From: Allomuricauda sp. TY007
Lineage (GTDB): Bacteria; Bacteroidota; Bacteroidia; Flavobacteriales; Flavobacteriaceae
Assembly: GCF_010468565.1 (NCBI RefSeq)
Contig: NZ_WUEG01000002.1
Span: 189,933 to 253,932, forward strand
Direction of reading: 5' to 3'
DNA length: 64,000 nt
Shown: piece by piece, positions 1-64,000 of the stretch
Numbering within the stretch: position 1 is the stretch's first letter
Layout of the letters: each line of letters opens with the position of its first letter
The notes under the pieces: generated by a model
Told to the model about the DNA's origin: nothing
Databases searched by the model: none
Seen by the model: the letters and a program-made list of their open reading frames with translations, nothing else
Translations under genes and position numbers: made by a program

Positions 1-337
1 CAAAAACTGGAGTGATTATTCAGATGTGCCCTTGGAGGAATATGTCGAAAACTTCTATGATCTATTGGAGGACAATTATGATATACTCCCCATGGCCACC
101 AAACGGATGATGCCCTACATGATTACGGACAATTGGCTGTTGAATTATGCAAATTTAGCTGGAATTGACCGAGTTTTGAACGGAATGAACCGCCGAACCA
201 AGAACAAGTCCCGAATGAATTTTGCCATTTTGGACCTCGAAGAACACTATAGTGATTTCGAAAATGAATTCACTTCATTTTTTAAAGAATTGATTACCTT
301 TTCCAACCAAAAATTTATTTCCCTATGCGAAGATTAA
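1..337 (+). CDS. C-terminal part of an unknown protein (5' end outside window)
   Basis: The reading frame is open from base 2 to the stop at 335-337, so this is the C-terminal end of a gene that starts upstream. A GTG at 26 is an internal codon rather than a convincing start. The visible 110 or so residues are soluble, acidic and mostly helical, with a basic stretch around RRTKNKSR. The gene overlaps the next CDS by 13 nt, which suggests co-transcription with the gamma-glutamyltransferase. I do not recognise the family and assign no function. Confidence 0.7.
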
Positions 338-2007
338 TACTCTTTTTGCCCCTGATCTTATTCATCAATTGCAAGCAACAACCTGCAACACCAACCGGTC
401 TGGTCACTGAAAAAGCCATGGTGGTATCCGCACGTGAAGAAGCTTCACAATTGGCTGTGGACATCATGAAAAAAGGCGGAAATGCCTTTGATGCCATGGT
501 GGCAACGGAACTAACCCTTGTAGTCGCTTATCCGTTTGCGGGAAGCGTTGGCGGTGGAGGGTTTATGGTCTACCGGAAAAATAATGGCGAAGTTGGAGGA
601 ATCGATTATCGCGAAAAAGCTCCGTTGGCAGCCCATAAGGATATGTATTTGGATTCACTGGGCAATGTAATCCCGGGCATGAGCACTTCTGGAGGAACTG
701 CAGTAGGAGTGCCCGGCACCGTGGCGGGTGTGCTCGAAGTGCACAAGAAATTCGGGAAACTTCCTTTGAAGGAAATCATACAACCTATTATCGAACTCGC
801 CAACAAAGGTCTGGTGGTCACTGAAAAGCAAGCCAACCGATTGAAAGGATATAGGGAAAGATTCATTGAGGCCAATGGCGATAGCACCAAATTTGCAGGT
901 CCTTTTGTCGCTGGAGACACCATAAAGCACCCAGCCTACGCCAAAACACTACAGAAAATCATGGAAGAAGGGCGTGATGGCTTTTACAAAGGCGAAGTGG
1001 CGCAAAAATTGGCTGCTTTTGTTCAGGAAAACGGCGGTTTGATCACAGAGGAAGATTTGGAAAAGTACGAACCGGTTTGGAGAGACCCCATTGTTTTTGA
1101 CTACAAGGATGTAAAAATTATATCCATGAGCCCACCCAGTAGCGGAGGGGTGACCATCAACCAAATATTTAAAATGATGGAGCCTTATGATGTGTCAAAA
1201 TTCGGACACAATTCAGCAAAAACCATCCAGTTGTTTACCGAGGCTTCGCGAAGAGCGTATGCCGATAGAAATTTCTTTTTGGGAGACCCCGATTTTGTGG
1301 ACATACCATACGATATCTTGTTAAGTGATGATTATCTCCAAGATCGAATGTCCAATTTCTCTTTTGACAAGGCCACATTGTCATCAGAAGTGAGCCACGG
1401 GGAAGTGGAAATCGTTGAAAGTGATCAAACCACACATTTTTCTATTGTGGATAGCGAGGGTAATGCCGTTTCGGTCACATCAACTTTAAATGGCGGATAC
1501 GGATCAAAATTATTCTGCGAGGAGTTGGGCATCTTTCTGAACAATGAAATGGACGATTTCAGTGCCAAACCCGGCGTACCCAACATGTTTGGGCTAATAG
1601 GTGCAGAAGCCAACAGTATTGCTCCTGAAAAACGTATGCTGAGCAGTATGACCCCCACAATTGTAGAAAAAGACGGGGAATTATATATGGTCGTAGGCAC
1701 ACCTGGGGGTTCAACTATAATCACAGCCGTTGCACAGACCATTTTAAATGTGTACGAGTTCAATTTGAGTATGCAAGATGCGGTAGGCGCACCAAGGTTC
1801 CACCACCAATGGTTGCCCGATATGATAATTTTTGAACCAGAAGGTTTTTCTGAGGAACTCATCAACGAGCTAAAATCCAAAGGATACATTATCAATAAAG
1901 AACGTACGCCCATCATCGGAAAAGTAGATGCTATTCGTGTACTGCCCAATGGTAAACTTGAAGGAGGAGCCGACAAACGTGGCGATGATACGGCAGTTGG
2001 ATATTAA
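325..2007 (+). CDS. ggt: Gamma-glutamyltransferase, lipoprotein
   Basis: 560 aa, the normal length for bacterial GGT, an N-terminal nucleophile hydrolase that cleaves or transfers the gamma-glutamyl group of glutathione. The N-terminus carries a lipoprotein signal ending in LFINC (Cys16), so the enzyme is probably anchored on the periplasmic side of a membrane. The autoprocessing site is in QTTHFSIVD; by family analogy the first Thr of TTH (about residue 369) becomes the catalytic nucleophile of the small subunit. The later GTPGGSTI glycine-rich loop is also typical. The start overlaps the upstream gene by 13 nt and an ATP-grasp gene follows after 10 nt, so a small operon is likely. Confidence 0.95.
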
Positions 2008-2017
2008 TTTCATTTGA

Positions 2018-2938
2018 ATGAAATATGATGTTGTTGTTTTGACGGACCATCGATATGTGTCCCCCAAAAAAAGTAGCACTTATATTGAAAATGTACTTTT
2101 GGAAGACCAATTGGTTGTAGATGCATTGAAGAATAAAGGTTTAAAGGTAACCAGAAAAGCTTGGGACGACCCCTATTTTGATTGGTCGACCACCAAATAT
2201 GCCTTGTTTAGAACTACTTGGGACTATTTTGACCGATTTGAAGAGTTTTCCAAATGGTTGGAAAAAGCTTCGGAACAGACCCAGTTCATCAACTCCAAAA
2301 ACCTTATTTATTGGAACATTGACAAGCATTATTTGCAAGATCTATCAAACGCTGGAGTTGCCATTCCCAAAACGGTTTTTGTGGAAAAAGGCACAAAAAT
2401 TACCCTTGCCGATTCTATTGCAAGCGCAAAATCAGAACATGGCTTTACAGCGAATACCTATATTTTAAAACCTTGTGTTTCGGGCGCGGCACGGCACACA
2501 TACAAAGTCCAAGAAGGTGAAATTGAAAATTATGAAGCCATTTTCCAAGAATTGGTGGGGATTGAAGCCATGATGCTTCAAGAATTTCAGCATAACGTGG
2601 TTTCGGAGGGCGAAATATCTATGATGGTCTTTAATGGAGTTTTTACACATGCAGTGCTTAAAATTGCCAAACCTGGGGATTTTAGGGTTCAAGATGATTT
2701 TGGGGGCACCGTTCATGATTATTCTCCTAATGCCGAACAAGTTGCCTTTGCCAAAAGGGTTGTAAATGCCGCACCAGAACTACCCGTTTATGCTCGTGTA
2801 GATATTTTTAAAGATAACAATGGAAATTGGGCCTTGGCCGAACTGGAAATTTTTGAACCCGAACTCTGGTTTCGGCTACACCGAGAAGCAGCAGAGATTC
2901 TGGCAAAAGTTATCAAGGGGACTCTCATGCTCAATTAA
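2018..2938 (+). CDS. ATP-grasp domain protein (glutathione synthetase-like fold)
   Basis: 306 aa, cytosolic. An N-terminal pre-ATP-grasp region contains FRTTWDYF (about residue 65). It is followed by the ATP-binding core with ILKPCVSGAARHTYKV (about residue 150) and a C-terminal ELEIFEPELWF segment, where ATP-grasp enzymes place their Mg-binding acidic residues. These enzymes make an acyl phosphate and ligate it to an amine or thiol; the substrate cannot be told from the sequence. It lies 10 nt after ggt, so a role in small peptide or glutathione-like metabolism is a reasonable inference but unproven. Confidence 0.85.
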   Translation: MKYDVVVLTDHRYVSPKKSSTYIENVLLEDQLVVDALKNKGLKVTRKAWDDPYFDWSTTKYALFRTTWDYFDRFEEFSKWLEKASEQTQFINSKNLIYWNIDKHYLQDLSNAGVAIPKTVFVEKGTKITLADSIASAKSEHGFTANTYILKPCVSGAARHTYKVQEGEIENYEAIFQELVGIEAMMLQEFQHNVVSEGEISMMVFNGVFTHAVLKIAKPGDFRVQDDFGGTVHDYSPNAEQVAFAKRVVNAAPELPVYARVDIFKDNNGNWALAELEIFEPELWFRLHREAAEILAKVIKGTLMLN

Positions 2939-2987
2939 TATCAACTTTAATCTATCTATCTTTTTATATTTATATAAATATTTAAAA

Positions 2988-3983
2988 ATGAAAACCTTAC
3001 CCTTTCTCCTGCTAAGTATTTCCTTAGCATGTTTCGCCCAACAAAAAACCACAGGAAACTTAGTTGCCTTGGATGATGCTTTTTATGACTACTTGGATAA
3101 AAATGCAAAAATAGAAGTACTTGCCGAAGGATTTATTTGGTCCGAAGGTCCGGTATGGGTAAAGGATGGTGAATTTCTTCTCTTTTCCGATGCACCACAG
3201 AACACCATTTTTAAATGGAAGGAAGACGAAGGTATTTCCTCATTTTTAAAACCATCGGGCTACACAGGCATTTTGCCTTATGGTCGTGAGCCTGGCAGCA
3301 ATGGATTGATTATCAATAATGATGGCGAATTGGTAGCCTGTGAACACGGAGACCGAAGAATATCCAAAATGCCCCTGTCAAATGGAGGAAAAGTGACAGT
3401 GGCAGACACTTGGCAAGGCAAACGATTCAATAGTCCGAATGATATTGTACAAGCCTCCAACGACACCTATTATTTTACAGACCCGCCCTATGGCCTACCC
3501 CAACAAGAAAATTCAAAAACACGGGAAATCGATGCTTTTGGAGTGTATAAAATAGATGCAAACGGCAAGGTTGATATGGTCGTGAGCAATCTTAATCGTC
3601 CCAATGGGGTAGCTTTGTCTCCAGATGAAAAAATACTTTATGTGAACCAGTCAGACCCCAATGCCCCTTACATTATGGCTTACAATATTCATCAGGACGG
3701 CTCATTGGATGAAGGTCGTATCTTTTTTGATGCAACTTCGTTGATTGAGTCTGGATTTGTGGGTTCTTTGGATGGTTTAAAAGTGGCCCTAGACGGAACT
3801 ATTTTCTCTACAGGACCTAGTGGTATATTGGTAATCACTCCTAAGGGTAAGCTTTTAGGACGCATAGAAACGGGACAACGTACAGCAAATTGCGCTTGGG
3901 GTGATGATGGTACTGTCCTCTACATGACAGCGCACAACTATTTAATGCGAATTCAGACCAAAACCAAGGGGGCTGGTTTCTAA
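2988..3983 (+). CDS. SMP-30/gluconolactonase-family protein, exported
   Basis: 331 aa from the ATG at 2988. A longer in-frame ORF exists, but its first residues copy the end of the previous gene out of frame, and a clean signal peptide (MKTLPFLLLSISLAC) starts here. Cys16 could be lipidated, or cleavage may follow CFA. The rest is a six-bladed beta-propeller with the SMP-30 landmarks: SEGPVW near residue 44 (metal-binding Glu), NSPNDIV (Asn) and GSLDGLKV (Asp). Family members hydrolyse sugar lactones using a divalent metal. The gene is convergent with the S24 regulator, with only 4 nt between the stops. Confidence 0.9.
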   Translation: MKTLPFLLLSISLACFAQQKTTGNLVALDDAFYDYLDKNAKIEVLAEGFIWSEGPVWVKDGEFLLFSDAPQNTIFKWKEDEGISSFLKPSGYTGILPYGREPGSNGLIINNDGELVACEHGDRRISKMPLSNGGKVTVADTWQGKRFNSPNDIVQASNDTYYFTDPPYGLPQQENSKTREIDAFGVYKIDANGKVDMVVSNLNRPNGVALSPDEKILYVNQSDPNAPYIMAYNIHQDGSLDEGRIFFDATSLIESGFVGSLDGLKVALDGTIFSTGPSGILVITPKGKLLGRIETGQRTANCAWGDDGTVLYMTAHNYLMRIQTKTKGAGF

Positions 3984-3987
3984 ATGT

Positions 3988-4743
3988 TTACTTGGCTATC
4001 TGTTTTTTCAACTCCTCCATGGATTCTTGAAGCTGTTTGAGCAAGCCTGTTTCGGTAGTGGCATCCACATTAAAGGTAAGTTTGCTGCTCACCTCCCAAA
4101 TTTCTTGGATTTGAAACGGTTTGATTTCGTATGGTGGATAAGTTTCATTTAAAGAAACCAAAGTAATGTTATTGGAATTTGGTTTACGCTCAATTTTCTT
4201 TACCATAACTGAATCCTGAAGTACTACTACGTACATCTTGTTTGGGCTCACATGGTCGATATGCTCAATGGACTTGGCCAAAACCCAATCATTGGGCCTT
4301 AAATTGGGCAACATACTATCTCCCTCGACCTGAAAACCTCGATAGGTGGCATTACGGAACTCGGGAATGGGCATATCAAAAGCAGGCAATTGCCTATACC
4401 AACTTGTATCCGATATGTTTTGCGGATATCCTGCAGCTGCCTTGGCATTTACCATCACCATGTTATCATTATCGGAATTGTCCACGGTGACCACTTTGGG
4501 AATAACACTGGTTCTGGAAGTATCCAAATGTTTTTGTTCACTCTCTCCAAACAACCAAAGCGGATTTATTTTGAATTGGCGCAGAAGCTCCGTTACAACC
4601 TTTCCGGATAATTTGGTTCTCCCCCGCTCTATATCGGCCGTGGTGTTCCTTACGCCCAACAATTTGGCAAATTCGGTTTGTGTATAGCCGAGTTCCCTGC
4701 GGATATCGGTAAATCGTTTTAGGGTTATTTCATTTTCCATCAT
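3988..4743 (-). CDS. XRE-HTH / S24 peptidase transcriptional repressor (LexA/CI-like)
   Basis: About 251 aa from the ATG at 4743 (another ATG at 4740; an in-frame GTG at 4818 would add 25 residues). An N-terminal helix-turn-helix (GYTQTEFAKLLG, TADIERGR) is joined to a LexA/CI-like S24 domain. That domain shows an Ala-Gly cleavage site in KAAAGYPQ, the nucleophilic Ser in VEGDSMLP and the general-base Lys in SVMVKKIER. Such proteins repress until RecA on single-stranded DNA triggers self-cleavage. It is divergent from a DUF4130 putative DNA-repair gene across a spacer with four dyad operators, so autoregulated damage control is the natural inference. Tail-to-tail with the SMP-30 gene. No phage genes are nearby. 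Confidence 0.9.
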   Translation of the reverse strand: MMENEITLKRFTDIRRELGYTQTEFAKLLGVRNTTADIERGRTKLSGKVVTELLRQFKINPLWLFGESEQKHLDTSRTSVIPKVVTVDNSDNDNMVMVNAKAAAGYPQNISDTSWYRQLPAFDMPIPEFRNATYRGFQVEGDSMLPNLRPNDWVLAKSIEHIDHVSPNKMYVVVLQDSVMVKKIERKPNSNNITLVSLNETYPPYEIKPFQIQEIWEVSSKLTFNVDATTETGLLKQLQESMEELKKQIAK

Positions 4744-4786
4744 CAAGTCAATAATATCATGGTTGGCATAGTCGAGACGTATTATT

Positions 4787-4805
4787 ATTTGTTTGACAAA
4801 CAAAT
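4787..4805. promoter_or_regulatory. 19-bp perfect palindrome in the repressor leader
   Basis: ATTTGTTTG, one central A, then CAAACAAAT: two perfect 9-bp arms. It lies 44 nt upstream of the preferred ATG of the S24 repressor, or inside the coding region if the GTG at 4818 is used. Its sequence differs from the four TGGA-N5-TCCA operators further upstream, so it may be a second regulator's site or an mRNA structure. Confidence 0.5.
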
Positions 4806-4838
4806 CTCTTGATTGCACTCACCATGACAATCCATGTT

Positions 4839-4846
4839 CAAATATA
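4839..4846 (-). promoter_or_regulatory. -7 box (TATATTTG) for the S24 repressor
   Basis: On the - strand this reads TATATTTG, a perfect match to the Bacteroidota TAnnTTTG element. It predicts a transcript beginning near 4832. The first operator (4855-4865) sits directly upstream, where a bound repressor would block the promoter, consistent with autorepression. Confidence 0.6.
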
Positions 4847-4854
4847 CATTTTTT

Positions 4855-4929
4855 GGAAAATATCCAAAAATTATCATGGAATATTTCCATTATTTGGATT
4901 ATATCCATATATTTGATTGGATTATTTCC
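4855..4929. promoter_or_regulatory. Four tandem dyad operators TGGA-N5-TCCA
   Basis: Four 11-bp cores lie at 4855-4865 (GGAAAATATCC), 4878-4888 (GGAATATTTCC), 4896-4906 (GGATTATATCC) and 4919-4929 (GGATTATTTCC). Each is flanked by T on the left and A on the right, giving the shared palindrome TGGA-N5-TCCA. Start-to-start spacings are 23, 18 and 23 bp, so the array is itself symmetric. It fills the spacer between the S24 repressor and the DUF4130 gene. Sites 3 and 4 bracket the + strand -7 box, and site 1 abuts the - strand one. Confidence 0.8.
4908..4915 (+). promoter_or_regulatory. -7 box (TATATTTG) for the DUF4130 gene
   Basis: A perfect TAnnTTTG element identical to the one used in the opposite direction. 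It is clamped between operator 3 (ending at 4906) and operator 4 (starting at 4919), so repressor binding would cover the promoter and the start of the transcript. Confidence 0.6.
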
Positions 4930-4963
4930 AATGTACAAATGTTTCATTTAAAAGGATACCATT

Positions 4964-5716
4964 ATGAAACCTACAAAAACTCTGATTTATGACGGTAGTT
5001 TTAACGGATTTCTGACCGCAATCTTCATAGCTTTTGATGAGAAAATCAATGTGGCCGATATTCAAAAAAACAATCAATCCCAAAACGGCTTGTTTTCTGA
5101 CACCGAAACCGTTTTCACCAATGTAGAAAAGGCCAAACGCGTTTGGAATGGTATCCGTAATAAGAGCCACAACGCCATATCCAATGTATATTTTGCTTTT
5201 TTAAGTGAAACCGAAGGTGTTGAAATGATGCTCTACACCTACATCCAAAAATTGATGCACACCAAAAACGGTAAGTATTTGGATTATTCGGATAGTACCG
5301 TCGTGTACATTGGTCAATTAGCCAAAAAAGTGGGGCGTGAAAAACACCGCATGGAAGCTTTTGTACAGTTCCAGTTGACCAAGGACGAAATCCTCTTTGC
5401 CAACATTGAGCCCGATTTTGATGTGCTACCGTTAATGTCCAAGCATTTTCGTTATCGCTACGCAGACCAAAAATGGTTGATCTATGATGTAAAACGCAAG
5501 TATGGCATCTTTTACAATTTGGACCATGTGGAGATGGTATCTCTCAATTTAAAAGATATTCACCACAATAAAACAGTAATTGCTCCCGACCAAACCCTTT
5601 GGAACGACTATTTTAAAAGTACCAACGTTGCATCGTGCATCAATCCAAAATTACACACGCAGCATATGCCGAAACGAAATTGGAAGTATTTGAGTGAGAA
5701 GAGAGAGGCGGTTTGA
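4964..5716 (+). CDS. TIGR03915-type putative DNA repair protein (DUF4130)
   Basis: 250 aa, cytosolic. The N-terminal TLIYDGSFNGFLTAIF block and the central segment (YIGQLAKKVGREKHRMEAFVQF, split around residue 120) are those of the DUF4130/TIGR03915 family, annotated as probable DNA metabolism or repair proteins. Family members are usually encoded next to a radical SAM protein (TIGR03916). That partner is not visible in this window, which is unusual. The gene is divergent from a LexA-like repressor and its promoter is covered by that repressor's probable operators, so damage induction is inferred. The catalytic activity of the family is, to my knowledge, not established. Confidence 0.85.
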   Translation: MKPTKTLIYDGSFNGFLTAIFIAFDEKINVADIQKNNQSQNGLFSDTETVFTNVEKAKRVWNGIRNKSHNAISNVYFAFLSETEGVEMMLYTYIQKLMHTKNGKYLDYSDSTVVYIGQLAKKVGREKHRMEAFVQFQLTKDEILFANIEPDFDVLPLMSKHFRYRYADQKWLIYDVKRKYGIFYNLDHVEMVSLNLKDIHHNKTVIAPDQTLWNDYFKSTNVASCINPKLHTQHMPKRNWKYLSEKREAV

Positions 5717-5872
5717 TTATCCTCTATTCCTCTCCCCCACAAAATGGTTGCCTTTGGTCTTGAACAGCACATTAAAGCTGGTCAAACTGCCATAAACTCG
5801 GGTAATGTATTGTTGTAAATCCATATTTTCTTGGTCTTTCACTTCTTTGCTGCTATTTATTTTTTGCTCCAT
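5717..5872 (-). CDS. Possible small protein of 51 aa
   Basis: An open frame from the ATG at 5872 to a stop directly abutting the DUF4130 stop codon. The residues look protein-like (MDLQQYITRVYGSLTSF, then a basic tail), and the gene follows the sugar dehydrogenase on the same strand with a 46-nt gap. The frame stays open further upstream into the dehydrogenase gene, which weakens the start choice. I recognise no family. It may be a real small gene or a chance frame. Confidence 0.3.
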   Translation of the reverse strand: MEQKINSSKEVKDQENMDLQQYITRVYGSLTSFNVLFKTKGNHFVGERNRG

Positions 5873-5918
5873 CACGCAAATAGGGTAAATAACAATTCCC
5901 AAGCGACTTGATACGAAG

Positions 5919-7112
5919 TTATCCCTTGTAGGTGACCCTATAAATAGCGTCCCCTTCATCATCGGAAATCAATAAAGAACCATCTTCCAAGAAAAGCAAA
6001 TCTACAGGCCTACCAAAAGCTTCTTGCGACTCTTCGTCCAACCAGCCATCTATAAAGGGTTCGTAACTTACGGCTTCTCCATTTTCAAGCTTCACCAAGG
6101 TTACCCTGTAGCCTACCTTGGAAGAACGGTTCCAAGAGCCATGTTCCGCCAAAAACGCATGCCCCGTGTATGCTTCGGGAAACATAGGGCCTTTACCAAA
6201 CTTTACGCCCAAAGCCGCTACGTGGGCCTGTAATGGCTGTACTGGTGGTACAAAATCGGAACAGGGGCGTTGGTCACCATATTCAGGGTCCTTAACGGTT
6301 CCGCCATGGCAAAATGGGTAACCAAAATGCTGTCCTACATCGGTCAACTTGTTCAATTCCCCTGGAGGCACATCGTCTCCCATCATGTCCCTGCCATTGT
6401 CGGTAAACCACAACTCATCGGTTTCTGGATGCCACGTGAAACCCACAGTGTTTCTCACTCCATGTGCCACAATTTCCCTATTGCTGCCATCGGGATCCAT
6501 TCGAGTGATGGACGCATAGCGTTTATCTACCGTAGCACTATCACAAATATTGCATGGAGCTCCTACGGGAACGTATAATTTACTATCCGGACCGAAGGCG
6601 ATATACTTCCAACCATGGTGAAATTCGGTTGGGTAATCGTCATAGATCAATTCGGGGTCTTGGGGACTTTCCAACTGCGATTCAATATTGTTGTACTTGA
6701 ACATTCGGCTTACTGCGGCCACATACAAAGCACCATCTTTAAAAGCAACGCCATTGGGCTGTTCCAAATCTGAAGCAATGGTATAGGTTTCGTCCACTTT
6801 ATAATCGCCATCCACATCTTTTAAAGCATACACCTTTCCTTCGTTTCGGGTACCTACAAACAGGGTTCCGTTTGCTCCCATGGCCATGGAACGTGCGCCT
6901 TCAATATTTTCCGCATACACATCTATGCTGAATCCATCGGGGAGGTTGAGACGATCTAATGGTAAATCACCTGTATATTCCGGTGTTTCTTCCGTTGTTG
7001 TTTCTTCGGTAGTTTCTTCATCTTTGTCATCCTTTTTTCCGTTACATGCCAAAAATGTTACCGAAAGCATCAGCATTAATATTGACCTTAAGGTCAAAGT
7101 ATATATTTTCAT
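5919..7112 (-). CDS. PQQ-dependent sugar dehydrogenase-like lipoprotein (glucose/sorbosone dehydrogenase fold)
   Basis: 397 aa from the ATG at 7112; an upstream in-frame extension has no signal features and is not used. The N-terminus has a lipobox (SVTFLAC) followed by a threonine/glutamate-rich linker, so the protein is tethered outside the inner membrane. The body is a beta-propeller of the soluble quinoprotein glucose dehydrogenase family: LNLPDGFSIDVYAENIEGAR near the start, FHHGWKYIAFGPDSKLYV, HGVRNTVGFTWHPETDELWF, and FLAEHGSWNR near the end. Relatives oxidise sugars with PQQ, but many Bacteroidota homologues are unproven and some may be cofactor-free. Substrate unknown. Confidence 0.88.
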   Translation of the reverse strand: MKIYTLTLRSILMLMLSVTFLACNGKKDDKDEETTEETTTEETPEYTGDLPLDRLNLPDGFSIDVYAENIEGARSMAMGANGTLFVGTRNEGKVYALKDVDGDYKVDETYTIASDLEQPNGVAFKDGALYVAAVSRMFKYNNIESQLESPQDPELIYDDYPTEFHHGWKYIAFGPDSKLYVPVGAPCNICDSATVDKRYASITRMDPDGSNREIVAHGVRNTVGFTWHPETDELWFTDNGRDMMGDDVPPGELNKLTDVGQHFGYPFCHGGTVKDPEYGDQRPCSDFVPPVQPLQAHVAALGVKFGKGPMFPEAYTGHAFLAEHGSWNRSSKVGYRVTLVKLENGEAVSYEPFIDGWLDEESQEAFGRPVDLLFLEDGSLLISDDEGDAIYRVTYKG

Positions 7113-7151
7113 CTTGTTTTTTAGGTATTTTGTTTCTGATTCAATAAAGCT

Positions 7152-7256
7152 ATGATAAAATCGCGGAAACCTAAAGGTGTTTTGGAGATTTATAATATTC
7201 CATCGGAAACTGTGATTATTGTAGGTGACAATAAATACGTAGAGGACAACAATTAA
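7152..7256 (+). CDS. Possible 34-aa microprotein
   Basis: ATG at 7152 to TAA at 7254-7256, reading MIKSRKPKGVLEIYNIPSE and ending TVIIVGDNKYVEDNN. It lies 40 nt from, and divergent to, the sugar dehydrogenase start, in an otherwise empty 309-bp gap. A bidirectional hairpin terminator lies downstream at 7361-7395. The composition is protein-like, but length alone gives little statistical support and no family is recognised. Confidence 0.3.
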   Translation: MIKSRKPKGVLEIYNIPSETVIIVGDNKYVEDNN

Positions 7257-7360
7257 ATGTTCCTTCACAACAATTATTTCTTCATGGCAGTGCTACCAAT
7301 GTACATTTACCTGTAATTAATTCTGAAAGTAATTTTTTCATTTTCATATAGTGTTCTCGT

Positions 7361-7395
7361 AAAAGAGTCTTGACCCAAGTGACAGGGCTCTTTTT
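7361..7395. terminator. Probable bidirectional terminator
   Basis: AAAAGAG and CTCTTTTT arms separated by about 20 nt, with a T-run on both strands. It lies between the end of the DUF4251 lipoprotein gene (- strand, stop at 7422) and the small + strand ORF at 7152-7256. The stem is short, so confidence is moderate. Confidence 0.45.
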
Positions 7396-7421
7396 GATTT
7401 AAAGCTATTTTCAATAAAAAA

Positions 7422-7982
7422 TTACTCTTCATCCTTTTTATATTCCGAAAGATGGCCTTGATACCAAATATTGGTTCGGTGGGAACTGGAAACGGCAAGT
7501 CTAGCCTGTCCACTCGGATAGAGCTGTGCAATTACCTGAAAATTCTCGGATTCTTGGCTAATTGTAAACCGCATGGTTTTTCCAGTATCCTTTTTGTTGG
7601 AAGAGAAAGAGAGATCCTTTGGAATTCCCTCAAATTTGATTCCCGCTTTATCTGGATGGTAATACCCTCCCATTTGGCGTTCCCCAAAAAAAGGAAGGTC
7701 TGCTTTAACGCTATCGCCCACCATGCGTAAATATCCGCCCGTACCCGAAATATCTATTCGGCTGGCCGTGCTCCCGAAAGGTAACAGTCCAGCATTGGCA
7801 ATGCTATTTAATCCTTGACTGGCCATGGGTTGTGCCCAATTGGCTTCAATTTTGAACTGTTGGTCGGAAATCATCCTGTCCAAAGCAGCAATCTCCTCGG
7901 GTGTTGCTTGGTTTTTACTCGATGCACAAGCAATGGACACCAATAACACTATATAAGCTCCAATTTTTACAATAAACTTCAT
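7422..7982 (-). CDS. DUF4251 domain lipoprotein
   Basis: 186 aa from the ATG at 7982, chosen over an upstream in-frame ATG because the lipoprotein signal MKFIVKIGAYIVLLVSIAC starts here, with Cys19 as the likely lipidation site. The mature part has the DUF4251 layout: a short helical start, FKIEANWAQPMASQG, a beta-rich centre with GGYLRMVGDSVKADLPFFG, and a C-terminal half that ends near YQGHLSE. The family is common in Bacteroidota and has no known function. It is probably a single-gene unit on the - strand. Confidence 0.85.
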   Translation of the reverse strand: MKFIVKIGAYIVLLVSIACASSKNQATPEEIAALDRMISDQQFKIEANWAQPMASQGLNSIANAGLLPFGSTASRIDISGTGGYLRMVGDSVKADLPFFGERQMGGYYHPDKAGIKFEGIPKDLSFSSNKKDTGKTMRFTISQESENFQVIAQLYPSGQARLAVSSSHRTNIWYQGHLSEYKKDEE

Positions 7983-8050
7983 TGGTTTGACTATTAACAT
8001 CTTACAAATTACAAAATAACCAAACCAATTCCGAGACAAATAACGGTGTC

Positions 8051-8968
8051 TTAACGTTTAAAGCGTTCAAAAATGGCCAACGTTTTTTTAGTGTTGATAA
8101 AATACACTCCTGTTAAAAGAATCGCAGCGGCTATGATGGATTGCAGGGTAATCTTCTCATCGAGAAAATACCATCCCAACAACAGCGCTACAATTGGATT
8201 TACATAGGTAGAGGTTGCCACTTTTTCCGGAGAAACGGCCTTAAGCAGATAGTTGAACGAGGTAAAGGCTACTATACTTCCCAAAAATATAAGCAATACC
8301 ATGGCCAACTGCACCTTACCCTCCCAAGCTAGTGGTGAAGTCCATTCTTCCCCGAAACCAAGGCTCATCAAACTTAAAACAAGACCTGCAAAGAACATTT
8401 GGTAGCCTGTGTTCACAAAATAATTGGTTGGCAGGTCTGCCTTTGCCACAAAAAGACTGGCGTAGGCCCAGCAGAACATGCAGAAAAAAATCATGATCAT
8501 ACCTACAATGGACTCTTCTTGGGCAATAATCTGTTTTTGACTTACCAATAAATAGATTCCAATTATCCCTAAAACAACACCAACAACTGACATGGGCTGA
8601 ATTTTTTTGCCTTGCAGTACGCGCATCAACAAAAGTATGATAAGTGGCTGGGAAGAAATTTCCAAAGCTGCGAAACCAGTATCCACATAACGCAGGGCCC
8701 AAACTACCAAACCATTGCCAATGCTCAAGAAAAGTACTCCGGCAATTAGGGTATTCAAAAGTTGTTTTTTTGTGATTCGAAGGGATGTGCCCATGATTTT
8801 GGCCAGCAGAAAAATACAGAGACCTGCCAAGGTGAACCTGAAACTGGCCAGCATAAAGGGTTCCAGTTCCAATACAGCTATCTTGTTCAACAAATAGGTG
8901 GAGCCCCAAATCACATAAATGGCAAAAAAAGCCAGAATGACGAGAGCAGAGTTGGAGGATTTTGCCAT
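8051..8968 (-). CDS. EamA/DMT-family transporter
   Basis: 305 aa with about ten hydrophobic helices and two EamA repeats. The first begins ALVILAFFAIYVIWGSTYLLNK, with the typical WGS motif after helix 1; the second ends in the TSTYVNPIVALLLGW motif before helix 10. Proteins of this drug/metabolite transporter superfamily export amino acids, purines or other small metabolites across the inner membrane. The substrate cannot be assigned. The short basic tail (AIFERFKR) is probably cytosolic. It stands alone between two - strand genes. Confidence 0.92.
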   Translation of the reverse strand: MAKSSNSALVILAFFAIYVIWGSTYLLNKIAVLELEPFMLASFRFTLAGLCIFLLAKIMGTSLRITKKQLLNTLIAGVLFLSIGNGLVVWALRYVDTGFAALEISSQPLIILLLMRVLQGKKIQPMSVVGVVLGIIGIYLLVSQKQIIAQEESIVGMIMIFFCMFCWAYASLFVAKADLPTNYFVNTGYQMFFAGLVLSLMSLGFGEEWTSPLAWEGKVQLAMVLLIFLGSIVAFTSFNYLLKAVSPEKVATSTYVNPIVALLLGWYFLDEKITLQSIIAAAILLTGVYFINTKKTLAIFERFKR

Positions 8969-9066
8969 TTTTAAGGACAGTTTAACCGCCCTGCAATATT
9001 ACGTATGTTTACTGAAGTATGTAATTATGAAGCTAAATTTTGGTTGATTTTCCCGTTTGAACCGTA

Positions 9067-9396
9067 TTATAGCGGTTTTTTTAAATCGAATATGTAGGAT
9101 GCAAAGTCGCTTTCCAATTTTTTGAAGCGATTTAAATGTTCCTCAATTTCTTTGTTTTTTGCGTTAAAATCTATCTTTCGCTGTTTAATTTTGAACATGA
9201 GCTGCTTTTCGTGAGTTCTATAACTCTGGATGCTTTTGTTCAGTTCGTAAAATTTTTCGAACCGTTGGGGGCATTTAGGTTCATAAGTGTACGAACTTAG
9301 CTTTTCTGATAGGCGCTGCACCATTCTGTTGTTTCTTTCCACCCGCACCAGTAATTCTTGTTGTTGTTTAATACTATTTTGGGTGATATGTTCCAT
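9067..9396 (-). CDS. Hypothetical coiled-coil protein
   Basis: 109 aa, strongly charged and helical, with long stretches predicted to form a coiled coil (for example KQLMFKIKQRKIDFNAKN and IEEHLNRFKKLESDF). No signal peptide or membrane segment. An ORF in another frame (9297-9479) begins 83 nt upstream with a plausible N-terminus, so either a small overlapping gene or a frameshifted longer N-terminus is possible. No family recognised. Confidence 0.6.
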   Translation of the reverse strand: MEHITQNSIKQQQELLVRVERNNRMVQRLSEKLSSYTYEPKCPQRFEKFYELNKSIQSYRTHEKQLMFKIKQRKIDFNAKNKEIEEHLNRFKKLESDFASYIFDLKKPL

Positions 9397-9504
9397 AGGC
9401 TCGCAAGGGTTTTTAACATTAACGGATTGACATCCTTTAAGTTACTAAAATTCTTATAAACTTTGGTACGGTTAACCATCTTTTAATGATTTATTTAAGA
9501 TCCA

Positions 9505-9532
9505 TAAAAAAAGCCCGGAAAAACCGGGCCTT
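9505..9532 (-). terminator. Intrinsic terminator of the OmpA-family gene
   Basis: Six-bp arms GCCCGG/CCGGGC around a five-base loop, followed on the - strand by a T-run (CTTTTTTTA). It lies 24 nt after the stop of the OmpA-family lipoprotein. Confidence 0.85.
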
Positions 9533-9555
9533 TGCTAATTTGAATATTGAAAAAA

Positions 9556-10248
9556 TTAATTTTCGGTCTGCTCGTAAGCCTCTTCTTTCAATTCGTCAGA
9601 GGCAATAATGGCCAATTCCACTCGTCTGTTGGCTGCTTTACCCGAAGCGGTGTCGTTGCTTTCCACAGGTTGTTCTTCGCCATACCATTTGGTGGTAAAA
9701 CGTCCACTGGAAATGCCTTTGGCCACCAAATACCCGGTTACGGCTTGTGCCCTACGTTGGGAAAGCCCCATGTTGTATTCGGCTGCGCCGTCACTATCAG
9801 TATGCCCTTCCACCAAAATATTGGTTTTTGGATATTCCATAAAAATTCCGGCCAATTTGTCCAATGTGGTGGCAGAAGCTCCTTTAATGTCTGACTTGTT
9901 GGTGTCAAAATAAACACCGTTCTCACCACTAAAGGTAACGTTGATGCCCTCGCCTACCCTTTGCACTTCTGCGCCTGGGATTTCCTGTTCAATTCTTTCG
10001 GCTTGCCTGTCCATGCGATTACCAATGTAACCACCGGCAGCACCGCCAACAACAGCTCCTATAATGGCGCCAAGGGCAGTATTTCCTTTTCCTACATTGT
10101 TACCGATAACACCACCGATAACGGCGCCGCCACCGGCACCAATTGCGGCACCCTTTTGGGTATTGTTCGCATTTTTGATGGCATCACAACTAATAATAAT
10201 GGTCAACGCCAAAAAAGCAGTTGCCCCTTTTAACACTATATTTTTCAT
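9556..10248 (-). CDS. OmpA-family lipoprotein with glycine zipper
   Basis: 230 aa from the ATG at 10248, which begins a lipoprotein signal (ALTIIISC). A glycine-zipper region with repeated GAxxG/GxxxG (about residues 35-80) is followed by an OmpA C-terminal peptidoglycan-binding domain with VEGHTDSDG and LSQRRAQAV (about residues 145-175). This arrangement resembles YiaD-type lipoproteins that link the outer membrane to peptidoglycan. The lipocalin-like gene ends 4 nt upstream on the same strand, so the two probably form an operon that ends at the hairpin at 9505-9532. The tail is acidic (SDELKEEAYEQTEN). Confidence 0.93.
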   Translation of the reverse strand: MKNIVLKGATAFLALTIIISCDAIKNANNTQKGAAIGAGGGAVIGGVIGNNVGKGNTALGAIIGAVVGGAAGGYIGNRMDRQAERIEQEIPGAEVQRVGEGINVTFSGENGVYFDTNKSDIKGASATTLDKLAGIFMEYPKTNILVEGHTDSDGAAEYNMGLSQRRAQAVTGYLVAKGISSGRFTTKWYGEEQPVESNDTASGKAANRRVELAIIASDELKEEAYEQTEN

Positions 10249-10252
10249 GAAA

Positions 10253-10738
10253 TTATTTTTTTGAGAATTCGTAAACAACAGTAACGGGCTGTCCGTCAAC
10301 TGATACATTGGACTTAAGCGTCATGGATTGTTCGGATAGGCTAACAATGTTCAAGCGGTATCCATACCCTCCGGAAATATCCTTTCGCTTATCATCAATA
10401 AACTTAAATTGAAGTTGGCTCTGATAGTTTTGTTGTGGCTCCACCACGGACCATCTAAAAAAACGGTCGCCACCTTGACAAAGTGAACTTTGGGCAATAG
10501 TATAGCGCCCTGTACTGTTATTGTCGCGGAAAAACCATTCGCTATCCTCAAAGCAGATATCCTCTGCATCGTTGAAAATAACGGATTTAAAGTTTCCAGT
10601 GTTGTTTTCGTAATAAACATTGTCCAAGTTCCAAGTTCCACTGAACAAGTTTCGCTGTGTTCTGGCACTTTTGGAAATGGAACACGATGAGAATAGAAGT
10701 CCCATCGCTGTAATCAATAAGAGTGATCGTTTCATCAT
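10253..10738 (-). CDS. Lipocalin-family lipoprotein
   Basis: 161 aa with a lipoprotein signal (MGLLFSSC) and then a beta-rich domain beginning LFSGTWNLDNVYYENN, where the GxW motif is typical of the Bacteroidota lipocalin-like family. A second ATG at 10735 is equally possible as start. It lies 4 nt before the OmpA-family gene, so both are likely outer-envelope proteins expressed together. Ligand unknown. Confidence 0.8.
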   Translation of the reverse strand: MMKRSLLLITAMGLLFSSCSISKSARTQRNLFSGTWNLDNVYYENNTGNFKSVIFNDAEDICFEDSEWFFRDNNSTGRYTIAQSSLCQGGDRFFRWSVVEPQQNYQSQLQFKFIDDKRKDISGGYGYRLNIVSLSEQSMTLKSNVSVDGQPVTVVYEFSKK

Positions 10739-10824
10739 AAGTATTAAGTTAATGTTCTAAAAATATACGTTTGGGGACGTGTTTATGGTTGTTAAATTAT
10801 CAAAAAAATGTTAAACGACTGATA

Positions 10825-12804
10825 TTAATACTGATACAATTCAATTAATTCGGTTTCAAATCGGTTTTTTGGTAAATAATTGGCTTCAAGTGGTTTTGCA
10901 AAGGGTACTGGAGTTTCTAAACTGCCAACTCTTTTTACGGGAGCGTCCAGAAACTCAAAACAGTTTTCCATGACCAAGGCCGATATATCGCTGGCAATGC
11001 CTCCAAATAAGGTGTCTTCTTGAAGTAGGATCAATTTCCCGGTCTTTTTTACCGAATTGAAAATAGTTTCGGTGTCCAATGGTTGAAGCGTTCGCAAATC
11101 AATCAAATCTGTATCAATTTCAGGGTGTTTTTCGAGAATCTCCAAAGCCCAATGCACGCCTGCACCATAGGTGACCACAGTTATGGAGTTCCCTTTCCTT
11201 AAAAGTTTGGCCTTGCCAAACGGCAAGGTGTAGTAATCTTTAGGAACATCGCCTTTAACACTTCGATACAACCCTTTGTGCTCAAAAAACAGCACTGGAT
11301 TGGGGTCGTTAACCGCTGTGGCCAACAATCCTTTGGCATCATAAGGAAATGCGGGGTATACCACTTTGAGTCCGGGGGTTTTGGTGAACCAAGCTTCATT
11401 CGTCTGGGAATGGAATGGCCCCGCCCCTACACCGCCGCCGCAGGGCATTCGAATGACTACATCGGCTTTTTCGTTCCAACGATAATGCACTTTTGCCAAA
11501 TAGTTGACAATAGGGTTGAACCCAGAACTCACAAAATCGGCAAACTGCATCTCTACAACAGCCTTCATTCCGTTAATGGACAAACCCATGGCTGCGGAAA
11601 CGATTGCAGACTCACAAATGGGTGTATTCCGTACCCGACTTTTTCCAAATTTGGGCACAAAACCTTCGGTAATTTTAAAAACACCCCCGTAATCCGCAAC
11701 ATCTTGCCCCATAATAATGAGTTCGTTGTGGCGGTACATGGATTGCTCCAATCCTTGGGAAATGGCATCAACAAATCGAATGTTTTCAGATTCATTTGAT
11801 TCAGGTTCAATATTCTGATAGTTAAATTCTTGGTAAACCTCATTTAATTCTTTAGTTTCATTTAGGGAAACTTCAGGTTCATCAAAAGCAAGCTTCAAAT
11901 TGGTATTGATTTCCTCAGAAATGTCTTGCTTGATTGCCTCAATATTTTCCTCTGTAAGCACCCCTTCTTCCAATAGAAAACTTTCATAATTGGAAATAGG
12001 GTCTTTCTTTTCCCATTCCTTCATCAACTTATCTGGGACATATTTGGTTCCGCTTGCTTCTTCGTGCCCACGCATCCGAAACGTTTTGAATTCCAAAAGC
12101 ACTGGTCGCGGCCTCCTCCGAATGGCTTTGCACAATTCATCTACTTTTGCGTACACTTCCAAGATATTGTTGCCATCAATAATTCTGGACTCAATGCCAT
12201 ACCCCTTGGCCCTATCCGCCAAATGTTCGCAATTGTATTGCTCGTTGGTCGGCGTGGAAAGCCCATAACCATTGTTCTCAATACAGAACAATACGGGCAA
12301 GTTCCAAACAGAGGCCACATTCAAGGCTTCGTGAAAATCCCCTTCACTGGTGGCGCCCTCTCCCGTAAAAACGGCAGTTACCCGCTTCTTTCTCCGTAAC
12401 ATATCGGCCAAAGCAATTCCATCGGCCACTCCGAGTTGAGGCCCCAGATGCGAAATCATGCCAACAATTTTATATTCTTGGGTGCCAAAATGAAAACTTC
12501 GGTCCCTACCTTGGGTAAAACCGTTTTGTTTTCCTTGCCATTGCGCAAAAAGTCGGTTCAAAGGAATGTTTCTTGAGGTAAACACCCCAAGATTTCGATG
12601 CATGGGCAGAATATACTCACTTTCCTTAAGTGCCTTTGCAACACCTACGGAAATAGCCTCCTGCCCTATCCCACTAAACCATTTGGAAATCTTGCCTTGC
12701 CGCAGAAGAATCAGCATCTTCTCCTCTATCATTCTCGGCTTCAGCATACCTTTGTACAAATCCAGCAACTTTTCGTGTTCCAAGCTGCCAACATGATATC
12801 TCAT
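10825..12804 (-). CDS. Branched-chain 2-oxo acid dehydrogenase E1, alpha and beta fused
   Basis: 659 aa combining both E1 subunits in one chain. Residues about 1-320 are the alpha part, with the thiamine pyrophosphate motif (GEGATSEGDFHEALN ending in ENNGYGLS). Residues about 345-659 are the beta part (RFVDAISQGLEQSM, GQDVADYGGVFKITEGF, RTLQPLDTETI). E1 decarboxylates 2-oxo acids with TPP and passes the acyl group to a lipoyl E2. The fused form is common in Bacteroidota and is generally annotated as 2-oxoisovalerate dehydrogenase. No E2 or E3 gene is in the window, so the partners must be encoded elsewhere. Substrate preference is inferred from the family. Confidence 0.92.
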   Translation of the reverse strand: MRYHVGSLEHEKLLDLYKGMLKPRMIEEKMLILLRQGKISKWFSGIGQEAISVGVAKALKESEYILPMHRNLGVFTSRNIPLNRLFAQWQGKQNGFTQGRDRSFHFGTQEYKIVGMISHLGPQLGVADGIALADMLRRKKRVTAVFTGEGATSEGDFHEALNVASVWNLPVLFCIENNGYGLSTPTNEQYNCEHLADRAKGYGIESRIIDGNNILEVYAKVDELCKAIRRRPRPVLLEFKTFRMRGHEEASGTKYVPDKLMKEWEKKDPISNYESFLLEEGVLTEENIEAIKQDISEEINTNLKLAFDEPEVSLNETKELNEVYQEFNYQNIEPESNESENIRFVDAISQGLEQSMYRHNELIIMGQDVADYGGVFKITEGFVPKFGKSRVRNTPICESAIVSAAMGLSINGMKAVVEMQFADFVSSGFNPIVNYLAKVHYRWNEKADVVIRMPCGGGVGAGPFHSQTNEAWFTKTPGLKVVYPAFPYDAKGLLATAVNDPNPVLFFEHKGLYRSVKGDVPKDYYTLPFGKAKLLRKGNSITVVTYGAGVHWALEILEKHPEIDTDLIDLRTLQPLDTETIFNSVKKTGKLILLQEDTLFGGIASDISALVMENCFEFLDAPVKRVGSLETPVPFAKPLEANYLPKNRFETELIELYQY

Positions 12805-12884
12805 ACAATAAAATTCTGTCGGTTAAAAGTAGTAAAAAGCCCTTCAAAACACCTTAAATTTTAAAAACCTTCGGCATTATTCCC

Positions 12885-12892
12885 TATTTTTG
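12885..12892 (+). promoter_or_regulatory. Candidate -7 box (TATTTTTG)
   Basis: Matches TAnnTTTG and lies 22 nt before the ATG of the oxygenase gene, a normal distance for a short 5' leader in this phylum. No clear -33 TTG was found at the expected spacing. Confidence 0.45.
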
Positions 12893-12914
12893 GTCTAACA
12901 TCAAAGATGACAAT

Positions 12915-13865
12915 ATGAGTGCTATTCCAAGTGTAGACCTGAAAGACTTTGTTTCGGGCGACCCAAAAAGAAAAGAAAAGTTTGTCAAAGAAATAGGCGC
13001 TGCGTTCGAGGATATTGGTTTCGTGGCCCTGAGCGGACATTTTTTGTCCGATGAATTGGTCGAAGACCTATATTCAGAAATAAAAAAGTTCTTCAACCTA
13101 CCGCAAGAGACGAAGGACAAATACGAAATTGAAGGTATTGGAGGACAAAGAGGATACACTTCCTTTGGAAAAGAGCATGCGAAAGGCAAAAAAGAAGGTG
13201 ATTTGAAAGAATTTTGGCATTTCGGTCAATATGTGGAAGACAATCCGGAACTGGAAGCTGAATACCCAGATAATGTTATGGTTGAAGAACTTCCAGATTT
13301 TAATCGAGTTGGAAAGGAAACCTATAAAATGCTGGAAAAAACCGCAAAATATGTGTTGCGAGCATTGGCTTTACATTTGGATTTGGAAGAAACCTATTTT
13401 GATGATTACATAAAAAATGGAAACTCCATTTTAAGGCCCATTCACTATCCGCCAATTACCGAAGAACCTAAGAACGCCGTCAGGGCTGCCGCACATGGCG
13501 ATATCAACTTGATCACCTTATTGATGGGCGCCCACGGAAAAGGTCTTCAAGTTAAAGATCATGAAGGAAACTGGGTAGATGCCATTGCCCAACCCAACCA
13601 ATTGATGATCAATGTTGGGGATATGTTGTCTAGACTTTCCAATAACAAACTAAAATCCACCATCCACCAAGTTGTAAATCCTCCGAAGGAGCTTTGGGGC
13701 ACATCGAGGTATTCCATTCCGTTTTTTATGCACCCTGTTAGCGACATGCCTCTTGACTGCTTGGAAAATTGTATTGATGATGAGCATCCCAAGGCTTTTG
13801 AGGATATTACCGCAGGAGAGTATTTACACGAAAGATTGATAGAACTAGGACTGATCAAAAAGTAA
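12915..13865 (+). CDS. Isopenicillin N synthase-family Fe(II)/2-oxoglutarate-type oxygenase
   Basis: 316 aa, the usual length for this fold. The N-terminal DIOX_N part has PSVDLKDFVSGD and GFVALSGHFLSDELV. The C-terminal jelly-roll core carries the iron ligands His and Asp in AAHGDINLITLL (about residue 195) and His in STIHQVVNP (about residue 255). A downstream RYSIPFF supplies the Arg-x-Ser that binds the cosubstrate carboxylate. Such enzymes oxidise small organic substrates; the reaction is unknown here. It is followed after 2 nt by a SUI1-type factor, so the two are probably translated from one message. Confidence 0.88.
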   Translation: MSAIPSVDLKDFVSGDPKRKEKFVKEIGAAFEDIGFVALSGHFLSDELVEDLYSEIKKFFNLPQETKDKYEIEGIGGQRGYTSFGKEHAKGKKEGDLKEFWHFGQYVEDNPELEAEYPDNVMVEELPDFNRVGKETYKMLEKTAKYVLRALALHLDLEETYFDDYIKNGNSILRPIHYPPITEEPKNAVRAAAHGDINLITLLMGAHGKGLQVKDHEGNWVDAIAQPNQLMINVGDMLSRLSNNKLKSTIHQVVNPPKELWGTSRYSIPFFMHPVSDMPLDCLENCIDDEHPKAFEDITAGEYLHERLIELGLIKK

Positions 13866-13867
13866 TT

Positions 13868-14197
13868 ATGGATTTAGGAGACCAACTCAAAAATTTATTC
13901 CCCGACCACGTTCCAGAAGAGGAACCCGACAAGGAAAAGGAGAAATCCCCATATTGGTTGCAAGACAATCCCATTATCTGTAAATACGAAAAGCGCAAAG
14001 GCAAGCCCGTGACCATTCTGGAAGGCTACAACGGTGCGGACAGTGACTTCAAAAAATTGACAAAAGACCTGAAAACCCTTCTGGGCGTGGGCGGTAGTTT
14101 TAAAAACGAAGCCATTATTATACAAGGCGATTACCGGGATAAAATTATGGACTTCCTAAAGGAAAATGGCTTTTCGGTGAAGCGTGTGGGCGGATAA
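13868..14197 (+). CDS. yciH: SUI1/eIF1-family translation factor (YciH-like)
   Basis: 109 aa. The C-terminal 75 residues form the SUI1 domain (KGKPVTILEGYNG, LKTLLGVGGSFKNEAIIIQG, KIMDFLKENGF), as in bacterial YciH and archaeal/eukaryotic eIF1. YciH-like proteins bind the small ribosomal subunit and influence start-codon selection; their physiological role in Bacteroidota is unclear. The acidic N-terminal 35 residues are a linker. The gene starts 2 nt after the oxygenase stop. Confidence 0.9.
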   Translation: MDLGDQLKNLFPDHVPEEEPDKEKEKSPYWLQDNPIICKYEKRKGKPVTILEGYNGADSDFKKLTKDLKTLLGVGGSFKNEAIIIQGDYRDKIMDFLKENGFSVKRVGG

Positions 14198-14341
14198 CTG
14201 CTAATTCTTCAAAAAATCAGAATTGGTTTTTCGTACATGTTAAAAAGCAGCCGCAAATACCAATGTTTTGTGAAAAAATTTTTGTGTTCTTGCTTTAAAC
14301 ATTACTTTTATTCTTCCTAACCAACGAAAACTGAGCTGAAA

Positions 14342-15274
14342 ATGAAATCACTGTTGCACATAACCAACGGGGACAGTTTCACGTCTAGATTACAATCTTT
14401 GCAATTAAAAGGAGATGTAATAACCTGGAGAGAAATGCTTTGCGAAGGCAAAACCCTTTCCTCTGTAGGAAGCGAATCTTTTTGGAAAACAAGGTTCGAA
14501 TTCTTGAACAAAAATTACAAAGTCTCCAAATCTTGGTTTATTGAAAAAACCCTGAAAGAATACAGGTCCCTTTGCAACCACAAACAACAGGACCAAATTG
14601 TTCTATGGTTTGAGTACGACCTTTTTTGCCAAATAAACATGTTGGCCGTTCTTAGCTGGCTAAAACAGCACAGAAGGCATGCCGAAATATCTTTGGTTTG
14701 TAGCGGCAAGGTCGAAGGCTCCAAAAAGCTTTATGGCCTTAATGAGTTAAGCGACGAAAAGCTGATTGCGCTTTATGACAATAGAAAAATTCTCTCACAG
14801 GACGATATAGAGTATGCTGACTATATTTGGCAATTGTACTGTAGCGACAACCCTATTCGTTTGGAAAACCAAATCGCCAACAACGACTTTCAATTTGAAT
14901 ACCTATCGGATGCACTGAAAACCCACCTAAAGCGATTTCCTACCATTAAAAATGGACTTAATGATTTGGAAAATCACATTTTGGAAGTGGCCAAGAAGCA
15001 TAAACCAAAGTCCAAAAATGAATTGATGGACAACTTGTTGACCGATCAAGGTTTTTACGGTTTTGGGGATACACAGTACGAGCGTATGATTTCTTCCTTA
15101 AAACCTCTGTTCAGTTCTTTTGACCCTGTAAAATTGACCAAAAAAGGATTGCAGGTATTAAAGCAAGAAGCAAATTACTATTCGGAACTTCGTGATAATC
15201 AAATGTATTTAGGAGGCTCTTTAAAGTATAACTTCCTATATAATTCTGATACCGACCGAATTTTAAAACTCTAA
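14342..15274 (+). CDS. DUF1835 domain protein
   Basis: 310 aa, cytosolic. The N-terminus SLLHITNGDSFTSRLQSL and the later DQIVLWFEYDLFCQINML (about residue 85) match the DUF1835 family. The C-terminal part contains a winged-helix-like stretch and ends with a glycine-rich beta segment. The function of the family is not known. It starts an evident three-gene + strand unit with a nucleoside phosphorylase (4 nt gap) and a solute-binding-like protein. Confidence 0.85.
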   Translation: MKSLLHITNGDSFTSRLQSLQLKGDVITWREMLCEGKTLSSVGSESFWKTRFEFLNKNYKVSKSWFIEKTLKEYRSLCNHKQQDQIVLWFEYDLFCQINMLAVLSWLKQHRRHAEISLVCSGKVEGSKKLYGLNELSDEKLIALYDNRKILSQDDIEYADYIWQLYCSDNPIRLENQIANNDFQFEYLSDALKTHLKRFPTIKNGLNDLENHILEVAKKHKPKSKNELMDNLLTDQGFYGFGDTQYERMISSLKPLFSSFDPVKLTKKGLQVLKQEANYYSELRDNQMYLGGSLKYNFLYNSDTDRILKL

Positions 15275-15278
15275 GCAG

Positions 15279-16163
15279 ATGGCCTCCTTAGGTGACTCAG
15301 AGCTCATTCTGAACCCTGATGGGAGCATTTACCATCTCAATCTTCTTCCTGAGGACATTGCTACCACCATTATTACTGTTGGTGACCCTGATCGGGTCCA
15401 TGAAGTTTCCAAATACTTTGATTCTATCGAAGTAAAAAAAGGAAAGCGAGAATTTGTGACCCATACCGGCCATTATTCCGGTAAGCGCATAACTGTAATC
15501 TCCACAGGTATCGGAACGGACAATATTGACATTGTTTTTAATGAATTGGATGCCTTGGCGAACATAGATTTTCAATCTCGTCAAATAAAGTCACAAAAAA
15601 TACAGCTCAGTTTTATACGGGTCGGTACATCTGGCTCTTTGCAACCAGATATCCCTGTTGATTCCTTTTTGATGAGTGCCACTGGTATTGGCCTTGACAA
15701 TCTTTTGCATTTCTATGATTGCGGGCACATCAAAAACAAAGAGATGGAACAAGCACTTACAGTCTACTTAAATTGGAGTAAGTACAATATCCACCCCTAT
15801 GTGGTTGATTTTGATAAGGATTTAGCGGATATTTTCATTTCAAATCGTATACGATTAGGATTAACTTCTACAAATTCAGGGTTTTATGGGCCGCAAGGAA
15901 GGGTGTTACGCTTAAACCCAACCATCGTCGACTTCAATGAAAAGCTAGCGGGTTTTTCATTTGGAGATTTGAGAATAACCAACCTAGAAATGGAAACAGC
16001 AGCCATTTACGGTATTGCAAAACTACATGGACACCGAGCTGTTTCCCTTAATGCTATATTGGCCAATAGGGCCACTGGCGAGTTCTCCAAACAAGGGCAT
16101 AAAACTGTTGACGAGCTGATTCAATACACCCTAAAATGCATTGCTGAAAGTCAACTGGTATAA
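15279..16163 (+). CDS. Nucleoside phosphorylase
   Basis: 294 aa of the PNP/UDP phosphorylase family, which splits nucleosides with phosphate into base and ribose 1-phosphate. Visible family features are TIITVGDPDRVHEVSKYF (phosphate-binding start, about residues 30-50), ISTGIGTDNIDIVFNEL (about 75), RVGTSGSLQPDIPVDSF (about 115) and the active-site NLEMETAAIYGIAKLHGH (about 235). The branch is closest to uridine phosphorylase-like proteins, but substrate choice is not decidable by eye. It lies 4 nt after the DUF1835 gene and 28 nt before the next CDS. Confidence 0.9.
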   Translation: MASLGDSELILNPDGSIYHLNLLPEDIATTIITVGDPDRVHEVSKYFDSIEVKKGKREFVTHTGHYSGKRITVISTGIGTDNIDIVFNELDALANIDFQSRQIKSQKIQLSFIRVGTSGSLQPDIPVDSFLMSATGIGLDNLLHFYDCGHIKNKEMEQALTVYLNWSKYNIHPYVVDFDKDLADIFISNRIRLGLTSTNSGFYGPQGRVLRLNPTIVDFNEKLAGFSFGDLRITNLEMETAAIYGIAKLHGHRAVSLNAILANRATGEFSKQGHKTVDELIQYTLKCIAESQLV

Positions 16164-16191
16164 TTTTAACCCCAATCAAGAATCCAAACAG

Positions 16192-17040
16192 ATGAAAACC
16201 ATAAAAATAATAGGTGTTCCCGAACATTTTAATCTTCCTTGGCATCTGGCGATGGAGGACAATGCTTTTGAAGACCGCGGCATTCAATTGGAATGGACCG
16301 ACATTCCTGAAGGAACGGGGAAAATGACCCAAATGCTTCAAAATGGTGAAGCGGACATGGGTGTCATTCTCACGGAGGGTATCATAAAAAGCATATCGCA
16401 GGGTAACTCCAGTAAGATTGTTCAAGAATATATTTCTTCCCCCCTACTTTGGGGCATCCATGTTGACGCTGCTAGTGATAGAGAAACGATAGCATCATTA
16501 AAAAATGACAAGGTCGCCATTAGTCGAATGGGGAGCGGAAGTCATTTAATGGCCTACATCAACGCACAAAACCAGAGATGGAACACCGAAAACCTCGAAT
16601 TTGAAATTGTAAACAACCTTGATGGCGCAGTGGAAAATCTGACCAATGGTTCAGGAGCCTATTTTATGTGGGAACATTTTACTACAAAACCCCTTGTGGA
16701 CAATGGCACATTCAAACGTGTGGGTGACTGCCCCACTCCATGGCCCTGTTTTGTAATAGCTGCTTCGAACAGTTTCATCAAAGAAAGTGAAGGCTTGCTC
16801 AAGCATGTTTTGGAGGTTATCAACACGTATACCGCTGAATTCAAACAAATTCCCAGTATTGACAGGACCCTGTCCAACCGATACGAACAAAAACTGGAAG
16901 ACATTCAGGAATGGTTGTCCAAAACCAACTGGGGACAGGAACAACTCTCCGAAACAATGGTAAACGAGATTCAGTCCAGATTACACGACCTTAATTTAAT
17001 CGAGGAAGTCAAGGATGCTTCAGCATTTCTTTGGAAATAG
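16192..17040 (+). CDS. Substrate-binding-protein-like protein without signal peptide
   Basis: 282 aa from the ATG at 16192; an upstream TTG-type frame has no support. The fold is that of type 2 periplasmic binding proteins (KIIGVPEHFNLPWHLAMEDN, ADMGVILTEGIIKSI, KVAISRMGSGSHLMAYI, ending in a helical C-terminus). It resembles the SsuA/THI5-like group and perhaps its Ca3427-like branch. There is no signal peptide, lipobox or neighbouring ABC permease or ATPase, so it is probably cytosolic and may act as an enzyme or sensor rather than a transporter part. It follows the nucleoside phosphorylase in the same orientation. Confidence 0.8.
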   Translation: MKTIKIIGVPEHFNLPWHLAMEDNAFEDRGIQLEWTDIPEGTGKMTQMLQNGEADMGVILTEGIIKSISQGNSSKIVQEYISSPLLWGIHVDAASDRETIASLKNDKVAISRMGSGSHLMAYINAQNQRWNTENLEFEIVNNLDGAVENLTNGSGAYFMWEHFTTKPLVDNGTFKRVGDCPTPWPCFVIAASNSFIKESEGLLKHVLEVINTYTAEFKQIPSIDRTLSNRYEQKLEDIQEWLSKTNWGQEQLSETMVNEIQSRLHDLNLIEEVKDASAFLWK

Positions 17041-17050
17041 ACGGATGTCA

Positions 17051-17147
17051 GGTCGAGCGCAATCGAGACCACATAAACCAAAAGCGGTTCAATTTAATTC
17101 TTGACTTAGGTTCATCTTGAGCGCAGTCGAAAGACTCGAGGTGACAG
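17051..17147. repeat. Two copies of a dispersed palindrome-derived repeat
   Basis: Copy one at 17051-17070 is GGTCGAGCGC followed by AATCGAGACC. Copy two at 17113-17147 has the core GAGCGCAGTCGA and ends in CTCGAGGTGACAG. The reverse complement of the core recurs at 22014-22038. The copies sit between the solute-binding-like gene and the converging ung, a usual place for REP-like elements. Confidence 0.65.
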
Positions 17148-17150
17148 AAT

Positions 17151-17816
17151 TTACCAATCAATCGGTTCTTTACCCATTTGGGCGAGCAAACCATTGGTTT
17201 TACTAAAATGTTGATTGCCAAACCACAATCCTCGATTGGCGCTCAAAGGCGAAGGATGTCCCGATGTTAAAATATGATGTTTGCTTTTATCGATCAAGGA
17301 TGATTTTTTCTTGGCGAATCCTCCCCAAAGCAGAAAAACAACACCTTCCAGTTCACTGGAAACCGTTTTGATTACCGCATCGGTAAATTGCTCCCACCCT
17401 TTTTTCTGATGGCTCCCTGCCTGATGTGCACGAACTGTCAGCGTGGCATTCAACAAAAGAACCCCCTGGTCCGCCCAACGTTCCAAGTTACCGCTTTTGG
17501 GGTATGGCTTTTCAACATCGGTTTTGATTTCCTTGAAAATATTGACCAAGGATGGCGGATGCGGAATACCATCTTTTACGGAAAAGCACAACCCATTCGC
17601 TTGGTTCGGCCCATGGTAGGGGTCTTGACCAATGATGACCACTTTGGTTTCTTGAAACGGACAATGATCAAAGGCAGAAAAAATGTCATTACCCTTTGGG
17701 TAACAAGTATTCTTCTGGTATTCCTGCTTCACAAAAGCAGCCAATTGCTGAAAGTAAGGTTGTTCAAACTCGTTGCTCAATTGTGTTTTCCAACTTGGCT
17801 CAATGTTTACGTCCAT
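17151..17816 (-). CDS. ung: Uracil-DNA glycosylase (family 1)
   Basis: 221 aa, the standard size. It has the catalytic water-activating motif VVIIGQDPYHGPNQANGLCF (Asp at about residue 65), the LLNATLTVR uracil-binding segment and the HPSPLSANRG motif with its catalytic His near the C-terminus. It removes uracil from DNA to start base excision repair. It is encoded 9 nt after a tiny membrane protein on the same strand, with a -7 box ahead of that ORF at 17967-17974. Confidence 0.97.
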   Translation of the reverse strand: MDVNIEPSWKTQLSNEFEQPYFQQLAAFVKQEYQKNTCYPKGNDIFSAFDHCPFQETKVVIIGQDPYHGPNQANGLCFSVKDGIPHPPSLVNIFKEIKTDVEKPYPKSGNLERWADQGVLLLNATLTVRAHQAGSHQKKGWEQFTDAVIKTVSSELEGVVFLLWGGFAKKKSSLIDKSKHHILTSGHPSPLSANRGLWFGNQHFSKTNGLLAQMGKEPIDW

Positions 17817-17825
17817 ATGATGACT

Positions 17826-17930
17826 TTACTTCTTTTTGGTCAGTTTATAGATCAAATACCCAATGCCCACAACAAAATGCAAGAGTATCACGCCTGCAAT
17901 GATAAAAATGACGGTATTGTCGCTCCTCAT
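17826..17930 (-). CDS. 34-aa single-span membrane microprotein
   Basis: ATG at 17930, stop at 17826. The sequence begins MRSDNTVIFIIAGVILLHFV, continues with the rest of one hydrophobic helix (VGIGYLIYKL), and ends with a basic TKKK tail, so it should sit in the inner membrane with the C-terminus in the cytosol. It is 9 nt upstream of ung and preceded by a TAnnTTTG box at 17967-17974, which together argue for a translated gene. I recall similar short proteins in flavobacterial genomes but know no function. Confidence 0.65.
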   Translation of the reverse strand: MRSDNTVIFIIAGVILLHFVVGIGYLIYKLTKKK

Positions 17931-17966
17931 TTGAATTGGATTTTAGTGAAGAATTCAGGTATGAAT

Positions 17967-17974
17967 CAAAAGTA
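17967..17974 (-). promoter_or_regulatory. -7 box (TACTTTTG) for the microprotein-ung unit
   Basis: A perfect TAnnTTTG on the - strand, 37 nt upstream of the microprotein ATG at 17930. It supports transcription of the microprotein and ung as one unit. Confidence 0.5.
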
Positions 17975-18029
17975 CGTAAAGCGAATTGTTTTTGCTAAAA
18001 GGGCAGGCCTCAAAAACACATCAAAATCC

Positions 18030-18037
18030 TATCTTTG
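18030..18037 (+). promoter_or_regulatory. -7 box (TATCTTTG) for mutS2
   Basis: A perfect TAnnTTTG lying 18 nt before the mutS2 ATG at 18056. It predicts a very short 5' leader. No -33 TTG at the usual spacing was seen. Confidence 0.5.
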
Positions 18038-18055
18038 CGCTGCTAGTAGAAAAAG

Positions 18056-20227
18056 ATGCGAAACATTCACCCCAAAACACTTCAAGATCTAGAGTTCCCA
18101 ACGGTATTGACACAAATCGCCGCGCGATGCAATACAGAATTGGGGAAAGAAGATGCGCTTACCCTACAACCATTCCGCCACAAAGCCGAATTAATGGATG
18201 TATTGGGGCAGACTTCGGAGTACTTGGCGTCTTTTTCCAACGACAACCGCATTCCCAATCATGGTTTCGACCATATCAACAGCGAATTGGGGCTGCTCAA
18301 GATTGACAACAGCACTTTAGAGATTTCTGGTTTTCGAAAGATTGGTGGCATCTGCAAGACCGTCGCTATCCATCAAAAATTCTTTAAAAAGTTCAAGGAA
18401 TACTATCCGTTGCTTTTTGATAAAGTGAATGCCCTGGAGTTGCATCCTGAAATTCCGGATGCAATTGATGATGTTATCGACAAGTTTGGGGAAATCAAAG
18501 ATTCCGCCTCTGACGAGTTACGCTACATTCGAAGCAAAATCAATGAAGTGCGCAGTAAAATCAACCAAAGTTTTAGTGTTGCACTAGGGCGTTATCAATC
18601 CTCGGATTTTTTAGATGAAATCCGTGAATCCGTGGTGGAAAACCGTCGCGTTTTGGCCGTAAAGGCCATGCACCGCAAAAAGGTGAAAGGCACGGTAATG
18701 GGCACATCCAAAACAGGAAGTATTGTGTACATTGTGCCAGAGACCACCTTGTCCTACACCAGAGAGCTCAACAATCTTGAGTTTGAGGAGAAAGAAGAAA
18801 TCCAGCGCATCCTGAACAAGCTCACCGACGAGATTCGACCTTATTTGGAATTGCTTCAGGAATACCAAAAACATCTTTCCGATACAGATATTACCGCAGC
18901 CAAAGCAAGGTATGCAAGCGAAATGGATGGTTTATTGCCTGAAATTAATGAGGAGCGGGAATTGTTTCTACGTGATGCGTACCACCCTCTACTCTATTTA
19001 TCGAACAAAAGAAAAAACGAGAAGACCTGGCCACAGACCATAAAACTGCATCAGGAAAACCGAATCATTGTGATTTCTGGGCCCAATGCAGGTGGAAAAA
19101 GTATCACATTAAAAACCATTGGACTGCTTCAAGTAATGCTTCAAAGTGGTATGTTGATTCCAGTGCACGAGCGCAGTTCCGTTTGCTTTTTTGATAAGAT
19201 TTTGACGGATATCGGAGATAATCAATCCATTGAAAATCATTTGAGCACATACAGTTATCGACTTAAAAACATGAACCACTTTCTAAGAAAGTGCAACAAC
19301 AAAACCTTGTTCTTGATCGATGAATTTGGTACCGGTAGTGATCCCGAATTGGGCGGTGCCCTTGCCGAAGCTTTTTTGGAAGTGTTCTACGAGCGCGAAG
19401 CTTATGGGGTTATCACAACACACTATGCCAATTTAAAGGCTTTGGCCAACGAATTGCCACATGCTACCAACGCCAATATGCTGTTCAACTCCAAAACCTT
19501 GGAGCCTACCTTTCAGTTGGTTTTGGGCGAAGCGGGAAGCTCCTTTACGTTTGAGGTGGCACAAAAGAACGGTATCCCCTACTCCTTGATCAATAAGGCA
19601 AAGAAGAAAATTGAACGCGGAAAGGTCCGCTTTGATGCAACGATTGCCAAACTGCAAAAAGAGCGCAGTAAAATGGTGGAGACGGGCTCCAAGCTCAAAG
19701 ATGAGGAAGCCAAGGCCCGTGAAGAATCAGAACGATTGGAGAAGCTCAATTCCAAGATCAAATCCAAGTTGGAGAGTTACCAAGAGATGTACGACCATAA
19801 CCAGCGTATGATTCAATTAGGCAACAAGGTGAACACCGCTGCGGAGAAATACTTTATCGACAAGAAAAAAAGACCGTTAATTTCCGAGATGCTCCGCATT
19901 GTGGAAACAGAAAACAGTAAACGCAAAAAAACCACAGCAAAAAAAGCCAAGGCCAAGCAACAAGAGAAAAAACAAGTGGCCCAAGAATTGGAGCAAAAAA
20001 TCAAAAAAGTACGGGTAGAGAAGAAAATTAAAAAGAAAAAAGAAATTCAGGCCGAAAAGAACAAACCGCGACCTGTTTTTAAGGTTGGTGACCGTGTCCG
20101 TTTAATGGACGGCAAGGCCGTGGGTAGCATTGACACTTTAGAAAAAGGCAAGGCCGTGGTGAATTATGGTATGTTTACCACCAACGTAAGCGTGGACCAA
20201 TTGGAATTGGTAGAGGCGAAGAAGTAA
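18056..20227 (+). CDS. mutS2: MutS2-family ATPase
   Basis: 723 aa. Core and clamp regions are followed by the ABC-type ATPase with Walker A ISGPNAGGKS (about residue 342), Walker B TLFLIDEFGTGSD (about 420) and a TTHYANLK switch His (about 448). A long charged coiled coil (about 520-670) leads into a short KOW-like beta domain (KVGDRVRLMDGKAVGSI). MutS2 proteins act on recombination intermediates or, in Bacillus, on collided ribosomes. The C-terminal Smr nuclease domain of Bacillus MutS2 is absent, as appears usual in Bacteroidota. It is divergent from the microprotein-ung unit. Confidence 0.93.
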   Translation: MRNIHPKTLQDLEFPTVLTQIAARCNTELGKEDALTLQPFRHKAELMDVLGQTSEYLASFSNDNRIPNHGFDHINSELGLLKIDNSTLEISGFRKIGGICKTVAIHQKFFKKFKEYYPLLFDKVNALELHPEIPDAIDDVIDKFGEIKDSASDELRYIRSKINEVRSKINQSFSVALGRYQSSDFLDEIRESVVENRRVLAVKAMHRKKVKGTVMGTSKTGSIVYIVPETTLSYTRELNNLEFEEKEEIQRILNKLTDEIRPYLELLQEYQKHLSDTDITAAKARYASEMDGLLPEINEERELFLRDAYHPLLYLSNKRKNEKTWPQTIKLHQENRIIVISGPNAGGKSITLKTIGLLQVMLQSGMLIPVHERSSVCFFDKILTDIGDNQSIENHLSTYSYRLKNMNHFLRKCNNKTLFLIDEFGTGSDPELGGALAEAFLEVFYEREAYGVITTHYANLKALANELPHATNANMLFNSKTLEPTFQLVLGEAGSSFTFEVAQKNGIPYSLINKAKKKIERGKVRFDATIAKLQKERSKMVETGSKLKDEEAKAREESERLEKLNSKIKSKLESYQEMYDHNQRMIQLGNKVNTAAEKYFIDKKKRPLISEMLRIVETENSKRKKTTAKKAKAKQQEKKQVAQELEQKIKKVRVEKKIKKKKEIQAEKNKPRPVFKVGDRVRLMDGKAVGSIDTLEKGKAVVNYGMFTTNVSVDQLELVEAKK

Positions 20228-20700
20228 TAGATTTATTCCTACGTTGCGTTCTTTATCAGGATAAACAAGCAGAACTTAAATTAACCAATATATTTTTTTA
20301 AATAAATTGGATTAATTATACTGAATTTCAGTAATTTAATTGTGTATTAAATAATAAAACAGCTCTGAACACGTTTTTGGATAAAATATTTTCCCGTGAA
20401 TTTTTTAAATAAGGAAATAGAATCGCGTACCAAACGAAAAAAGTCACGATCACTCATTAAGAGGCAGATTTCTTGCGGAACCTTTCAAGATTTGGAAACT
20501 TTGGACTTGGACAATCATAAAAAACAACCCTCAAGAGCTAATTCTTAAATTCTTGCAGGGAACTTTTATAACGAGCCATTGTCGAAAACTTGGTAGCCCT
20601 ACTTCTGAAAACCTACTACAATCATTAGTTGTTTGTTGTACCTGCTCCCTGGTTGATAGGTTACTGGCATGCCCATACAGCTTTTTAAAGCCATACCGAA
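20228..20700. other. 473-bp AT-rich intergenic stretch
   Basis: Between convergent mutS2 and the glycosyltransferase. I see no clear terminator or RNA gene. One + strand frame from a GTG at 20396 to 20548 gives 50 basic residues (starting NFLNKEIESRTKRKKSRS), with no recognised family and no good start context. It could be a gene remnant or chance. Confidence 0.4.
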
Positions 20701-21936
20701 CTACTCCTTCTGCTTTGCTTCAATCCATTTGGCCATATACTTGGTACTGGCCATGGTTTGGTGCTGCAGTAGTTTCCCTATAAAATTTTGCGCACGATGG
20801 GTTTGCAAAGCTTTGCTTAGTTGTTGTAACCGATCTTTTAATCGAGTTTGCAAACTTTCTTTATCATAAAAAGTTTGAAGCAATTCACTTCCTCGCCGTT
20901 GGGCATTTTCCCAAGCGGTCGGGTTTTGGTGCAAATCCACTGCGGCTTGTGCAAACCTGTCCCAATCATTAGTAATTGTACCGTTCCAAGGCAAGTCGCC
21001 ATGCATGCCCTCCGCTCCAATGGATGTGGTTATGCTTGGGGTACCTGTTTTCATCGCATCCAATAATTTTCCTTTAATCCCCGCACCAAATTGTATGGGG
21101 GCAAGCAATACTTTGGCTTTTTTAAGCACTACATCTACGTCTTCTGCCCATCCGTGTACATAAAAACGGGTTTTGGGGCTGTGCATTTCATTCAATTTTT
21201 GGGGTAGGTACGCTCCGTAAATATGCATTTCGGCTTCCGGTAGCTGTTTGCGTATTCTGGGCCAAATCTCTTGCTTCAAGATGTGAACGGCATCCACATT
21301 GGGTGCATGTTTTCCGTTGCCAATGCTTACAAAACCTCTTCGAGCATCAAAAGGAACCAAATTCTTCGTGGACTTACTGGAAATATCAACCATAAATGGT
21401 AAGTAGAACAACAATTCAGCAGGAATCTTAAGTTCCTTTTGTAGAATTTCCGTTTCGTAGGTGGAAATCATCAAACTTAGGTCACAACGGTAAATACTAG
21501 CGACCTCTCGTAAAGTCATCGGGTGATTTTTCCAATGTTGTAACGTAAAGGATTCCTTCTTTTTATGGACCTCTTCCCTAGCCTTTCGCAGTGAGTGTAA
21601 ATCTTCGGTATTCAATATACGGATGGCATTCGGGGCAAATTCTGCAACGCGCCATCCAAATTGTTCTTCCATCATAAAACGATCGAACAACACCATATTG
21701 GGAGATAATTTTTTTACAAATTCATCAAAACTGGAATGGTTAAGCTGTATGGGAACCTCCCGAATCCCCATTTGTTGCAAGTCTAAACTATACTCGGTTT
21801 TACTGGCGGTACTGGCAAACGTAATGTCGCAACCAAAGTTTATAAAGGTTTCCAGCAATTGTTGCATTCGGCTGCCGGCAGCCGTGGTGTTGGGCTCGGG
21901 CCATACATAACCGATTACGAGGAGTTTTTTTTGCAT
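20701..21936 (-). CDS. Glycosyltransferase family 4 protein
   Basis: 411 aa of the GT-B fold. The N-terminal domain opens with a Rossmann strand (KLLVIGYVWPEPNTTAAGSRM). The C-terminal domain holds the nucleotide-sugar site (GAGIKGKLLDAMKTGTPSI with SIGAEG following, about residues 295-320), the pattern of GT4 enzymes that use UDP- or GDP-sugars with retention of configuration. Donor and acceptor are unknown; no polysaccharide cluster surrounds it. It stands alone on the - strand, with a repeat-rich spacer upstream. Confidence 0.87.
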   Translation of the reverse strand: MQKKLLVIGYVWPEPNTTAAGSRMQQLLETFINFGCDITFASTASKTEYSLDLQQMGIREVPIQLNHSSFDEFVKKLSPNMVLFDRFMMEEQFGWRVAEFAPNAIRILNTEDLHSLRKAREEVHKKKESFTLQHWKNHPMTLREVASIYRCDLSLMISTYETEILQKELKIPAELLFYLPFMVDISSKSTKNLVPFDARRGFVSIGNGKHAPNVDAVHILKQEIWPRIRKQLPEAEMHIYGAYLPQKLNEMHSPKTRFYVHGWAEDVDVVLKKAKVLLAPIQFGAGIKGKLLDAMKTGTPSITTSIGAEGMHGDLPWNGTITNDWDRFAQAAVDLHQNPTAWENAQRRGSELLQTFYDKESLQTRLKDRLQQLSKALQTHRAQNFIGKLLQHQTMASTKYMAKWIEAKQKE

Positions 21937-22329
21937 GTTGGGTTAAGGATAGTTGGGTAAAAGATTATGGATTATAGGTAAAAGTAGTAAGTGTACATAC
22001 AATAATCAAAAGACATCTCGACTGCGCTCGATGTGACAAGTAGGAAATATAGGAGTGAAATTCAAGTTCAAGTATCAAGTACAAGTTCAAGAACGCAGTA
22101 AGCAGTGGGCAATTGGCAGTCAACAAGTGTCAAGTACAATAATAAGGATTTAAGAACCAGGATACAGGACGCTCTTCTTTCTGGCAGACAAGTTCCAAAT
22201 AATTAAACCTGAAACCAGACCACAGAAAATAGACAAGAGTCAGGGAACAGAAAACCGAAACCTCAATAACCAAATAACAGAACACCTGACATCGAGCACC
22301 GAGCATCAAACTCCAAACTCAATAACCAA
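21937..22329. repeat. Degenerate short-repeat spacer
   Basis: A 393-bp gene-free stretch built from degenerate direct repeats: CAAGTTCAAGTATCAAGTAC and AAGTTCAAG variants near 22060-22095, CAGTAAGCAGTGGGCAATTG near 22097, and ACCGAGCATCAAACTCC-like units near 22300. It also holds a copy of the dispersed palindrome (22014-22038, CATCTCGACTGCGCTCGATG). No open frame of note. Confidence 0.6.
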
Positions 22330-23841
22330 CTACATCCGCGCCGCAAACATTTTGGAAATACTGGAACGGAGTTTTCGTTCATAATCTTCTTCCAACCACT
22401 CCTTGTAGTTTTTAGTGTTGTTCATAATGCAATACGAATACTGCTTTACACGATAGGAAATCTCATCTTTGAGTTCCTTGGCCAAAATACGGGCATCGAA
22501 TACATCTTCGCTATTTTCCACACATATTTGGGCGTGTTGTTCTATGCTTTTTTCCAGTACAACCTTGGATTTTTTACCTTGCGCGAATATTTTTTTGTAC
22601 TCTGCTTTTACATCAAACGTAATGTTGTCGGACTTACTAAATTTGGCACGGAGCTCATCGGGCATCTCGTACACAAAATCACGCTCGATTTCCTCATCAT
22701 TTTTAATGTTTTCCAGATAAAAGTCTGGAAAGTGGAATATTTCCTGCCAATCCACCGGTGCATCCCAAGGACCAAAACGGGCAATGTTGTTACCCATATC
22801 AATAACGTTGAACTCATCTTTGTTAGGCAACACCCTGGAGCCCCGTCCTATCATTTGAAAATATAAAGTAAGCGAACGTGTAGCCCTATTCAGGATAATA
22901 CTCTCCACGGTGGGCTCATCAAAACCTGTGGTTAAGATACTTACCGAGGTTAAAATAGCGTCTGGTGTTTTGGCAAACCAATCCAGAATTTCTTTTCGTT
23001 CGGTAGCTGTATTCTTGTTGTCCAAGTGCCTAACGTTGTAGCCGGCCTTTTTAAAGGTCTCGTACACATACAAGGAGGTGTTGATACCGTTATTGAAGAT
23101 CAGTGTTTTGGTACCCTTGGCAATCTCTTCGTAAGCGGTGAGCAATTTGCCCAACATACTGTGAGCACTGTAAAACTCATCGGAAGACTTTACGGTATAG
23201 TCTCCATTAATGCCAAGTTTCAAGGTCCGTAAACTAACATCGTAATTATAAAGATTGGCCTTGGCCAAGAACTGTTTGTCTATCAACGATTTTATGGATT
23301 CCCCAATGATCAAATGCTTATAATTGTCCTTCATGGGAAGTTTAATGTTGGAACTCAACGGTGTTGCCGTTACGCCCAAAATCGTGGAATCCTCAAAATA
23401 TTTAAAAAGTTTCCTAAAGGAATTGTAATGGGCCTCATCTATAATGACCAGCCCAATATTGTTGATTTTTACTTTTTCTTCCTGTAACCTATTGTTCAGT
23501 GTTTCCACCATGGCCACAAAGCACATATAGTTGTCCTGGTCGTAAAGTTCCTTGACCTCGCTGTTAATTACCTTATTGGCCACACCGAACCCATGGAGCA
23601 TTTTGGAGGTTTGTTTACTGAGCTCAATACGGTGGGTAAGCACCATCACCTTTTTACCGGTCTGCTCAATAAATCTTCGGGTTATTTCGGAAAAAACCAC
23701 GGTTTTACCACCTCCTGTGGGCAATTGGTACAAAATATTGGTACCCTTAGGAAGTTTTTCCAAGTGCTTGAAGATTTTGTTCAGGTCTTCTTCCTGATAA
23801 TCGTATAATGTTTTCTTCTTGATTTCTTTGTTTACCTCCAA
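22330..23841 (-). CDS. DEAD/DEAH-box helicase (superfamily 2)
   Basis: 503 aa. Motif I is QLPTGGGKTVVF (residues 40-50), motif II is IIDEAHYNS (about 135), motif III is GVTATPLSS (about 157) and motif VI is QMIGRGSRV (about 330). It resembles the helicase part of type III restriction enzymes and XPB/SSL2-like proteins and is probably a DNA- or RNA-dependent ATPase. The start is a TTG, because no ATG exists in frame before the conserved DYQEEDL segment and a stop lies just upstream. No nuclease or methylase partner is nearby, so restriction is unlikely. Role unknown. Confidence 0.88.
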   Translation of the reverse strand: MEVNKEIKKKTLYDYQEEDLNKIFKHLEKLPKGTNILYQLPTGGGKTVVFSEITRRFIEQTGKKVMVLTHRIELSKQTSKMLHGFGVANKVINSEVKELYDQDNYMCFVAMVETLNNRLQEEKVKINNIGLVIIDEAHYNSFRKLFKYFEDSTILGVTATPLSSNIKLPMKDNYKHLIIGESIKSLIDKQFLAKANLYNYDVSLRTLKLGINGDYTVKSSDEFYSAHSMLGKLLTAYEEIAKGTKTLIFNNGINTSLYVYETFKKAGYNVRHLDNKNTATERKEILDWFAKTPDAILTSVSILTTGFDEPTVESIILNRATRSLTLYFQMIGRGSRVLPNKDEFNVIDMGNNIARFGPWDAPVDWQEIFHFPDFYLENIKNDEEIERDFVYEMPDELRAKFSKSDNITFDVKAEYKKIFAQGKKSKVVLEKSIEQHAQICVENSEDVFDARILAKELKDEISYRVKQYSYCIMNNTKNYKEWLEEDYERKLRSSISKMFAARM

Positions 23842-24085
23842 AGGGAAATTGCGTTAAGGGTTCTTAAATAAAAAACCCTACAAAATTAGAGGTTTTTTGC
23901 GCTTGAGACCAATACTCGGAGGCTTTTATATTAAAATAGTATCAACAATCCTTGTTGAATCCTTTTTTTTCGTGATTGATGTATTTGCTTATAACATTTT
24001 GATAACAATAACATTTTGGACTTGGAAAAATGAAGATTATAATGTATAATGATAGCTTATAATACTTGTTAAACCAGATATAAGA

Positions 24086-24949
24086 ATGAGGCAGCTAAAA
24101 ATCATTAAACAGGTCACGAACCGGGAATCCAAATCACTTGACAAATACTTGCAGGACATTAGTAAAATTGATCTGATCACCGCGCAGGAAGAAGTTGAGC
24201 TAGCACAGAAGATTAGGGCCGGAGACCAAGCTGCCTTGGAAAAACTGACGAACGCAAACCTAAGGTTTGTGGTCTCCGTGGCAAAACAATATCAAAATCA
24301 GGGCTTAAAATTGCCCGATTTGATCAACGAGGGGAATGTTGGCTTGGTAAAAGCTGCCAAACGATTTGATGAAACCCGAGGATTTAAATTTATTTCCTAC
24401 GCGGTTTGGTGGATTCGCCAATCCATTCTGCAAGCCTTGGCAGAACAATCCCGTGTGGTTCGATTGCCTTTGAACAAAATCGGGTCCATAAACAAGATAA
24501 AAAAGACATTCTCTTACTTGGAACAAGCGCACGAGCGTCCACCATCCCCCGAAGAAATTGCCAAGGAATTGGATATGACGGTCTCCGAAGTAAAACAATC
24601 TTTGAAGAATACTGGCAGACACGTATCCATGGATGCTCCTTTAAAAGAGGGAGAAACGTCCAACTTGTATGATGTACTAAACGCCGGAGATTCCCCAAAA
24701 CCGGACAAAGGTTTGATGCACCAGTCTTTGAACACCGAAATAAACAGGGCGTTGGATACACTATCCCCACGAGAAGCCGATGTGGTAAGACTGTATTATG
24801 GAATTGGCGACCAACCCTCTATGACCTTAGAGGAAATTGGCAGCACCTTTGATCTGACCAGGGAGAGAGTGCGTCAAATCCGTGAAAAAGCAATCAGAAA
24901 ATTAAGACATACCTCAAAAAGTAAGATATTAAAGTCTTATTTGGGATAA
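24086..24949 (+). CDS. rpoD: Primary sigma factor (RpoD/SigA, short Bacteroidota type)
   Basis: 287 aa, the short form of primary sigma factor typical of Bacteroidota, lacking the long region 1.1. Region 1.2 begins [18 protein letters not shown]. Region 2 includes [18 protein letters not shown] and [20 protein letters not shown]. Region 3 follows, and region 4.2 is the HTH in [19 protein letters not shown]. It directs RNA polymerase to housekeeping promoters with the TAnnTTTG -7 element, which appears upstream of several genes here. It is followed by a strong bidirectional terminator. Confidence 0.97.
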
Positions 24950-24976
24950 AATGCCAAATGGTTATGAGTTCAATAA

Positions 24977-25013
24977 AAAAGGGGATGTTGTTATCAATTC
25001 AACATCCCCTTTT
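24977..25013 (+). terminator. Strong (bidirectional) terminator after rpoD
   Basis: Arms AAAGGGGATGTTG and CAACATCCCCTTT around a loop of about nine bases, with A- and T-runs on either side. It can end rpoD on the + strand and also the microprotein cluster arriving on the - strand. Confidence 0.9.
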
Positions 25014-25036
25014 CCATGATATTCACTTAAAAAACA

Positions 25037-25138
25037 TCACGATTTGCTCAAAAGACTAATATCAAAGTCGGTGAGCATGTCTTTCAAATCTTGAATAAAA
25101 TTCAAGTAGGCCGTGTTTTCTTTGTTATGGTTTTTCAT
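25037..25138 (-). CDS. 33-aa microprotein A
   Basis: ATG at 25138, TGA at 25037-25039. It starts MKNHNKENTAYLNFIQDLKD and ends MLTDFDISLLSKS. The YLNFIQDLKDML segment should form an amphipathic helix. Microprotein B at 25166-25264 has a similar central block (EYLAFLQELNEIL) and both have TTACC directly before the ATG. It lies on the strand of the Hpt-like cluster and just before the bidirectional terminator. No known family. Confidence 0.5.
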   Translation of the reverse strand: MKNHNKENTAYLNFIQDLKDMLTDFDISLLSKS

Positions 25139-25165
25139 GGTAACAAATTTTGGGTTGTTTGTCAA

Positions 25166-25264
25166 CTATAGGTAATCAAGTTCGGCAAGTTCGTTTACTG
25201 CCAAAATTTCGTTCAGTTCTTGTAAAAATGCCAAGTATTCTTCGCCGTAGGTATCGTATAACAT
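25166..25264 (-). CDS. 32-aa microprotein B
   Basis: ATG at 25264, TAG at 25166-25168. It starts MLYDTYGEEYLAFLQELNEI and ends LAVNELAELDYL, an acidic, leucine-rich helix. It is 27 nt upstream of microprotein A and 88 nt after the 117-aa gene, same strand, sharing a Y-L-x-F-x-Q-x-L pattern with A. The paralogy and the tandem order support translation. Function unknown. Confidence 0.5.
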   Translation of the reverse strand: MLYDTYGEEYLAFLQELNEILAVNELAELDYL

Positions 25265-25352
25265 GGTAATCTTCGGTTTTTGTTCGGGGTTTTAGGTATA
25301 ACGTAATTTTATTTTAAAGATTATATTGTTCTTATAAAATGCGGTAAAACCC

Positions 25353-25706
25353 CTACTTTGTGTTTAAAATATCCAGTTCTACTTCAAAATCAAGGTCTTT
25401 GTCCACTTTGCTTGGCCTTATGTTGAATTCATCATAAATAAAACACAAATTCATCGGCAACCTTCGTCGTTCGGTATCGGACATTACACCCAATTTGGAT
25501 TGTAATTCATTTTTGATTTGAAATGCTTTATTGCTGATTTTTGGGTTTTCATGGGATTCCAACTCAGAAAGAAAAGGAATTTCTTTTCTGTCCCCTACTT
25601 CTAACATTTCATCCAACAACATTAATTGGGTCTCAAGGTCCTTTGTATATTGGAACAAAGGATAAAAGATGCTTTGAAGGTACTCGGGGAGTTGGTTGTT
25701 TGCCAT
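25353..25706 (-). CDS. Hypothetical 117-aa helical protein
   Basis: 117 aa, soluble and helical, no signal peptide. It begins MANNQLPEYLQSIFYPLFQY and contains PKISNKAFQIKNELQSKLGV and DTERRRLPMNLCFIYDEFNI. No recognised domain. It is 11 nt downstream of the Hpt-like gene on the same strand, so the two are very probably co-transcribed and may be partners. Confidence 0.65.
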   Translation of the reverse strand: MANNQLPEYLQSIFYPLFQYTKDLETQLMLLDEMLEVGDRKEIPFLSELESHENPKISNKAFQIKNELQSKLGVMSDTERRRLPMNLCFIYDEFNIRPSKVDKDLDFEVELDILNTK

Positions 25707-25717
25707 GGTGTAGGTAT

Positions 25718-26500
25718 TTACATTGTTCGGAACATTTCCATTTCAAAATCTATCAGCTCTTGCACTCGCGGATATTCCTGAAGAAATTGGTCATATAAAA
25801 AAGTAAGGTGTTTTACATCCTTGTCGGTTTTACAGAGTCTGGAAACTTGCTGGGTCACTTCCAAAAGGCCGAAGGTTTTCATCATGCGCAACGATGGCAT
25901 TATTTTTTGGCACGCAAGCTCCAGTTCAGCGAAGTTTTCACTCATTAGATTAACCTTGGCGCTGCCAATAAATTCCCAAACGTTCTGTTTGAACATACGG
26001 ACCAATTCTTCCAATAGATTCATCTGCCCCATACAATCTTCCAAAACAGGTTTAAGATCAATGTCTTGGCCAACAAACCCAGCTTGCAAGCTTTTTTCTA
26101 TAAATTTAAAATCGGTAGACATGCTGTCGGTATTTTTATCAGAATGTTGAGCACTATCACCCTGCGGATTTTGCACCAGTTTTTTTAGTTCTCTCACAAT
26201 GGCACTTTGCTCATCGGATAGTGGGGTATCTTCCATTGCTTTGATCAGAGCTAAAAACTTGGTGTTATCGGATTCGGTGAATTGTTTGTTGTCCAAGCTT
26301 TGTATGCCTATTTTTTGGTAGATACTTTCAAGTTGTCTCATTTCTGAGACGCCAAAAACCTTGTTCTCCAATCCCATCTTAAAAACTTCAAAGGATTTTT
26401 TAAGCTCTCCTGCTTCCACAACGCCCAATTCCTCATAAGAAAATGAGCTTAATCCTATTTCCAGTTTTTCTAGATATGTCAACAATTCACGTGTTCCCAA
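25718..26500 (-). CDS. Hypothetical protein with degenerate Hpt-like C-terminus
   Basis: 260 aa, all helical, starting at a TTG because an in-frame stop lies just upstream and no ATG precedes the conserved region. The C-terminal 90 residues resemble a histidine phosphotransfer (Hpt) four-helix bundle. LACQKIMPSLRMMKTFGLLE aligns with the usual AHKIKPS-like helix, but Gln stands where the phospho-accepting His should be. If that reading is right, it is a pseudo-Hpt that could bind a receiver domain without transfer. No kinase or response regulator is adjacent. The Hpt match is by eye only. Confidence 0.55.
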   Translation of the reverse strand: MGTRELLTYLEKLEIGLSSFSYEELGVVEAGELKKSFEVFKMGLENKVFGVSEMRQLESIYQKIGIQSLDNKQFTESDNTKFLALIKAMEDTPLSDEQSAIVRELKKLVQNPQGDSAQHSDKNTDSMSTDFKFIEKSLQAGFVGQDIDLKPVLEDCMGQMNLLEELVRMFKQNVWEFIGSAKVNLMSENFAELELACQKIMPSLRMMKTFGLLEVTQQVSRLCKTDKDVKHLTFLYDQFLQEYPRVQELIDFEMEMFRTM

Positions 26501-26627
26501 TTCTTTGCTTTAATCAATTATCATTAACTAAAAATGTTGATTATACTGAGGGATTACAATTTATTGTTCCGTAGCATTCGGATTTTGTTGTCAAATTGCG
26601 TTATTTGTATGTGTAAAAAAACCAACC

Positions 26628-27911
26628 ATGAAATATTATTATCTATTCTTTAGCCTTACCCTATTGATCTCTTGTGGAGAAAAAAAACCTGAAAAAATAG
26701 AAACCCTGGAAGAAAAAGCCCAAAGAATCCACGATTCCGTGATTACGATTGATACTCATGACGACATTAACGTGCAGAATTTTACGGATAGTATCAATTA
26801 CACCCAACGATTGGAAACTCAAATCAATATTCCAAAAATGGAGGAAGGCGGATTGGATGTAGCTTGGCTGATTGTGTATACAGGTCAGGACACATTAACC
26901 ACCGAAGGTTATGCCAAGGCTTCCAAAAATGCCATTTCAAAATTTGAGGCCATTCACCGGTTGTGCGAAGACATTGCACCAGACGAGATTGAATTGGCAT
27001 TGACCTCCGATGACGTAAGAAGAATTGTGGCGTCAGGCAAAAAAGTGGCCATGATCGGTGTGGAAAATGCGTATCCAATCGGTGAAGACCTTTCCAATAT
27101 TGAGGAGTACCAAAAACGGGGTGCCCGCTATATGTCCCTATCGCACAATGGCCATAGCCAATTTAGTGATTCCAATACAGGAGAAAAAGACAGTGTTTGG
27201 CTGCATAACGGTTTAAGTGACCTGGGTAAAGAAGCTGTTGCCGAAATGAACCGTGTTGGGATGATGATAGATGTTTCGCACCCATCCAAAGAAGCCATGA
27301 AACAAATGATCGAGTTGACCAAAGCACCCATTATTGCTTCGCACTCTTCGGCCAGGGCTCTTTGCGACCACAGCCGTAATTTGGATGATGAACAATTGAT
27401 GTTGATGAAAGAAAATGGAGGCGTGGTGCAAACCGTTGCCTTTAGCTCTTATTTGAACACCGAAAAGCACGAAGCCCGTTCTGCCTATATGACCGAAGTA
27501 TATAAAAAAGTAGCCGATTCATTGGATGTGGCTTGGTATGAGCGTTCCCAGTTCTCTTCTTTGACCGATGAGCAGCGTGAGGAATTTTTTACTAACTACG
27601 GTAAAATCCGAAACATTGGTGAAGAATTGGCCGAAACGGACCCCAATGTACCACCAGCGGTAAATGTATCCGACTTTGTGGACCACATAGACTATATGGT
27701 GGATTTAATCGGAATTGACCACGTGGGCATCAGCTCCGATTTTGATGGAGGTGGTGGCATCGAAGGCTGGTCAGATGCTTCTGAAACCTTCAACGTAACC
27801 TTGGAACTGGTGAAACGAGGCTATACCGAAGAAGAAATAGCCAAATTGTGGGGCGGCAACCTGTTAAGAGTGTTGGACGAGGTTCAGGCCGTGGCCAAAA
27901 CTTTGAACTAA
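26628..27911 (+). CDS. Membrane dipeptidase (M19 family), lipoprotein
   Basis: 427 aa with lipoprotein signal LTLLISC. It has the M19 (renal dipeptidase-like) zinc site: TIDTHDDIN with the HxD pair (about residue 43), an ENAYPIG Glu ligand (about 146), MMIDVSHPS and IIASHSSARALCDHSRN with the His ligands (about 215-250), and DHVGISSDFDGGGG near 368. It hydrolyses dipeptides, often with a D-residue, in the periplasm or at the surface. The stop overlaps the convergent thioesterase stop by 4 nt. Confidence 0.93.
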   Translation: MKYYYLFFSLTLLISCGEKKPEKIETLEEKAQRIHDSVITIDTHDDINVQNFTDSINYTQRLETQINIPKMEEGGLDVAWLIVYTGQDTLTTEGYAKASKNAISKFEAIHRLCEDIAPDEIELALTSDDVRRIVASGKKVAMIGVENAYPIGEDLSNIEEYQKRGARYMSLSHNGHSQFSDSNTGEKDSVWLHNGLSDLGKEAVAEMNRVGMMIDVSHPSKEAMKQMIELTKAPIIASHSSARALCDHSRNLDDEQLMLMKENGGVVQTVAFSSYLNTEKHEARSAYMTEVYKKVADSLDVAWYERSQFSSLTDEQREEFFTNYGKIRNIGEELAETDPNVPPAVNVSDFVDHIDYMVDLIGIDHVGISSDFDGGGGIEGWSDASETFNVTLELVKRGYTEEEIAKLWGGNLLRVLDEVQAVAKTLN

Positions 27912-28327
27912 GAAGCGGACTTTTCCTCTTCTTTTTCCTTTTTGGCCAAACGGTCTTTAACGTATTCTATTTTCGTTTTTCCATGGGCCTTGGGGTTACC
28001 GTTCTCGTCTAGGTTAACCATTATAATATTGTCCACCGTAACAATGCTCTCGTGGGTCATCTTATTTCTAACTTCGCAGTTTAAGGAAATTGAGGTAGTC
28101 CCAAATTTTATGACCTCAATACCAATTTCTATGATATCGCCTTCTTTGGCAGTACTCATAAAATTGATTTCGGACATGTATTTGGTTACAATTTTTTTGT
28201 TCTCGAGCTGAATGATGCTGTACAATACAGCTTCTTCATCTATCCAAGCAAGGACCTTACCTCCAAACAGCGTTCCATTGGCGTTCAAATCCTCTGGCTT
28301 CACCCATTTTCTTGTATGAAATCGCAT
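27908..28327 (-). CDS. Acyl-CoA thioesterase, hotdog fold (YciA-like)
   Basis: 139 aa. A single hotdog domain with VKPEDLNANGTLFGGKVLAW, where Asn-Gly and the following Asp (AWIDEEA) belong to the active site, and MSEINFMSTAKEGDIIEIG. It hydrolyses acyl-CoA esters in the cytosol. The C-terminus is a charged Lys/Glu tail. A TAnnTTTG box lies at 28353-28360. The stop overlaps that of the dipeptidase gene tail-to-tail. Confidence 0.9.
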   Translation of the reverse strand: MRFHTRKWVKPEDLNANGTLFGGKVLAWIDEEAVLYSIIQLENKKIVTKYMSEINFMSTAKEGDIIEIGIEVIKFGTTSISLNCEVRNKMTHESIVTVDNIIMVNLDENGNPKAHGKTKIEYVKDRLAKKEKEEEKSAS

Positions 28328-28352
28328 AATTGAAACTTTTAGAATTCAAGTG

Positions 28353-28360
28353 CAAAGTTA
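28353..28360 (-). promoter_or_regulatory. -7 box (TAACTTTG) for the thioesterase gene
   Basis: A perfect TAnnTTTG on the - strand, 26 nt upstream of the ATG at 28327. Confidence 0.5.
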
Positions 28361-28498
28361 GCGGAATCCTTTGAAGGTTTTTCCTGTTAATCCCTTTAAT
28401 TGATGCGAATTATGAATTTAAAATATTTACTACAGACCAAATACTAAGTGAATAATTTTAAATGCCCAAGATTTTAAACTTGATCAATTTGAAGTGTT

Positions 28499-29398
28499 TT
28501 AACTGAACAAATCCTTTTGTGGGGGCAAAGTGGTCTTGGGAATGTGCAAATTGAAGCCCATTTTGTCGTTTAACTGTTTTATAAAGTATGCAGATAACAA
28601 AGGTGACTCCAACTCAAGGTTCTGATGTACAAAGAAATGGATGTTTTCCAATCCCATGGACATCCAAGAAGACAGGCGTTCAACCCAATCATCCAAACGA
28701 GAGTAATCCGATTTGTGATTGGCTCCCACATAGCGAACAAAAGCTTCGTTATTGGTCAGGCGCATGTGCATTAGATCTCGCCTACCTGCTGTATCCACCA
28801 AAATATTGGCAATGTTGTTTTCTTCAAGCAAGTGATACAATTCCTGCGCTACTTTTTTATCGTTGAACCAGTCGGTGTGACGAAACTCCATGGCCAATGG
28901 AAACTCTTTGGGCCAATATTCCACAAAGCGCACTACCCTATCCCAATTTTTAGGTCCAAAATTGTTGTGCATTTGTAAAAAGATGGTGCCCAGTTTATCC
29001 CCAAGCAGTGGGGTTACTTCCAAATAATGGTCCGCAGCTTCCAGGGCTTTGTCGTTCATACGTCTTAAATGGCTGACCTCGTTGGTCATTTTTGGAAAAA
29101 ACTTAAAGCCTTCAGGGGTTTTGTTCCGCCATTTTTCATATTGTTCTGCAGGAAAAATACGGTAGAACGTGGCATTCAGCTCAATACTGTTGAATTGTGA
29201 GGAATAGTATTCCAATTCATCTTTTGTACCTCGAGGGTAAAAATTCTTAAGATCTTGACGGTTCCATTTAGCACAGCCCACATGAATCTTGGTCTTTGCG
29301 CCTGTTTTGGTTTTGGATAACACCACAGGAGTATCGGGGTGGTCTGGTGGGATGGTAAAATCTATAAGTTCGGGATGGTCTACTTTTCCGAATTTCAT
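28499..29398 (-). CDS. DUF72 domain protein
   Basis: 299 aa with the DUF72 TIM-barrel-like layout: KIHVGCAKWNRQDLKNFYP (about residue 33), YYSSQFNSIELNATFYRIFP (about 68), a TPEGFKFFPKMTNEVSHLRR segment (about 92), FPLAMEFRHTDWF (about 165), and a C-terminal FFVHQNLE. The family is widespread and uncharacterised. It is divergent from a 137-aa gene, with a 319-bp spacer that contains a possible microprotein gene. Confidence 0.9.
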   Translation of the reverse strand: MKFGKVDHPELIDFTIPPDHPDTPVVLSKTKTGAKTKIHVGCAKWNRQDLKNFYPRGTKDELEYYSSQFNSIELNATFYRIFPAEQYEKWRNKTPEGFKFFPKMTNEVSHLRRMNDKALEAADHYLEVTPLLGDKLGTIFLQMHNNFGPKNWDRVVRFVEYWPKEFPLAMEFRHTDWFNDKKVAQELYHLLEENNIANILVDTAGRRDLMHMRLTNNEAFVRYVGANHKSDYSRLDDWVERLSSWMSMGLENIHFFVHQNLELESPLLSAYFIKQLNDKMGFNLHIPKTTLPPQKDLFS

Positions 29399-29471
29399 GG
29401 GTAACTTAATTTAGTTCCAAGTTAAAAAAATAAGAATTTTGGCTTGTTGGACAAATAAATGTGGATTTACA

Positions 29472-29573
29472 TCATCTTTCACTATATTTAAACATGTCAT
29501 TCTTCAATACATCTTTTAAATTCCCCAAGTTATTCAGGTACTGGGTTCTGCTTGAATTTTTAATCTGTGTCAT
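29472..29573 (-). CDS. 33-aa microprotein C
   Basis: ATG at 29573, TGA at 29472-29474. It reads MTQIKNSSRTQYLNNLGNLK and ends DVLKNDMFKYSER. The YLNNLGNLKDVL block resembles YLNFIQDLKDML of microprotein A about 4.3 kb away, and the length is identical, so a shared family is possible. An overlapping frame just upstream, ending at 29560, looks protein-like with a CxxC but has no start codon. Confidence 0.4.
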   Translation of the reverse strand: MTQIKNSSRTQYLNNLGNLKDVLKNDMFKYSER

Positions 29574-29717
29574 GTGTCTCTTGGTTTATTGGGTTTCTAA
29601 ATTGCTCTAAAATTTCCTGTAGCTTCTCGCGTAGTTGTTCATAACATCGTTGACAACTATTGCCATATTTAAAAGTGTGCGGTTGATCATTCTGTAATTT
29701 TAGTAAAAATCACAGCC

Positions 29718-30131
29718 ATGGATTCACAATCCGACCGTCGATTGGACATTCGTCCAGCCATTCCAGAGTCACATTTTAACAGCCAAATGGGTTTCGATGA
29801 ACATTTTCAGAACAAGACCCTGAGACCCGTGATCAAACTTCAAAACTATTTGTTGGTAGAGGCCTTCAAGAACTATGCGAACAAGCATAAGGGAGTTTTC
29901 TACGAGCTTTCGTTGGAAAAAAAGTTCCACTACATTGAACGGGCTATCCAAAAGGACATCAAATTCAGGAATTCCCTTAAGGGAATGATCATTGGCCAAT
30001 TTACCGTGGAAGAATACCGCGATTACATTACCAATTCCTCTGCTCTGAACAAAAGAATGATGAATATGGTGGTGGAACGCCTTAAGGACCAAGTTCAACT
30101 TTTGGAAGAGGAAGCCTTATTCCAAAATTGA
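29718..30131 (+). CDS. Conserved flavobacterial protein, often labelled glyoxalase
   Basis: 137 aa, soluble and helical. The segment FQNKTLRPVIKLQNYLLVEA (about residues 31-50) and the later RNSLKGMIIGQFTVEEYRDY are, from memory, characteristic of a small protein found in many Flavobacteriaceae and annotated glyoxalase in databases. I see no glyoxalase metal-binding motifs, so that name is doubtful. The end overlaps the convergent DUF2461 gene by 15 nt. Confidence 0.75.
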   Translation: MDSQSDRRLDIRPAIPESHFNSQMGFDEHFQNKTLRPVIKLQNYLLVEAFKNYANKHKGVFYELSLEKKFHYIERAIQKDIKFRNSLKGMIIGQFTVEEYRDYITNSSALNKRMMNMVVERLKDQVQLLEEEALFQN

Positions 30132-30800
30132 TTCGCCGTTCAAGTTGGTAGTGAGAATATCGCTCATCAAGTCAAAATAAGGGCGGATTGCTTTATAGGA
30201 TTTATCCACTTCATCTATAAATGATGAAGAAAGGACTTCTTTGTCGTTGAACTTTCTAATAAATATAAACTGCTTCTTTCTGATTAAGTCAATATCTGGG
30301 TGTTCTTTATCAAAACCCTTTGGGGCTGTTTTCACCCCATCACCTTGAAGTTCTCCCCAAACGGATTTCAGCTCTTTTTGATTGATGACTTCGCGAAATT
30401 CATCAGTATCCATCTCCAGTTCTTTTCTGATTCGGAAGAGATCTTCTTTGTTCGGAGCAAAGAATCCTGCGCCTAAAAATGATTCTCCTGGTTTGATATG
30501 AATGTAGTAACCACCTCTCAAGTGTGCGCCTAGTCTGGAAAAAAATCCAGCAAAATGGGCTTTGTAAGGTGTTTTGTCCTTGGAAAAACGAACATCACGG
30601 TAAATACGGAACAATTTCATTTTCTCAATCTCATCATGATGATTCAAGTTGAGTTTTACCGCTTCAAGAAATGCCTTTACATCGGATTGATGTTTTTTAA
30701 ATTCAGGTTTATGTGCTTCAAACCAATCCCGATTGTTATTGCTTTTCAACTCCTTCAAAAAATCAAAAACACTTTGGGAAATTGTAATATTGGACGTCAT
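30117..30800 (-). CDS. DUF2461 domain protein (TIGR02453 family)
   Basis: 227 aa. The family signature is visible: FDFLKELKSNNNRDWFEAHK (about residues 9-28), the basic RIYRDVRFSKDKTPYKAHFA (about 65-84) and GGYYIHIKPGESFLGAGFF (about 95-113). The family is uncharacterised. Overlaps the opposite gene tail-to-tail by 15 nt and is divergent from cysE. Confidence 0.9.
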   Translation of the reverse strand: MTSNITISQSVFDFLKELKSNNNRDWFEAHKPEFKKHQSDVKAFLEAVKLNLNHHDEIEKMKLFRIYRDVRFSKDKTPYKAHFAGFFSRLGAHLRGGYYIHIKPGESFLGAGFFAPNKEDLFRIRKELEMDTDEFREVINQKELKSVWGELQGDGVKTAPKGFDKEHPDIDLIRKKQFIFIRKFNDKEVLSSSFIDEVDKSYKAIRPYFDLMSDILTTNLNGESILE

Positions 30801-30892
30801 ATATCGATAATATGTTATTTTTAAACTAAAGTTAGCCTTTTATACCTTCGTAGCGTAAGGATTTGTCTAATTTTAAGACAATACAGAGCAGT

Positions 30893-31684
30893 ATGGACAA
30901 GGATAAAATCATCGCCGAACTCAATAGGCACAAAAAACTGCCTTATCTGGATTACAGATTAAAGCAGGAAACAGAGGATTTCACCGACACGCTTTTTTAT
31001 ACCCTATTTGATGCCAACACTCCTGTTGCCGTTAATTTAGAGTTGTTGGAAAACAAGTTTAACAAGCTCATGGATATGGCGTGTTGGGATTTGGAAAAAC
31101 CCAGCGAAGAATTGTGGAGCAATTATATATCCCACCTACCTCAGATTTTGGAAAACTTGAATTTGGATGCAGAGGCCATTTTGAATTGTGACCCTGCCTC
31201 TCTTTCCCTCCAGGAAATATATATGGCCTACCCAGGGTTTTATGCCATTGCCATCTACCGTTTGGCTCACGAGCTTTATGAAGAAGGAGTGCCATTAATC
31301 CCCAGAATGATGACCGAATATGCGCACAGGCAAACTGGTGTGGATATCAATCCCGGAGCTAAAATCGGGAAATCGTTTTTTATTGACCACGCAACAGGAG
31401 TTGTAATCGGGGAAACAGCCATTATTCGTGATAATGTAAAGATTTACCAAGGAGTTACTTTGGGAGCATTGTACGTTGCCAAAAATCTGGAAAAAACCAA
31501 GCGTCATCCAACCATAGAAAATAACGTGACCATTTATGCCAATGCTACTATTTTAGGCGGAGAAACCGTTGTTGGCGCCAACTCTGTCATTGGTGGTAAT
31601 GCTTGGATTACCTCGTCCGTTCCGCCCAACTCGACCGTTTATCACAAACCAGAAATCAAAATAAAGACAACCCCAAATGTCTAA
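30893..31684 (+). CDS. cysE: Serine O-acetyltransferase
   Basis: 263 aa from the ATG at 30893; the open frame runs 10 codons further back to a weaker TTG. An N-terminal helical domain is followed by a left-handed beta-helix of hexapeptide repeats (about residues 150-245), with the active-site region DINPGAKIGKSFFIDHATGV and GVTLGALYVAKNL. It makes O-acetylserine from serine and acetyl-CoA, the first step of cysteine synthesis. It overlaps cysM by 8 nt, so both steps are translated from one message. Confidence 0.93.
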   Translation: MDKDKIIAELNRHKKLPYLDYRLKQETEDFTDTLFYTLFDANTPVAVNLELLENKFNKLMDMACWDLEKPSEELWSNYISHLPQILENLNLDAEAILNCDPASLSLQEIYMAYPGFYAIAIYRLAHELYEEGVPLIPRMMTEYAHRQTGVDINPGAKIGKSFFIDHATGVVIGETAIIRDNVKIYQGVTLGALYVAKNLEKTKRHPTIENNVTIYANATILGGETVVGANSVIGGNAWITSSVPPNSTVYHKPEIKIKTTPNV

Positions 31685-32561
31685 CAGCATACTAGACCTT
31701 ATCGGAAACACCCCCATGGTGGAGTCCAAAGTATTGAACACCAATCCAAATGTAAAAGTCCTGTTTAAGCTCGAAGGAAACAATCCTGGCGGAAGCGTTA
31801 AAGACCGTCCAGCTTACAACATGATAAAAAGTGGGCTTGAACGTGGCGATTTTACCAAGGAAACCAGATTAATCGAGGCCACAAGTGGAAATACAGGTAT
31901 TGGATTGGCCATGATTGCTGGTCTTTTTGGGCTTGATATTGAATTGGTGATGCCCGAAAACTCTACCAAGGAACGAGTGCAAACTATGCGAGCCTACGGT
32001 GCAAAAGTGACGCTGACCCCTGCCGATGTAGGCATTGAAGGAGCTCGTGATTATGCTGAAGCCAAAGTTGAGGAAGAAGGTTTTAAGATGTTGAACCAAT
32101 TTTCCAATGATGACAACTGGAAGGCTCATTATAAAACCACTGGACCTGAGATTTGGAGGGATACCGATGGAGAAATCACCCATTTTGTGTCCAGCATGGG
32201 AACTACCGGAACCATTATGGGAACCTCCACTTATTTAAAGGAGCAGAACCCAAACGTACAGATTGTGGGGGTTCAGCCAACGGATGATTCTAAAATCCCA
32301 GGTATTCGTAAATGGCCTCAGGAATATCTGCCCAAGATTTTTAATCCAGATAAAGTGGATAGCGTGATGGAAGTCAGCGAACAGGATGCCACCGAAATGG
32401 CCAAAAAGTTGGCTAAAGAAGAAGGCATTTTTGCAGGAATGAGTAGTGGTGGAGCTGCTACCGTTGCGCTGCGTCTGGCCGAAACTTTGGAGCGCGGCAC
32501 CATTGTATCCATTGTATGCGATCGTGGCGATCGTTATTTGTCCTCTGATTTATTTGATTAG
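31677..32561 (+). CDS. cysM: Cysteine synthase B
   Basis: 294 aa, the short CysM-like form. The PLP lysine is in NPGGSVKDRPAYNMIKSG (about residue 41), the substrate loop is EATSGNTGIGLAMIAG (about 65), and the phosphate-binding region is SSMGTTGTIMGTSTYLKE (about 173). It converts O-acetylserine (or O-phosphoserine/thiosulfate in some relatives) and sulfide to cysteine. Translationally coupled to cysE by the 8-nt overlap. Confidence 0.94.
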   Translation: MSNSILDLIGNTPMVESKVLNTNPNVKVLFKLEGNNPGGSVKDRPAYNMIKSGLERGDFTKETRLIEATSGNTGIGLAMIAGLFGLDIELVMPENSTKERVQTMRAYGAKVTLTPADVGIEGARDYAEAKVEEEGFKMLNQFSNDDNWKAHYKTTGPEIWRDTDGEITHFVSSMGTTGTIMGTSTYLKEQNPNVQIVGVQPTDDSKIPGIRKWPQEYLPKIFNPDKVDSVMEVSEQDATEMAKKLAKEEGIFAGMSSGGAATVALRLAETLERGTIVSIVCDRGDRYLSSDLFD

Positions 32562-32709
32562 GTAAGGGTATTTATATAGGTTTTTATGGCTTTTATGTCG
32601 GATTTTTCGCATTATCCAACATTATTTACGGGTTGTCGATTTCTTTAAAATAATATCCCAAAAAGCCTGTTCTTTATGTTAGATAAAGTCCCAAAATCTT
32701 GTGATTGAT

Positions 32710-33192
32710 ATGAATACCCTGTCAAAAATCATTACCTGGAAAAGAAATATACTGGCTAGTGCGGTTGTGCTGTTCACCTTGATTGTATTGAGCTTTTATG
32801 GTGTTTATACCAATCAATTCTACTTTTTAAAAGCAGACAACTATATTTTTCCCATACTCACGTCTGTACATTTTCTTTACCTGTACGTTATTTGGTTTAA
32901 AATTACCGAGGATGAGCTGCCAGACCCGAAAATGCGAAATATAGAGTATGTGCTCTATGCCATCATGATTGTGTATGTCTTCAAAATTTATGACAGTATT
33001 ACGGTTCTGAATTCCATCAAAACGTATGGTGAACATGTAATACCCACCACATTTAAACCCATGGCAACTCTTTCTGTATTGCTTTATAGTATTCTGCCGA
33101 TTTTAACGCTTTACTCATTTTGGTTGAGAAAGCACTATGTGGGAGTTTACAATTTTGAAAATTATAACGACAACCTAAATATTTGGCAATAG
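32710..33192 (+). CDS. Hypothetical four-helix membrane protein
   Basis: 160 aa from the ATG at 32710; a GTG three codons upstream is less likely. Four hydrophobic segments are seen near residues 14-35, 45-62, 75-95 and 115-135. It begins MNTLSKIITWKRNILASAVV and ends with a short polar tail. No recognised family. Its stop codon abuts the stop of the convergent AAA ATPase gene directly (33192/33193). Confidence 0.75.
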   Translation: MNTLSKIITWKRNILASAVVLFTLIVLSFYGVYTNQFYFLKADNYIFPILTSVHFLYLYVIWFKITEDELPDPKMRNIEYVLYAIMIVYVFKIYDSITVLNSIKTYGEHVIPTTFKPMATLSVLLYSILPILTLYSFWLRKHYVGVYNFENYNDNLNIWQ

Positions 33193-34662
33193 TTACAGTC
33201 CTCGAATGTAACTTCCATACAAATCTTTAAACTGATACCCTTGCTGAAAACGATGCTTGCTCAATTTTTTATGGGCAACCAATCCCCAGAGCAGCAGTTC
33301 TTTCAAAAAATAAGAATCTTCTTTGGGTGCATCGGGTTGATATTCCTTTAAAAGATTGTTCAAGGGGCCGATGGAGTCCAACTTGGATTTGTACTCCTCC
33401 TCTTTTTCATCATCCAAAAGGTCAAAACCTTCTCCATCAAAAAACCAACTGACCAGTTCATCGTACTCGTTTTCCTCCTCTTTTCGCTGAAGCTTATCAA
33501 TTTTCGGGAAATAACTCGGAAATAATGATTTGGCGGCATCTTCTATCAAATTCTCTGCTACGGAGCCTGCTCCCTCCTGCTCTCCTTCATATACCAACTC
33601 AATTTTCCCTGTGATGGAAGGCACTACACCCATAAAATCACTCAAGCGAACAGATGTCTTCTTGTCACCCGCAACAATGGCCCTACGTTCAGCGGTACTC
33701 AATAGATTCTCAAAAGCTGTGATGCTCATACGGGCGCTCACGCCACTTTTAGCATCTACATATTCACTGTTTCTAGCCTCAAAACTGATTTGCTCCAATA
33801 AATCCATTGCGATTTCGGGCACATATACAAAATCTGATTGCCGTTTATCGAGTTTCGCTTCTTGTTTGGTGATTTTCTTTGCAATCTCAATATTTTCAGG
33901 ATAATGGGTCAAAATTTGTGAGCCGATTCTATCCTTTAATGGTGTTACAATGCTTCCTCTATTGGTGTAGTCTTCAGGGTTGGCGGTAAACACAAATTGA
34001 ATATCCAGGTGCAATCGAAGTTTAAATCCTCGGATTTGTATATCGCCTTCTTGTAGTATGTTAAACAACGCCACTTGAATTCTTGCTTGAAGGTCTGGAA
34101 GCTCATTGATTACAAAAATACAGCGGTTGGCCCTTGGTATCATTCCAAAATGGATCACACGGTCATCGGCGTAGGACAATTTGAGGTTGGCCGCTTTTAT
34201 CGGGTCTACATCCCCAATCAAATCCGCTACGGTAACATCGGGTGTGGCCAATTTTTCATAGAAACGCTCGCTTCTGTGCACCCAAGTAATTGGAGTGTCA
34301 TCTCCTTTTTCTTTAATGAGCTCCGTCGCATATCGAGATATCGGGTCCAATGGGTCATCATGTATTTCAGACCCCTCTACAATGGGCATCCATTCATCGA
34401 GCAGTTGCACCATTAAACGGGCCAAGCGTGTTTTTGCTTGTCCTCGTAAACCCAATAAGTTAATATTGTGACGGGAAAGAATAGCTCTTTCCAATTCTGG
34501 AATCACGGAATTTTCATAACCCCAAACTCCTTCGAACACTTGTTCTCCTTTGGATATTTTCTCCAAAAGGTTTTCCCGAAGTTCGTCCTTAATGCTTCTG
34601 CTCGTATATCCCGCTAACTTTAATTCACCTAGCGTTTTGATTCTGGTATGGTCCAATTTCAT
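33193..34662 (-). CDS. MoxR/ChlI-like AAA ATPase
   Basis: 489 aa. An AAA domain with a variant P-loop LLGLRGQAKTRLARLM (about residue 70), CIFVINELPDLQARIQVALF as Walker B and sensor region (about 180-200), VFTANPEDYTNRGSIV as sensor 1 (about 230), and SARMSITAFENLLSTAERR near 305. It resembles Mg-chelatase subunit ChlI/BchI. With the VWA gene 8 nt upstream it forms the MoxR-VWA type pair, thought to act as chaperones that insert metals or assemble complexes. No chelatase or porphyrin genes are nearby, so the client is unknown. Confidence 0.88.
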   Translation of the reverse strand: MKLDHTRIKTLGELKLAGYTSRSIKDELRENLLEKISKGEQVFEGVWGYENSVIPELERAILSRHNINLLGLRGQAKTRLARLMVQLLDEWMPIVEGSEIHDDPLDPISRYATELIKEKGDDTPITWVHRSERFYEKLATPDVTVADLIGDVDPIKAANLKLSYADDRVIHFGMIPRANRCIFVINELPDLQARIQVALFNILQEGDIQIRGFKLRLHLDIQFVFTANPEDYTNRGSIVTPLKDRIGSQILTHYPENIEIAKKITKQEAKLDKRQSDFVYVPEIAMDLLEQISFEARNSEYVDAKSGVSARMSITAFENLLSTAERRAIVAGDKKTSVRLSDFMGVVPSITGKIELVYEGEQEGAGSVAENLIEDAAKSLFPSYFPKIDKLQRKEEENEYDELVSWFFDGEGFDLLDDEKEEEYKSKLDSIGPLNNLLKEYQPDAPKEDSYFLKELLLWGLVAHKKLSKHRFQQGYQFKDLYGSYIRGL

Positions 34663-34670
34663 TTGTTGTG

Positions 34671-35834
34671 TTATCCTTTTATTCTTCTTTTTCTATTTTG
34701 TTCGTAATCTTCAAAAATCATTTCGCCCAAACCTTTCAGTCCTGTATAGAAGGCTTTTCCCTTGTTCGCTTTGGTAAATTCACGCACAAACTGCATCAAA
34801 TAAGGGTCTTCTGCAATCATAAAAGTGGTTATGGGAATATGAAGTTTTCTCGCTTGCTGGGCCATCGCGTAGCATTTTTCAACAATATACTCGTCCAGTC
34901 CTACGCTATTTTTGTAATAATCACCATTCGGAAGCCGTAAACATGAAGGTTTTCCGTCGGTGATCATAAAAATTTGCTTGTTGGTATTCCGTTTTCTGCG
35001 GAGCATGTCCATGGCGAGTTGCAATCCCGCAACGGTATTGGTGTGATAAGGCCCCACACGTAGATAAGGTAAATCCTTAATCGGAATAGGCCAGGCATCG
35101 TTTCCGAACACCAAAATGTCCAAGGTATCCTTTGGATAACGGGTCGTAATGAGTTCAGCAAGGGCCATTGCCACTTTTTTGGCGGGTGTGATTCTGTCCT
35201 CACCGTACAAAATCATACTATGGCTGATGTCGATCATCAACACCGTGCTCATCTGGGCTTTGTGCATGGTATCTTCCACCACCAAATCCTCTTCGCTAAG
35301 TGAAAAATTGTCCAAACCGTGGTTTACCTGGGCATTTTTGAGGCTTTCCGTCATACTGATATGCTCCAACGAATCCCCAAAACGGTATTCACGGAACTCA
35401 CCTGTATGCTCATCACCTTTACCGGATTTCCCTGTTTTATGATTGCCAGAACCACTTCGCTTGATCTTTCCGAATATTTGGTCCAAGGCTCGTTGACGCA
35501 GCATGCGTTCCAACTTGGCAGTAACGAACAGGTTTCCACCTCCGCCGGTCTCATCACCCTCTTCACCTTCGCCCCCTTGTGGACCATCCATGTCAAATTC
35601 CTCACGGATATATCCTTTGGCCTTGAGGTCTTCTATAAAATCATCAATAGTGTAATCGTCGTCGGTAAGCTCGTATTCTTTGTCCAATTCCCGGAGCCAA
35701 TCCAGCGCTTCCTCCACGTCACCCGAAGTATGGGTAACAAGCTCCTGAAAAATCTCAAAGAGTTTTTCGAACGGAGTTTGGTCTGGTGCCTCGTAATTGG
35801 TAAAACGAAACCCTTTTCTTGTGTTCATAGCCAT
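34671..35834 (-). CDS. VWA domain protein paired with AAA ATPase
   Basis: 387 aa. The N-terminal half is acidic and helical, then about residues 205-387 form a von Willebrand A domain with the MIDAS motif VLMIDISHSMILYGED and later MITDGKPSCLRLP. It resembles ChlD-type partners of MoxR ATPases. The ATG at 35828 (MNTRKGF) is an alternative start. It precedes the ATPase by 8 nt on the same strand, so they are certainly one operon. It may also follow the his operon transcript, 63 nt away. Confidence 0.88.
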   Translation of the reverse strand: MAMNTRKGFRFTNYEAPDQTPFEKLFEIFQELVTHTSGDVEEALDWLRELDKEYELTDDDYTIDDFIEDLKAKGYIREEFDMDGPQGGEGEEGDETGGGGNLFVTAKLERMLRQRALDQIFGKIKRSGSGNHKTGKSGKGDEHTGEFREYRFGDSLEHISMTESLKNAQVNHGLDNFSLSEEDLVVEDTMHKAQMSTVLMIDISHSMILYGEDRITPAKKVAMALAELITTRYPKDTLDILVFGNDAWPIPIKDLPYLRVGPYHTNTVAGLQLAMDMLRRKRNTNKQIFMITDGKPSCLRLPNGDYYKNSVGLDEYIVEKCYAMAQQARKLHIPITTFMIAEDPYLMQFVREFTKANKGKAFYTGLKGLGEMIFEDYEQNRKRRIKG

Positions 35835-35897
35835 TACATAAATTTACGGTATTTCGCTGTAAAGGCTAAACGTTTAGAAAAAACTTAACGGATTTGT

Positions 35898-36494
35898 TTA
35901 ATGACGCTTTTCGAGCACTTGGGCAATATCGTCCAAGGCATAGCCTTTGGCTTGAAGTAAAATCAAGTAGTGAAACAATAAGTCAGCACTCTCGTTCAAG
36001 AAAAGTTCCTCGTTGTCGTCTTTGGCCTCTATCACGGTTTCCACAGCCTCTTCCCCTACTTTTTGTGCTATTTTATTGATGCCTTTTCGGAATAAGGAAG
36101 CTACATAACTATCTGGATTTTCTTGGTCGTTTTTTCTGGACTCGATGACTCCTTCCAAGGTTGACAAAAAGCCATAATCTTGAACATTTTCCTCGGCCCA
36201 GCAGGTGTCGGTTCCCTTATGACAGGTAGGGCCAACGGGGTTCACTTTAACCAAAAGGGTGTCGTTGTCACAATCCACTTGCATATCCACAAGGTTCAAA
36301 AAGTTGCCGCTTTCCTCGCCTTTGGTCCATAACCGTTGTTTGGAGCGGCTAAAAAAAGTGACTTTTTGGGTTTCTTGGGTTTTTTCAAACGCTTCTTGGT
36401 TCATATAGCCCAGCATCAACACGTTTTTGGTGGTTGCATCTTGAACAATGGCCGGTACAAGTCCGTCCGGATTTTTATTGAAGTCTATTTGCAT
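35898..36494 (-). CDS. hisIE: Bifunctional phosphoribosyl-AMP cyclohydrolase / phosphoribosyl-ATP pyrophosphatase
   Basis: 198 aa. Residues 1-105 are the HisI part (TTKNVLMLGYMNQEAFEKT, DMQVDCDNDTLLVKVNPVGP with the metal Cys and Asp, and GPTCHKGTDTCW). Residues 110-198 are the HisE part (LEGVIESRKNDQENPDSYVA, KVGEEAVETVIEAKD). It performs steps 2 and 3 of histidine synthesis. Last his gene of the operon, 2 nt after hisF. Confidence 0.96.
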   Translation of the reverse strand: MQIDFNKNPDGLVPAIVQDATTKNVLMLGYMNQEAFEKTQETQKVTFFSRSKQRLWTKGEESGNFLNLVDMQVDCDNDTLLVKVNPVGPTCHKGTDTCWAEENVQDYGFLSTLEGVIESRKNDQENPDSYVASLFRKGINKIAQKVGEEAVETVIEAKDDNEELFLNESADLLFHYLILLQAKGYALDDIAQVLEKRH

Positions 36495-36496
36495 TG

Positions 36497-37252
36497 TTAT
36501 ATTCTTACAGGAATTCCTTCTTCCTTTAATTCTTGTTTAAGTGTGTTTATTTCAATTTCCTTAAAATGAAAAACACTGGCAGCCAAAGCGGCATCTGCTT
36601 TTCCATCCTTAAATGTATCGGTAAAGTGTGAAATGGTACCCGCACCACCTGATGCAATCACAGGGATATTCACCAAGTCTGACAATTCAGCCAAAGCTGC
36701 ATTGGCAAAGCCATTTTTGGTGCCATCATGGTCCATGGAAGTAAACAAAATTTCTCCGGCACCTCGTTCTTCCACTTCTTTTGCCCAATTAAAAAGGTCC
36801 AGTTCCGTAGGAACTTTTCCTCCTACCAAATGGACTTTCCATTTTCCATCAATCTGTTTGGCATCAATGGCAACCACAATACATTGCGAACCGAATTTGG
36901 CCACCAATTCATTGATCAATTCAGGTCTTTTCACCGCTGATGAGTTAATGGAAACCTTATCGGCCCCGTTTTTGAGGAGAATATCCACATCTTCCACGGA
37001 AGAAATTCCTCCGCCAACGGTAAAAGGTATGTTGATGGTCTCCGCCACGTGATATACCAATTCCGCCAAGGTCTTCCGTTTTTCCTCCGTAGCCGAGATG
37101 TCCAAGAAAACCAATTCATCGGCACCTTCTTTGGCATAAATGGAGGCCAATTCCACAGGGTCCCCTGCATCACGCAGGTCCACAAAGTTGATTCCTTTTA
37201 CGGTGCGTCCGTTTTTAATATCGAGACAAGGAATTATTCTTTTTGTTAGCAT
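36497..37252 (-). CDS. hisF: Imidazole glycerol phosphate synthase, cyclase subunit
   Basis: 251 aa TIM barrel. [20 protein letters not shown] carries the catalytic Asp11, [17 protein letters not shown] the second Asp (about residue 130), and [15 protein letters not shown] the phosphate-binding loop. It uses ammonia from HisH to make imidazole glycerol phosphate and AICAR. It is separated from hisA by inserted SMR and DinB genes, an unusual layout; hisIE follows after 2 nt. Confidence 0.96.
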
Positions 37253-37271
37253 TTATTTTTCTTTGATTGCA

Positions 37272-37598
37272 CTAATGTGAGACTACTTTCAAACCAACAA
37301 TTGAAGCAATTAATGTGGTAATAAAAAATAGTCTCCAAAATGTTGCGGGCTCTTTAAAAACAAAGATACCAAACAGTACGGTCCCCACGGCACCGATTCC
37401 GGTCCATACAGCATATGCGGTACCTATTGGCAATTCCTGTGTGGATTTTACCAGCAAAATCATACTGATCGCTAGGCAGACCACAAACCCTATATACCAA
37501 TACATCATTTCCGTGCCCGTTGTTTCTTTCACCTTTCCTAAACATGCTGCAAAGGCAACTTCAAAAAAGCCTGCAATTATTAATAATATCCAGTTCAT
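37272..37598 (-). CDS. SMR-family efflux protein (Sug/EmrE-like)
   Basis: 108 aa, four transmembrane helices. The conserved acidic residue of helix 1 is present (Glu13 in IIAGFFEVAFAACLG), as are the GTAYAVWTGIGAVGTVLFG (helix 3) and C-terminal helix motifs. SMR proteins exchange cationic drugs or guanidinium-like compounds for protons. It sits inside the histidine operon between the DinB gene and hisF, with short gaps of 17 and 19 nt, so it is probably co-transcribed with them. Any link to histidine is unproven. Confidence 0.9.
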   Translation of the reverse strand: MNWILLIIAGFFEVAFAACLGKVKETTGTEMMYWYIGFVVCLAISMILLVKSTQELPIGTAYAVWTGIGAVGTVLFGIFVFKEPATFWRLFFITTLIASIVGLKVVSH

Positions 37599-37615
37599 AG
37601 GCTGTATTTACAACG

Positions 37616-38140
37616 CTAGCTTTCGTTCTTGGCATTCAGGTTGACACCTCCATAAAAGCCCAAATCCCGGTTCTGTAAAATTTTGGTCCAAAGTGCTATT
37701 TGACCTGTGTGATAAGATAAATGCTCCGTTACATGAATAATGTTGCCCACACCAGAAAAATTAAAGCCCTGTACGTTTCTTTTACGTAAAAGTTCGTTGA
37801 GCGGAGCATCATAGAACGCCCTTTTGGCATCGGATATGGTGTCTTCCAATTTTTTAATGAGCTCTTCTTTGGTATAGCCAGATTCAGTTGAAAATTCCTC
37901 ATCCCGTTTGCGCTCGTCTTCCAAATTTTGAATAGATGCAATTCCGTATTGCGTAATGTTTCCGCAGAGATGAAGTATGAGGTTCCCAATACTATTGCTA
38001 GACTCGTTGGGTTTTTGCCAGATTTCATCTTCCGACAATTGCTCTAAGCAGATTTTGATCATCCGCAGGCTTTCGTTCATTCGATACCCTGCGTTCCATA
38101 CCAATTCTTCTTGGAGTTCTCTTTCTTTATCCATTTTCAA
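37616..38140 (-). CDS. DinB-like protein (DUF1572)
   Basis: 174 aa four-helix bundle of the DinB/DUF1572 group. The likely metal ligands are three His in [12 protein letters not shown] (about residue 55), [14 protein letters not shown] (about 136-146). The class includes putative metal-dependent thiol transferases, but the role is mostly unknown. The start lies inside the end of hisA (14-nt overlap), so it is translationally coupled to hisA. Confidence 0.88.
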
Positions 38141-38858
38141 GAATATAATGTTCCAATTGCTTTAAACTGATCTTGCCTTCATAAATGGCTTTTCCAATGA
38201 TTGTACCTTCGCAACCAATTTCGGCTAGTTTGGGGAGTTCATCAAAGGTGGAGATACCTCCACTGGCAATTAAATGTAAGCCTTTTTTGGTTTGTGCCAG
38301 CATTTTTTGATACAAGTCAAACGCTGGACCCTGCAACATCCCATCCTTGCTTATATCCGTACAGATTACATATTCAATTCCTTCCGATTGGTACTGCTGA
38401 ACAAAAGGAATCAATTCCAAATCAGATTCTTCCTGCCAGCCCGAAACAGCTACTTTCTCATTGTTGGCATCAGCCCCAAGAATGATTTTATCAGCACCAT
38501 AGGTCGACAACCAGCCCAAAAAGGTTTCTCGGTCTTTTACGGCAATGCTTCCTCCTGTAATTTGGTGTGCTCCACTTTCAAAAGCGATGTGCAAATCTTC
38601 ATCGGATTTCAATCCTCCTCCAAAATCAATCTGTAAACTGGTTTTGGTTGCAATCGTCTCCAAAACTTTATGGTTGACAATATGCTTGGATTTTGCACCG
38701 TCCAAATCTACCAAATGTAAGTGTCGAATACCGTGTGCTTCAAATTCCTTGGCCACTTCCAACGGATTTTCGTTGTATACTTTTTTGGTGTTGTAATCTC
38801 CTTTGGAAAGTCGCACACATTTCCCCTCGATGATGTCTATTGCTGGGATCAATCTCAT
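38127..38858 (-). CDS. hisA: ProFAR isomerase (1-(5-phosphoribosyl)-5-[(5-phosphoribosylamino)methylideneamino]imidazole-4-carboxamide isomerase)
   Basis: 243 aa TIM barrel. [20 protein letters not shown] holds the catalytic Asp8, IQFGG-like [20 protein letters not shown] the phosphate loop, and [19 protein letters not shown] the second Asp (about residue 130). It performs step 4 of histidine synthesis, an Amadori rearrangement. It follows the broken GNAT gene by 3 nt and overlaps the DinB gene by 14 nt. Confidence 0.95.
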
Positions 38859-38861
38859 TCT

Positions 38862-39279
38862 TTAATCGTATTTTACTCTGTCTATGGACATCCACATTTC
38901 CGAATCCCCTATTCTTTTAAAGCCTAAACTTTCATAAAAACTATGGGCATCCAATGTTTTAAGCGCTACGGTGTTGACCTTTTTTACTTCTGGCCGGTCC
39001 AAAATATGTTGAATCAACTTTTTTCCAAGCCCTTTTCCTTATATTTGGGTCGAATACGACCACATCCATGATGTAAGCAAAAACTAAACCGTCGGTCATT
39101 ATTCTGGTATAGGCAATCTGCTCACCGTTCTTATCGAACATGCCAAAACAGATGCTTTTCTCAATGGTCATCAATGTTTCTTCCCAAGTTCTCCCCTTTC
39201 CCCAATAAGTTGAAGAAACCTCTTCATGAATCTTTTGTTTATTCAGTTGGTCTTTGTCCGTTGATATATAGAAATCCAT
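38862..39279 (-). pseudogene. Frameshifted GNAT N-acetyltransferase inside the his operon
   Basis: The first frame (stop at 38959) encodes a GNAT start: MDFYISTDKDQLNKQKIHEE, YWGKGRTWEETL, FAYIMDVVVFDP. The expected acetyl-CoA loop GKGLGKKLIQ and the rest (HILDRPEVKKVNTVALKT, FYESLGFKRIG) continue in another frame to a stop at 38862-38864. The break is near 39029-39052 and needs a net loss of two bases. One parsimonious reading is two single-base contractions, AAAA to AAA and GGG to GG, which would restore DPKYKEKGLGKKLIQ. Either a true pseudogene or homopolymer sequencing errors. It sits between hisH (1 nt) and hisA (3 nt). Confidence 0.85.
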
Positions 39280-39280
39280 T

Positions 39281-39865
39281 TTAGATTAGGGTTAAAAAGT
39301 TCTTCAATATTTCACTCCCCACATCACTGCTTTTTTCGGGGTGGAATTGTACGCCATAAAAATTAGCTTTCTGCAAAGCAGCACTATATTCCACATCATA
39401 CTCGGAAGTTGCAATGGTTTCTTTTCCAATAGGTGCATAAAAGCTGTGGACCAAATAAATGTATGATTTCTCAGGAATATTTTTGAACAGCTCACTTTTT
39501 AAATCCGAAATCTGGTTCCATCCAATTTGAGGTACTTTCACCTTGTTGGAAAATTTCACTACATCCAAATCAAAAATGCCCAAACCTTTGGTATGACCTT
39601 CTTCGGATGAATGGCACATGAGCTGCATACCCAAACAGATGCCCAAAACGGGCTGTTTCAATGTTGGAACCACCTTGTCCAAGCCCGTGGCTTTTAACTT
39701 GGCCATAGCGGAACTGGCCTCTCCTACTCCAGGAAAAATGACTTTATCGGCATTTCGAATTTCTTCAGCATCATGGCTTAAAACAGCTTCGTAACCTAGG
39801 CGCTTTATGGCAAACATGATGCTTTGGATGTTCCCTGCTCCGTAATCGATTATGACTATATTCAT
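39281..39865 (-). CDS. hisH: Imidazole glycerol phosphate synthase, glutaminase subunit
   Basis: 194 aa class I glutamine amidotransferase. IVIIDYGAGNIQSIMFAIKR is the family start, VLGICLGMQLMCHSSEE holds the nucleophile Cys (about residue 77), and VQFHPEKSSDVG holds His and Glu of the triad. It supplies ammonia to HisF. A palindromic repeat at 39883-39941 separates it from hisB. Confidence 0.96.
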   Translation of the reverse strand: MNIVIIDYGAGNIQSIMFAIKRLGYEAVLSHDAEEIRNADKVIFPGVGEASSAMAKLKATGLDKVVPTLKQPVLGICLGMQLMCHSSEEGHTKGLGIFDLDVVKFSNKVKVPQIGWNQISDLKSELFKNIPEKSYIYLVHSFYAPIGKETIATSEYDVEYSAALQKANFYGVQFHPEKSSDVGSEILKNFLTLI

Positions 39866-39882
39866 TTATTTCTTGTCTTTTT

Positions 39883-39941
39883 GTCATTTCGAGCATAGCG
39901 AGAAATCTAGATTTCTCAGTCGCAAGCTCCTTCGAAATGAC
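39883..39941. repeat. 59-bp nested palindromic repeat (REP/MITE-like)
   Basis: Outer arms GTCATTTCGA (39883-39892) and TCGAAATGAC (39932-39941) are perfect inverted repeats, and the inner GAGAAATCTAGATTTCTC at 39900-39917 is an 18-bp perfect palindrome. Elements starting GTCATTTCGA are, from memory, dispersed in many flavobacterial genomes. It lies inside the his operon between hisB and hisH, where it could stabilise or partly terminate the message. Confidence 0.85.
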
Positions 39942-39946
39942 ACTTT

Positions 39947-41083
39947 TTACAACATTCCCTTCGTAGAAGGCAACACCATTTTTTCCGCATCACGCTTCAC
40001 CGCCATTTTTATTGACTTGGCAAATGCTTTGAAAATCGCTTCGATTTTATGGTGCTCGTTGGTTCCTTCGGCTTTAATGTTTAAATTGGCTTTGGCACCA
40101 TCGGTAAACGATTTAAAAAAGTGCATGAACATTTCCGTAGGCATATCCCCCACTTTTTCACGCTTGAATTCGGTGTCCCAAACCAACCAATTCCGTCCTC
40201 CAAAATCAATGGCTACTTGGGCAAGGCAGTCGTCCATTGGCAGGGCAAAACCGTAGCGTTCTATGCCCAGTTTGTCGCCCAGTGCTTTGGAAAACAATTC
40301 ACCCAAAGCAATAGCAGTATCCTCGATGGTGTGGTGCTCATCTACCTCCAAGTCCCCATCCACCTTAATGTTTAAATCCATTTGGCCATGCCGTGCCAGT
40401 TGGTCCAACATATGGTCAAAAAAGGCCAAACCTGTGTTGATGTCACTCTTTCCGGTTCCATCAAGGTTTATCTTGATTTTAATGTCGGTTTCATTGGTTT
40501 TTCGGGATATTTCCGCAATCCTGTTTTCCAATTTTAAAAACTCATAGATTTTCTCCCAATCGTTGCTTTCTAGAGCAATAATATCATCCAATTCTTCACG
40601 CTTTACCGTGATTTCTCCAGTACCCAAATGGGTTTCATCATTGATAAAAATTCCTTTGGCACCAAGGTTTTTCGCCAACTCCACATCGGTTAAACGGTCA
40701 CCTATCACGAACGAATTCTCGAGATCATATTCATCAGAAAAATAGGAAGTCAACATTCCCGTGCCCGGTTTACGCGTAGGGGCATTGTCCTTTGCAAAGG
40801 TTCGGTCGATATGGATTGCATTAAAAACCACTCCTTCATTTTCAAAGGTTTTTAAAATAAAATTTTGTACGGGCCAAAAGGTGTCTTCTGGAAAAATATC
40901 CGTTCCCAACCCATCTTGGTTGGTAATCATTACCAGTTCGTAGTTCAGTTCTTTGGCAATCTTTCCCAAATAAGTAAATGCCTTGGGGTAAAAAACCAAC
41001 TTCTCAAAGGCATCAATCTGCTCATCTGCAGTTTCTTTGATGATGGTTCCATCACGATCAATGAATAGTACTTTTTTGCCCAT
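39947..41083 (-). CDS. hisB: Bifunctional histidinol-phosphatase / imidazoleglycerol-phosphate dehydratase
   Basis: 378 aa from the ATG at 41083; the upstream in-frame extension is antisense to hisC and unlike HisB. Residues 1-165 are a HAD phosphatase ([10 protein letters not shown] near residue 6, [27 protein letters not shown]). Residues 185-378 are the dehydratase, with metal-binding repeats [28 protein letters not shown] and [17 protein letters not shown]. It performs steps 6 and 8 of the pathway. It starts 2 nt after the hisC stop. Confidence 0.96.
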
Positions 41084-41085
41084 TA

Positions 41086-42129
41086 TTATAATTCTTTTAA
41101 AATGGCTATCAATTTTTTGTTTTCGTTCGGCGTACCCACGGTAAAGCGCAACGTATTCTCGCAAAGCGGCTGCGTACTTCGGTTTCGTACCACAACCTGT
41201 TTTTCAAGCAATTGTTGGTAACGTTTGTTGGCATCATCAACTTTGGCCAATACAAAATTGGCATCGGTTGGATATAATTCCTTTACAAATTCCAAACCGT
41301 TCAACGCTTTAATCAATTCTTCTCTTTCATCCAGTATCTGCTGAACCTCTTGCTTGACCAAATCTTGGTTTAAAACACGTTGTAATGCTCGTTGCTGTGT
41401 TAACTGATTGACATTATATGGTGGTTTTATTTTGTTCAACACACCAATAATTTCTTCCGATGCATAGCATATCCCCAATCGGATACCTGCCAGCCCATAG
41501 GCTTTTGACAAGGTTTGGGTCACAATCAAATTAGGATATGTTTTAAGCGCTGATACCCAACTTTCTTCTTTTGAAAAGTCAATATAGGCTTCGTCAACCA
41601 CCACTAATCCACTGAAGGATTCCAATAATTTTTGAACTCCTTCTTTATTAAAAGCGTTTCCTGTTGGATTATTGGGCGAACAAATAAACAGTAACTTGGA
41701 ATTAGCATCTACAACTTTTAAAATTTCATCCACATTGGGTTCAAAATCTGTAGTCAGCAATACTTCTTTGTTTTCTACCGCATTTATTCCAGCAAGCACC
41801 TTGTACATTCCGTAAGTGGGGGGCAGACTGATGATGTTATCTTGATTGGGTTCGCAAAATGCCCTGTAAATCAAATCCAAGACCTCGTCACTTCCGTTTC
41901 CAAGTAAAATTTGGCTTTCCAATACTCCTTTTTGCTCTGCCAACAATGATTTTAAGCTTCGTTGATAAGGGTCCGGATAGCGGTTTACTCCATTGTCAAA
42001 AGGGTTTTCGTTGGCATCTAAAAATATCATTTCGGAGCCATCGGAAACATATTCGTCTCGTGCCGATGAATACGGTTGTAGCTTACGAACCGATTCCCTG
42101 ACCAATTTATTTAAATCAAACCCCTCCAT
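41086..42129 (-). CDS. hisC: Histidinol-phosphate aminotransferase
   Basis: 347 aa PLP enzyme of fold type I. Landmarks: [19 protein letters not shown] (about residue 33), [18 protein letters not shown] (about 75), [15 protein letters not shown] (about 148), and [16 protein letters not shown] with the PLP Lys (about 205). It shares one base of its ATG with the hisD stop codon (TAATG), a classical coupling. Confidence 0.96.
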
Positions 42130-43412
42130 TATTTCAAACTTTTTAATCTAAGGGTCACTGCGTTTTTATGCGCCTGCAAACCTTCCGCTTCCGCCATCAA
42201 CTCAATAGCAGTTCCGATGCCTTGAATTCCCTTTTCCGATATTTTTTGAAAAGTCATGCTCTTCATAAAACTATTCAGATTTACACCGCTATATTGCTTG
42301 GCGTAACCATTGGTAGGCAGGGTGTGATTGGTCCCCGAAGCATAGTCGCCTGCACTTTCTGGCGTATAGTTTCCAATAAAAACCGAGCCGGCATTTTGAA
42401 TATTCTCGAGATAGTATTCCTCGTTCTCCACACAAACAATAAAGTGTTCCGGACCATATTCGTTGATGAGTTCCAACGCTTCTTGGTCATTTTTGACCAA
42501 AATCAGTCTGCTATTCCCAATGGCTTTCCTTGCAATCTCTTTCCGTGGCAATTGCTGTATCTGGCTTTCAATTTCCCTTTCCACGGCATCAATCACTTTT
42601 TCTGATGTAGATACCAAAATCACTTGACTGTCCACCCCGTGCTCGGCTTGACTCAACAAATCCGAAGCTACAAAGGCGGCATTGGCCGAATCATCTGCAA
42701 CTACTAACAATTCACTTGGACCAGCGGGCATATCGATGGCCACGCCATATTTTGTGGCCAATTGCTTTGCCACGGTCACATATTGGTTCCCAGGGCCAAA
42801 TATTTTGTACACTTTTGGAATACTTTCCGTACCAAATGTCATCCCGGCAATGGCTTGAATGCCTCCAACTTTAAAGACTTGCGTTACACCACACAATTGC
42901 GCGGCATATAAAATTGCTGGATTGATATCGCCATTTTTGTCAGGAGGACTGCAAAGTACAATTTCTTTACACCCAGCCAATTTTGCAGGAATGGCCAACA
43001 TCAAAATGGTTGAGAACAAAGGAGCTGTTCCACCTGGAATGTACAATCCCACTTTTTGAATAGGACGTTTTTCTTGCCAACACGCCACCCCGGGCATGGT
43101 TTCCACTTCAACTTTTGAGGTTTTTTGTGCAGCATGGAATTTTTCAATATTCGATTTGGCAAGATTGATGGCCTGCTTCAATGCATCGGAAACGGAATTA
43201 CTTGCGTTTTCAATTTCGGCTTCTGTGACCAAAATAGAATCCAAAGTGACTTTATCAAATTGGGCCGTGTATTTTTTGATAACCGTATCACCATCAGCCT
43301 GTACCTCTTTAAAGATACTGTTGACAATCTCCTCAATATCTGAAACGCTCTGGGTGGGACGCTTTAAAATTTCGTTCCAATCACTTTTATTTGGTTTTAC
43401 TATTTTCTTCAT
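42129..43412 (-). CDS. hisD: Histidinol dehydrogenase
   Basis: 427 aa. The NAD-binding and metal regions are visible: VGLYIPGGTAPLFSTILM (about residue 117), GNQYVTVAKQLA and IDMPAGPSELLVVADDSAN (about 215-240), DLLSQAEHGVDSQVILV with the zinc Gln and His (about 245-255) and SAGDYASGTNHTLPT (about 355). It performs the last two steps, from histidinol to histidine. A short hairpin at 43427-43442 lies between it and hisG. Confidence 0.97.
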   Translation of the reverse strand: MKKIVKPNKSDWNEILKRPTQSVSDIEEIVNSIFKEVQADGDTVIKKYTAQFDKVTLDSILVTEAEIENASNSVSDALKQAINLAKSNIEKFHAAQKTSKVEVETMPGVACWQEKRPIQKVGLYIPGGTAPLFSTILMLAIPAKLAGCKEIVLCSPPDKNGDINPAILYAAQLCGVTQVFKVGGIQAIAGMTFGTESIPKVYKIFGPGNQYVTVAKQLATKYGVAIDMPAGPSELLVVADDSANAAFVASDLLSQAEHGVDSQVILVSTSEKVIDAVEREIESQIQQLPRKEIARKAIGNSRLILVKNDQEALELINEYGPEHFIVCVENEEYYLENIQNAGSVFIGNYTPESAGDYASGTNHTLPTNGYAKQYSGVNLNSFMKSMTFQKISEKGIQGIGTAIELMAEAEGLQAHKNAVTLRLKSLK

Positions 43413-43426
43413 TTTACACCCCTAAG

Positions 43427-43442
43427 GTCCCCTCAAGGGGAC
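43427..43442. repeat. Short hairpin in the hisG-hisD gap
   Basis: GTCCCCTCAAGGGGAC: six-bp perfect arms and a TCAA loop, preceded by CACCCCTAAG. The motif CCCCTCAAGGGG next to a CCCCTAA is similar to another dispersed flavobacterial repeat. It has no T-run, so it is not an obvious terminator; it may be an mRNA processing or stability element. Confidence 0.6.
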
Positions 43443-43473
43443 AATTATTCATTAAAAACGTATCTGTTATTGT

Positions 43474-44331
43474 CTACAATACCATTTTTTCGATTGGACA
43501 CACCAAAATTCCCTCTGCCCCGGCTGCTTTCAGCTCATCGATAACTTCCCAAAAGGTCTCACGGTTGATTACGGTGTGCACCGAGCTCCACCCCTCTTCG
43601 GCCAATGGCAAAACAGTAGGGCTTCGCATTCCCGGAAGTATAGAGATAATCTTATCCAATTTATCGTTTGGAGCGTTCATCAAAACATATTTGTTCTGGC
43701 GAGCCTGCAACACAGACTTGATCCTGAACTGGATTTTCTTCAATAATTCCTTGCGCTCTTCAGAAATAGTGGGCGATACAGCCAATACGGCCTCACTTTT
43801 GAGCATCACTTCCACTTCTTTCAAATTGTTTTTGAAGAGCGTACTGCCACTAGAGACAATATCACAAATCCCATAAGCCAATCCAATATTCGGAGCGATT
43901 TCCACTGAACCGTTGATGATATGTAAATCGGCGGTCACACCTTTGGAAGCTAAATAATCCTTGACTGTATTTGGGTAGGAAGTGGCTATTTTTTGCCCTT
44001 CAAAATCCTTTATGGAGTTATAGTTTACATTTTTGGGTACAGCAAGGGAAACACGGCATTTGGAAAAATTTAAACGTTCTGCAATGGAAATATCTTTGCC
44101 CTTTTCTATCAAAACGTTTTCTCCGATAATGGCTATGTCCACTACCCCATCCCGCAAATACTGTGGAATGTCTCCGTTACGTAGATAAAATACTTCCAAA
44201 GGAAAATTACGGGAAGTTGCTTTTAATTGGTCCTTCCCATTATCAATGGAAATACCACAATCCTTTAAAATTCCAAGTGAATCCTCGTTTAATCGTCCAC
44301 TTTTTTGAACAGCAATTCTAATTTTTGTCAT
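43474..44331 (-). CDS. hisG: ATP phosphoribosyltransferase (long form)
   Basis: 285 aa, the long form with a C-terminal ACT-like regulatory domain (about residues 210-285), so no HisZ is needed. Substrate motifs include KIRIAVQKSGRLNEDSLGIL, LRDGVVDIAIIGENVLIE, ATSYPNTVKDYLASKGV and GLAYGICDIVSSGSTLFKNN (PRPP loop). It catalyses the first committed step and is expected to be feedback-inhibited by histidine. First structural gene of the operon, 101 nt after the leader peptide stop. Confidence 0.96.
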   Translation of the reverse strand: MTKIRIAVQKSGRLNEDSLGILKDCGISIDNGKDQLKATSRNFPLEVFYLRNGDIPQYLRDGVVDIAIIGENVLIEKGKDISIAERLNFSKCRVSLAVPKNVNYNSIKDFEGQKIATSYPNTVKDYLASKGVTADLHIINGSVEIAPNIGLAYGICDIVSSGSTLFKNNLKEVEVMLKSEAVLAVSPTISEERKELLKKIQFRIKSVLQARQNKYVLMNAPNDKLDKIISILPGMRSPTVLPLAEEGWSSVHTVINRETFWEVIDELKAAGAEGILVCPIEKMVL

Positions 44332-44367
44332 TTTTCAATCTTTTTGTCTGAAAAACCAAATGGGTAC

Positions 44368-44401
44368 AAAAAACAAACCCGTTTGATTTCTCAAACGGGT
44401 T
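44368..44401 (-). terminator. his attenuator: intrinsic terminator
   Basis: Perfect 11-bp arms, AACCCGTTTGA and TCAAACGGGTT, enclose a GAAA tetraloop (44387-44390) and are followed on the - strand by TGTTTTTTG. It lies between the leader peptide and hisG. Its 5' arm (bases 44397-44390) can instead pair with the leader segment CTCAAGCG at 44445-44438, giving an 8-bp antiterminator with one G-U pair. Confidence 0.9.
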
Positions 44402-44431
44402 AGAATATATTTTAAAAACAACAATACATTT

Positions 44432-44485
44432 CTATCTCGCTTGAGGGCAAGTATAAAAATGATGATGTGTGTTTTTGTTTCTCAT
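44432..44485 (-). CDS. hisL: his operon leader peptide
   Basis: 17 codons from the ATG at 44485 to TAG at 44432-44434: MRNKNTHHHFYTCPQAR. Three consecutive His codons (CAT) occupy 44459-44467. Stalling there for lack of charged tRNA-His should leave CTCAAGCG (44438-44445) free to pair with the 5' arm of the terminator, letting transcription reach hisG. A ribosome reaching the stop codon covers that segment and lets the terminator form. The layout is that of classical ribosome-mediated attenuation. It begins about 8 nt after a -7 box, so the message is nearly leaderless. Confidence 0.88.
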   Translation of the reverse strand: MRNKNTHHHFYTCPQAR

Positions 44486-44492
44486 GATGCTC

Positions 44493-44500
44493 CAAAAGTA
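44493..44500 (-). promoter_or_regulatory. his operon -7 box (TACTTTTG)
   Basis: A perfect TAnnTTTG on the - strand directly before the leader peptide. A TTG (candidate -33 element) lies at 44517-44519, 16 nt away, a little short of the usual spacing. The promoter sits in the 45-nt gap after the prohibitin stop codon. Confidence 0.6.
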
Positions 44501-44530
44501 GGATATATTTTTATATCAAAAAAGGGGAAT

Positions 44531-45346
44531 TTAGTTATTTCCCAAAATTAATGGCAATCCATCATCACCGGAACCTACCACCACTACTTTAGCATTTGGT
44601 GATTCTGCAAGTTTCAATGTTGCATCTATACCTTTGTCTTGCAATATCTTATCTGTTAAAGAAGCACTCAAAATGCGGTTGGCATCGGCCTTGCCCTGTG
44701 CTTCTATTCTAACTTTTTCCGCCTCTTTCTCAGCAGTTACCAATCTAAATTCATATTCTAAAGATTCCTGCTCCTGTCGAAGTTTACGTTCAATCGCATC
44801 TTTAATGGTCGGAGGTAAAGTCACATCTCTTACCAATACTTCGTTCAGCTGAATATATTGGTCGTCCACAATGATTTGTGTCTCCTCAAAAATCTCTTGT
44901 TGAATTGCATCACGTTTGCTGGAGTATAACTGTTCGGGGGTATAACGCCCAACAACGCTACGTGCTGCAGACCTAATTGCAGGAAGTAGAACACGCTCTA
45001 TATATTGTTCACTTTTTTCCTGATGAAGTTTGCCAAGGTCATTGTATTTGGGCTGAAACCATACGGAGGCCTCCAATTTAATGTCCAACCCGTTTGATGA
45101 GAGCACATTCATTTTTTCCAATCGTTCTTGTTGGCGTACTTCGTAAATGTATACCTTGTTCCAGGGCGCCACCAAATGAAAACCTTCTCCCAATGGCGGT
45201 TCGTCCGTTACTACACCGCCACCGAAGTATTTATACAATACGCCAGCTTCACCCGATCCAATTGTCACTGTTGACCTTGAGGCAAAAATGATGAGAAAAA
45301 TAATCGCTGCCAATGCTGGCAACGCAATCTTTGGTAATTTATCCAT
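44531..45346 (-). CDS. Prohibitin/SPFH-family membrane protein
   Basis: 271 aa. One N-terminal transmembrane helix (IALPALAAIIFLIIFA) is followed by the SPFH band domain (GSGEAGVLYKYFGGG, EGFHLVAPWNKVYIYEVRQQ, RSVVGRYTPEQLYSS). A coiled coil comes next (about residues 185-235, LRQEQESLEYEFRLVTAEKE), then a short C-terminal segment. Prohibitins form ring-like assemblies in the membrane and often regulate proteases such as FtsH; none is adjacent here. It is 12 nt downstream of the VWA protein gene on the same strand. Confidence 0.92.
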   Translation of the reverse strand: MDKLPKIALPALAAIIFLIIFASRSTVTIGSGEAGVLYKYFGGGVVTDEPPLGEGFHLVAPWNKVYIYEVRQQERLEKMNVLSSNGLDIKLEASVWFQPKYNDLGKLHQEKSEQYIERVLLPAIRSAARSVVGRYTPEQLYSSKRDAIQQEIFEETQIIVDDQYIQLNEVLVRDVTLPPTIKDAIERKLRQEQESLEYEFRLVTAEKEAEKVRIEAQGKADANRILSASLTDKILQDKGIDATLKLAESPNAKVVVVGSGDDGLPLILGNN

Positions 45347-45358
45347 GTTAACTTTGAT

Positions 45359-47392
45359 TTATATTAATCCGTTATATTTTCTAATGAACCATTCCGCAGC
45401 AAGCGAAAGAATGATGAGTCCGAGTAAAATACGGAAATCTATTAAAGATACAACATTATCCCTGCTTTTTTGAACAGGTAAAAACCGTTGCGATGTAACC
45501 AAACTGTCCTGTAATTCTTCCAGCTTGTTCAAATAATATACTTGCCCCCTATTTTTTGAAGCTAAGCGTTCCATTTTTTTATAGTTCGCAGAAATGAGTT
45601 GCTTTTCTGGATTAAAATCCAAAATCCTGAAAGTTCCCGAGCGGCTCAAATTTTCATCCAGAACGGTAACGGTAAATTCATACGCTCCTGCCTCCAGGTC
45701 GCTTAGGTCCACTTCATAAAAAGCACCTTGCAATAGCATGGGAGCTTCTCTTGAGAAATCGTTTTCCTTTCCTTTTATACTGATTGAAATGTTTGCATTG
45801 GTATCGAACTGATAGCTTTCATCAAAATAGGAAGCCCTTATTTTGGCCATGCTTGCATTGTCAAAGACCAATTCGTAATCCAGTTCCAAACGGTTTCTTT
45901 GCTTGTTGGAGCCAAGATATACCATCAAATTCCCGATAAATTCATCAAAGGTGTCAAAACTCTGCTCATTTCGGTACACTTGTGCACGCCATCGCCAAAT
46001 ATCCTCTCCGAAAAGTACAGCTTCCTTTGTGCTGGATTCGGTCAAAATGGCAACCAAAGGTTTTTCCAAGTTAATGCCCTGCAATTGCTGGAACATCAAT
46101 ATTTCACTATCCTTGTTCAGTTGAATATCTGCAAGAGTCCCTTTTACAGGCGGGAAGCCATCCACAACAAAATTGCCAAGCCCGAATAGCCCGAAGGCGT
46201 TGTTTAAAACAGGCAAAATATCCTCTGCCTGTCTGCTACCCGAAATCGTATAGCTGTTTTGTACCCTATTTAAAAAGTTCCAATCCGTTTTGCTACCTGT
46301 AATGGTAAAATAATTGGTTCCAGAATTCTTCAAAAACTCGTAAACACTTCTAAAATTTCGGTTGGGTTGATACAGAATCAGCAAACCCATATCTTCCAAT
46401 TCAGATTGACTTGCATTAGGTTTTAAAAGGGTTACGGAGCGCTGTTCATTGGATTCAATGGATTTTTTAAGCGCACCAATATCAGGGTGAAGCATATCGG
46501 AGACAATGGCGACATTGGTTTTTTCATCAATTACTTCGATGGCGGTTTCCTTGGAATTATTGGCTGTATTACGCTCATTCTCCAATGCCTCTACTTCAAT
46601 TTTGATGGTTTTGATGCCAACGCTCTGCGCCTCGATCAACGTATTTAGGGTTTGACTGTTCTTTGTGCCATCTAGATTTACCTTTTCTTGATGTACCCTA
46701 CCACCGTTGATGGAAATAGTAACCGTGCTTGAGATAGGCCTAGAACCTTGATACCGAATGGAGGTTTCGATAGGAAAACTGTTCCGTAAAAAAGCAAATT
46801 TGTTGACGTTGATGAGTCCAATGGAAACATCTTCATATTGCGTGGTATCGCCAACCACAACAGGGTTTACCGTAGTATTTTCATTCAGGCTAATGTATTC
46901 ATAGTCCCTGCCCAGGGTTTGATTTCCATCAGAAAACAGCACGATGGCATTGTTTCCATTCACGAAAACATCGTTCAGAGTAGCAAGTGCATTGGAAATA
47001 TCGGTATTTCCCTGATTAAATCGCATAGAATCGGTAGCAGAAACGGTATTACCAAATCCATATTGATGAATGGTAAACCGCTCATTTATCGCGTCATCTT
47101 CTTTAATTTGATTGATGGCTTGGGAAATCTCTTCCTCGGACGAAGCACCTTCCATAGAAGTGGAATTATCCACCAGCAAAATCAAATTGGCTTTTTCAAC
47201 AAAATAATCCTTGCTGACAAATTTTGGGTTTATCAAAAGTAAAAGGCCGCAAAACAAGGTGACAAACCTCAATGCGGCCAATATAATCTTAAGTGAACCC
47301 TTTCTTGGGTTTTTATAGAAGTATTGGAAATAGACAAGGGTAAGCGCGGCAGCAACAGCTAACAAAATAAGAAGTACCGTGCTCAACTCCAT
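45359..47392 (-). CDS. VWA domain membrane protein
   Basis: 677 aa. Two N-terminal hydrophobic helices (about residues 5-22 and 35-60) are followed by a VWA domain with MIDAS ILLVDNSTSMEGASSEE (about 72) and AIVLFSDGNQTLG (about 150). A large Ig-like/beta-rich region follows, then a C-terminal helix (VSLIDFRILLGLIILSLAAE) with a basic tail. It resembles BatA-like or glutamine-amidotransferase-like envelope proteins in Bacteroidota. Function unknown. It lies between fabG (4 nt) and prohibitin (12 nt) on the - strand. Confidence 0.82.
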   Translation of the reverse strand: MELSTVLLILLAVAAALTLVYFQYFYKNPRKGSLKIILAALRFVTLFCGLLLLINPKFVSKDYFVEKANLILLVDNSTSMEGASSEEEISQAINQIKEDDAINERFTIHQYGFGNTVSATDSMRFNQGNTDISNALATLNDVFVNGNNAIVLFSDGNQTLGRDYEYISLNENTTVNPVVVGDTTQYEDVSIGLINVNKFAFLRNSFPIETSIRYQGSRPISSTVTISINGGRVHQEKVNLDGTKNSQTLNTLIEAQSVGIKTIKIEVEALENERNTANNSKETAIEVIDEKTNVAIVSDMLHPDIGALKKSIESNEQRSVTLLKPNASQSELEDMGLLILYQPNRNFRSVYEFLKNSGTNYFTITGSKTDWNFLNRVQNSYTISGSRQAEDILPVLNNAFGLFGLGNFVVDGFPPVKGTLADIQLNKDSEILMFQQLQGINLEKPLVAILTESSTKEAVLFGEDIWRWRAQVYRNEQSFDTFDEFIGNLMVYLGSNKQRNRLELDYELVFDNASMAKIRASYFDESYQFDTNANISISIKGKENDFSREAPMLLQGAFYEVDLSDLEAGAYEFTVTVLDENLSRSGTFRILDFNPEKQLISANYKKMERLASKNRGQVYYLNKLEELQDSLVTSQRFLPVQKSRDNVVSLIDFRILLGLIILSLAAEWFIRKYNGLI

Positions 47393-47396
47393 TCAT

Positions 47397-48146
47397 TTAG
47401 GTTAACATTCCACCATCAACATTCAACACCTGTCCTGTTACGTAGTCGGATAGGTCGGATGCCAAGAAAACACAGGCATTGGCAACATCTTCAGGACTTC
47501 CACCACGTTTTAACGGAATGCCTTCTCTCCAGCCTTGAACTACTTTTTCGTCCAATTTCTCGGTCATTTCGGTTTCGATGAAACCTGGGGCAATGGCGTT
47601 GCAACGGATGTTCCTAGATCCCAATTCCAAGGCCACGGACTTGGTAAAACCAATCATCCCGGCTTTGGAGGCTGCGTAGTTCGTCTGTCCGGCATTACCT
47701 TTCACGCCCACCACGCTACTCATATTAATGATGGAACCTTTACGCTGCTTCAACATGGTTCGTTGTACGGCTTTGGTCATATTAAAAACGGACTTCAGGT
47801 TGATTTCAATTACTTTATCAAAATCATCTTCACCCATTCGCATCAACAGGTTGTCCTTGGTTATACCTGCATTATTGATAAGCACGTCGATTCTTCCGTC
47901 AAAATCTTCCAACACCTTTGCCACAAGGGCTTCGGATTCTTCAAAACTGGCGGCATTGCTTTTATAGGCCTTGGCCTTTACGCCCATTTCGGTCAATTCC
48001 TTTTCCAATTCCAAGGCTGGAGCTTCACTGGAACTGTAAGTGAATGCCACATTGGCACCGTGTTTTGCAAATACTTGGGCAATTCCTTTACCAATTCCCC
48101 TACTGGCTCCTGTTATAATTACGTTTTTCCCTTCCAAAAGTTGCAT
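47397..48146 (-). CDS. fabG: 3-oxoacyl-[acyl-carrier-protein] reductase
   Basis: 249 aa short-chain dehydrogenase. The cofactor motif is IITGASRGIGKGIAQVFA (about residue 10), then NNAGIT (about 90), the catalytic Ser in IINMSSVVGVKGN (about 142) and Tyr-Lys in QTNYAASKAGMIGFT (about 155). The C-terminal DYVTGQVLNVDGGM is characteristic of FabG. It reduces 3-oxoacyl-ACP with NADPH in fatty acid elongation. The genes further downstream (VWA, prohibitin) may be co-transcribed with it. Confidence 0.93.
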   Translation of the reverse strand: MQLLEGKNVIITGASRGIGKGIAQVFAKHGANVAFTYSSSEAPALELEKELTEMGVKAKAYKSNAASFEESEALVAKVLEDFDGRIDVLINNAGITKDNLLMRMGEDDFDKVIEINLKSVFNMTKAVQRTMLKQRKGSIINMSSVVGVKGNAGQTNYAASKAGMIGFTKSVALELGSRNIRCNAIAPGFIETEMTEKLDEKVVQGWREGIPLKRGGSPEDVANACVFLASDLSDYVTGQVLNVDGGMLT

Positions 48147-48210
48147 ACAATGATTGTGTTTGAATGGTTATTAACCAAATATAGTTGTTGTTTTATGTTT
48201 AGACGAAAAA

Positions 48211-48232
48211 AAATCCCGCATAAACGGGATTT
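48211..48232 (-). terminator. Intrinsic terminator after sucD
   Basis: AAATCCCG and CGGGATTT arms with a six-base loop, followed on the - strand by a run of T (GGGATTTTTTTTCG). It lies 21 nt after the sucD stop and before fabG, so fabG has its own promoter or depends on readthrough. Confidence 0.88.
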
Positions 48233-48252
48233 AGTATGATTTTAATGATTGG

Positions 48253-49125
48253 TTACCCGACCACTTCTTTCACTTTCACGCCGATTTCTGCAGGAGAATC
48301 CACTACGTGGATACCGCAATCGCGCATTATTTTTTTCTTGGCTTGCGCCGTATCATCGCTACCACCTACAATGGCACCAGCGTGCCCCATAGTACGTCCT
48401 GCAGGAGCAGTTTCGCCAGCAATAAAACCTACAACTGGTTTTTTACTTCCGCTTTCTTTGTACCATCTAGCGGCTTCAGCCTCCAATTGACCCCCGATTT
48501 CACCAATCATCACAACACATTCGGTTTCTGGGTCGTTGATCAGTAGCTCAACAGCTTGTTTTGTCGTGGTTCCGATTATGGGGTCACCACCAATTCCAAT
48601 GGCTGTTGTGATTCCCAATCCTTGACGAACTACTTGGTCGGCGGCTTCGTAAGTCAATGTTCCAGATTTTGAAACGATTCCAACTTTTCCTTTTTTGAAG
48701 ACAAATCCTGGCATAATACCAACCTTGGCTTCACCTGGAGTAATTACACCTGGGCAGTTTGGACCGATCAATGTACAATCCATATCCTTGATATAATCGT
48801 TGGCTTTTACCATGTCAGCAACAGGAATACCTTCGGTAATGGTAATGATCACTTTGATTCCTGCATCGGCAGCTTCCATAATGGCATCCGCAGCAAATGC
48901 AGGCGGAACAAAAATAATTGTGGTGTCGGCACCAACTTCCTTAACAGCATCTTCCACTGTGTTGAAAACTGGTTTTCCCAAATGTTCTTGACCTCCTTTT
49001 CCCGGGGTCACACCACCAACCACGTTGGTTCCATATTCAATCATTTGTTCGGCATGAAATGTTCCTTCACTACCTGTAAATCCTTGTACAATTATGTTTG
49101 AATCCTTGTTTACTAAGACGCTCAT
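48253..49125 (-). CDS. sucD: Succinate-CoA ligase, alpha subunit
   Basis: 290 aa. [20 protein letters not shown] is the CoA-binding start, [18 protein letters not shown] and [19 protein letters not shown] the Rossmann parts, and [11 protein letters not shown] contains the phosphohistidine (about residue 246). It interconverts succinyl-CoA and succinate with NDP phosphorylation in the TCA cycle, with SucC, which is not in this window. It has its own terminator downstream. Confidence 0.96.
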
Positions 49126-49187
49126 ATATTTAACTTAATGTAGAGATACAAAAATATGGTTTACTAAAGTTTTTATCTATTGATTTC

Positions 49188-50123
49188 TTAAATCTTTTTC
49201 AGTTTTTTCAAGATTTCTGGAATCTTTTTGATGTATGCGATTTGTTTGAGTTTTTCGCGTGCTTCCTCAGCTGGGTAACCAAAGTAGGTTTTACCACCTT
49301 CCAGTGATTTGGAAATACCCGATTGCGCCAAGATAACCGCTTTTTTACCGATGGTGGCACCACTTGTGATACCTACTTGTCCCCAAAGTGTCACTTCGTC
49401 TTCAATTATACAACAGCCCGCAATGCCTACGTGGGATGCAATCAAACATTTTTTACCGATAACAGTATCGTGCCCTACTTGAATCTGGTTGTCCAATTTG
49501 GAGCCTTCTTTAATTGTAGTAGAACCTGTTACCCCACGGTCAATGGTACACCCAGCTCCGATATCTACATTGTCCTCGATTACTACATTTCCGCCTGAAA
49601 GCAATTTATCAAAACTTTCGGGCCTGTTTTTGTAGTAGAACGCATCGGCTCCCAACACGGTACCTGCATGAATGGTTACGTTGTCGCCAAGGATACATCC
49701 GTCATAAATGGTTACGTTCGGATGAATCACACAGTTTTCACCTATTTTCACATGGTTACCGATAAATACGTTGGGCTGAACAATGGTTCCTTCCCCTATC
49801 TCGGCTGAATCAGCAATGGATGCTGCTGCTGTTTCAAAAGGTTTGAAATGACGGGTCAACTTGTTGAAATCCCTAAATGGGTCATCTGATACAAGTAAAG
49901 CCTTACCTTCCGGGCATTCTACCTCCTTGTTGATGAGGACCACAGTAGCTTTGGATTGCAACGCTTTGTCATAATATTTGGGATGGTCCACAAATACAAT
50001 ATCGCCTTCTTCCACCACGTGGATTTCATTCATGCCCAAGACCGGGAAATCATCATCCCCCACGAAATTGGCATCAATAATTTTCGATATTTCCTTTAAG
50101 GTATAGGTTTTAGGGAATTTCAT
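49188..50123 (-). CDS. LpxD-like UDP-3-O-acylglucosamine N-acyltransferase paralogue
   Basis: 311 aa of the LpxD family: an N-terminal domain (YTLKEISKIIDANFVGDD), then a left-handed beta-helix of hexapeptides (about residues 105-280) that keeps the catalytic His region IQVGHDTVIGKKCLIASHVG. It differs from the second LpxD in the window at the loop ADAFYYKNRPESFDKLLSGG, where the other has ADGFGFTPNSNGEYSKV. This is one of two LpxD-like genes in the same - strand block, so it may act on another sugar or chain length. It precedes sucD and follows efp by 6 nt. Confidence 0.85.
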   Translation of the reverse strand: MKFPKTYTLKEISKIIDANFVGDDDFPVLGMNEIHVVEEGDIVFVDHPKYYDKALQSKATVVLINKEVECPEGKALLVSDDPFRDFNKLTRHFKPFETAAASIADSAEIGEGTIVQPNVFIGNHVKIGENCVIHPNVTIYDGCILGDNVTIHAGTVLGADAFYYKNRPESFDKLLSGGNVVIEDNVDIGAGCTIDRGVTGSTTIKEGSKLDNQIQVGHDTVIGKKCLIASHVGIAGCCIIEDEVTLWGQVGITSGATIGKKAVILAQSGISKSLEGGKTYFGYPAEEAREKLKQIAYIKKIPEILKKLKKI

Positions 50124-50129
50124 GTAAGG

Positions 50130-50696
50130 CTACTCTTTGGCGCGTTCCAAATAGGCTGCTTTCTCCGTATCAATTTTAATTTTGTCGCCTTCGTTGATAA
50201 AAAGCGGCACATTGACCGTTGCACCCGTCTCCACAGTAGCCGGTTTGGTGGCATTTGTAGCGGTATTTCCTTTTACACCTGGTTCGGTATGGGTTACCTC
50301 CAATACAACACTTGCTGGCATTTCAACGGAAAGCGGCATATTGTCCTCTGCGTTGAATATAATGGTCACCACTTCACTTTCTTTTAGCAAATCGGAAGCA
50401 TCCAAAGCATCTTTTTGCAATGCGATTTGGGTGTAATCATCCGTGTTCATAAAGTGGTAGGTTTCGCCATCATTGTACAAAAACTGGTATGAACGTGTCT
50501 CCACACGAACATCTTCAATCTTGTGACCTGCTGAAAATGTATTGTCGACTACTTTACCAGTAGTCACACTTTTTAATTTGGTACGGACAAAAGCGGGTCC
50601 TTTACCTGGTTTTACATGAAGAAACTCTACAATCTTGTAGATATCGTTGTTGTACTTGATGCACAACCCTTTTCTTATATCAGAAGTACTTGCCAT
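50130..50696 (-). CDS. efp: Elongation factor P
   Basis: 188 aa with three beta-barrel domains of EF-P: ASTSDIRKGLCIKYNNDIYK, the loop VKPGKGPAFVRTKLKS with Lys32 at the tip (the position modified in many bacteria), and GDKIKIDTEKAAYLERAKE at the end. It relieves ribosome stalling at polyproline. Located inside the lipid A gene block, between lpxA (4 nt) and the LpxD paralogue (6 nt), so it is probably co-transcribed with them. Confidence 0.97.
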   Translation of the reverse strand: MASTSDIRKGLCIKYNNDIYKIVEFLHVKPGKGPAFVRTKLKSVTTGKVVDNTFSAGHKIEDVRVETRSYQFLYNDGETYHFMNTDDYTQIALQKDALDASDLLKESEVVTIIFNAEDNMPLSVEMPASVVLEVTHTEPGVKGNTATNATKPATVETGATVNVPLFINEGDKIKIDTEKAAYLERAKE

Positions 50697-50700
50697 AAAT

Positions 50701-51486
50701 TTAATTTGAACTGAAATAACCTTTCATAATTCCACGTTGCGAATCTCTTATAAATTGAAGTATCTCATCTCGCTCTGGAGTTGCCTCCATTTCAGCTTCA
50801 ATAATGGATGCAGCTTGGGAATTGTTATAATTTTGTTGATATAGTAGTCTGTAAATATTTTGAATCTCTCGAATCTTATCGGATTCGAAACCTCTTCTTC
50901 GCAATCCAATGGAATTGATACCCACATAGGAAAGGGGCTCTCTTGCAGCCTTCACATAAGGAGGTACATCTTTTCGAACCAAAGAACCACCGGTTACAAA
51001 AGCATGATTTCCAATAGAGACAAACTGATGCACGGCTACCATTCCCGCCAACACTACATTCTGGCCAATGGTTACATGTCCTGCCAAAGTTGAATTATTG
51101 CTGAAGATACATCCGTCGCCCACAAAACAATCGTGTGCTACGTGGCAATAGGCCATAATCAAACAATTATTTCCGATAACCGTTTTCATACGGTCGGAAG
51201 TCCCTTTGTTTATGGTGGCACATTCCCTAATTGTGGTATTATCCCCAATTACGACTGTGGTATCCTCTCCCTGGTATTTTAAATCTTGGGGCATTGCGGA
51301 GATAACGGCACCTGGAAAAATACTGCAATTTTTTCCAATCCTGGCACCTTCCATTATGGTTACGTTGGAACCAATCCACGTTCCCTCCCCAATGGTTACA
51401 TTATTATGTATGGTGGTAAAGGGTTCAATTACCACATTTTTGGCAATTTTGGCCCCGGGGTGTACATATGCTAATGGTTGGTTCAT
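50701..51486 (-). CDS. lpxA: UDP-N-acetylglucosamine acyltransferase
   Basis: 261 aa. A left-handed beta-helix of hexapeptides (for example IAKNVVIEPFTTIHNNVTIG) with the catalytic His in AYCHVAHDCFVGDGC (about residue 122), GLRRRGFESDKIREIQNIYR and a helical C-terminus. It adds the first 3-hydroxyacyl chain to UDP-GlcNAc, the first step of lipid A synthesis. It abuts the lpxC/fabZ stop codon directly (51486/51487). Confidence 0.96.
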   Translation of the reverse strand: MNQPLAYVHPGAKIAKNVVIEPFTTIHNNVTIGEGTWIGSNVTIMEGARIGKNCSIFPGAVISAMPQDLKYQGEDTTVVIGDNTTIRECATINKGTSDRMKTVIGNNCLIMAYCHVAHDCFVGDGCIFSNNSTLAGHVTIGQNVVLAGMVAVHQFVSIGNHAFVTGGSLVRKDVPPYVKAAREPLSYVGINSIGLRRRGFESDKIREIQNIYRLLYQQNYNNSQAASIIEAEMEATPERDEILQFIRDSQRGIMKGYFSSN

Positions 51487-52905
51487 CTACGAATCTGTAT
51501 TTTTTGTTTTTACGATTTGTGCCATTAACTCCGCCTCGGATACCAATTTGCCATTGGCATAAGCATAGGCTTGCATGTGACAAATACCTCTGCGAATAGG
51601 AGAGATCAAATCGCATTTAAATATTAAAGTGTCGCCCGGTACCACTTGTTGCTTGAACTTTACCTTATCAATTTTCATGAAGAAAGTTAGGTAGTTCTCT
51701 GGGTCTGGAACGGTGCTCAAAACAAGTATTCCACCGGTTTGAGCCATCGCCTCTACTTGTAAAACCCCTGGCATTACTGGAGCTCCGGGAAAGTGGCCCA
51801 CGAAAAACGGTTCGTTCATCGTCACGTTTTTAACTCCGACCACATGGGTGTCGGACAACTCCAAAATCTTATCGACCAACAAAAATGGTGGTCGGTGAGG
51901 CAATCTTTCCATAATTTGATTCACGTTAAGCAAAGGCTCTTGATTCAAATCATAGCTGGGAACTTTGTTCCTTTTTTCTATTTTAATGATTTTGGACAAT
52001 TTTTTCGCGAACTGTGTGTTCACAAAATGGCCAGGTTTGTTTGCGATTACTTTGCCCCTAATCCGGGTGCCTGTCAACGCTAAATCCCCGATTACGTCCA
52101 ACAGCTTGTGCCGTGCTGCTTCATTTGGGTGGTGCAGAGTAAGGTTATCTAAAATACCATTGGGCTTTACGGATAGTTTTTCTTTGTTAAAGGCCTTCTC
52201 CAATTTCTTCATTGTGGATTCCGATATCTCTTTATCCACATAAACAATGGCATTATTCAGGTCACCTCCCTTGATCAGGCCATTTTCCAATAACATTTCC
52301 AGTTCATGAAGAAAACTAAAGGTACGTGAGTCCGCTATTTGCTCTTTAAAGTCGGACATTTTTTCCAAAGTGGCATTCTGAGTGCCCAAAACCTTGGTGC
52401 CAAAATCCACCATTGTAGTTACTTGGTATTCGTTCGCAGGAATTACGGTGATTTCGCTTCCTGTGGCTTCATCTCTATAGGAAATAACATCTTTCACCAC
52501 AAATTCTTCACGCTCCTCCTCTTGCTCCACTATGCCTGCTTCTTCCAGCGCCTCAACAAAAAATTTGGAGGAACCGTCCATGATAGGGGGCTCTGGGGCA
52601 TCCAATTCAATTAAGACGTTGTCGATATCCAAACCGACCAGAGCTGCAAGTACATGCTCCGAGGTGTGGATTTTGACGCCATTCTTTTCCAGATTGGTGC
52701 CACGTTGGGTATTTACCACATAATTCGCATCGGCTTCAATTATGGGTTCCCCTTCCAAATCTATTCTTTTGAACGCATAGCCATGGTTCTCATCGGCAGG
52801 AAGAAAACTCATGGTTACATTTTCGCCTGTATGTAGTCCTACACCTTGTAGCGTTACTTTTTTAGCTATGGTGCGTTGTTTGTTACTTGGTTTGCTCACC
52901 TTCAA
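51487..52905 (-). CDS. lpxC/fabZ: Fused LpxC deacetylase and FabZ dehydratase
   Basis: 472 aa. Residues about 1-305 are LpxC: QGVGLHTGENVTMSFLP, VHTSEHVLAAL-like IHTSEHVLAALVGLDIDN with the zinc His, and the RTFSFLHELEML and HKLLDVIGDLALTGTRIRG metal/substrate motifs. Residues about 325-472 are FabZ with the catalytic His in EPFFVGHFPGAPVMPGVLQ. The fusion joins the committed lipid A step to fatty-acid dehydration and is common in Bacteroidota. The start is a TTG at 52905 or, more likely, GTG at 52899 (VSKPSNKQR). It overlaps the end of lpxD. Confidence 0.95.
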   Translation of the reverse strand: MKVSKPSNKQRTIAKKVTLQGVGLHTGENVTMSFLPADENHGYAFKRIDLEGEPIIEADANYVVNTQRGTNLEKNGVKIHTSEHVLAALVGLDIDNVLIELDAPEPPIMDGSSKFFVEALEEAGIVEQEEEREEFVVKDVISYRDEATGSEITVIPANEYQVTTMVDFGTKVLGTQNATLEKMSDFKEQIADSRTFSFLHELEMLLENGLIKGGDLNNAIVYVDKEISESTMKKLEKAFNKEKLSVKPNGILDNLTLHHPNEAARHKLLDVIGDLALTGTRIRGKVIANKPGHFVNTQFAKKLSKIIKIEKRNKVPSYDLNQEPLLNVNQIMERLPHRPPFLLVDKILELSDTHVVGVKNVTMNEPFFVGHFPGAPVMPGVLQVEAMAQTGGILVLSTVPDPENYLTFFMKIDKVKFKQQVVPGDTLIFKCDLISPIRRGICHMQAYAYANGKLVSEAELMAQIVKTKNTDS

Positions 52906-53917
52906 CTCTTTTTTCTATGTTGGAGATTTGATTTGCCAATTTCGGCAAATTCTTAAAGTGTACATATGATTTGTTGAAGTCTCCATAGTTCAATGCTGGT
53001 GACCCTTGGAGGACTTCATCATCTTTTACGTTTCTTCCGATTCCGGATTGGGCCTGAATGCGTACCCTATCACCTATGATAATGTGGCCCACAATGCCCA
53101 CTTGACCGCCTATCAAGCAGTTTTTTCCTATTTTGGTGGAACCTGCGACCCCGGTTTGAGCCGCAATGGCGGTATTTTCACCAATTTCTACATTATGTGC
53201 TATTTGGATTTGATTATCCAGTTTCACACCTTTTCTCAAAATAGTGGAACCTAAAGTAGCGCGGTCTATGGTGGTTCCCGCGCCTACATCCACATTATCT
53301 TCTATTATTACGTTGCCTGTCTGCGGTACTTTGCTGTATTCTCCATTTGAATTTGGTGTAAAACCAAACCCATCTGCCCCAATGATCGCACCACCATGGA
53401 TTACACAATTGTTGCCTATAATGGTTTCTGAATAAATCTTGGCCCCGGCAAAAACGATAACATTATTGCCAATAACTACATTGTCGCCCACATAAGCATT
53501 GGGATATATTTTAACGTTATCCCCGATTTTAACATTATCTCCCAAATAGGCAAAAGCACCTAAGTAAAAACCTTCGCCGTAGTTTGCGCTTTCGGAAATG
53601 TAACAAGGGTTTTCGACCCCTATCTTGTTGTTTTTAACTTGATTGTAGTACTCCAATAATTTGGAGAAGGATTTATAGGCATCATCTACCTTAATGAGTG
53701 TGGTAGAAATCTCCTGCTCTGGAATAAAATCCTTGTTTACAATAGTTATTGATGCCTTGGTGGAATAAATGTACGATGTATATTTTGGGTTGGCCAAAAA
53801 GGTCAAAGACCCTTTTTCACCGTCTTCTATCTTGGACAATTTATGGACAGCGATTTGAGGATTTCCCTCAACTTCCCCTTCTAAGATTCCGGCAATTTGG
53901 GTAGCTGTAAATTTCAT
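52883..53917 (-). CDS. lpxD: UDP-3-O-(3-hydroxyacyl)glucosamine N-acyltransferase
   Basis: 344 aa. N-terminal uridine-binding domain (MKFTATQIAGILEGEVEGNP, GSLTFLANPKYTSYIYSTKA), then a hexapeptide beta-helix with IQIAHNVEIGENTAIAAQTG (catalytic His, about residue 245) and a C-terminal helix (FKNLPKLANQISNIEKRVE). It adds the second 3-hydroxyacyl chain to the glucosamine. It follows the HD hydrolase gene by 23 nt and overlaps the start of lpxC/fabZ. Confidence 0.95.
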   Translation of the reverse strand: MKFTATQIAGILEGEVEGNPQIAVHKLSKIEDGEKGSLTFLANPKYTSYIYSTKASITIVNKDFIPEQEISTTLIKVDDAYKSFSKLLEYYNQVKNNKIGVENPCYISESANYGEGFYLGAFAYLGDNVKIGDNVKIYPNAYVGDNVVIGNNVIVFAGAKIYSETIIGNNCVIHGGAIIGADGFGFTPNSNGEYSKVPQTGNVIIEDNVDVGAGTTIDRATLGSTILRKGVKLDNQIQIAHNVEIGENTAIAAQTGVAGSTKIGKNCLIGGQVGIVGHIIIGDRVRIQAQSGIGRNVKDDEVLQGSPALNYGDFNKSYVHFKNLPKLANQISNIEKRVEGEQTK

Positions 53918-53940
53918 TGGTGCAAAAGTAACAAAATTTG

Positions 53941-55164
53941 TTAAACGGCTTTCTTTGGGTAACAGCTGTAATATTTGGTGACGGTTTTGGCCAGTGCTTT
54001 TAGGCTAAGCTGGTCCGACTCCTTTAAAACATCCGAAATTTTTCCGTTCTTTTTTAAAATTTGAATAGCCTCATCCTTAATATAGGCTTTATTGGATATT
54101 TCTCCTTGAAACACAAAATTGGAAGCTTCTTCAACGGAAAGATCATGCTTTTCTATGATCCAATCCAACTTTTCGTTCATTTTTTCAGGAGTCATGGGTC
54201 TCTTTTTTATTTTAACGTGCAAAAGTCTTCTGTCCAAAATCATCATGCACAGTTTGGAAAGCACAAAATCTTCATGGAATTGCCAATTTTTCAAAGCACT
54301 CAGAACATCAATATCGTCCAGTTCGGCAAAAGTCTCCAGAACCTCTTTGTTAAATGCCTGTGCCCTATTGTTCTTCAGAAAAAACAATAATGGTCGACTT
54401 CCCATTAAATCTTCCCCTCTACTCAACAACAGTCTTGCCCGTTGCATGATTCGAATCAACAATTGCTCGGCCACCAATCCTGTTTTGTGCAAGTAAACTT
54501 GCCAATACATAAACCTACGGGCCATCAAAAACTTTTCCACGGCATAAATGGCCTTCTCCTCTACCACCAAATTGCCGTTGACTACGTTTAACATGGAAAT
54601 GAGCCGTTCCGAATTTATGTTCCCCTCGGTAACCCCTGAATAAAAACTATCCCGTTTCAGGTAATCTAACCGGTCCATATCCAATTGACTTGATACGAGT
54701 TGATTTAAGAACGGCTTGGGGTAATCTCCCTTGAATATGGAAATGGCGATATCGAGTTGCCCTTCAAATTCCTTGTTCAGTTCCAACATGAATTTTAGGG
54801 AAATCTGTTCGTGACTTATTTCTTTGGCAACAAATCCTTCCAATGCGTGGGAAAAAGGACCGTGTCCAATATCGTGTAACAAAATGGCACACAATAATCC
54901 TTTCTCTTCTTCATCAGTTATTTCTACATTTTTTAATTTTAAAGCCTGAATGGCCTTGGTCATTAAATGCATGCTGCCCAGCGCATGGTGGAACCGGGTA
55001 TGGTGGGCTCCGGGATATACCAAATAAGAGAGTCCCATTTGGGATATTCGCCTCAATCTTTGAAAGTAAGGGTGCGAGATCAGACTAAAAATTAGTTCGT
55101 TGGGAGTTCCAATAAAACCGTAAATTGGATCGTTGAAAACATTAAGCTTATTGGTTTTTACCAA
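53941..55164 (-). CDS. HD-domain phosphohydrolase (dNTPase/ppGpp-hydrolase-like fold)
   Basis: 407 aa from the TTG at 55164. No ATG precedes the conserved NDPIYGFIGTPNE segment, and a TTG further upstream at 55188 lies in the promoter, so 55164 is the best start. Metal site: HHTRFHHALGSMHLMTKAI (about residue 55), LLCAILLHDIGHGPFSHALE with the HD pair (about 92) and SSQLDMDRLDYLKRDSFYSG (about 160). Relatives include dGTPases and other nucleotide phosphohydrolases. Substrate unknown. It is divergent from porX. Confidence 0.9.
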   Translation of the reverse strand: MVKTNKLNVFNDPIYGFIGTPNELIFSLISHPYFQRLRRISQMGLSYLVYPGAHHTRFHHALGSMHLMTKAIQALKLKNVEITDEEEKGLLCAILLHDIGHGPFSHALEGFVAKEISHEQISLKFMLELNKEFEGQLDIAISIFKGDYPKPFLNQLVSSQLDMDRLDYLKRDSFYSGVTEGNINSERLISMLNVVNGNLVVEEKAIYAVEKFLMARRFMYWQVYLHKTGLVAEQLLIRIMQRARLLLSRGEDLMGSRPLLFFLKNNRAQAFNKEVLETFAELDDIDVLSALKNWQFHEDFVLSKLCMMILDRRLLHVKIKKRPMTPEKMNEKLDWIIEKHDLSVEEASNFVFQGEISNKAYIKDEAIQILKKNGKISDVLKESDQLSLKALAKTVTKYYSCYPKKAV

Positions 55165-55185
55165 AGTTTTTTGTTTTAATTCCCA

Positions 55186-55193
55186 CAAAGATA
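55186..55193 (-). promoter_or_regulatory. -7 box (TATCTTTG) for the HD gene
   Basis: A perfect TAnnTTTG on the - strand, 21 nt before the TTG at 55164, which argues against the longer HD reading frame. It lies 8 nt from the porX ATG in the opposite direction, so the two divergent promoters overlap. Confidence 0.6.
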
Positions 55194-55201
55194 ACTACTA
55201 T

Positions 55202-56746
55202 ATGAACAAGATAACAATTCTTTGGGTCGATGATGAAATAGACCTATTAAAACCTCACATATTATTTCTGGAAAGCAAGGGCTACAAAGTGGTTACCAGC
55301 CAAAGTGGCCAAGATGCCATTGAAGAGATCAAGGAAACTTTTTTTGATATTGTTTTCCTCGATGAAAATATGCCAGGGCTTTCCGGTTTGGAAACCTTGA
55401 CGGAAATAAAAAAATACGATGGTTCCATTCCCGTTGTAATGATTACCAAAAGCGAAGAGGAGTATATTATGGACGAGGCCATTGGTTCCAAAATTGCCGA
55501 TTACTTGATAAAACCCGTCAACCCCAATCAAATTTTACTCTCCTTAAAAAAGAGTTTGGACAATTCCCGATTGGTATCAGAAAAGACCACTGCCAATTAT
55601 CAGCAGGAGTTTCGGAAGATTGCCATGGATCTTTCCATGATCAATACGCAGGAAGAATGGGTGGAACTCTATAAAAAATTGATCTATTGGGAGCTGGAAC
55701 TTGAGCAAATCGAAGACTCCGGTATGTTCGAGATATTGGAATCCCAGAAAACTGAGGCCAATTCGCAGTTTGGGAAGTTTGTGGACAAGAACTATAAAGG
55801 TTGGTTTAGAGATGGTGATGCCCCCATAATGTCCCACACTTTATTCAAAAATAAGATTCAGCCCGAATTGGAAGAGAGCAAAACGCTTTTGGTCGTGATC
55901 GATAATTTACGGTACGATCAATGGTTGGCATTTGAGAAAACATTATCGGCACATTATAAAAAGAAGCAAGAGTGCGCGTATTTCAGCATTCTCCCAACGG
56001 CAACACAATATGCCCGTAACGCCCTCTTTTCTGGCCTAATGCCCTCCGAAATGGAGAAAAGGTATCCTGATTGGTGGAAAAATGACACCGACGAAGGCGG
56101 AAAAAACCTCCACGAATCAGAATTTCTTGGAGAACAATTAAAAAGGCTTGGGCTTAACTTAAACTGGGAATACCATAAAATAAGCAACCTTAAACAAGGT
56201 AAGCAACTGGCTCAAAACTTTAAATCCCAAAAAGATAATGATCTAACTGTTGTTGTCTACAACTTTGTGGATATGCTCTCCCACTCCAAAACAGAAATGG
56301 AGGTGGTTAAGGAACTGGCTGCCAACGATAAAGCCTATCGTTCCCTAACCTTGAGCTGGTTTAAAAATTCGCCCTTGTTGGAAATTATCCAGCAGGCACA
56401 GGATTTGGGAATGAAGTTGATCTTGACAACGGACCACGGCACCATCAATGTAAAACAGCCGTCCAAGGTAATTGGTGACAGGGAAACCAGCTTGAACCTT
56501 CGCTATAAAACAGGGAGAAGCCTTACCTATCAGGACAAAGATGTGTTGGCTACAAAGAATCCCCAGGAGATTCACTTGCCCAACATTAATTTGAGCAGTA
56601 GTTACATTTTTGCCAAGAACGACCTCTTTTTTGCTTATCCGAACAATTACAATCATTATGTAAGCTATTACAGAAACACCTATCAACATGGTGGTGTTTC
56701 GTTGGAAGAAATGATAGTTCCTTTTGTAGTTTTGGATCCTAAATAA
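55202..56746 (+). CDS. porX: PorX-type response regulator with PglZ phosphatase domain
   Basis: 514 aa from the ATG at 55202; an upstream frame is rejected because it reads through the divergent promoter. Residues 1-120 are a CheY-like receiver (WVDDEIDLL with Asp10/Asp11, phospho-acceptor Asp54 in VFLDENMPG, VVMITKSEEE). Residues about 200-514 are an alkaline-phosphatase-like PglZ domain (VVIDNLRYDQW, TATQYARNALFSG, LTTDHGTINVKQP). This architecture matches PorX, which with the sensor kinase PorY controls type IX secretion genes. No porY or T9SS core gene is in the window. tsaE follows after 7 nt. Confidence 0.92.
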   Translation: MNKITILWVDDEIDLLKPHILFLESKGYKVVTSQSGQDAIEEIKETFFDIVFLDENMPGLSGLETLTEIKKYDGSIPVVMITKSEEEYIMDEAIGSKIADYLIKPVNPNQILLSLKKSLDNSRLVSEKTTANYQQEFRKIAMDLSMINTQEEWVELYKKLIYWELELEQIEDSGMFEILESQKTEANSQFGKFVDKNYKGWFRDGDAPIMSHTLFKNKIQPELEESKTLLVVIDNLRYDQWLAFEKTLSAHYKKKQECAYFSILPTATQYARNALFSGLMPSEMEKRYPDWWKNDTDEGGKNLHESEFLGEQLKRLGLNLNWEYHKISNLKQGKQLAQNFKSQKDNDLTVVVYNFVDMLSHSKTEMEVVKELAANDKAYRSLTLSWFKNSPLLEIIQQAQDLGMKLILTTDHGTINVKQPSKVIGDRETSLNLRYKTGRSLTYQDKDVLATKNPQEIHLPNINLSSSYIFAKNDLFFAYPNNYNHYVSYYRNTYQHGGVSLEEMIVPFVVLDPK

Positions 56747-56753
56747 ATCTATT

Positions 56754-57170
56754 TTGAAAAGAAACTTTGAATTGAATGAAATCCATGAGGTTGCCAAAGA
56801 ACTACTGGAAAAAGCACCGAACAAGGTGCTTTGTTTGTATGGTGATATGGGAGTTGGCAAGACTACTTTGGTAAAAGCCTTGGTAAAAGAACTTGGAGCG
56901 GTGGATGTGGCCAGCAGCCCCACTTTTGGTTTGGTAAACGAGTACCATGATGATGAGGATAACCCAATAGCATACCATTTTGATTTTTATAGATTAAATG
57001 ATGAAATGGAAGCCTTGGACATGGGCTTGGAGGATTATTTGAGTTCCGACGCTTGGTTGTTTATTGAGTGGCCCGATAAAATCCCATCCTTACTTCCAGA
57101 GGATGCTGTGGGTGTATTCTTGCACTTTGTCGAGGAAAGCACACGTTCAATCGAGTTAAATATTTCTTAA
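56754..57170 (+). CDS. tsaE: tRNA threonylcarbamoyladenosine biosynthesis ATPase
   Basis: 138 aa with Walker A YGDMGVGKTTLVKALVKELG (about residues 28-47), SPTFGLVNEY and a YHFDFYRLNDEME segment. It works with TsaB and TsaD to make t6A in tRNAs reading ANN codons. The start is a TTG (LKRNFELNEI), 7 nt after the porX stop; no ATG is available in frame. Confidence 0.94.
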   Translation: MKRNFELNEIHEVAKELLEKAPNKVLCLYGDMGVGKTTLVKALVKELGAVDVASSPTFGLVNEYHDDEDNPIAYHFDFYRLNDEMEALDMGLEDYLSSDAWLFIEWPDKIPSLLPEDAVGVFLHFVEESTRSIELNIS

Positions 57171-57295
57171 GGGATCATCCCGGTATCTTCATCGCAATTA
57201 TTGTTCAGAGCAAGCTTATTTCGATAAAGTGTTTATTTTTTTCGTTTAAAAACCAATTTTATCGACAAAAAGCACGGTAGGTTGAAATATTTTCC

Positions 57296-57303
57296 TACAT
57301 TTG
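57296..57303 (+). promoter_or_regulatory. -7 box (TACATTTG) for the 44-aa peptide
   Basis: A perfect TAnnTTTG, 41 nt before the ATG at 57345. No TTG at the normal -33 spacing was seen. With the terminator at 57503-57537 it frames a single-gene transcript. Confidence 0.55.
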
Positions 57304-57344
57304 TTCTGAAATGAATTCATTTATTAACCAAAAACTCTTTTACG

Positions 57345-57479
57345 ATGAACACTAAAAAAGTTTTTTTTGGATTGCTAGCTGTTGCATTTTTGGCAATGAC
57401 CGCTGTTTCGACAAGCGTTGTTAAAATTGACAAAGACCAAACAGTAAGCATCGATAGAAAAGACATCAAGAAATTGTAG
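57345..57479 (+). CDS. 44-aa exported peptide
   Basis: ATG at 57345, TAG at 57477-57479. It has a complete Sec-type signal (MNTKKVFFGLLAVAFLAMTA, hydrophobic core then VSTSVV) and a short charged mature part (KIDKDQTVSIDRKDIKKL). It has its own -7 box and a strong terminator, so it is very probably expressed, perhaps highly. No family known to me; could be a surface, adhesion or signalling peptide. Confidence 0.7.
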   Translation: MNTKKVFFGLLAVAFLAMTAVSTSVVKIDKDQTVSIDRKDIKKL

Positions 57480-57502
57480 AACTCTTTTTATCGCAACCAG
57501 AG

Positions 57503-57537
57503 AATAATCCCTTTTTTTAGAAGGGATTATTTTTTTT
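57503..57537 (+). terminator. Intrinsic terminator of the 44-aa peptide gene
   Basis: Perfect 11-bp arms AATAATCCCTT and AAGGGATTATT around a seven-base loop, then a T-run. Confidence 0.92.
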
Positions 57538-57572
57538 ACAATAATCTTTCATTTTTATAGTTATTTAGAATA

Positions 57573-58112
57573 ATGAAGGATAAATTTACGGTTAAGAAGA
57601 AGTTTATTATTGAAGGGTTTCTGTCACTATTGATAGCAATTACCCCGTTGATGTTTTATTTCTACAAGTACATGCCACTTGAAGAAACATGGCGTTTTTT
57701 GGGTATAGAATTTACTGCCAATGGATTCAACGATGTAAGTGATGCTTTTTATTATTACTTCAATAAAATTGTTCCTCTGCTGTTACTTGTCATTTGGTAT
57801 ATAACTTCAAGGAACTGGTGGTATCATGCAATTCTTATACCCATAGCCATGTACAGCTTTCAATTCTTCAATGTGTTGAATTATGAAAACAGTAAGTTGG
57901 ATGAAAATGAGATTTTGTATGTTATTGCTGTTACCATGGTAGTAGTACCAATTGTCTACTTTATAAGGGTCAAATTAGTTGATAAACATGTACACGGTAT
58001 CGACTTGGAGGCCATGGATACCGAACTTCAAATACTCAAGGAAAAAGAAGAATTGCGCAAAGAACGCGAGAAACTGGAACAACGTCAAAAGACTGCTTCA
58101 AAAAAAATGTAA
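57573..58112 (+). CDS. Hypothetical membrane protein with cytosolic coiled-coil tail
   Basis: 179 aa with four likely membrane helices (about residues 12-30, 62-80, 85-102 and 112-132). The last 45 residues are a charged coiled coil (ELQILKEKEELRKEREKLEQ) ending in a basic KTASKKM. No signal peptide or recognised domain. It lies between the exported peptide's terminator and alanine dehydrogenase, with a 44-nt gap to the latter. Confidence 0.8.
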   Translation: MKDKFTVKKKFIIEGFLSLLIAITPLMFYFYKYMPLEETWRFLGIEFTANGFNDVSDAFYYYFNKIVPLLLLVIWYITSRNWWYHAILIPIAMYSFQFFNVLNYENSKLDENEILYVIAVTMVVVPIVYFIRVKLVDKHVHGIDLEAMDTELQILKEKEELRKEREKLEQRQKTASKKM

Positions 58113-58156
58113 ATTTGTTTTAATACCTGGCGGTATTATGAATAGATTTACCGTTT

Positions 58157-59356
58157 ATGAGCCAAGCTTCATCCCCATTTAGCAAACAACAATTGCTCCC
58201 CCAAGAAGAAACCCTAGAGGTTGTAAAACAAAAGGGAGAACTTTTTATAGGCATTCCAAAAGAAAACCAGTATCAAGAAAAGCGGGTATGCCTTACCCCG
58301 GACGCAGTTAACGCCATTACAGCACACGGACATCGGGTATTGGTGGAATCCGGAGCCGGAGAGGGTGCCAATTTTTCGGATCTGGACTATACGAATGCAG
58401 GGGCGGAGATTACAAGGGATACCAAAAAAGTATTCTCCTGCCCCTTAATTTTAAAAGTGGAGCCCCCTACCCTTTCGGAAATAGATATATTAAATCCACA
58501 GACCATCGTTATTTCTGCTTTGCAGATTAAGACCCAGAACAAGGAGTATTTTGAGATTATGGCCAAAAAGCGTCTCACGGCCATCGCTTTCGAATACATT
58601 CGGGATGATGATGGAAACTACCCAGCTGTTCGGTCGTTGAGCGAAATTGCAGGAATTTCCTCCATTTTAATTGCCTCGGAATTGATGGCAAACCCCAGTA
58701 CGGGCAACGGATTAATGTTTGGAAATATTAGCGGGGTACCTCCTGTTGAAGTGGTCATTATTGGAGCCGGAACCGTAGGTGAGTTTGCAGCCAGGTCTGC
58801 CTTAGGGCTTGGAGCCAATGTAAAGGTCTTTGACAATTCCATCAGTAAACTCAGAAATTTGCAAACCAACCTTAACCAAACTTTGTACACCTCCACTGTG
58901 CAACCCAAAAATTTGATCAAATCCTTGCAACGTTGCGATGTTGCCATTGGCGCCACCCGTGGAAAGGACCGTTCACCCGTGGTTGTTTCCAGTTCGATGG
59001 TAGAAAACATGAAAAAAGGGGCGGTGATCATTGATGTGAGCATAGACATGGGCGGTTGTTTTGAAACCTCCGAGGTGACCACACACAGAAAACCCACTTT
59101 TGAGAAATATGGGGTGGTCCATTATGGTGTTCCCAATATTCCATCGAGGTATCCAAGAACATCGTCTATTTCCATAAGTAATATTTTTACGCCCTATTTA
59201 TTGAAAATTGGCGAAGAGGGCGGTCTGGAGCATTCACTTCGGTTTGATAAAGGCTTGCGCAACGGACTTTATATGTACCACGGTATATTGACCAACAAAT
59301 CTGTGGGCGATTGGTTCGGCTTGAGCTATAACGATATTAATTTTCTTATTTTTTAA
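58157..59356 (+). CDS. ald: Alanine dehydrogenase
   Basis: 399 aa of the AlaDH/PNT family. The N-terminal catalytic domain opens GIPKENQYQEKRVCLTPDA (about residue 33) and has the substrate-binding Lys in PLILKVEPPTL; the Rossmann domain has VVIIGAGTVGEFAARSALGLGA (about 199). It makes pyruvate and ammonia from L-alanine with NAD, reversibly. The first 30 or so residues are an extension before the conserved start. DUF4258 follows after 5 nt. Confidence 0.93.
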   Translation: MSQASSPFSKQQLLPQEETLEVVKQKGELFIGIPKENQYQEKRVCLTPDAVNAITAHGHRVLVESGAGEGANFSDLDYTNAGAEITRDTKKVFSCPLILKVEPPTLSEIDILNPQTIVISALQIKTQNKEYFEIMAKKRLTAIAFEYIRDDDGNYPAVRSLSEIAGISSILIASELMANPSTGNGLMFGNISGVPPVEVVIIGAGTVGEFAARSALGLGANVKVFDNSISKLRNLQTNLNQTLYTSTVQPKNLIKSLQRCDVAIGATRGKDRSPVVVSSSMVENMKKGAVIIDVSIDMGGCFETSEVTTHRKPTFEKYGVVHYGVPNIPSRYPRTSSISISNIFTPYLLKIGEEGGLEHSLRFDKGLRNGLYMYHGILTNKSVGDWFGLSYNDINFLIF

Positions 59357-59361
59357 TGTAG

Positions 59362-59721
59362 ATGGCATTTTTGAAACGATTGGGATGGTACCTAGTAGGA
59401 CTGTCCATAGGATTGATTTTTTTGGTTTTTATTTTGAAGAAAAAATCGGGTGAAGAGGGGTTGGATTTCTGCTACTTCCCTAATTGTAGGGTACTCAAGG
59501 ATATGCGTTCCAAACCGTTGACATTCTCCGAATCCCTACCCGAGCAATATCGAGACACTTTGCTGATCCAGTCCTTTTTAGAGGATGGAGACGTGGATTT
59601 TGGTAAAAGTGATACCAAATCCGAACCGTGCAAGACGTATTTTGTTAAAAAAGAAGCTGTCTATGTTAAAATTAAAAACTGCTCTGATCGTATACAGGTT
59701 GAAAATGTTTTGATTGACTAA
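59362..59721 (+). CDS. DUF4258 domain protein, membrane-anchored
   Basis: 119 aa. An N-terminal membrane helix (LGWYLVGLSIGLIFLVFIL) is followed by a basic linker and a small DUF4258-like domain (CYFPNCRVLKDMRSKPLTFS, CKTYFVKKEAVYVKIKNCSD). The family has no known function. It is 5 nt after ald, an arrangement I recall from other Flavobacteriaceae, which suggests co-transcription. Confidence 0.8.
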   Translation: MAFLKRLGWYLVGLSIGLIFLVFILKKKSGEEGLDFCYFPNCRVLKDMRSKPLTFSESLPEQYRDTLLIQSFLEDGDVDFGKSDTKSEPCKTYFVKKEAVYVKIKNCSDRIQVENVLID

Positions 59722-59834
59722 TTTGTTATTTTATTGTGCATTCGTCAATTTATGTGACCCATATATCAACTTGTAGATGGATTTCTATTTAATGTGTCGT
59801 ATATTTCTTGCTTTTTTGAGATCAAGAGTTTGAC

Positions 59835-61520
59835 ATGAAATTTGTTTTGGCCAAAGAATATAAAATAGCTATCTGTCTTTTTTTAAGTTGTGCTACCCCC
59901 TGCTGTGCTCAAAATAGTGTTAGTTATTCAGAAAATTTATCGGGCCTCTCTTATGATGAGCTATACGAAATTATGGTGTCCGATGCAGATTCTCTTTATC
60001 TGGAAAATGCCTTTTCTGCTTATGTGAAAAAAGCTAAAAATAACCGAGATACTTTGGAGTTGGCGCAAGCTTTTCGTTTGAAAGCTTATAATTTGAATTT
60101 TCCAGAGTCAATAAAAAGTGTCGATTCTTCCATCTCAATTGCAAAAAGTATTGAAAGCCCCGACATTAAAGAACTAGATGAATTCATGGCGTTTGCATAT
60201 TATACCAAAGGAGCTCTGTACTATGAAAAAGATTTAAATTATAAGGCTATTGAGCAGTTCATAAAGAGTTATGAGTTGATCAAGAATTCAGACAATAAAA
60301 GATTATTAATAATTGATTTATTGTTAATAGCTGATATAAAAGCTGTTTATGGTGAAGAAGACGAAGCTATTGTACTACAAAGGAGAACTTTGAGTTATTT
60401 GAAAAAAAATAAATCGAGAATTGATGATTATGAATCTCAATATTTGTTGTGGACTGAGCAAATGGTGAGAACCTTTCTGTTTGCTAAGAAACTGGATTCG
60501 GCAGCAAAGTACGTTGACATTGGGATTTCAATGGCCAATAGCGAAAATCTTAAGCCCCAATTACGTGACTTTAGAATACAGCAAGCAAAATTGAATTTTT
60601 ACTTGGAGAAATATAAAGAGTCCTCTGACACTTTAACAAAGTATCTCAATGAAAATGATGGGCTATGGTTTGCAGATGATTTATTCTATTTAGGAATGAT
60701 AGAGGGTGAGCTGGGCAATTTTCAAATAAAACAGAAATATTTTTTAACTATAGATAGTGTTATCAAGGCAAACGGTTATCCTCTACGAGACAATTTTAAT
60801 GAAGTTTACCAATTCCTTTTAAAGCAGGCCGTTAAAGACGGCAACACCACTTTAGCAGATGACTATTTAAACAAGGTCGTTTATTACGATAGTCTATTAT
60901 TGACTACCCAAAAAAATCTACGTGAAATTACACTTAAAAAATTTGACCTTCCTATGCAAGAAGAGGAAAAACAAATTTTGGGAAACATCATTTCTTCCAA
61001 ATCCAAGTGGTTAATGTGGTTCTATGTCATTAGTGGAGTTATGCTCGTTGGATTCATGGGGTACTACATCAAATATAGGAGGACAAAAAATAGGCTTACC
61101 AATTTAATGGACCACAACATAGTTCTTGAAGATCATAGTTCCTTAAAAGAGGACAAGGATCAATTGGATGAGGAGACCGCCACCAAAGTTTTGCAAAGTC
61201 TTGATGATTGGGAAAAGAAGAAAGGCTTTTTAGATAATTCGCTGACACAACAAACGCTTGCAAAAGAGTTAAACACCAACAGTTCCTACCTATCCAAGGT
61301 AATCAACGCTCACAAGAATAAAAATTTTGCAAGCTACCTAAAAGATGTTCGGATTACTTATGCGATAAATCATTTAAAGGAAAACCCAAAGATTGTGAAA
61401 ACCAAATCCATGATCCAGATAGCCGAAATGTACGGGTTTAACTCCTTAAGCGTTTTCACAAAGTCTTTTAAAAACAAAACCGGGGTAACGCCAGGGGTAT
61501 TCTTTAAGAGGATTTTGTAG
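59835..61520 (+). CDS. Membrane-anchored TPR sensor with AraC-type HTH
   Basis: 561 aa. N-terminal signal (ICLFLSCATPCCAQ), then a helical tetratricopeptide-like region in the periplasm (about residues 40-370). One transmembrane helix follows (WLMWFYVISGVMLVGFMGYY, about 395) and a cytosolic AraC-type double HTH closes the protein (about 450-561): LAKELNTNSSYLSKVINAHK and MIQIAEMYGFNSLSVFTKSF. One chain therefore joins an external sensor to a DNA-binding domain without a kinase. Target and signal unknown. Convergent with a probable outer-membrane protein gene, 15 nt apart. Confidence 0.88.
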   Translation: MKFVLAKEYKIAICLFLSCATPCCAQNSVSYSENLSGLSYDELYEIMVSDADSLYLENAFSAYVKKAKNNRDTLELAQAFRLKAYNLNFPESIKSVDSSISIAKSIESPDIKELDEFMAFAYYTKGALYYEKDLNYKAIEQFIKSYELIKNSDNKRLLIIDLLLIADIKAVYGEEDEAIVLQRRTLSYLKKNKSRIDDYESQYLLWTEQMVRTFLFAKKLDSAAKYVDIGISMANSENLKPQLRDFRIQQAKLNFYLEKYKESSDTLTKYLNENDGLWFADDLFYLGMIEGELGNFQIKQKYFLTIDSVIKANGYPLRDNFNEVYQFLLKQAVKDGNTTLADDYLNKVVYYDSLLLTTQKNLREITLKKFDLPMQEEEKQILGNIISSKSKWLMWFYVISGVMLVGFMGYYIKYRRTKNRLTNLMDHNIVLEDHSSLKEDKDQLDEETATKVLQSLDDWEKKKGFLDNSLTQQTLAKELNTNSSYLSKVINAHKNKNFASYLKDVRITYAINHLKENPKIVKTKSMIQIAEMYGFNSLSVFTKSFKNKTGVTPGVFFKRIL

Positions 61521-61535
61521 GGTGAGTGGAAAAAT

Positions 61536-62807
61536 TTACCACGCTAAAGAAAACCCTAGATTGAACATTGTTCGTTTGTCCAAACTTGAGTATTCAGGTA
61601 AAAACCCTTGAGTTTTGTGACTGAGACCAAGATTTAAATATAGCTTTGACTCATTTTCAGTTTCATTTAAAATTTTATACCCTAGATCAAATGCTCCTCC
61701 TACCCCTGATGTGGAATTGGATGTAAAGAAATCCAAGTTCTCAGGTTGGTTCCAATAATGGAGTTCTGAGTTTAAAATAATCTTATCGACAAATAGCGAA
61801 TAATTAAAAAGTTTGATGCCCGTACCCCAAAATAGATTGTCTTTATTATGGAACTGTCTTAAATAAAAGTGGATTTTGTATCGGTTTTTATAGTTGAACC
61901 AAAAATTCTCATCCAAGTAACCACCGAAAGGAGCCATTGTGTATCCCAGACCAGCATTTGCCTTTAAATTCTGGTTAAACTTGAAGTTGTTCTTTCCCAA
62001 CATCATCGGGTTAACTAAATTTAGCAAGGACAACCAGCCAACTTTTTTTGCAAATTTCTTTTCTTCACTTACCAAATCATCAAAATTGGTGTATCTGTAA
62101 AATTCTTCATCGGGACGGTAAAGATTTTTTATTGCCCCATATAAGTCATGACCCACAATATCCCGTTCTAACTCATTGTCTTCTTCTTCAATATCTGAAA
62201 ACAACCCAGGGATTAAATTTGTGAGGTAATAACCGACCATAGATGCCTTTCTGGTCAAATAATCTATACCAAGATTTTCAAAATTGTCCCCTTCAAAAGC
62301 CAACAGTGTTTCTGTTCTGGTAAGGATAGCATAATCGGATTCCAATCCGGCCGTGTGTAGCCTGATATAATCATCTAGGTTATTATCCCTTAAATCAATC
62401 AATGTTTGATCTGTCACTCCTTTAACATAAGCTGCTCCGTTGAATATTGAAAAGGGCTGGCTTACCGATCCTATTTCCAAATCTGTCAAAATTGACCTGT
62501 GCCCTTCTTCGTGGGTGACAACCGTTCCTAGAAATGAAACCCCGAATTGTAAGAACCTGTCAACCTTAGAAGGTTTTTTATTGATTAATCTGGCCAAAAT
62601 CCTATTTGCCGACACATAGTTTGTGTTTGTCTGGCGCATGGTGAACAGGTTTTGTCCATTTATAATAGAAAAGTCGTAGAGGTGTGATGGGTAAATGCTG
62701 TCGTATGCTTGAGTGTTTTGTGCAAAACTTATATGGAAGGTTGAGAAGTAGAATACACCCAACATTATAGCAGAGCAGAAATTTATGGAAAATATCGAAG
62801 AACGCAT
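61536..62807 (-). CDS. Probable outer-membrane protein with HEEGH metalloprotease-like motif
   Basis: 423 aa with a Sec signal peptide (about 1-29, ending FHISFAQ). An HExxH motif, VVTHEEGHRSILTDLEIG, is near residue 98, and a downstream Glu within HTAGLESDYAILTR is near 155, the layout of zinc metallopeptidases. The C-terminal part is rich in alternating aromatic strands (GFSLAW at the very end), suggesting a beta-barrel in the outer membrane. I do not recognise the family. Proteolysis is inferred from the motif only. Convergent with the TPR/AraC regulator. Confidence 0.75.
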   Translation of the reverse strand: MRSSIFSINFCSAIMLGVFYFSTFHISFAQNTQAYDSIYPSHLYDFSIINGQNLFTMRQTNTNYVSANRILARLINKKPSKVDRFLQFGVSFLGTVVTHEEGHRSILTDLEIGSVSQPFSIFNGAAYVKGVTDQTLIDLRDNNLDDYIRLHTAGLESDYAILTRTETLLAFEGDNFENLGIDYLTRKASMVGYYLTNLIPGLFSDIEEEDNELERDIVGHDLYGAIKNLYRPDEEFYRYTNFDDLVSEEKKFAKKVGWLSLLNLVNPMMLGKNNFKFNQNLKANAGLGYTMAPFGGYLDENFWFNYKNRYKIHFYLRQFHNKDNLFWGTGIKLFNYSLFVDKIILNSELHYWNQPENLDFFTSNSTSGVGGAFDLGYKILNETENESKLYLNLGLSHKTQGFLPEYSSLDKRTMFNLGFSLAW

Positions 62808-62820
62808 TTTGAAATATAAA

Positions 62821-63057
62821 TTAAAACAAATTGGAATATCGCTTTAGCAGTAGTCTCCTCCTTTTGTTAGATATGAACATCCATTTTTGAAAGAGAACAA
62901 TCTTCCTCTTTTGGTATTTGTCTTGGGCGTTTACTTTTTTATGATAGATTCTATCGGCTTTATCACGTATGGCCTTGTAATTTTTAAGATAATGTTCTGA
63001 GAGAATGTAATCTTCAAACTCATGATGGATAATTTTTTGATTTTCTTTCACAGCCAT
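62821..63057 (-). CDS. Hypothetical small basic protein
   Basis: 78 aa, soluble and very basic in the second half (KKVNAQDKYQKRKIVLF and a NKRRRLLLKRYSNLF tail). It precedes the HEEGH gene by 13 nt on the same strand, so they may be co-transcribed. No family recognised. It is followed upstream by a 122-bp AT-rich spacer before the proline dehydrogenase stop. Confidence 0.55.
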   Translation of the reverse strand: MAVKENQKIIHHEFEDYILSEHYLKNYKAIRDKADRIYHKKVNAQDKYQKRKIVLFQKWMFISNKRRRLLLKRYSNLF

Positions 63058-63179
63058 TTTACTTATTTAAAGTATAGCAAAATACTAAGAAAGAGGTTTT
63101 TCAGACAAGCTTTAATCAAAAAGATATATCGTTTGATTTATAAATTAGAATACAATTTATATTAAAAGATGTGTTATGT

Positions 63180-64000
63180 CTAATCCTCCAACTTCCTACG
63201 CTTCCGCTCCTTGGTGATCAAAGCCAGTTCCCTTGAGGTTTGCCCAGCGACCGAAGTGTTCTCTTCTGCCCTTCTGATCAAGTAGGGCATTACATCCTTG
63301 ACGGGGCCATACGGGATATATTTTACGGAGTTATAACCATTAGCTGCCAAGTTGTAAGTAATATGGTCGCTCATACCGAACAATTGACCAAACCAAATCC
63401 GTTCGTCGTTGGTAGGTACCCCCTGCTTTTCCATCAAATCAATTAGTTTGAGCGTACTTTGCTCGTTATGGGTGCCCGCGAAGATGGTAAATTGGTCCAA
63501 ATGTTCCATCATGTATGCAATGGCGGCATCAAAGTTTTTGTCCGTTTCTTGCTTAGATTTGCAAATAGGGCTTTCATAGCCCTTGTCGTTCGCTCGCTCG
63601 TTCTCTTTCTCCATATAAGCTCCCCGTACCACTTTGGCGCCAATCTTAAAACCTTGATCAGAAGCCATTTCATAGAGTTTTTTAATGTAATCCATTCGGT
63701 CCCAACGGTACATTTGAAAGGTGTTGAAAACAATTGTTTTTTCCTTGTTGTATTTGCGCATCATTTCCAGCACCAAATCATCTGCGGCATCTTGCATCCA
63801 ACTTTCCTCGGCATCAATCAATAACGCAACATCCAAATTGTGTGCTTTTTGGCAAACTTTTTCGAAACGGTTTACTATCCTTCCCCACTCCGCTTTTTCA
63901 TTTTCGTTCAATTCACTTCCTGCAGAAATTTTTTCGAACAATTTAAAGCGGCCAAATCCTGTGGGCTTAAAAACTGCAAAGGGCATCGCGTCTTTTTCCT
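63180..64000 (-). CDS. Proline dehydrogenase (N-terminus outside window)
   Basis: The C-terminal 273 or so residues of a PutA-like TIM barrel; the frame remains open past 63986 to the window edge (EKDAMPFAVFKPTGFGRF), so the gene starts to the right. Conserved FAD/proline-site segments are visible: VALLIDAEESWMQDAADDLV, FKIGAKVVRGAYMEKENERA, FGTHN-like IFAGTHNEQSTLK and the C-terminal YGPVKDVMPYLIRRAEENTS. It oxidises proline to P5C and feeds electrons to quinone; this is the monofunctional form. Ends 122 bp after the small basic gene's start. Confidence 0.93.
   Translation of the reverse strand, partial: EKDAMPFAVFKPTGFGRFKLFEKISAGSELNENEKAEWGRIVNRFEKVCQKAHNLDVALLIDAEESWMQDAADDLVLEMMRKYNKEKTIVFNTFQMYRWDRMDYIKKLYEMASDQGFKIGAKVVRGAYMEKENERANDKGYESPICKSKQETDKNFDAAIAYMMEHLDQFTIFAGTHNEQSTLKLIDLMEKQGVPTNDERIWFGQLFGMSDHITYNLAANGYNSVKYIPYGPVKDVMPYLIRRAEENTSVAGQTSRELALITKERKRRKLED

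Follow-up and report, generated by a model that had tools for sequence, protein, structure and literature searches.

A probable ribosome-mediated attenuator with a covarying antiterminator before the his operon of Flavobacteriaceae

Does the short region before the his operon of this genome act as a ribosome-mediated transcription attenuator, and how far does such a switch extend in Bacteroidota? Control of his genes through a leader peptide is textbook knowledge in Proteobacteria, and an earlier note on the window (the whole 64-kb stretch of DNA analysed here) had read the region as a complete attenuator of that kind. We consider this very likely to be correct: a ribosome-mediated his transcription attenuator is the best reading of the region (44500-44367, minus strand), in which all elements are present in a workable order and spacing, conserved in relatives and accompanied by covariation specific to the antiterminator. 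The leader elements sit within the 199 nt that separate an SPFH-domain gene (44531-45346) from hisG (43474-44331, ATG at 44331; TIGR00070, 174.6 bits), the first gene of a complete operon, hisG-D-C-NB-H-A-F-IE, running from 44331 to 35898 on the minus strand. Downstream of hisG, between 43412 and 35898, lie hisD, hisC, hisNB, hisH, an acetyltransferase-like frame, hisA, two inserted ORFs, hisF and hisIE. HisG of this genome is 98% identical to that of A. profundi and M. lutisoli, the nearest relatives being Allomuricauda/Muricauda. The acetyltransferase-like gene between hisH and hisA (38859-39279, minus strand) is apparently frameshifted, with reading resumed in another frame; a pseudogene, an error in sequencing and a real feature are all conceivable. 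The two non-his ORFs between hisA and hisF (37272-38140, minus strand), named by eye from their sequence, are a DinB-like ORF, overlapping hisA at its end, and a small membrane transporter of the SMR type.

On the minus strand, the -7 promoter box TACTTTTG (44493-44500; consensus TAnnTTTG) is followed by a leader ORF of 17 sense codons, MRNKNTHHHFYTCPQAR (44432-44485, ATG at 44485, stop TAG at 44432), whose codons 7-9 are three consecutive, putatively regulatory His codons, CAT CAT CAT (44459-44467). Inside the end of this ORF lies the core of segment 2, CTCAAGCG (44438-44445), which forms the 5' strand of the antiterminator and also falls within a small CUUGC/GCGAG pause-type hairpin; the rest of the antiterminator (44391-44437) comprises the post-stop UAGAAAUGUAUU, AAUAUAUUCUA and the 5' arm of the terminator. 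The intrinsic terminator is an 11-bp hairpin, AACCCGTTTGA-GAAA-TCAAACGGGTT (44376-44401; arms 44401-44391 and 44386-44376, loop 44390-44387), with the T-rich tail TGTTTTTTG (44367-44375). The -7 box, leader ORF, His codons, CTCAAGCG and terminator all lie where the earlier note had placed them, and the 8-bp pairing, including one G-U, that it described between CTCAAGCG and 44397-44390 is confirmed; of the partner bases, seven belong to the terminator arm and the eighth, G44390, to the terminator loop. Its measurements needed some amendment. Segment 2 starts 14-22 nt after the His codons, the 29 nt that it gave as the far limit running to the segment's end; and the antiterminator it proposed is present but extends beyond 8 bp, because a further pairing joins post-stop UAGAA-AUGUAUU to AAUAUAUUCUA, immediately ahead of the terminator. 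The long antiterminator of the window, CUCAAGCG-(A)-GAUAGAAAUGUAUU with AAUAUAUUCUAACCCGUUUGAG, folds at -17.6 kcal/mol.

To judge such an arrangement against chance, we counted HHH-containing ORFs of 10-35 codons, of which the whole window holds two on both strands together. In the 330 nt before hisG, an HHH ORF occurs in 67 of 81 Flavobacteriaceae, compared with 1 of 4050 dinucleotide shuffles. Furthermore, folding of the leader RNA gives z = -6.2 relative to shuffled sequence.

Conservation was assessed by drawing 100 Flavobacteriaceae genomes and taking the upstream DNA of all 81 that have hisG; one (L022), whose contig ends too early, was left out, giving 80 assessable upstream regions. 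Every one of these 80 carries a short ORF with His codons upstream of hisG, with an HH or HxH pattern in 79; the degenerate leader of L078, read by eye, has two separated His (MKKTHYIHNYNIISNEM). Exactly eight codons follow the His run in 64 of 78 relatives, a fixed geometry that positions CTCARGCG. An automatic scan recovered the terminator in 77 cases, as CCCGTTTGA...TCAAACGGG or a close variant of it, and the remaining four are visible but imperfect, with a mismatch or only partly in view. The leader was likewise present in all of 80 further named relatives, from Allomuricauda, Maribacter, Zobellia, Arenibacter, Cellulophaga, Aquimarina and Kordia. Absence of leader and terminator from relatives, which the earlier note had named as counterevidence, is decisively contradicted by this conservation. 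One Flavobacteriaceae genome (L021, G003) has a quite different hisG leader peptide, HHTHHFFSDQHRVS, and terminator, AGTCCTTCCTGA, the switch having been rebuilt inside the family.

The earlier note had proposed aligning relatives' hisG leaders to look for co-variation. For the whole alignment RNAalifold returned the terminator alone, because terminator and antiterminator exclude each other; we therefore specified the antiterminator as a structure by name and tested it on the alignment. Across 76 aligned sequences, the 9-bp antiterminator helix (CTCARGCG with the terminator 5' arm) is paired in 92.6% of cells, compared with 19-46% in controls in which it was slid by 1-3 columns, and 33 antiterminator cells have changed on both sides, compared with 11.8 in shuffles. 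When leader tails were paired with the terminator 5' arm, the mean score of the best duplex was 17.9, and shuffled tails gave 11.8. Most informative is the outermost pair, because its 3' partner lies mostly in the terminator loop, outside the terminator's constraint: occurring as A-U, U-A and G-C, it is standard in 34 of 51 cases, compared with 22.6 expected (p = 1.5e-4, by a permutation test that, like the others of pairing, ignores shared ancestry). A mid-core mismatch is seen in a few relatives (L015, L040, L052, L058, L066, L068 and L071). The CUUGC/GCGAG hairpin is paired in 84% of cells (32-49% when slid; 22 double changes) and, on the folding model, would sequester segment 2 when the leader is not translated.

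Three relatives (L070, L072 and L073) read the segment in another frame, so that their peptides end in S(N/S)EL, not QAR, and still keep the pairing, with RNA CGAACG, CAAGCG and CAAACG; retention of the RNA while the peptide changes argues for selection on the RNA, not the peptide. The same observation bears on whether attenuation is combined with a trans action of the terminated leader RNA or of the conserved peptide tail, for which S. meliloti peTrpL/rnTrpL (PMC7298713) provides a precedent and the wide conservation of the peptide end QA(R/S/K) a possible sign. We regard this addition as improbable, given that the RNA segment CARGCG explains the conserved residues and that the frame shift alters the peptide while the RNA stays.

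The stretches from CTCARGCG to the terminator loop, taken alone, fold as one long hairpin whose inner stem comes from post-stop sequence. When the RNA was grown stepwise in silico, the antiterminator remained the lowest-energy fold up to completion of the terminator 3' arm, after which the terminator fold wins (-22.3 for the same stretch); in equilibrium folds, the terminator was preferred at every ribosome position folded. Since the terminator wins at equilibrium, the attenuation model needs kinetic trapping, like known attenuators. Within this model, RNA polymerase would start at about 44488 and a ribosome would enter the leader ORF at once, and we infer that histidine supply would decide the outcome. 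With ample His-tRNA, the ribosome would reach the stop and cover CTCAAGCG and the following sequence, allowing the 11-bp terminator to form and transcription to stop before hisG. With scarce His-tRNA, it would stall at codons 7-9 and leave CTCAAGCGAGAUAGAAAUGUAUU free to pair, at about -17.6 kcal/mol, with AAUAUAUUCUAACCCGUUUGAG as soon as the latter emerges, at a time when the terminator 3' arm has yet to be made, and polymerase would continue into hisGDCBHAF(IE). If no ribosome loads, the folded leader (-19 kcal/mol, segment 2 held) would favour termination.

Stalling might instead govern hisG translation or mRNA protection and leave termination aside, as translational attenuator variants described in general terms would allow (PMC9413887). 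This seems to us quite unlikely, in view of the strong U-tailed terminator conserved 15-93 nt before hisG and with no structure apparent that hides the hisG start. A different doubt concerns the upstream gene: the his leader is not separated from the SPFH-domain gene by any terminator (44500-44531, minus strand), so the hairpin must end upstream readthrough too, and an attenuator would also meet that readthrough, on a transcript that is not leaderless. That the hairpin merely terminates transcription of the SPFH-domain gene, with a fortuitous small ORF and constitutive partial readthrough into hisG, is very unlikely: a plain terminator needs neither the His ORF nor segment 2, yet both, with their spacing, are conserved in all relatives, and covariation outside the terminator stem would be left unexplained. 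Least credible of all is a T-box, a riboswitch or a DNA-binding repressor at the his promoter or terminator, of which the His T-boxes and HisR of Firmicutes his genes are examples (PMC9413887), given that no Rfam family, the T-box model included, reaches its cut-off anywhere in the window, that a T-box requires no His-codon ORF, and that no operator-like feature was noted, albeit outside any systematic search.

For the ribosome-mediated attenuator, promoter spacing adds a feature at the 5' end. The -7 box of Flavobacterium psychrophilum spans -12 to -5 relative to the start (PMC9723704), and by analogy transcription is predicted to begin at about 44488. The end of TAnnTTT(G/A) is 7-8 nt upstream of the leader AUG in 66 of the 80 named relatives, among them almost every Allomuricauda, Maribacter, Zobellia, Arenibacter and Cellulophaga; between box and AUG the bases vary and the gap length hardly does. 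Gaps of mostly 17-20 are found in Aquimarina and the Flavobacterium-like rest of the family. From these spacings, the predicted 5' UTR is about 3-4 nt in the first group and 13-16 nt in the second, and promoter prediction thus points to a near-leaderless transcript in the Allomuricauda-Maribacter clade. Shine-Dalgarno sequences are hardly used in Bacteroidota, and the sharply bimodal promoter-to-AUG distance makes leaderless initiation in this phylum directly testable with a natural reporter. Leader ORFs at or adjoining the transcript 5' end are likewise found in S. meliloti trpL (PMC7298713) and among mycobacterial polycysteine short ORFs, as cited in PMC13236596, in other phyla and for other amino acids; unlike in those leaderless leaders, the short 5' UTR is only predicted in the window. 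As leaderless leader peptides exist elsewhere, the short-5'-UTR leader is a variant, not a new principle. We are evenly divided on the fuller proposal that the element is one of a phylum-wide class of hisG attenuators not yet catalogued and carries an Allomuricauda-Maribacter-Zobellia near-leaderless leader (5' UTR of 3-4 nt) whose ribosome is loaded at the emerging 5' end.

The features that define ribosome-mediated his attenuators are found here: a His-run leader ORF upstream of his genes, an intrinsic terminator before the first gene and, according to the model, an alternative antiterminator that would be free at a His stall and covered at the stop. With E. coli/Salmonella hisL (RF00514, His_leader), the element shares the His-codon ORF, the pause-type, antiterminator and terminator hairpins, the position before hisG and the proposed logic; it differs in having three His codons in 17, compared with seven in 16 in E. 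coli hisL (PMC10989985), no shared sequence, a Bacteroidota promoter and a predicted 5' UTR of about 3 nt, and the window scores 25.8 bits against the RF00514 cut-off of 49. A 2021 transcriptome study of F. psychrophilum reported evidence of leader-peptide attenuation at amino-acid operons and a structured hisG 5' element, conserved across Flavobacteriaceae genera, with no Rfam hit (PMC9723704). Compared by description, that element and ours are both conserved, structured and without an Rfam hit, and the two are probably orthologous; the main text of that study contains neither a peptide nor an antiterminator for it, nor covariation or a survey of the phylum. The earlier note's remark that such leaders are less described in Bacteroidota is therefore fair, if not to be taken as meaning unknown. 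Firmicutes His-leader attenuators (PMC9413887; bacilli hisZ/hisS* leaders, PMC2965389) have the same His-run peptide, terminator and antiterminator but belong to another phylum, to scattered lineages and to different genes or sequences. Bacteroid-trp RNA (RF01692, PMC2864571), likewise a Bacteroidota cis-regulatory RNA, is by its name tied to the trp operon, not his, and has no match in the window. A treatment of his genes across the superphylum leaves leaders unmentioned and mentions attenuation for enterobacteria only (PMC8305728). The type of switch is thus known; what is new here is its geometry, the covariation, the extent across the phylum and, in one family, a C-rich variant that lacks the terminator. 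For Bacteroidetes/Chlorobi, too, some attenuators reportedly figure among the predictions of Vitreschak et al. (FEMS Microbiol Lett, 2004).

A covariance model built from the Flavobacteriaceae leaders gave strong matches in Flavobacteriaceae, the neighbouring family f2 and single genomes of f35 and f39. The many weaker matches across the phylum (E about 1e-3), on either strand and for the most part resembling terminators, were left out of the count, and a covariance search of the own genome for sister leaders at other amino-acid operons gave only weak terminator-like matches without leader peptides. Reading the hisG upstream regions of 80 genomes from about 30 families revealed His-rich leaders in f2, f3, f4, f5, f8, f11, f17, f24, f30, f35, f37, f39 (by eye), f43, f46 and f51. 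Leaders are doubtful in f10 and f22, and none was seen in the one to three genomes each of f14, f15, f16, f18, f19, f20, f26, f27, f29, f33, f36, f48 and f50. The presence of hisG without a His leader in f18 (genera g156 and g161), f14, f36, f29 and others may reflect loss or different control.

The same attenuator design recurs in other families with different sequences, the terminator being GGCTTACC in f4, f11 and f37, CCCGGC in f17 and f35, and CCGTCTGA in f2. In 32 of 32 leaders from ten families, pairing with the leader's own terminator beats the mean for other families' terminators (18.5 versus 12.8; Wilcoxon p = 5e-10), and no Rfam family reached its cut-off in 20 of the other-family loci. 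This distribution indicates that ribosome-mediated attenuation, for which Rfam has no model in this form, is how Flavobacteriaceae normally control histidine synthesis and that it is widespread across Bacteroidota, and the family-level sequence differences suffice for studying how such switches are rebuilt in evolution. Family f24 (L249-L258, L285-L314) has hisG leaders with 4-12 His codons, these reaching the very last codon in 15 of 28, and an intrinsic terminator is absent in nearly all. Leader stop and hisG are separated there by 56-127 nt of rut-like sequence, with a C/G ratio of 3.7 compared with 1.2 before the leader. This composition suggests that his attenuation in f24 depends on Rho; a ribosome stalling at the final His codons would then cover the Rho site. 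His-rich hisG leaders of yet other design, such as HHLSLHHHHH and HVLHHFHHSS, occur in f3 (L211-L215) and f8 (L228-L232, L284); a simple intrinsic terminator is missing in some of these and present in other f8 leaders.
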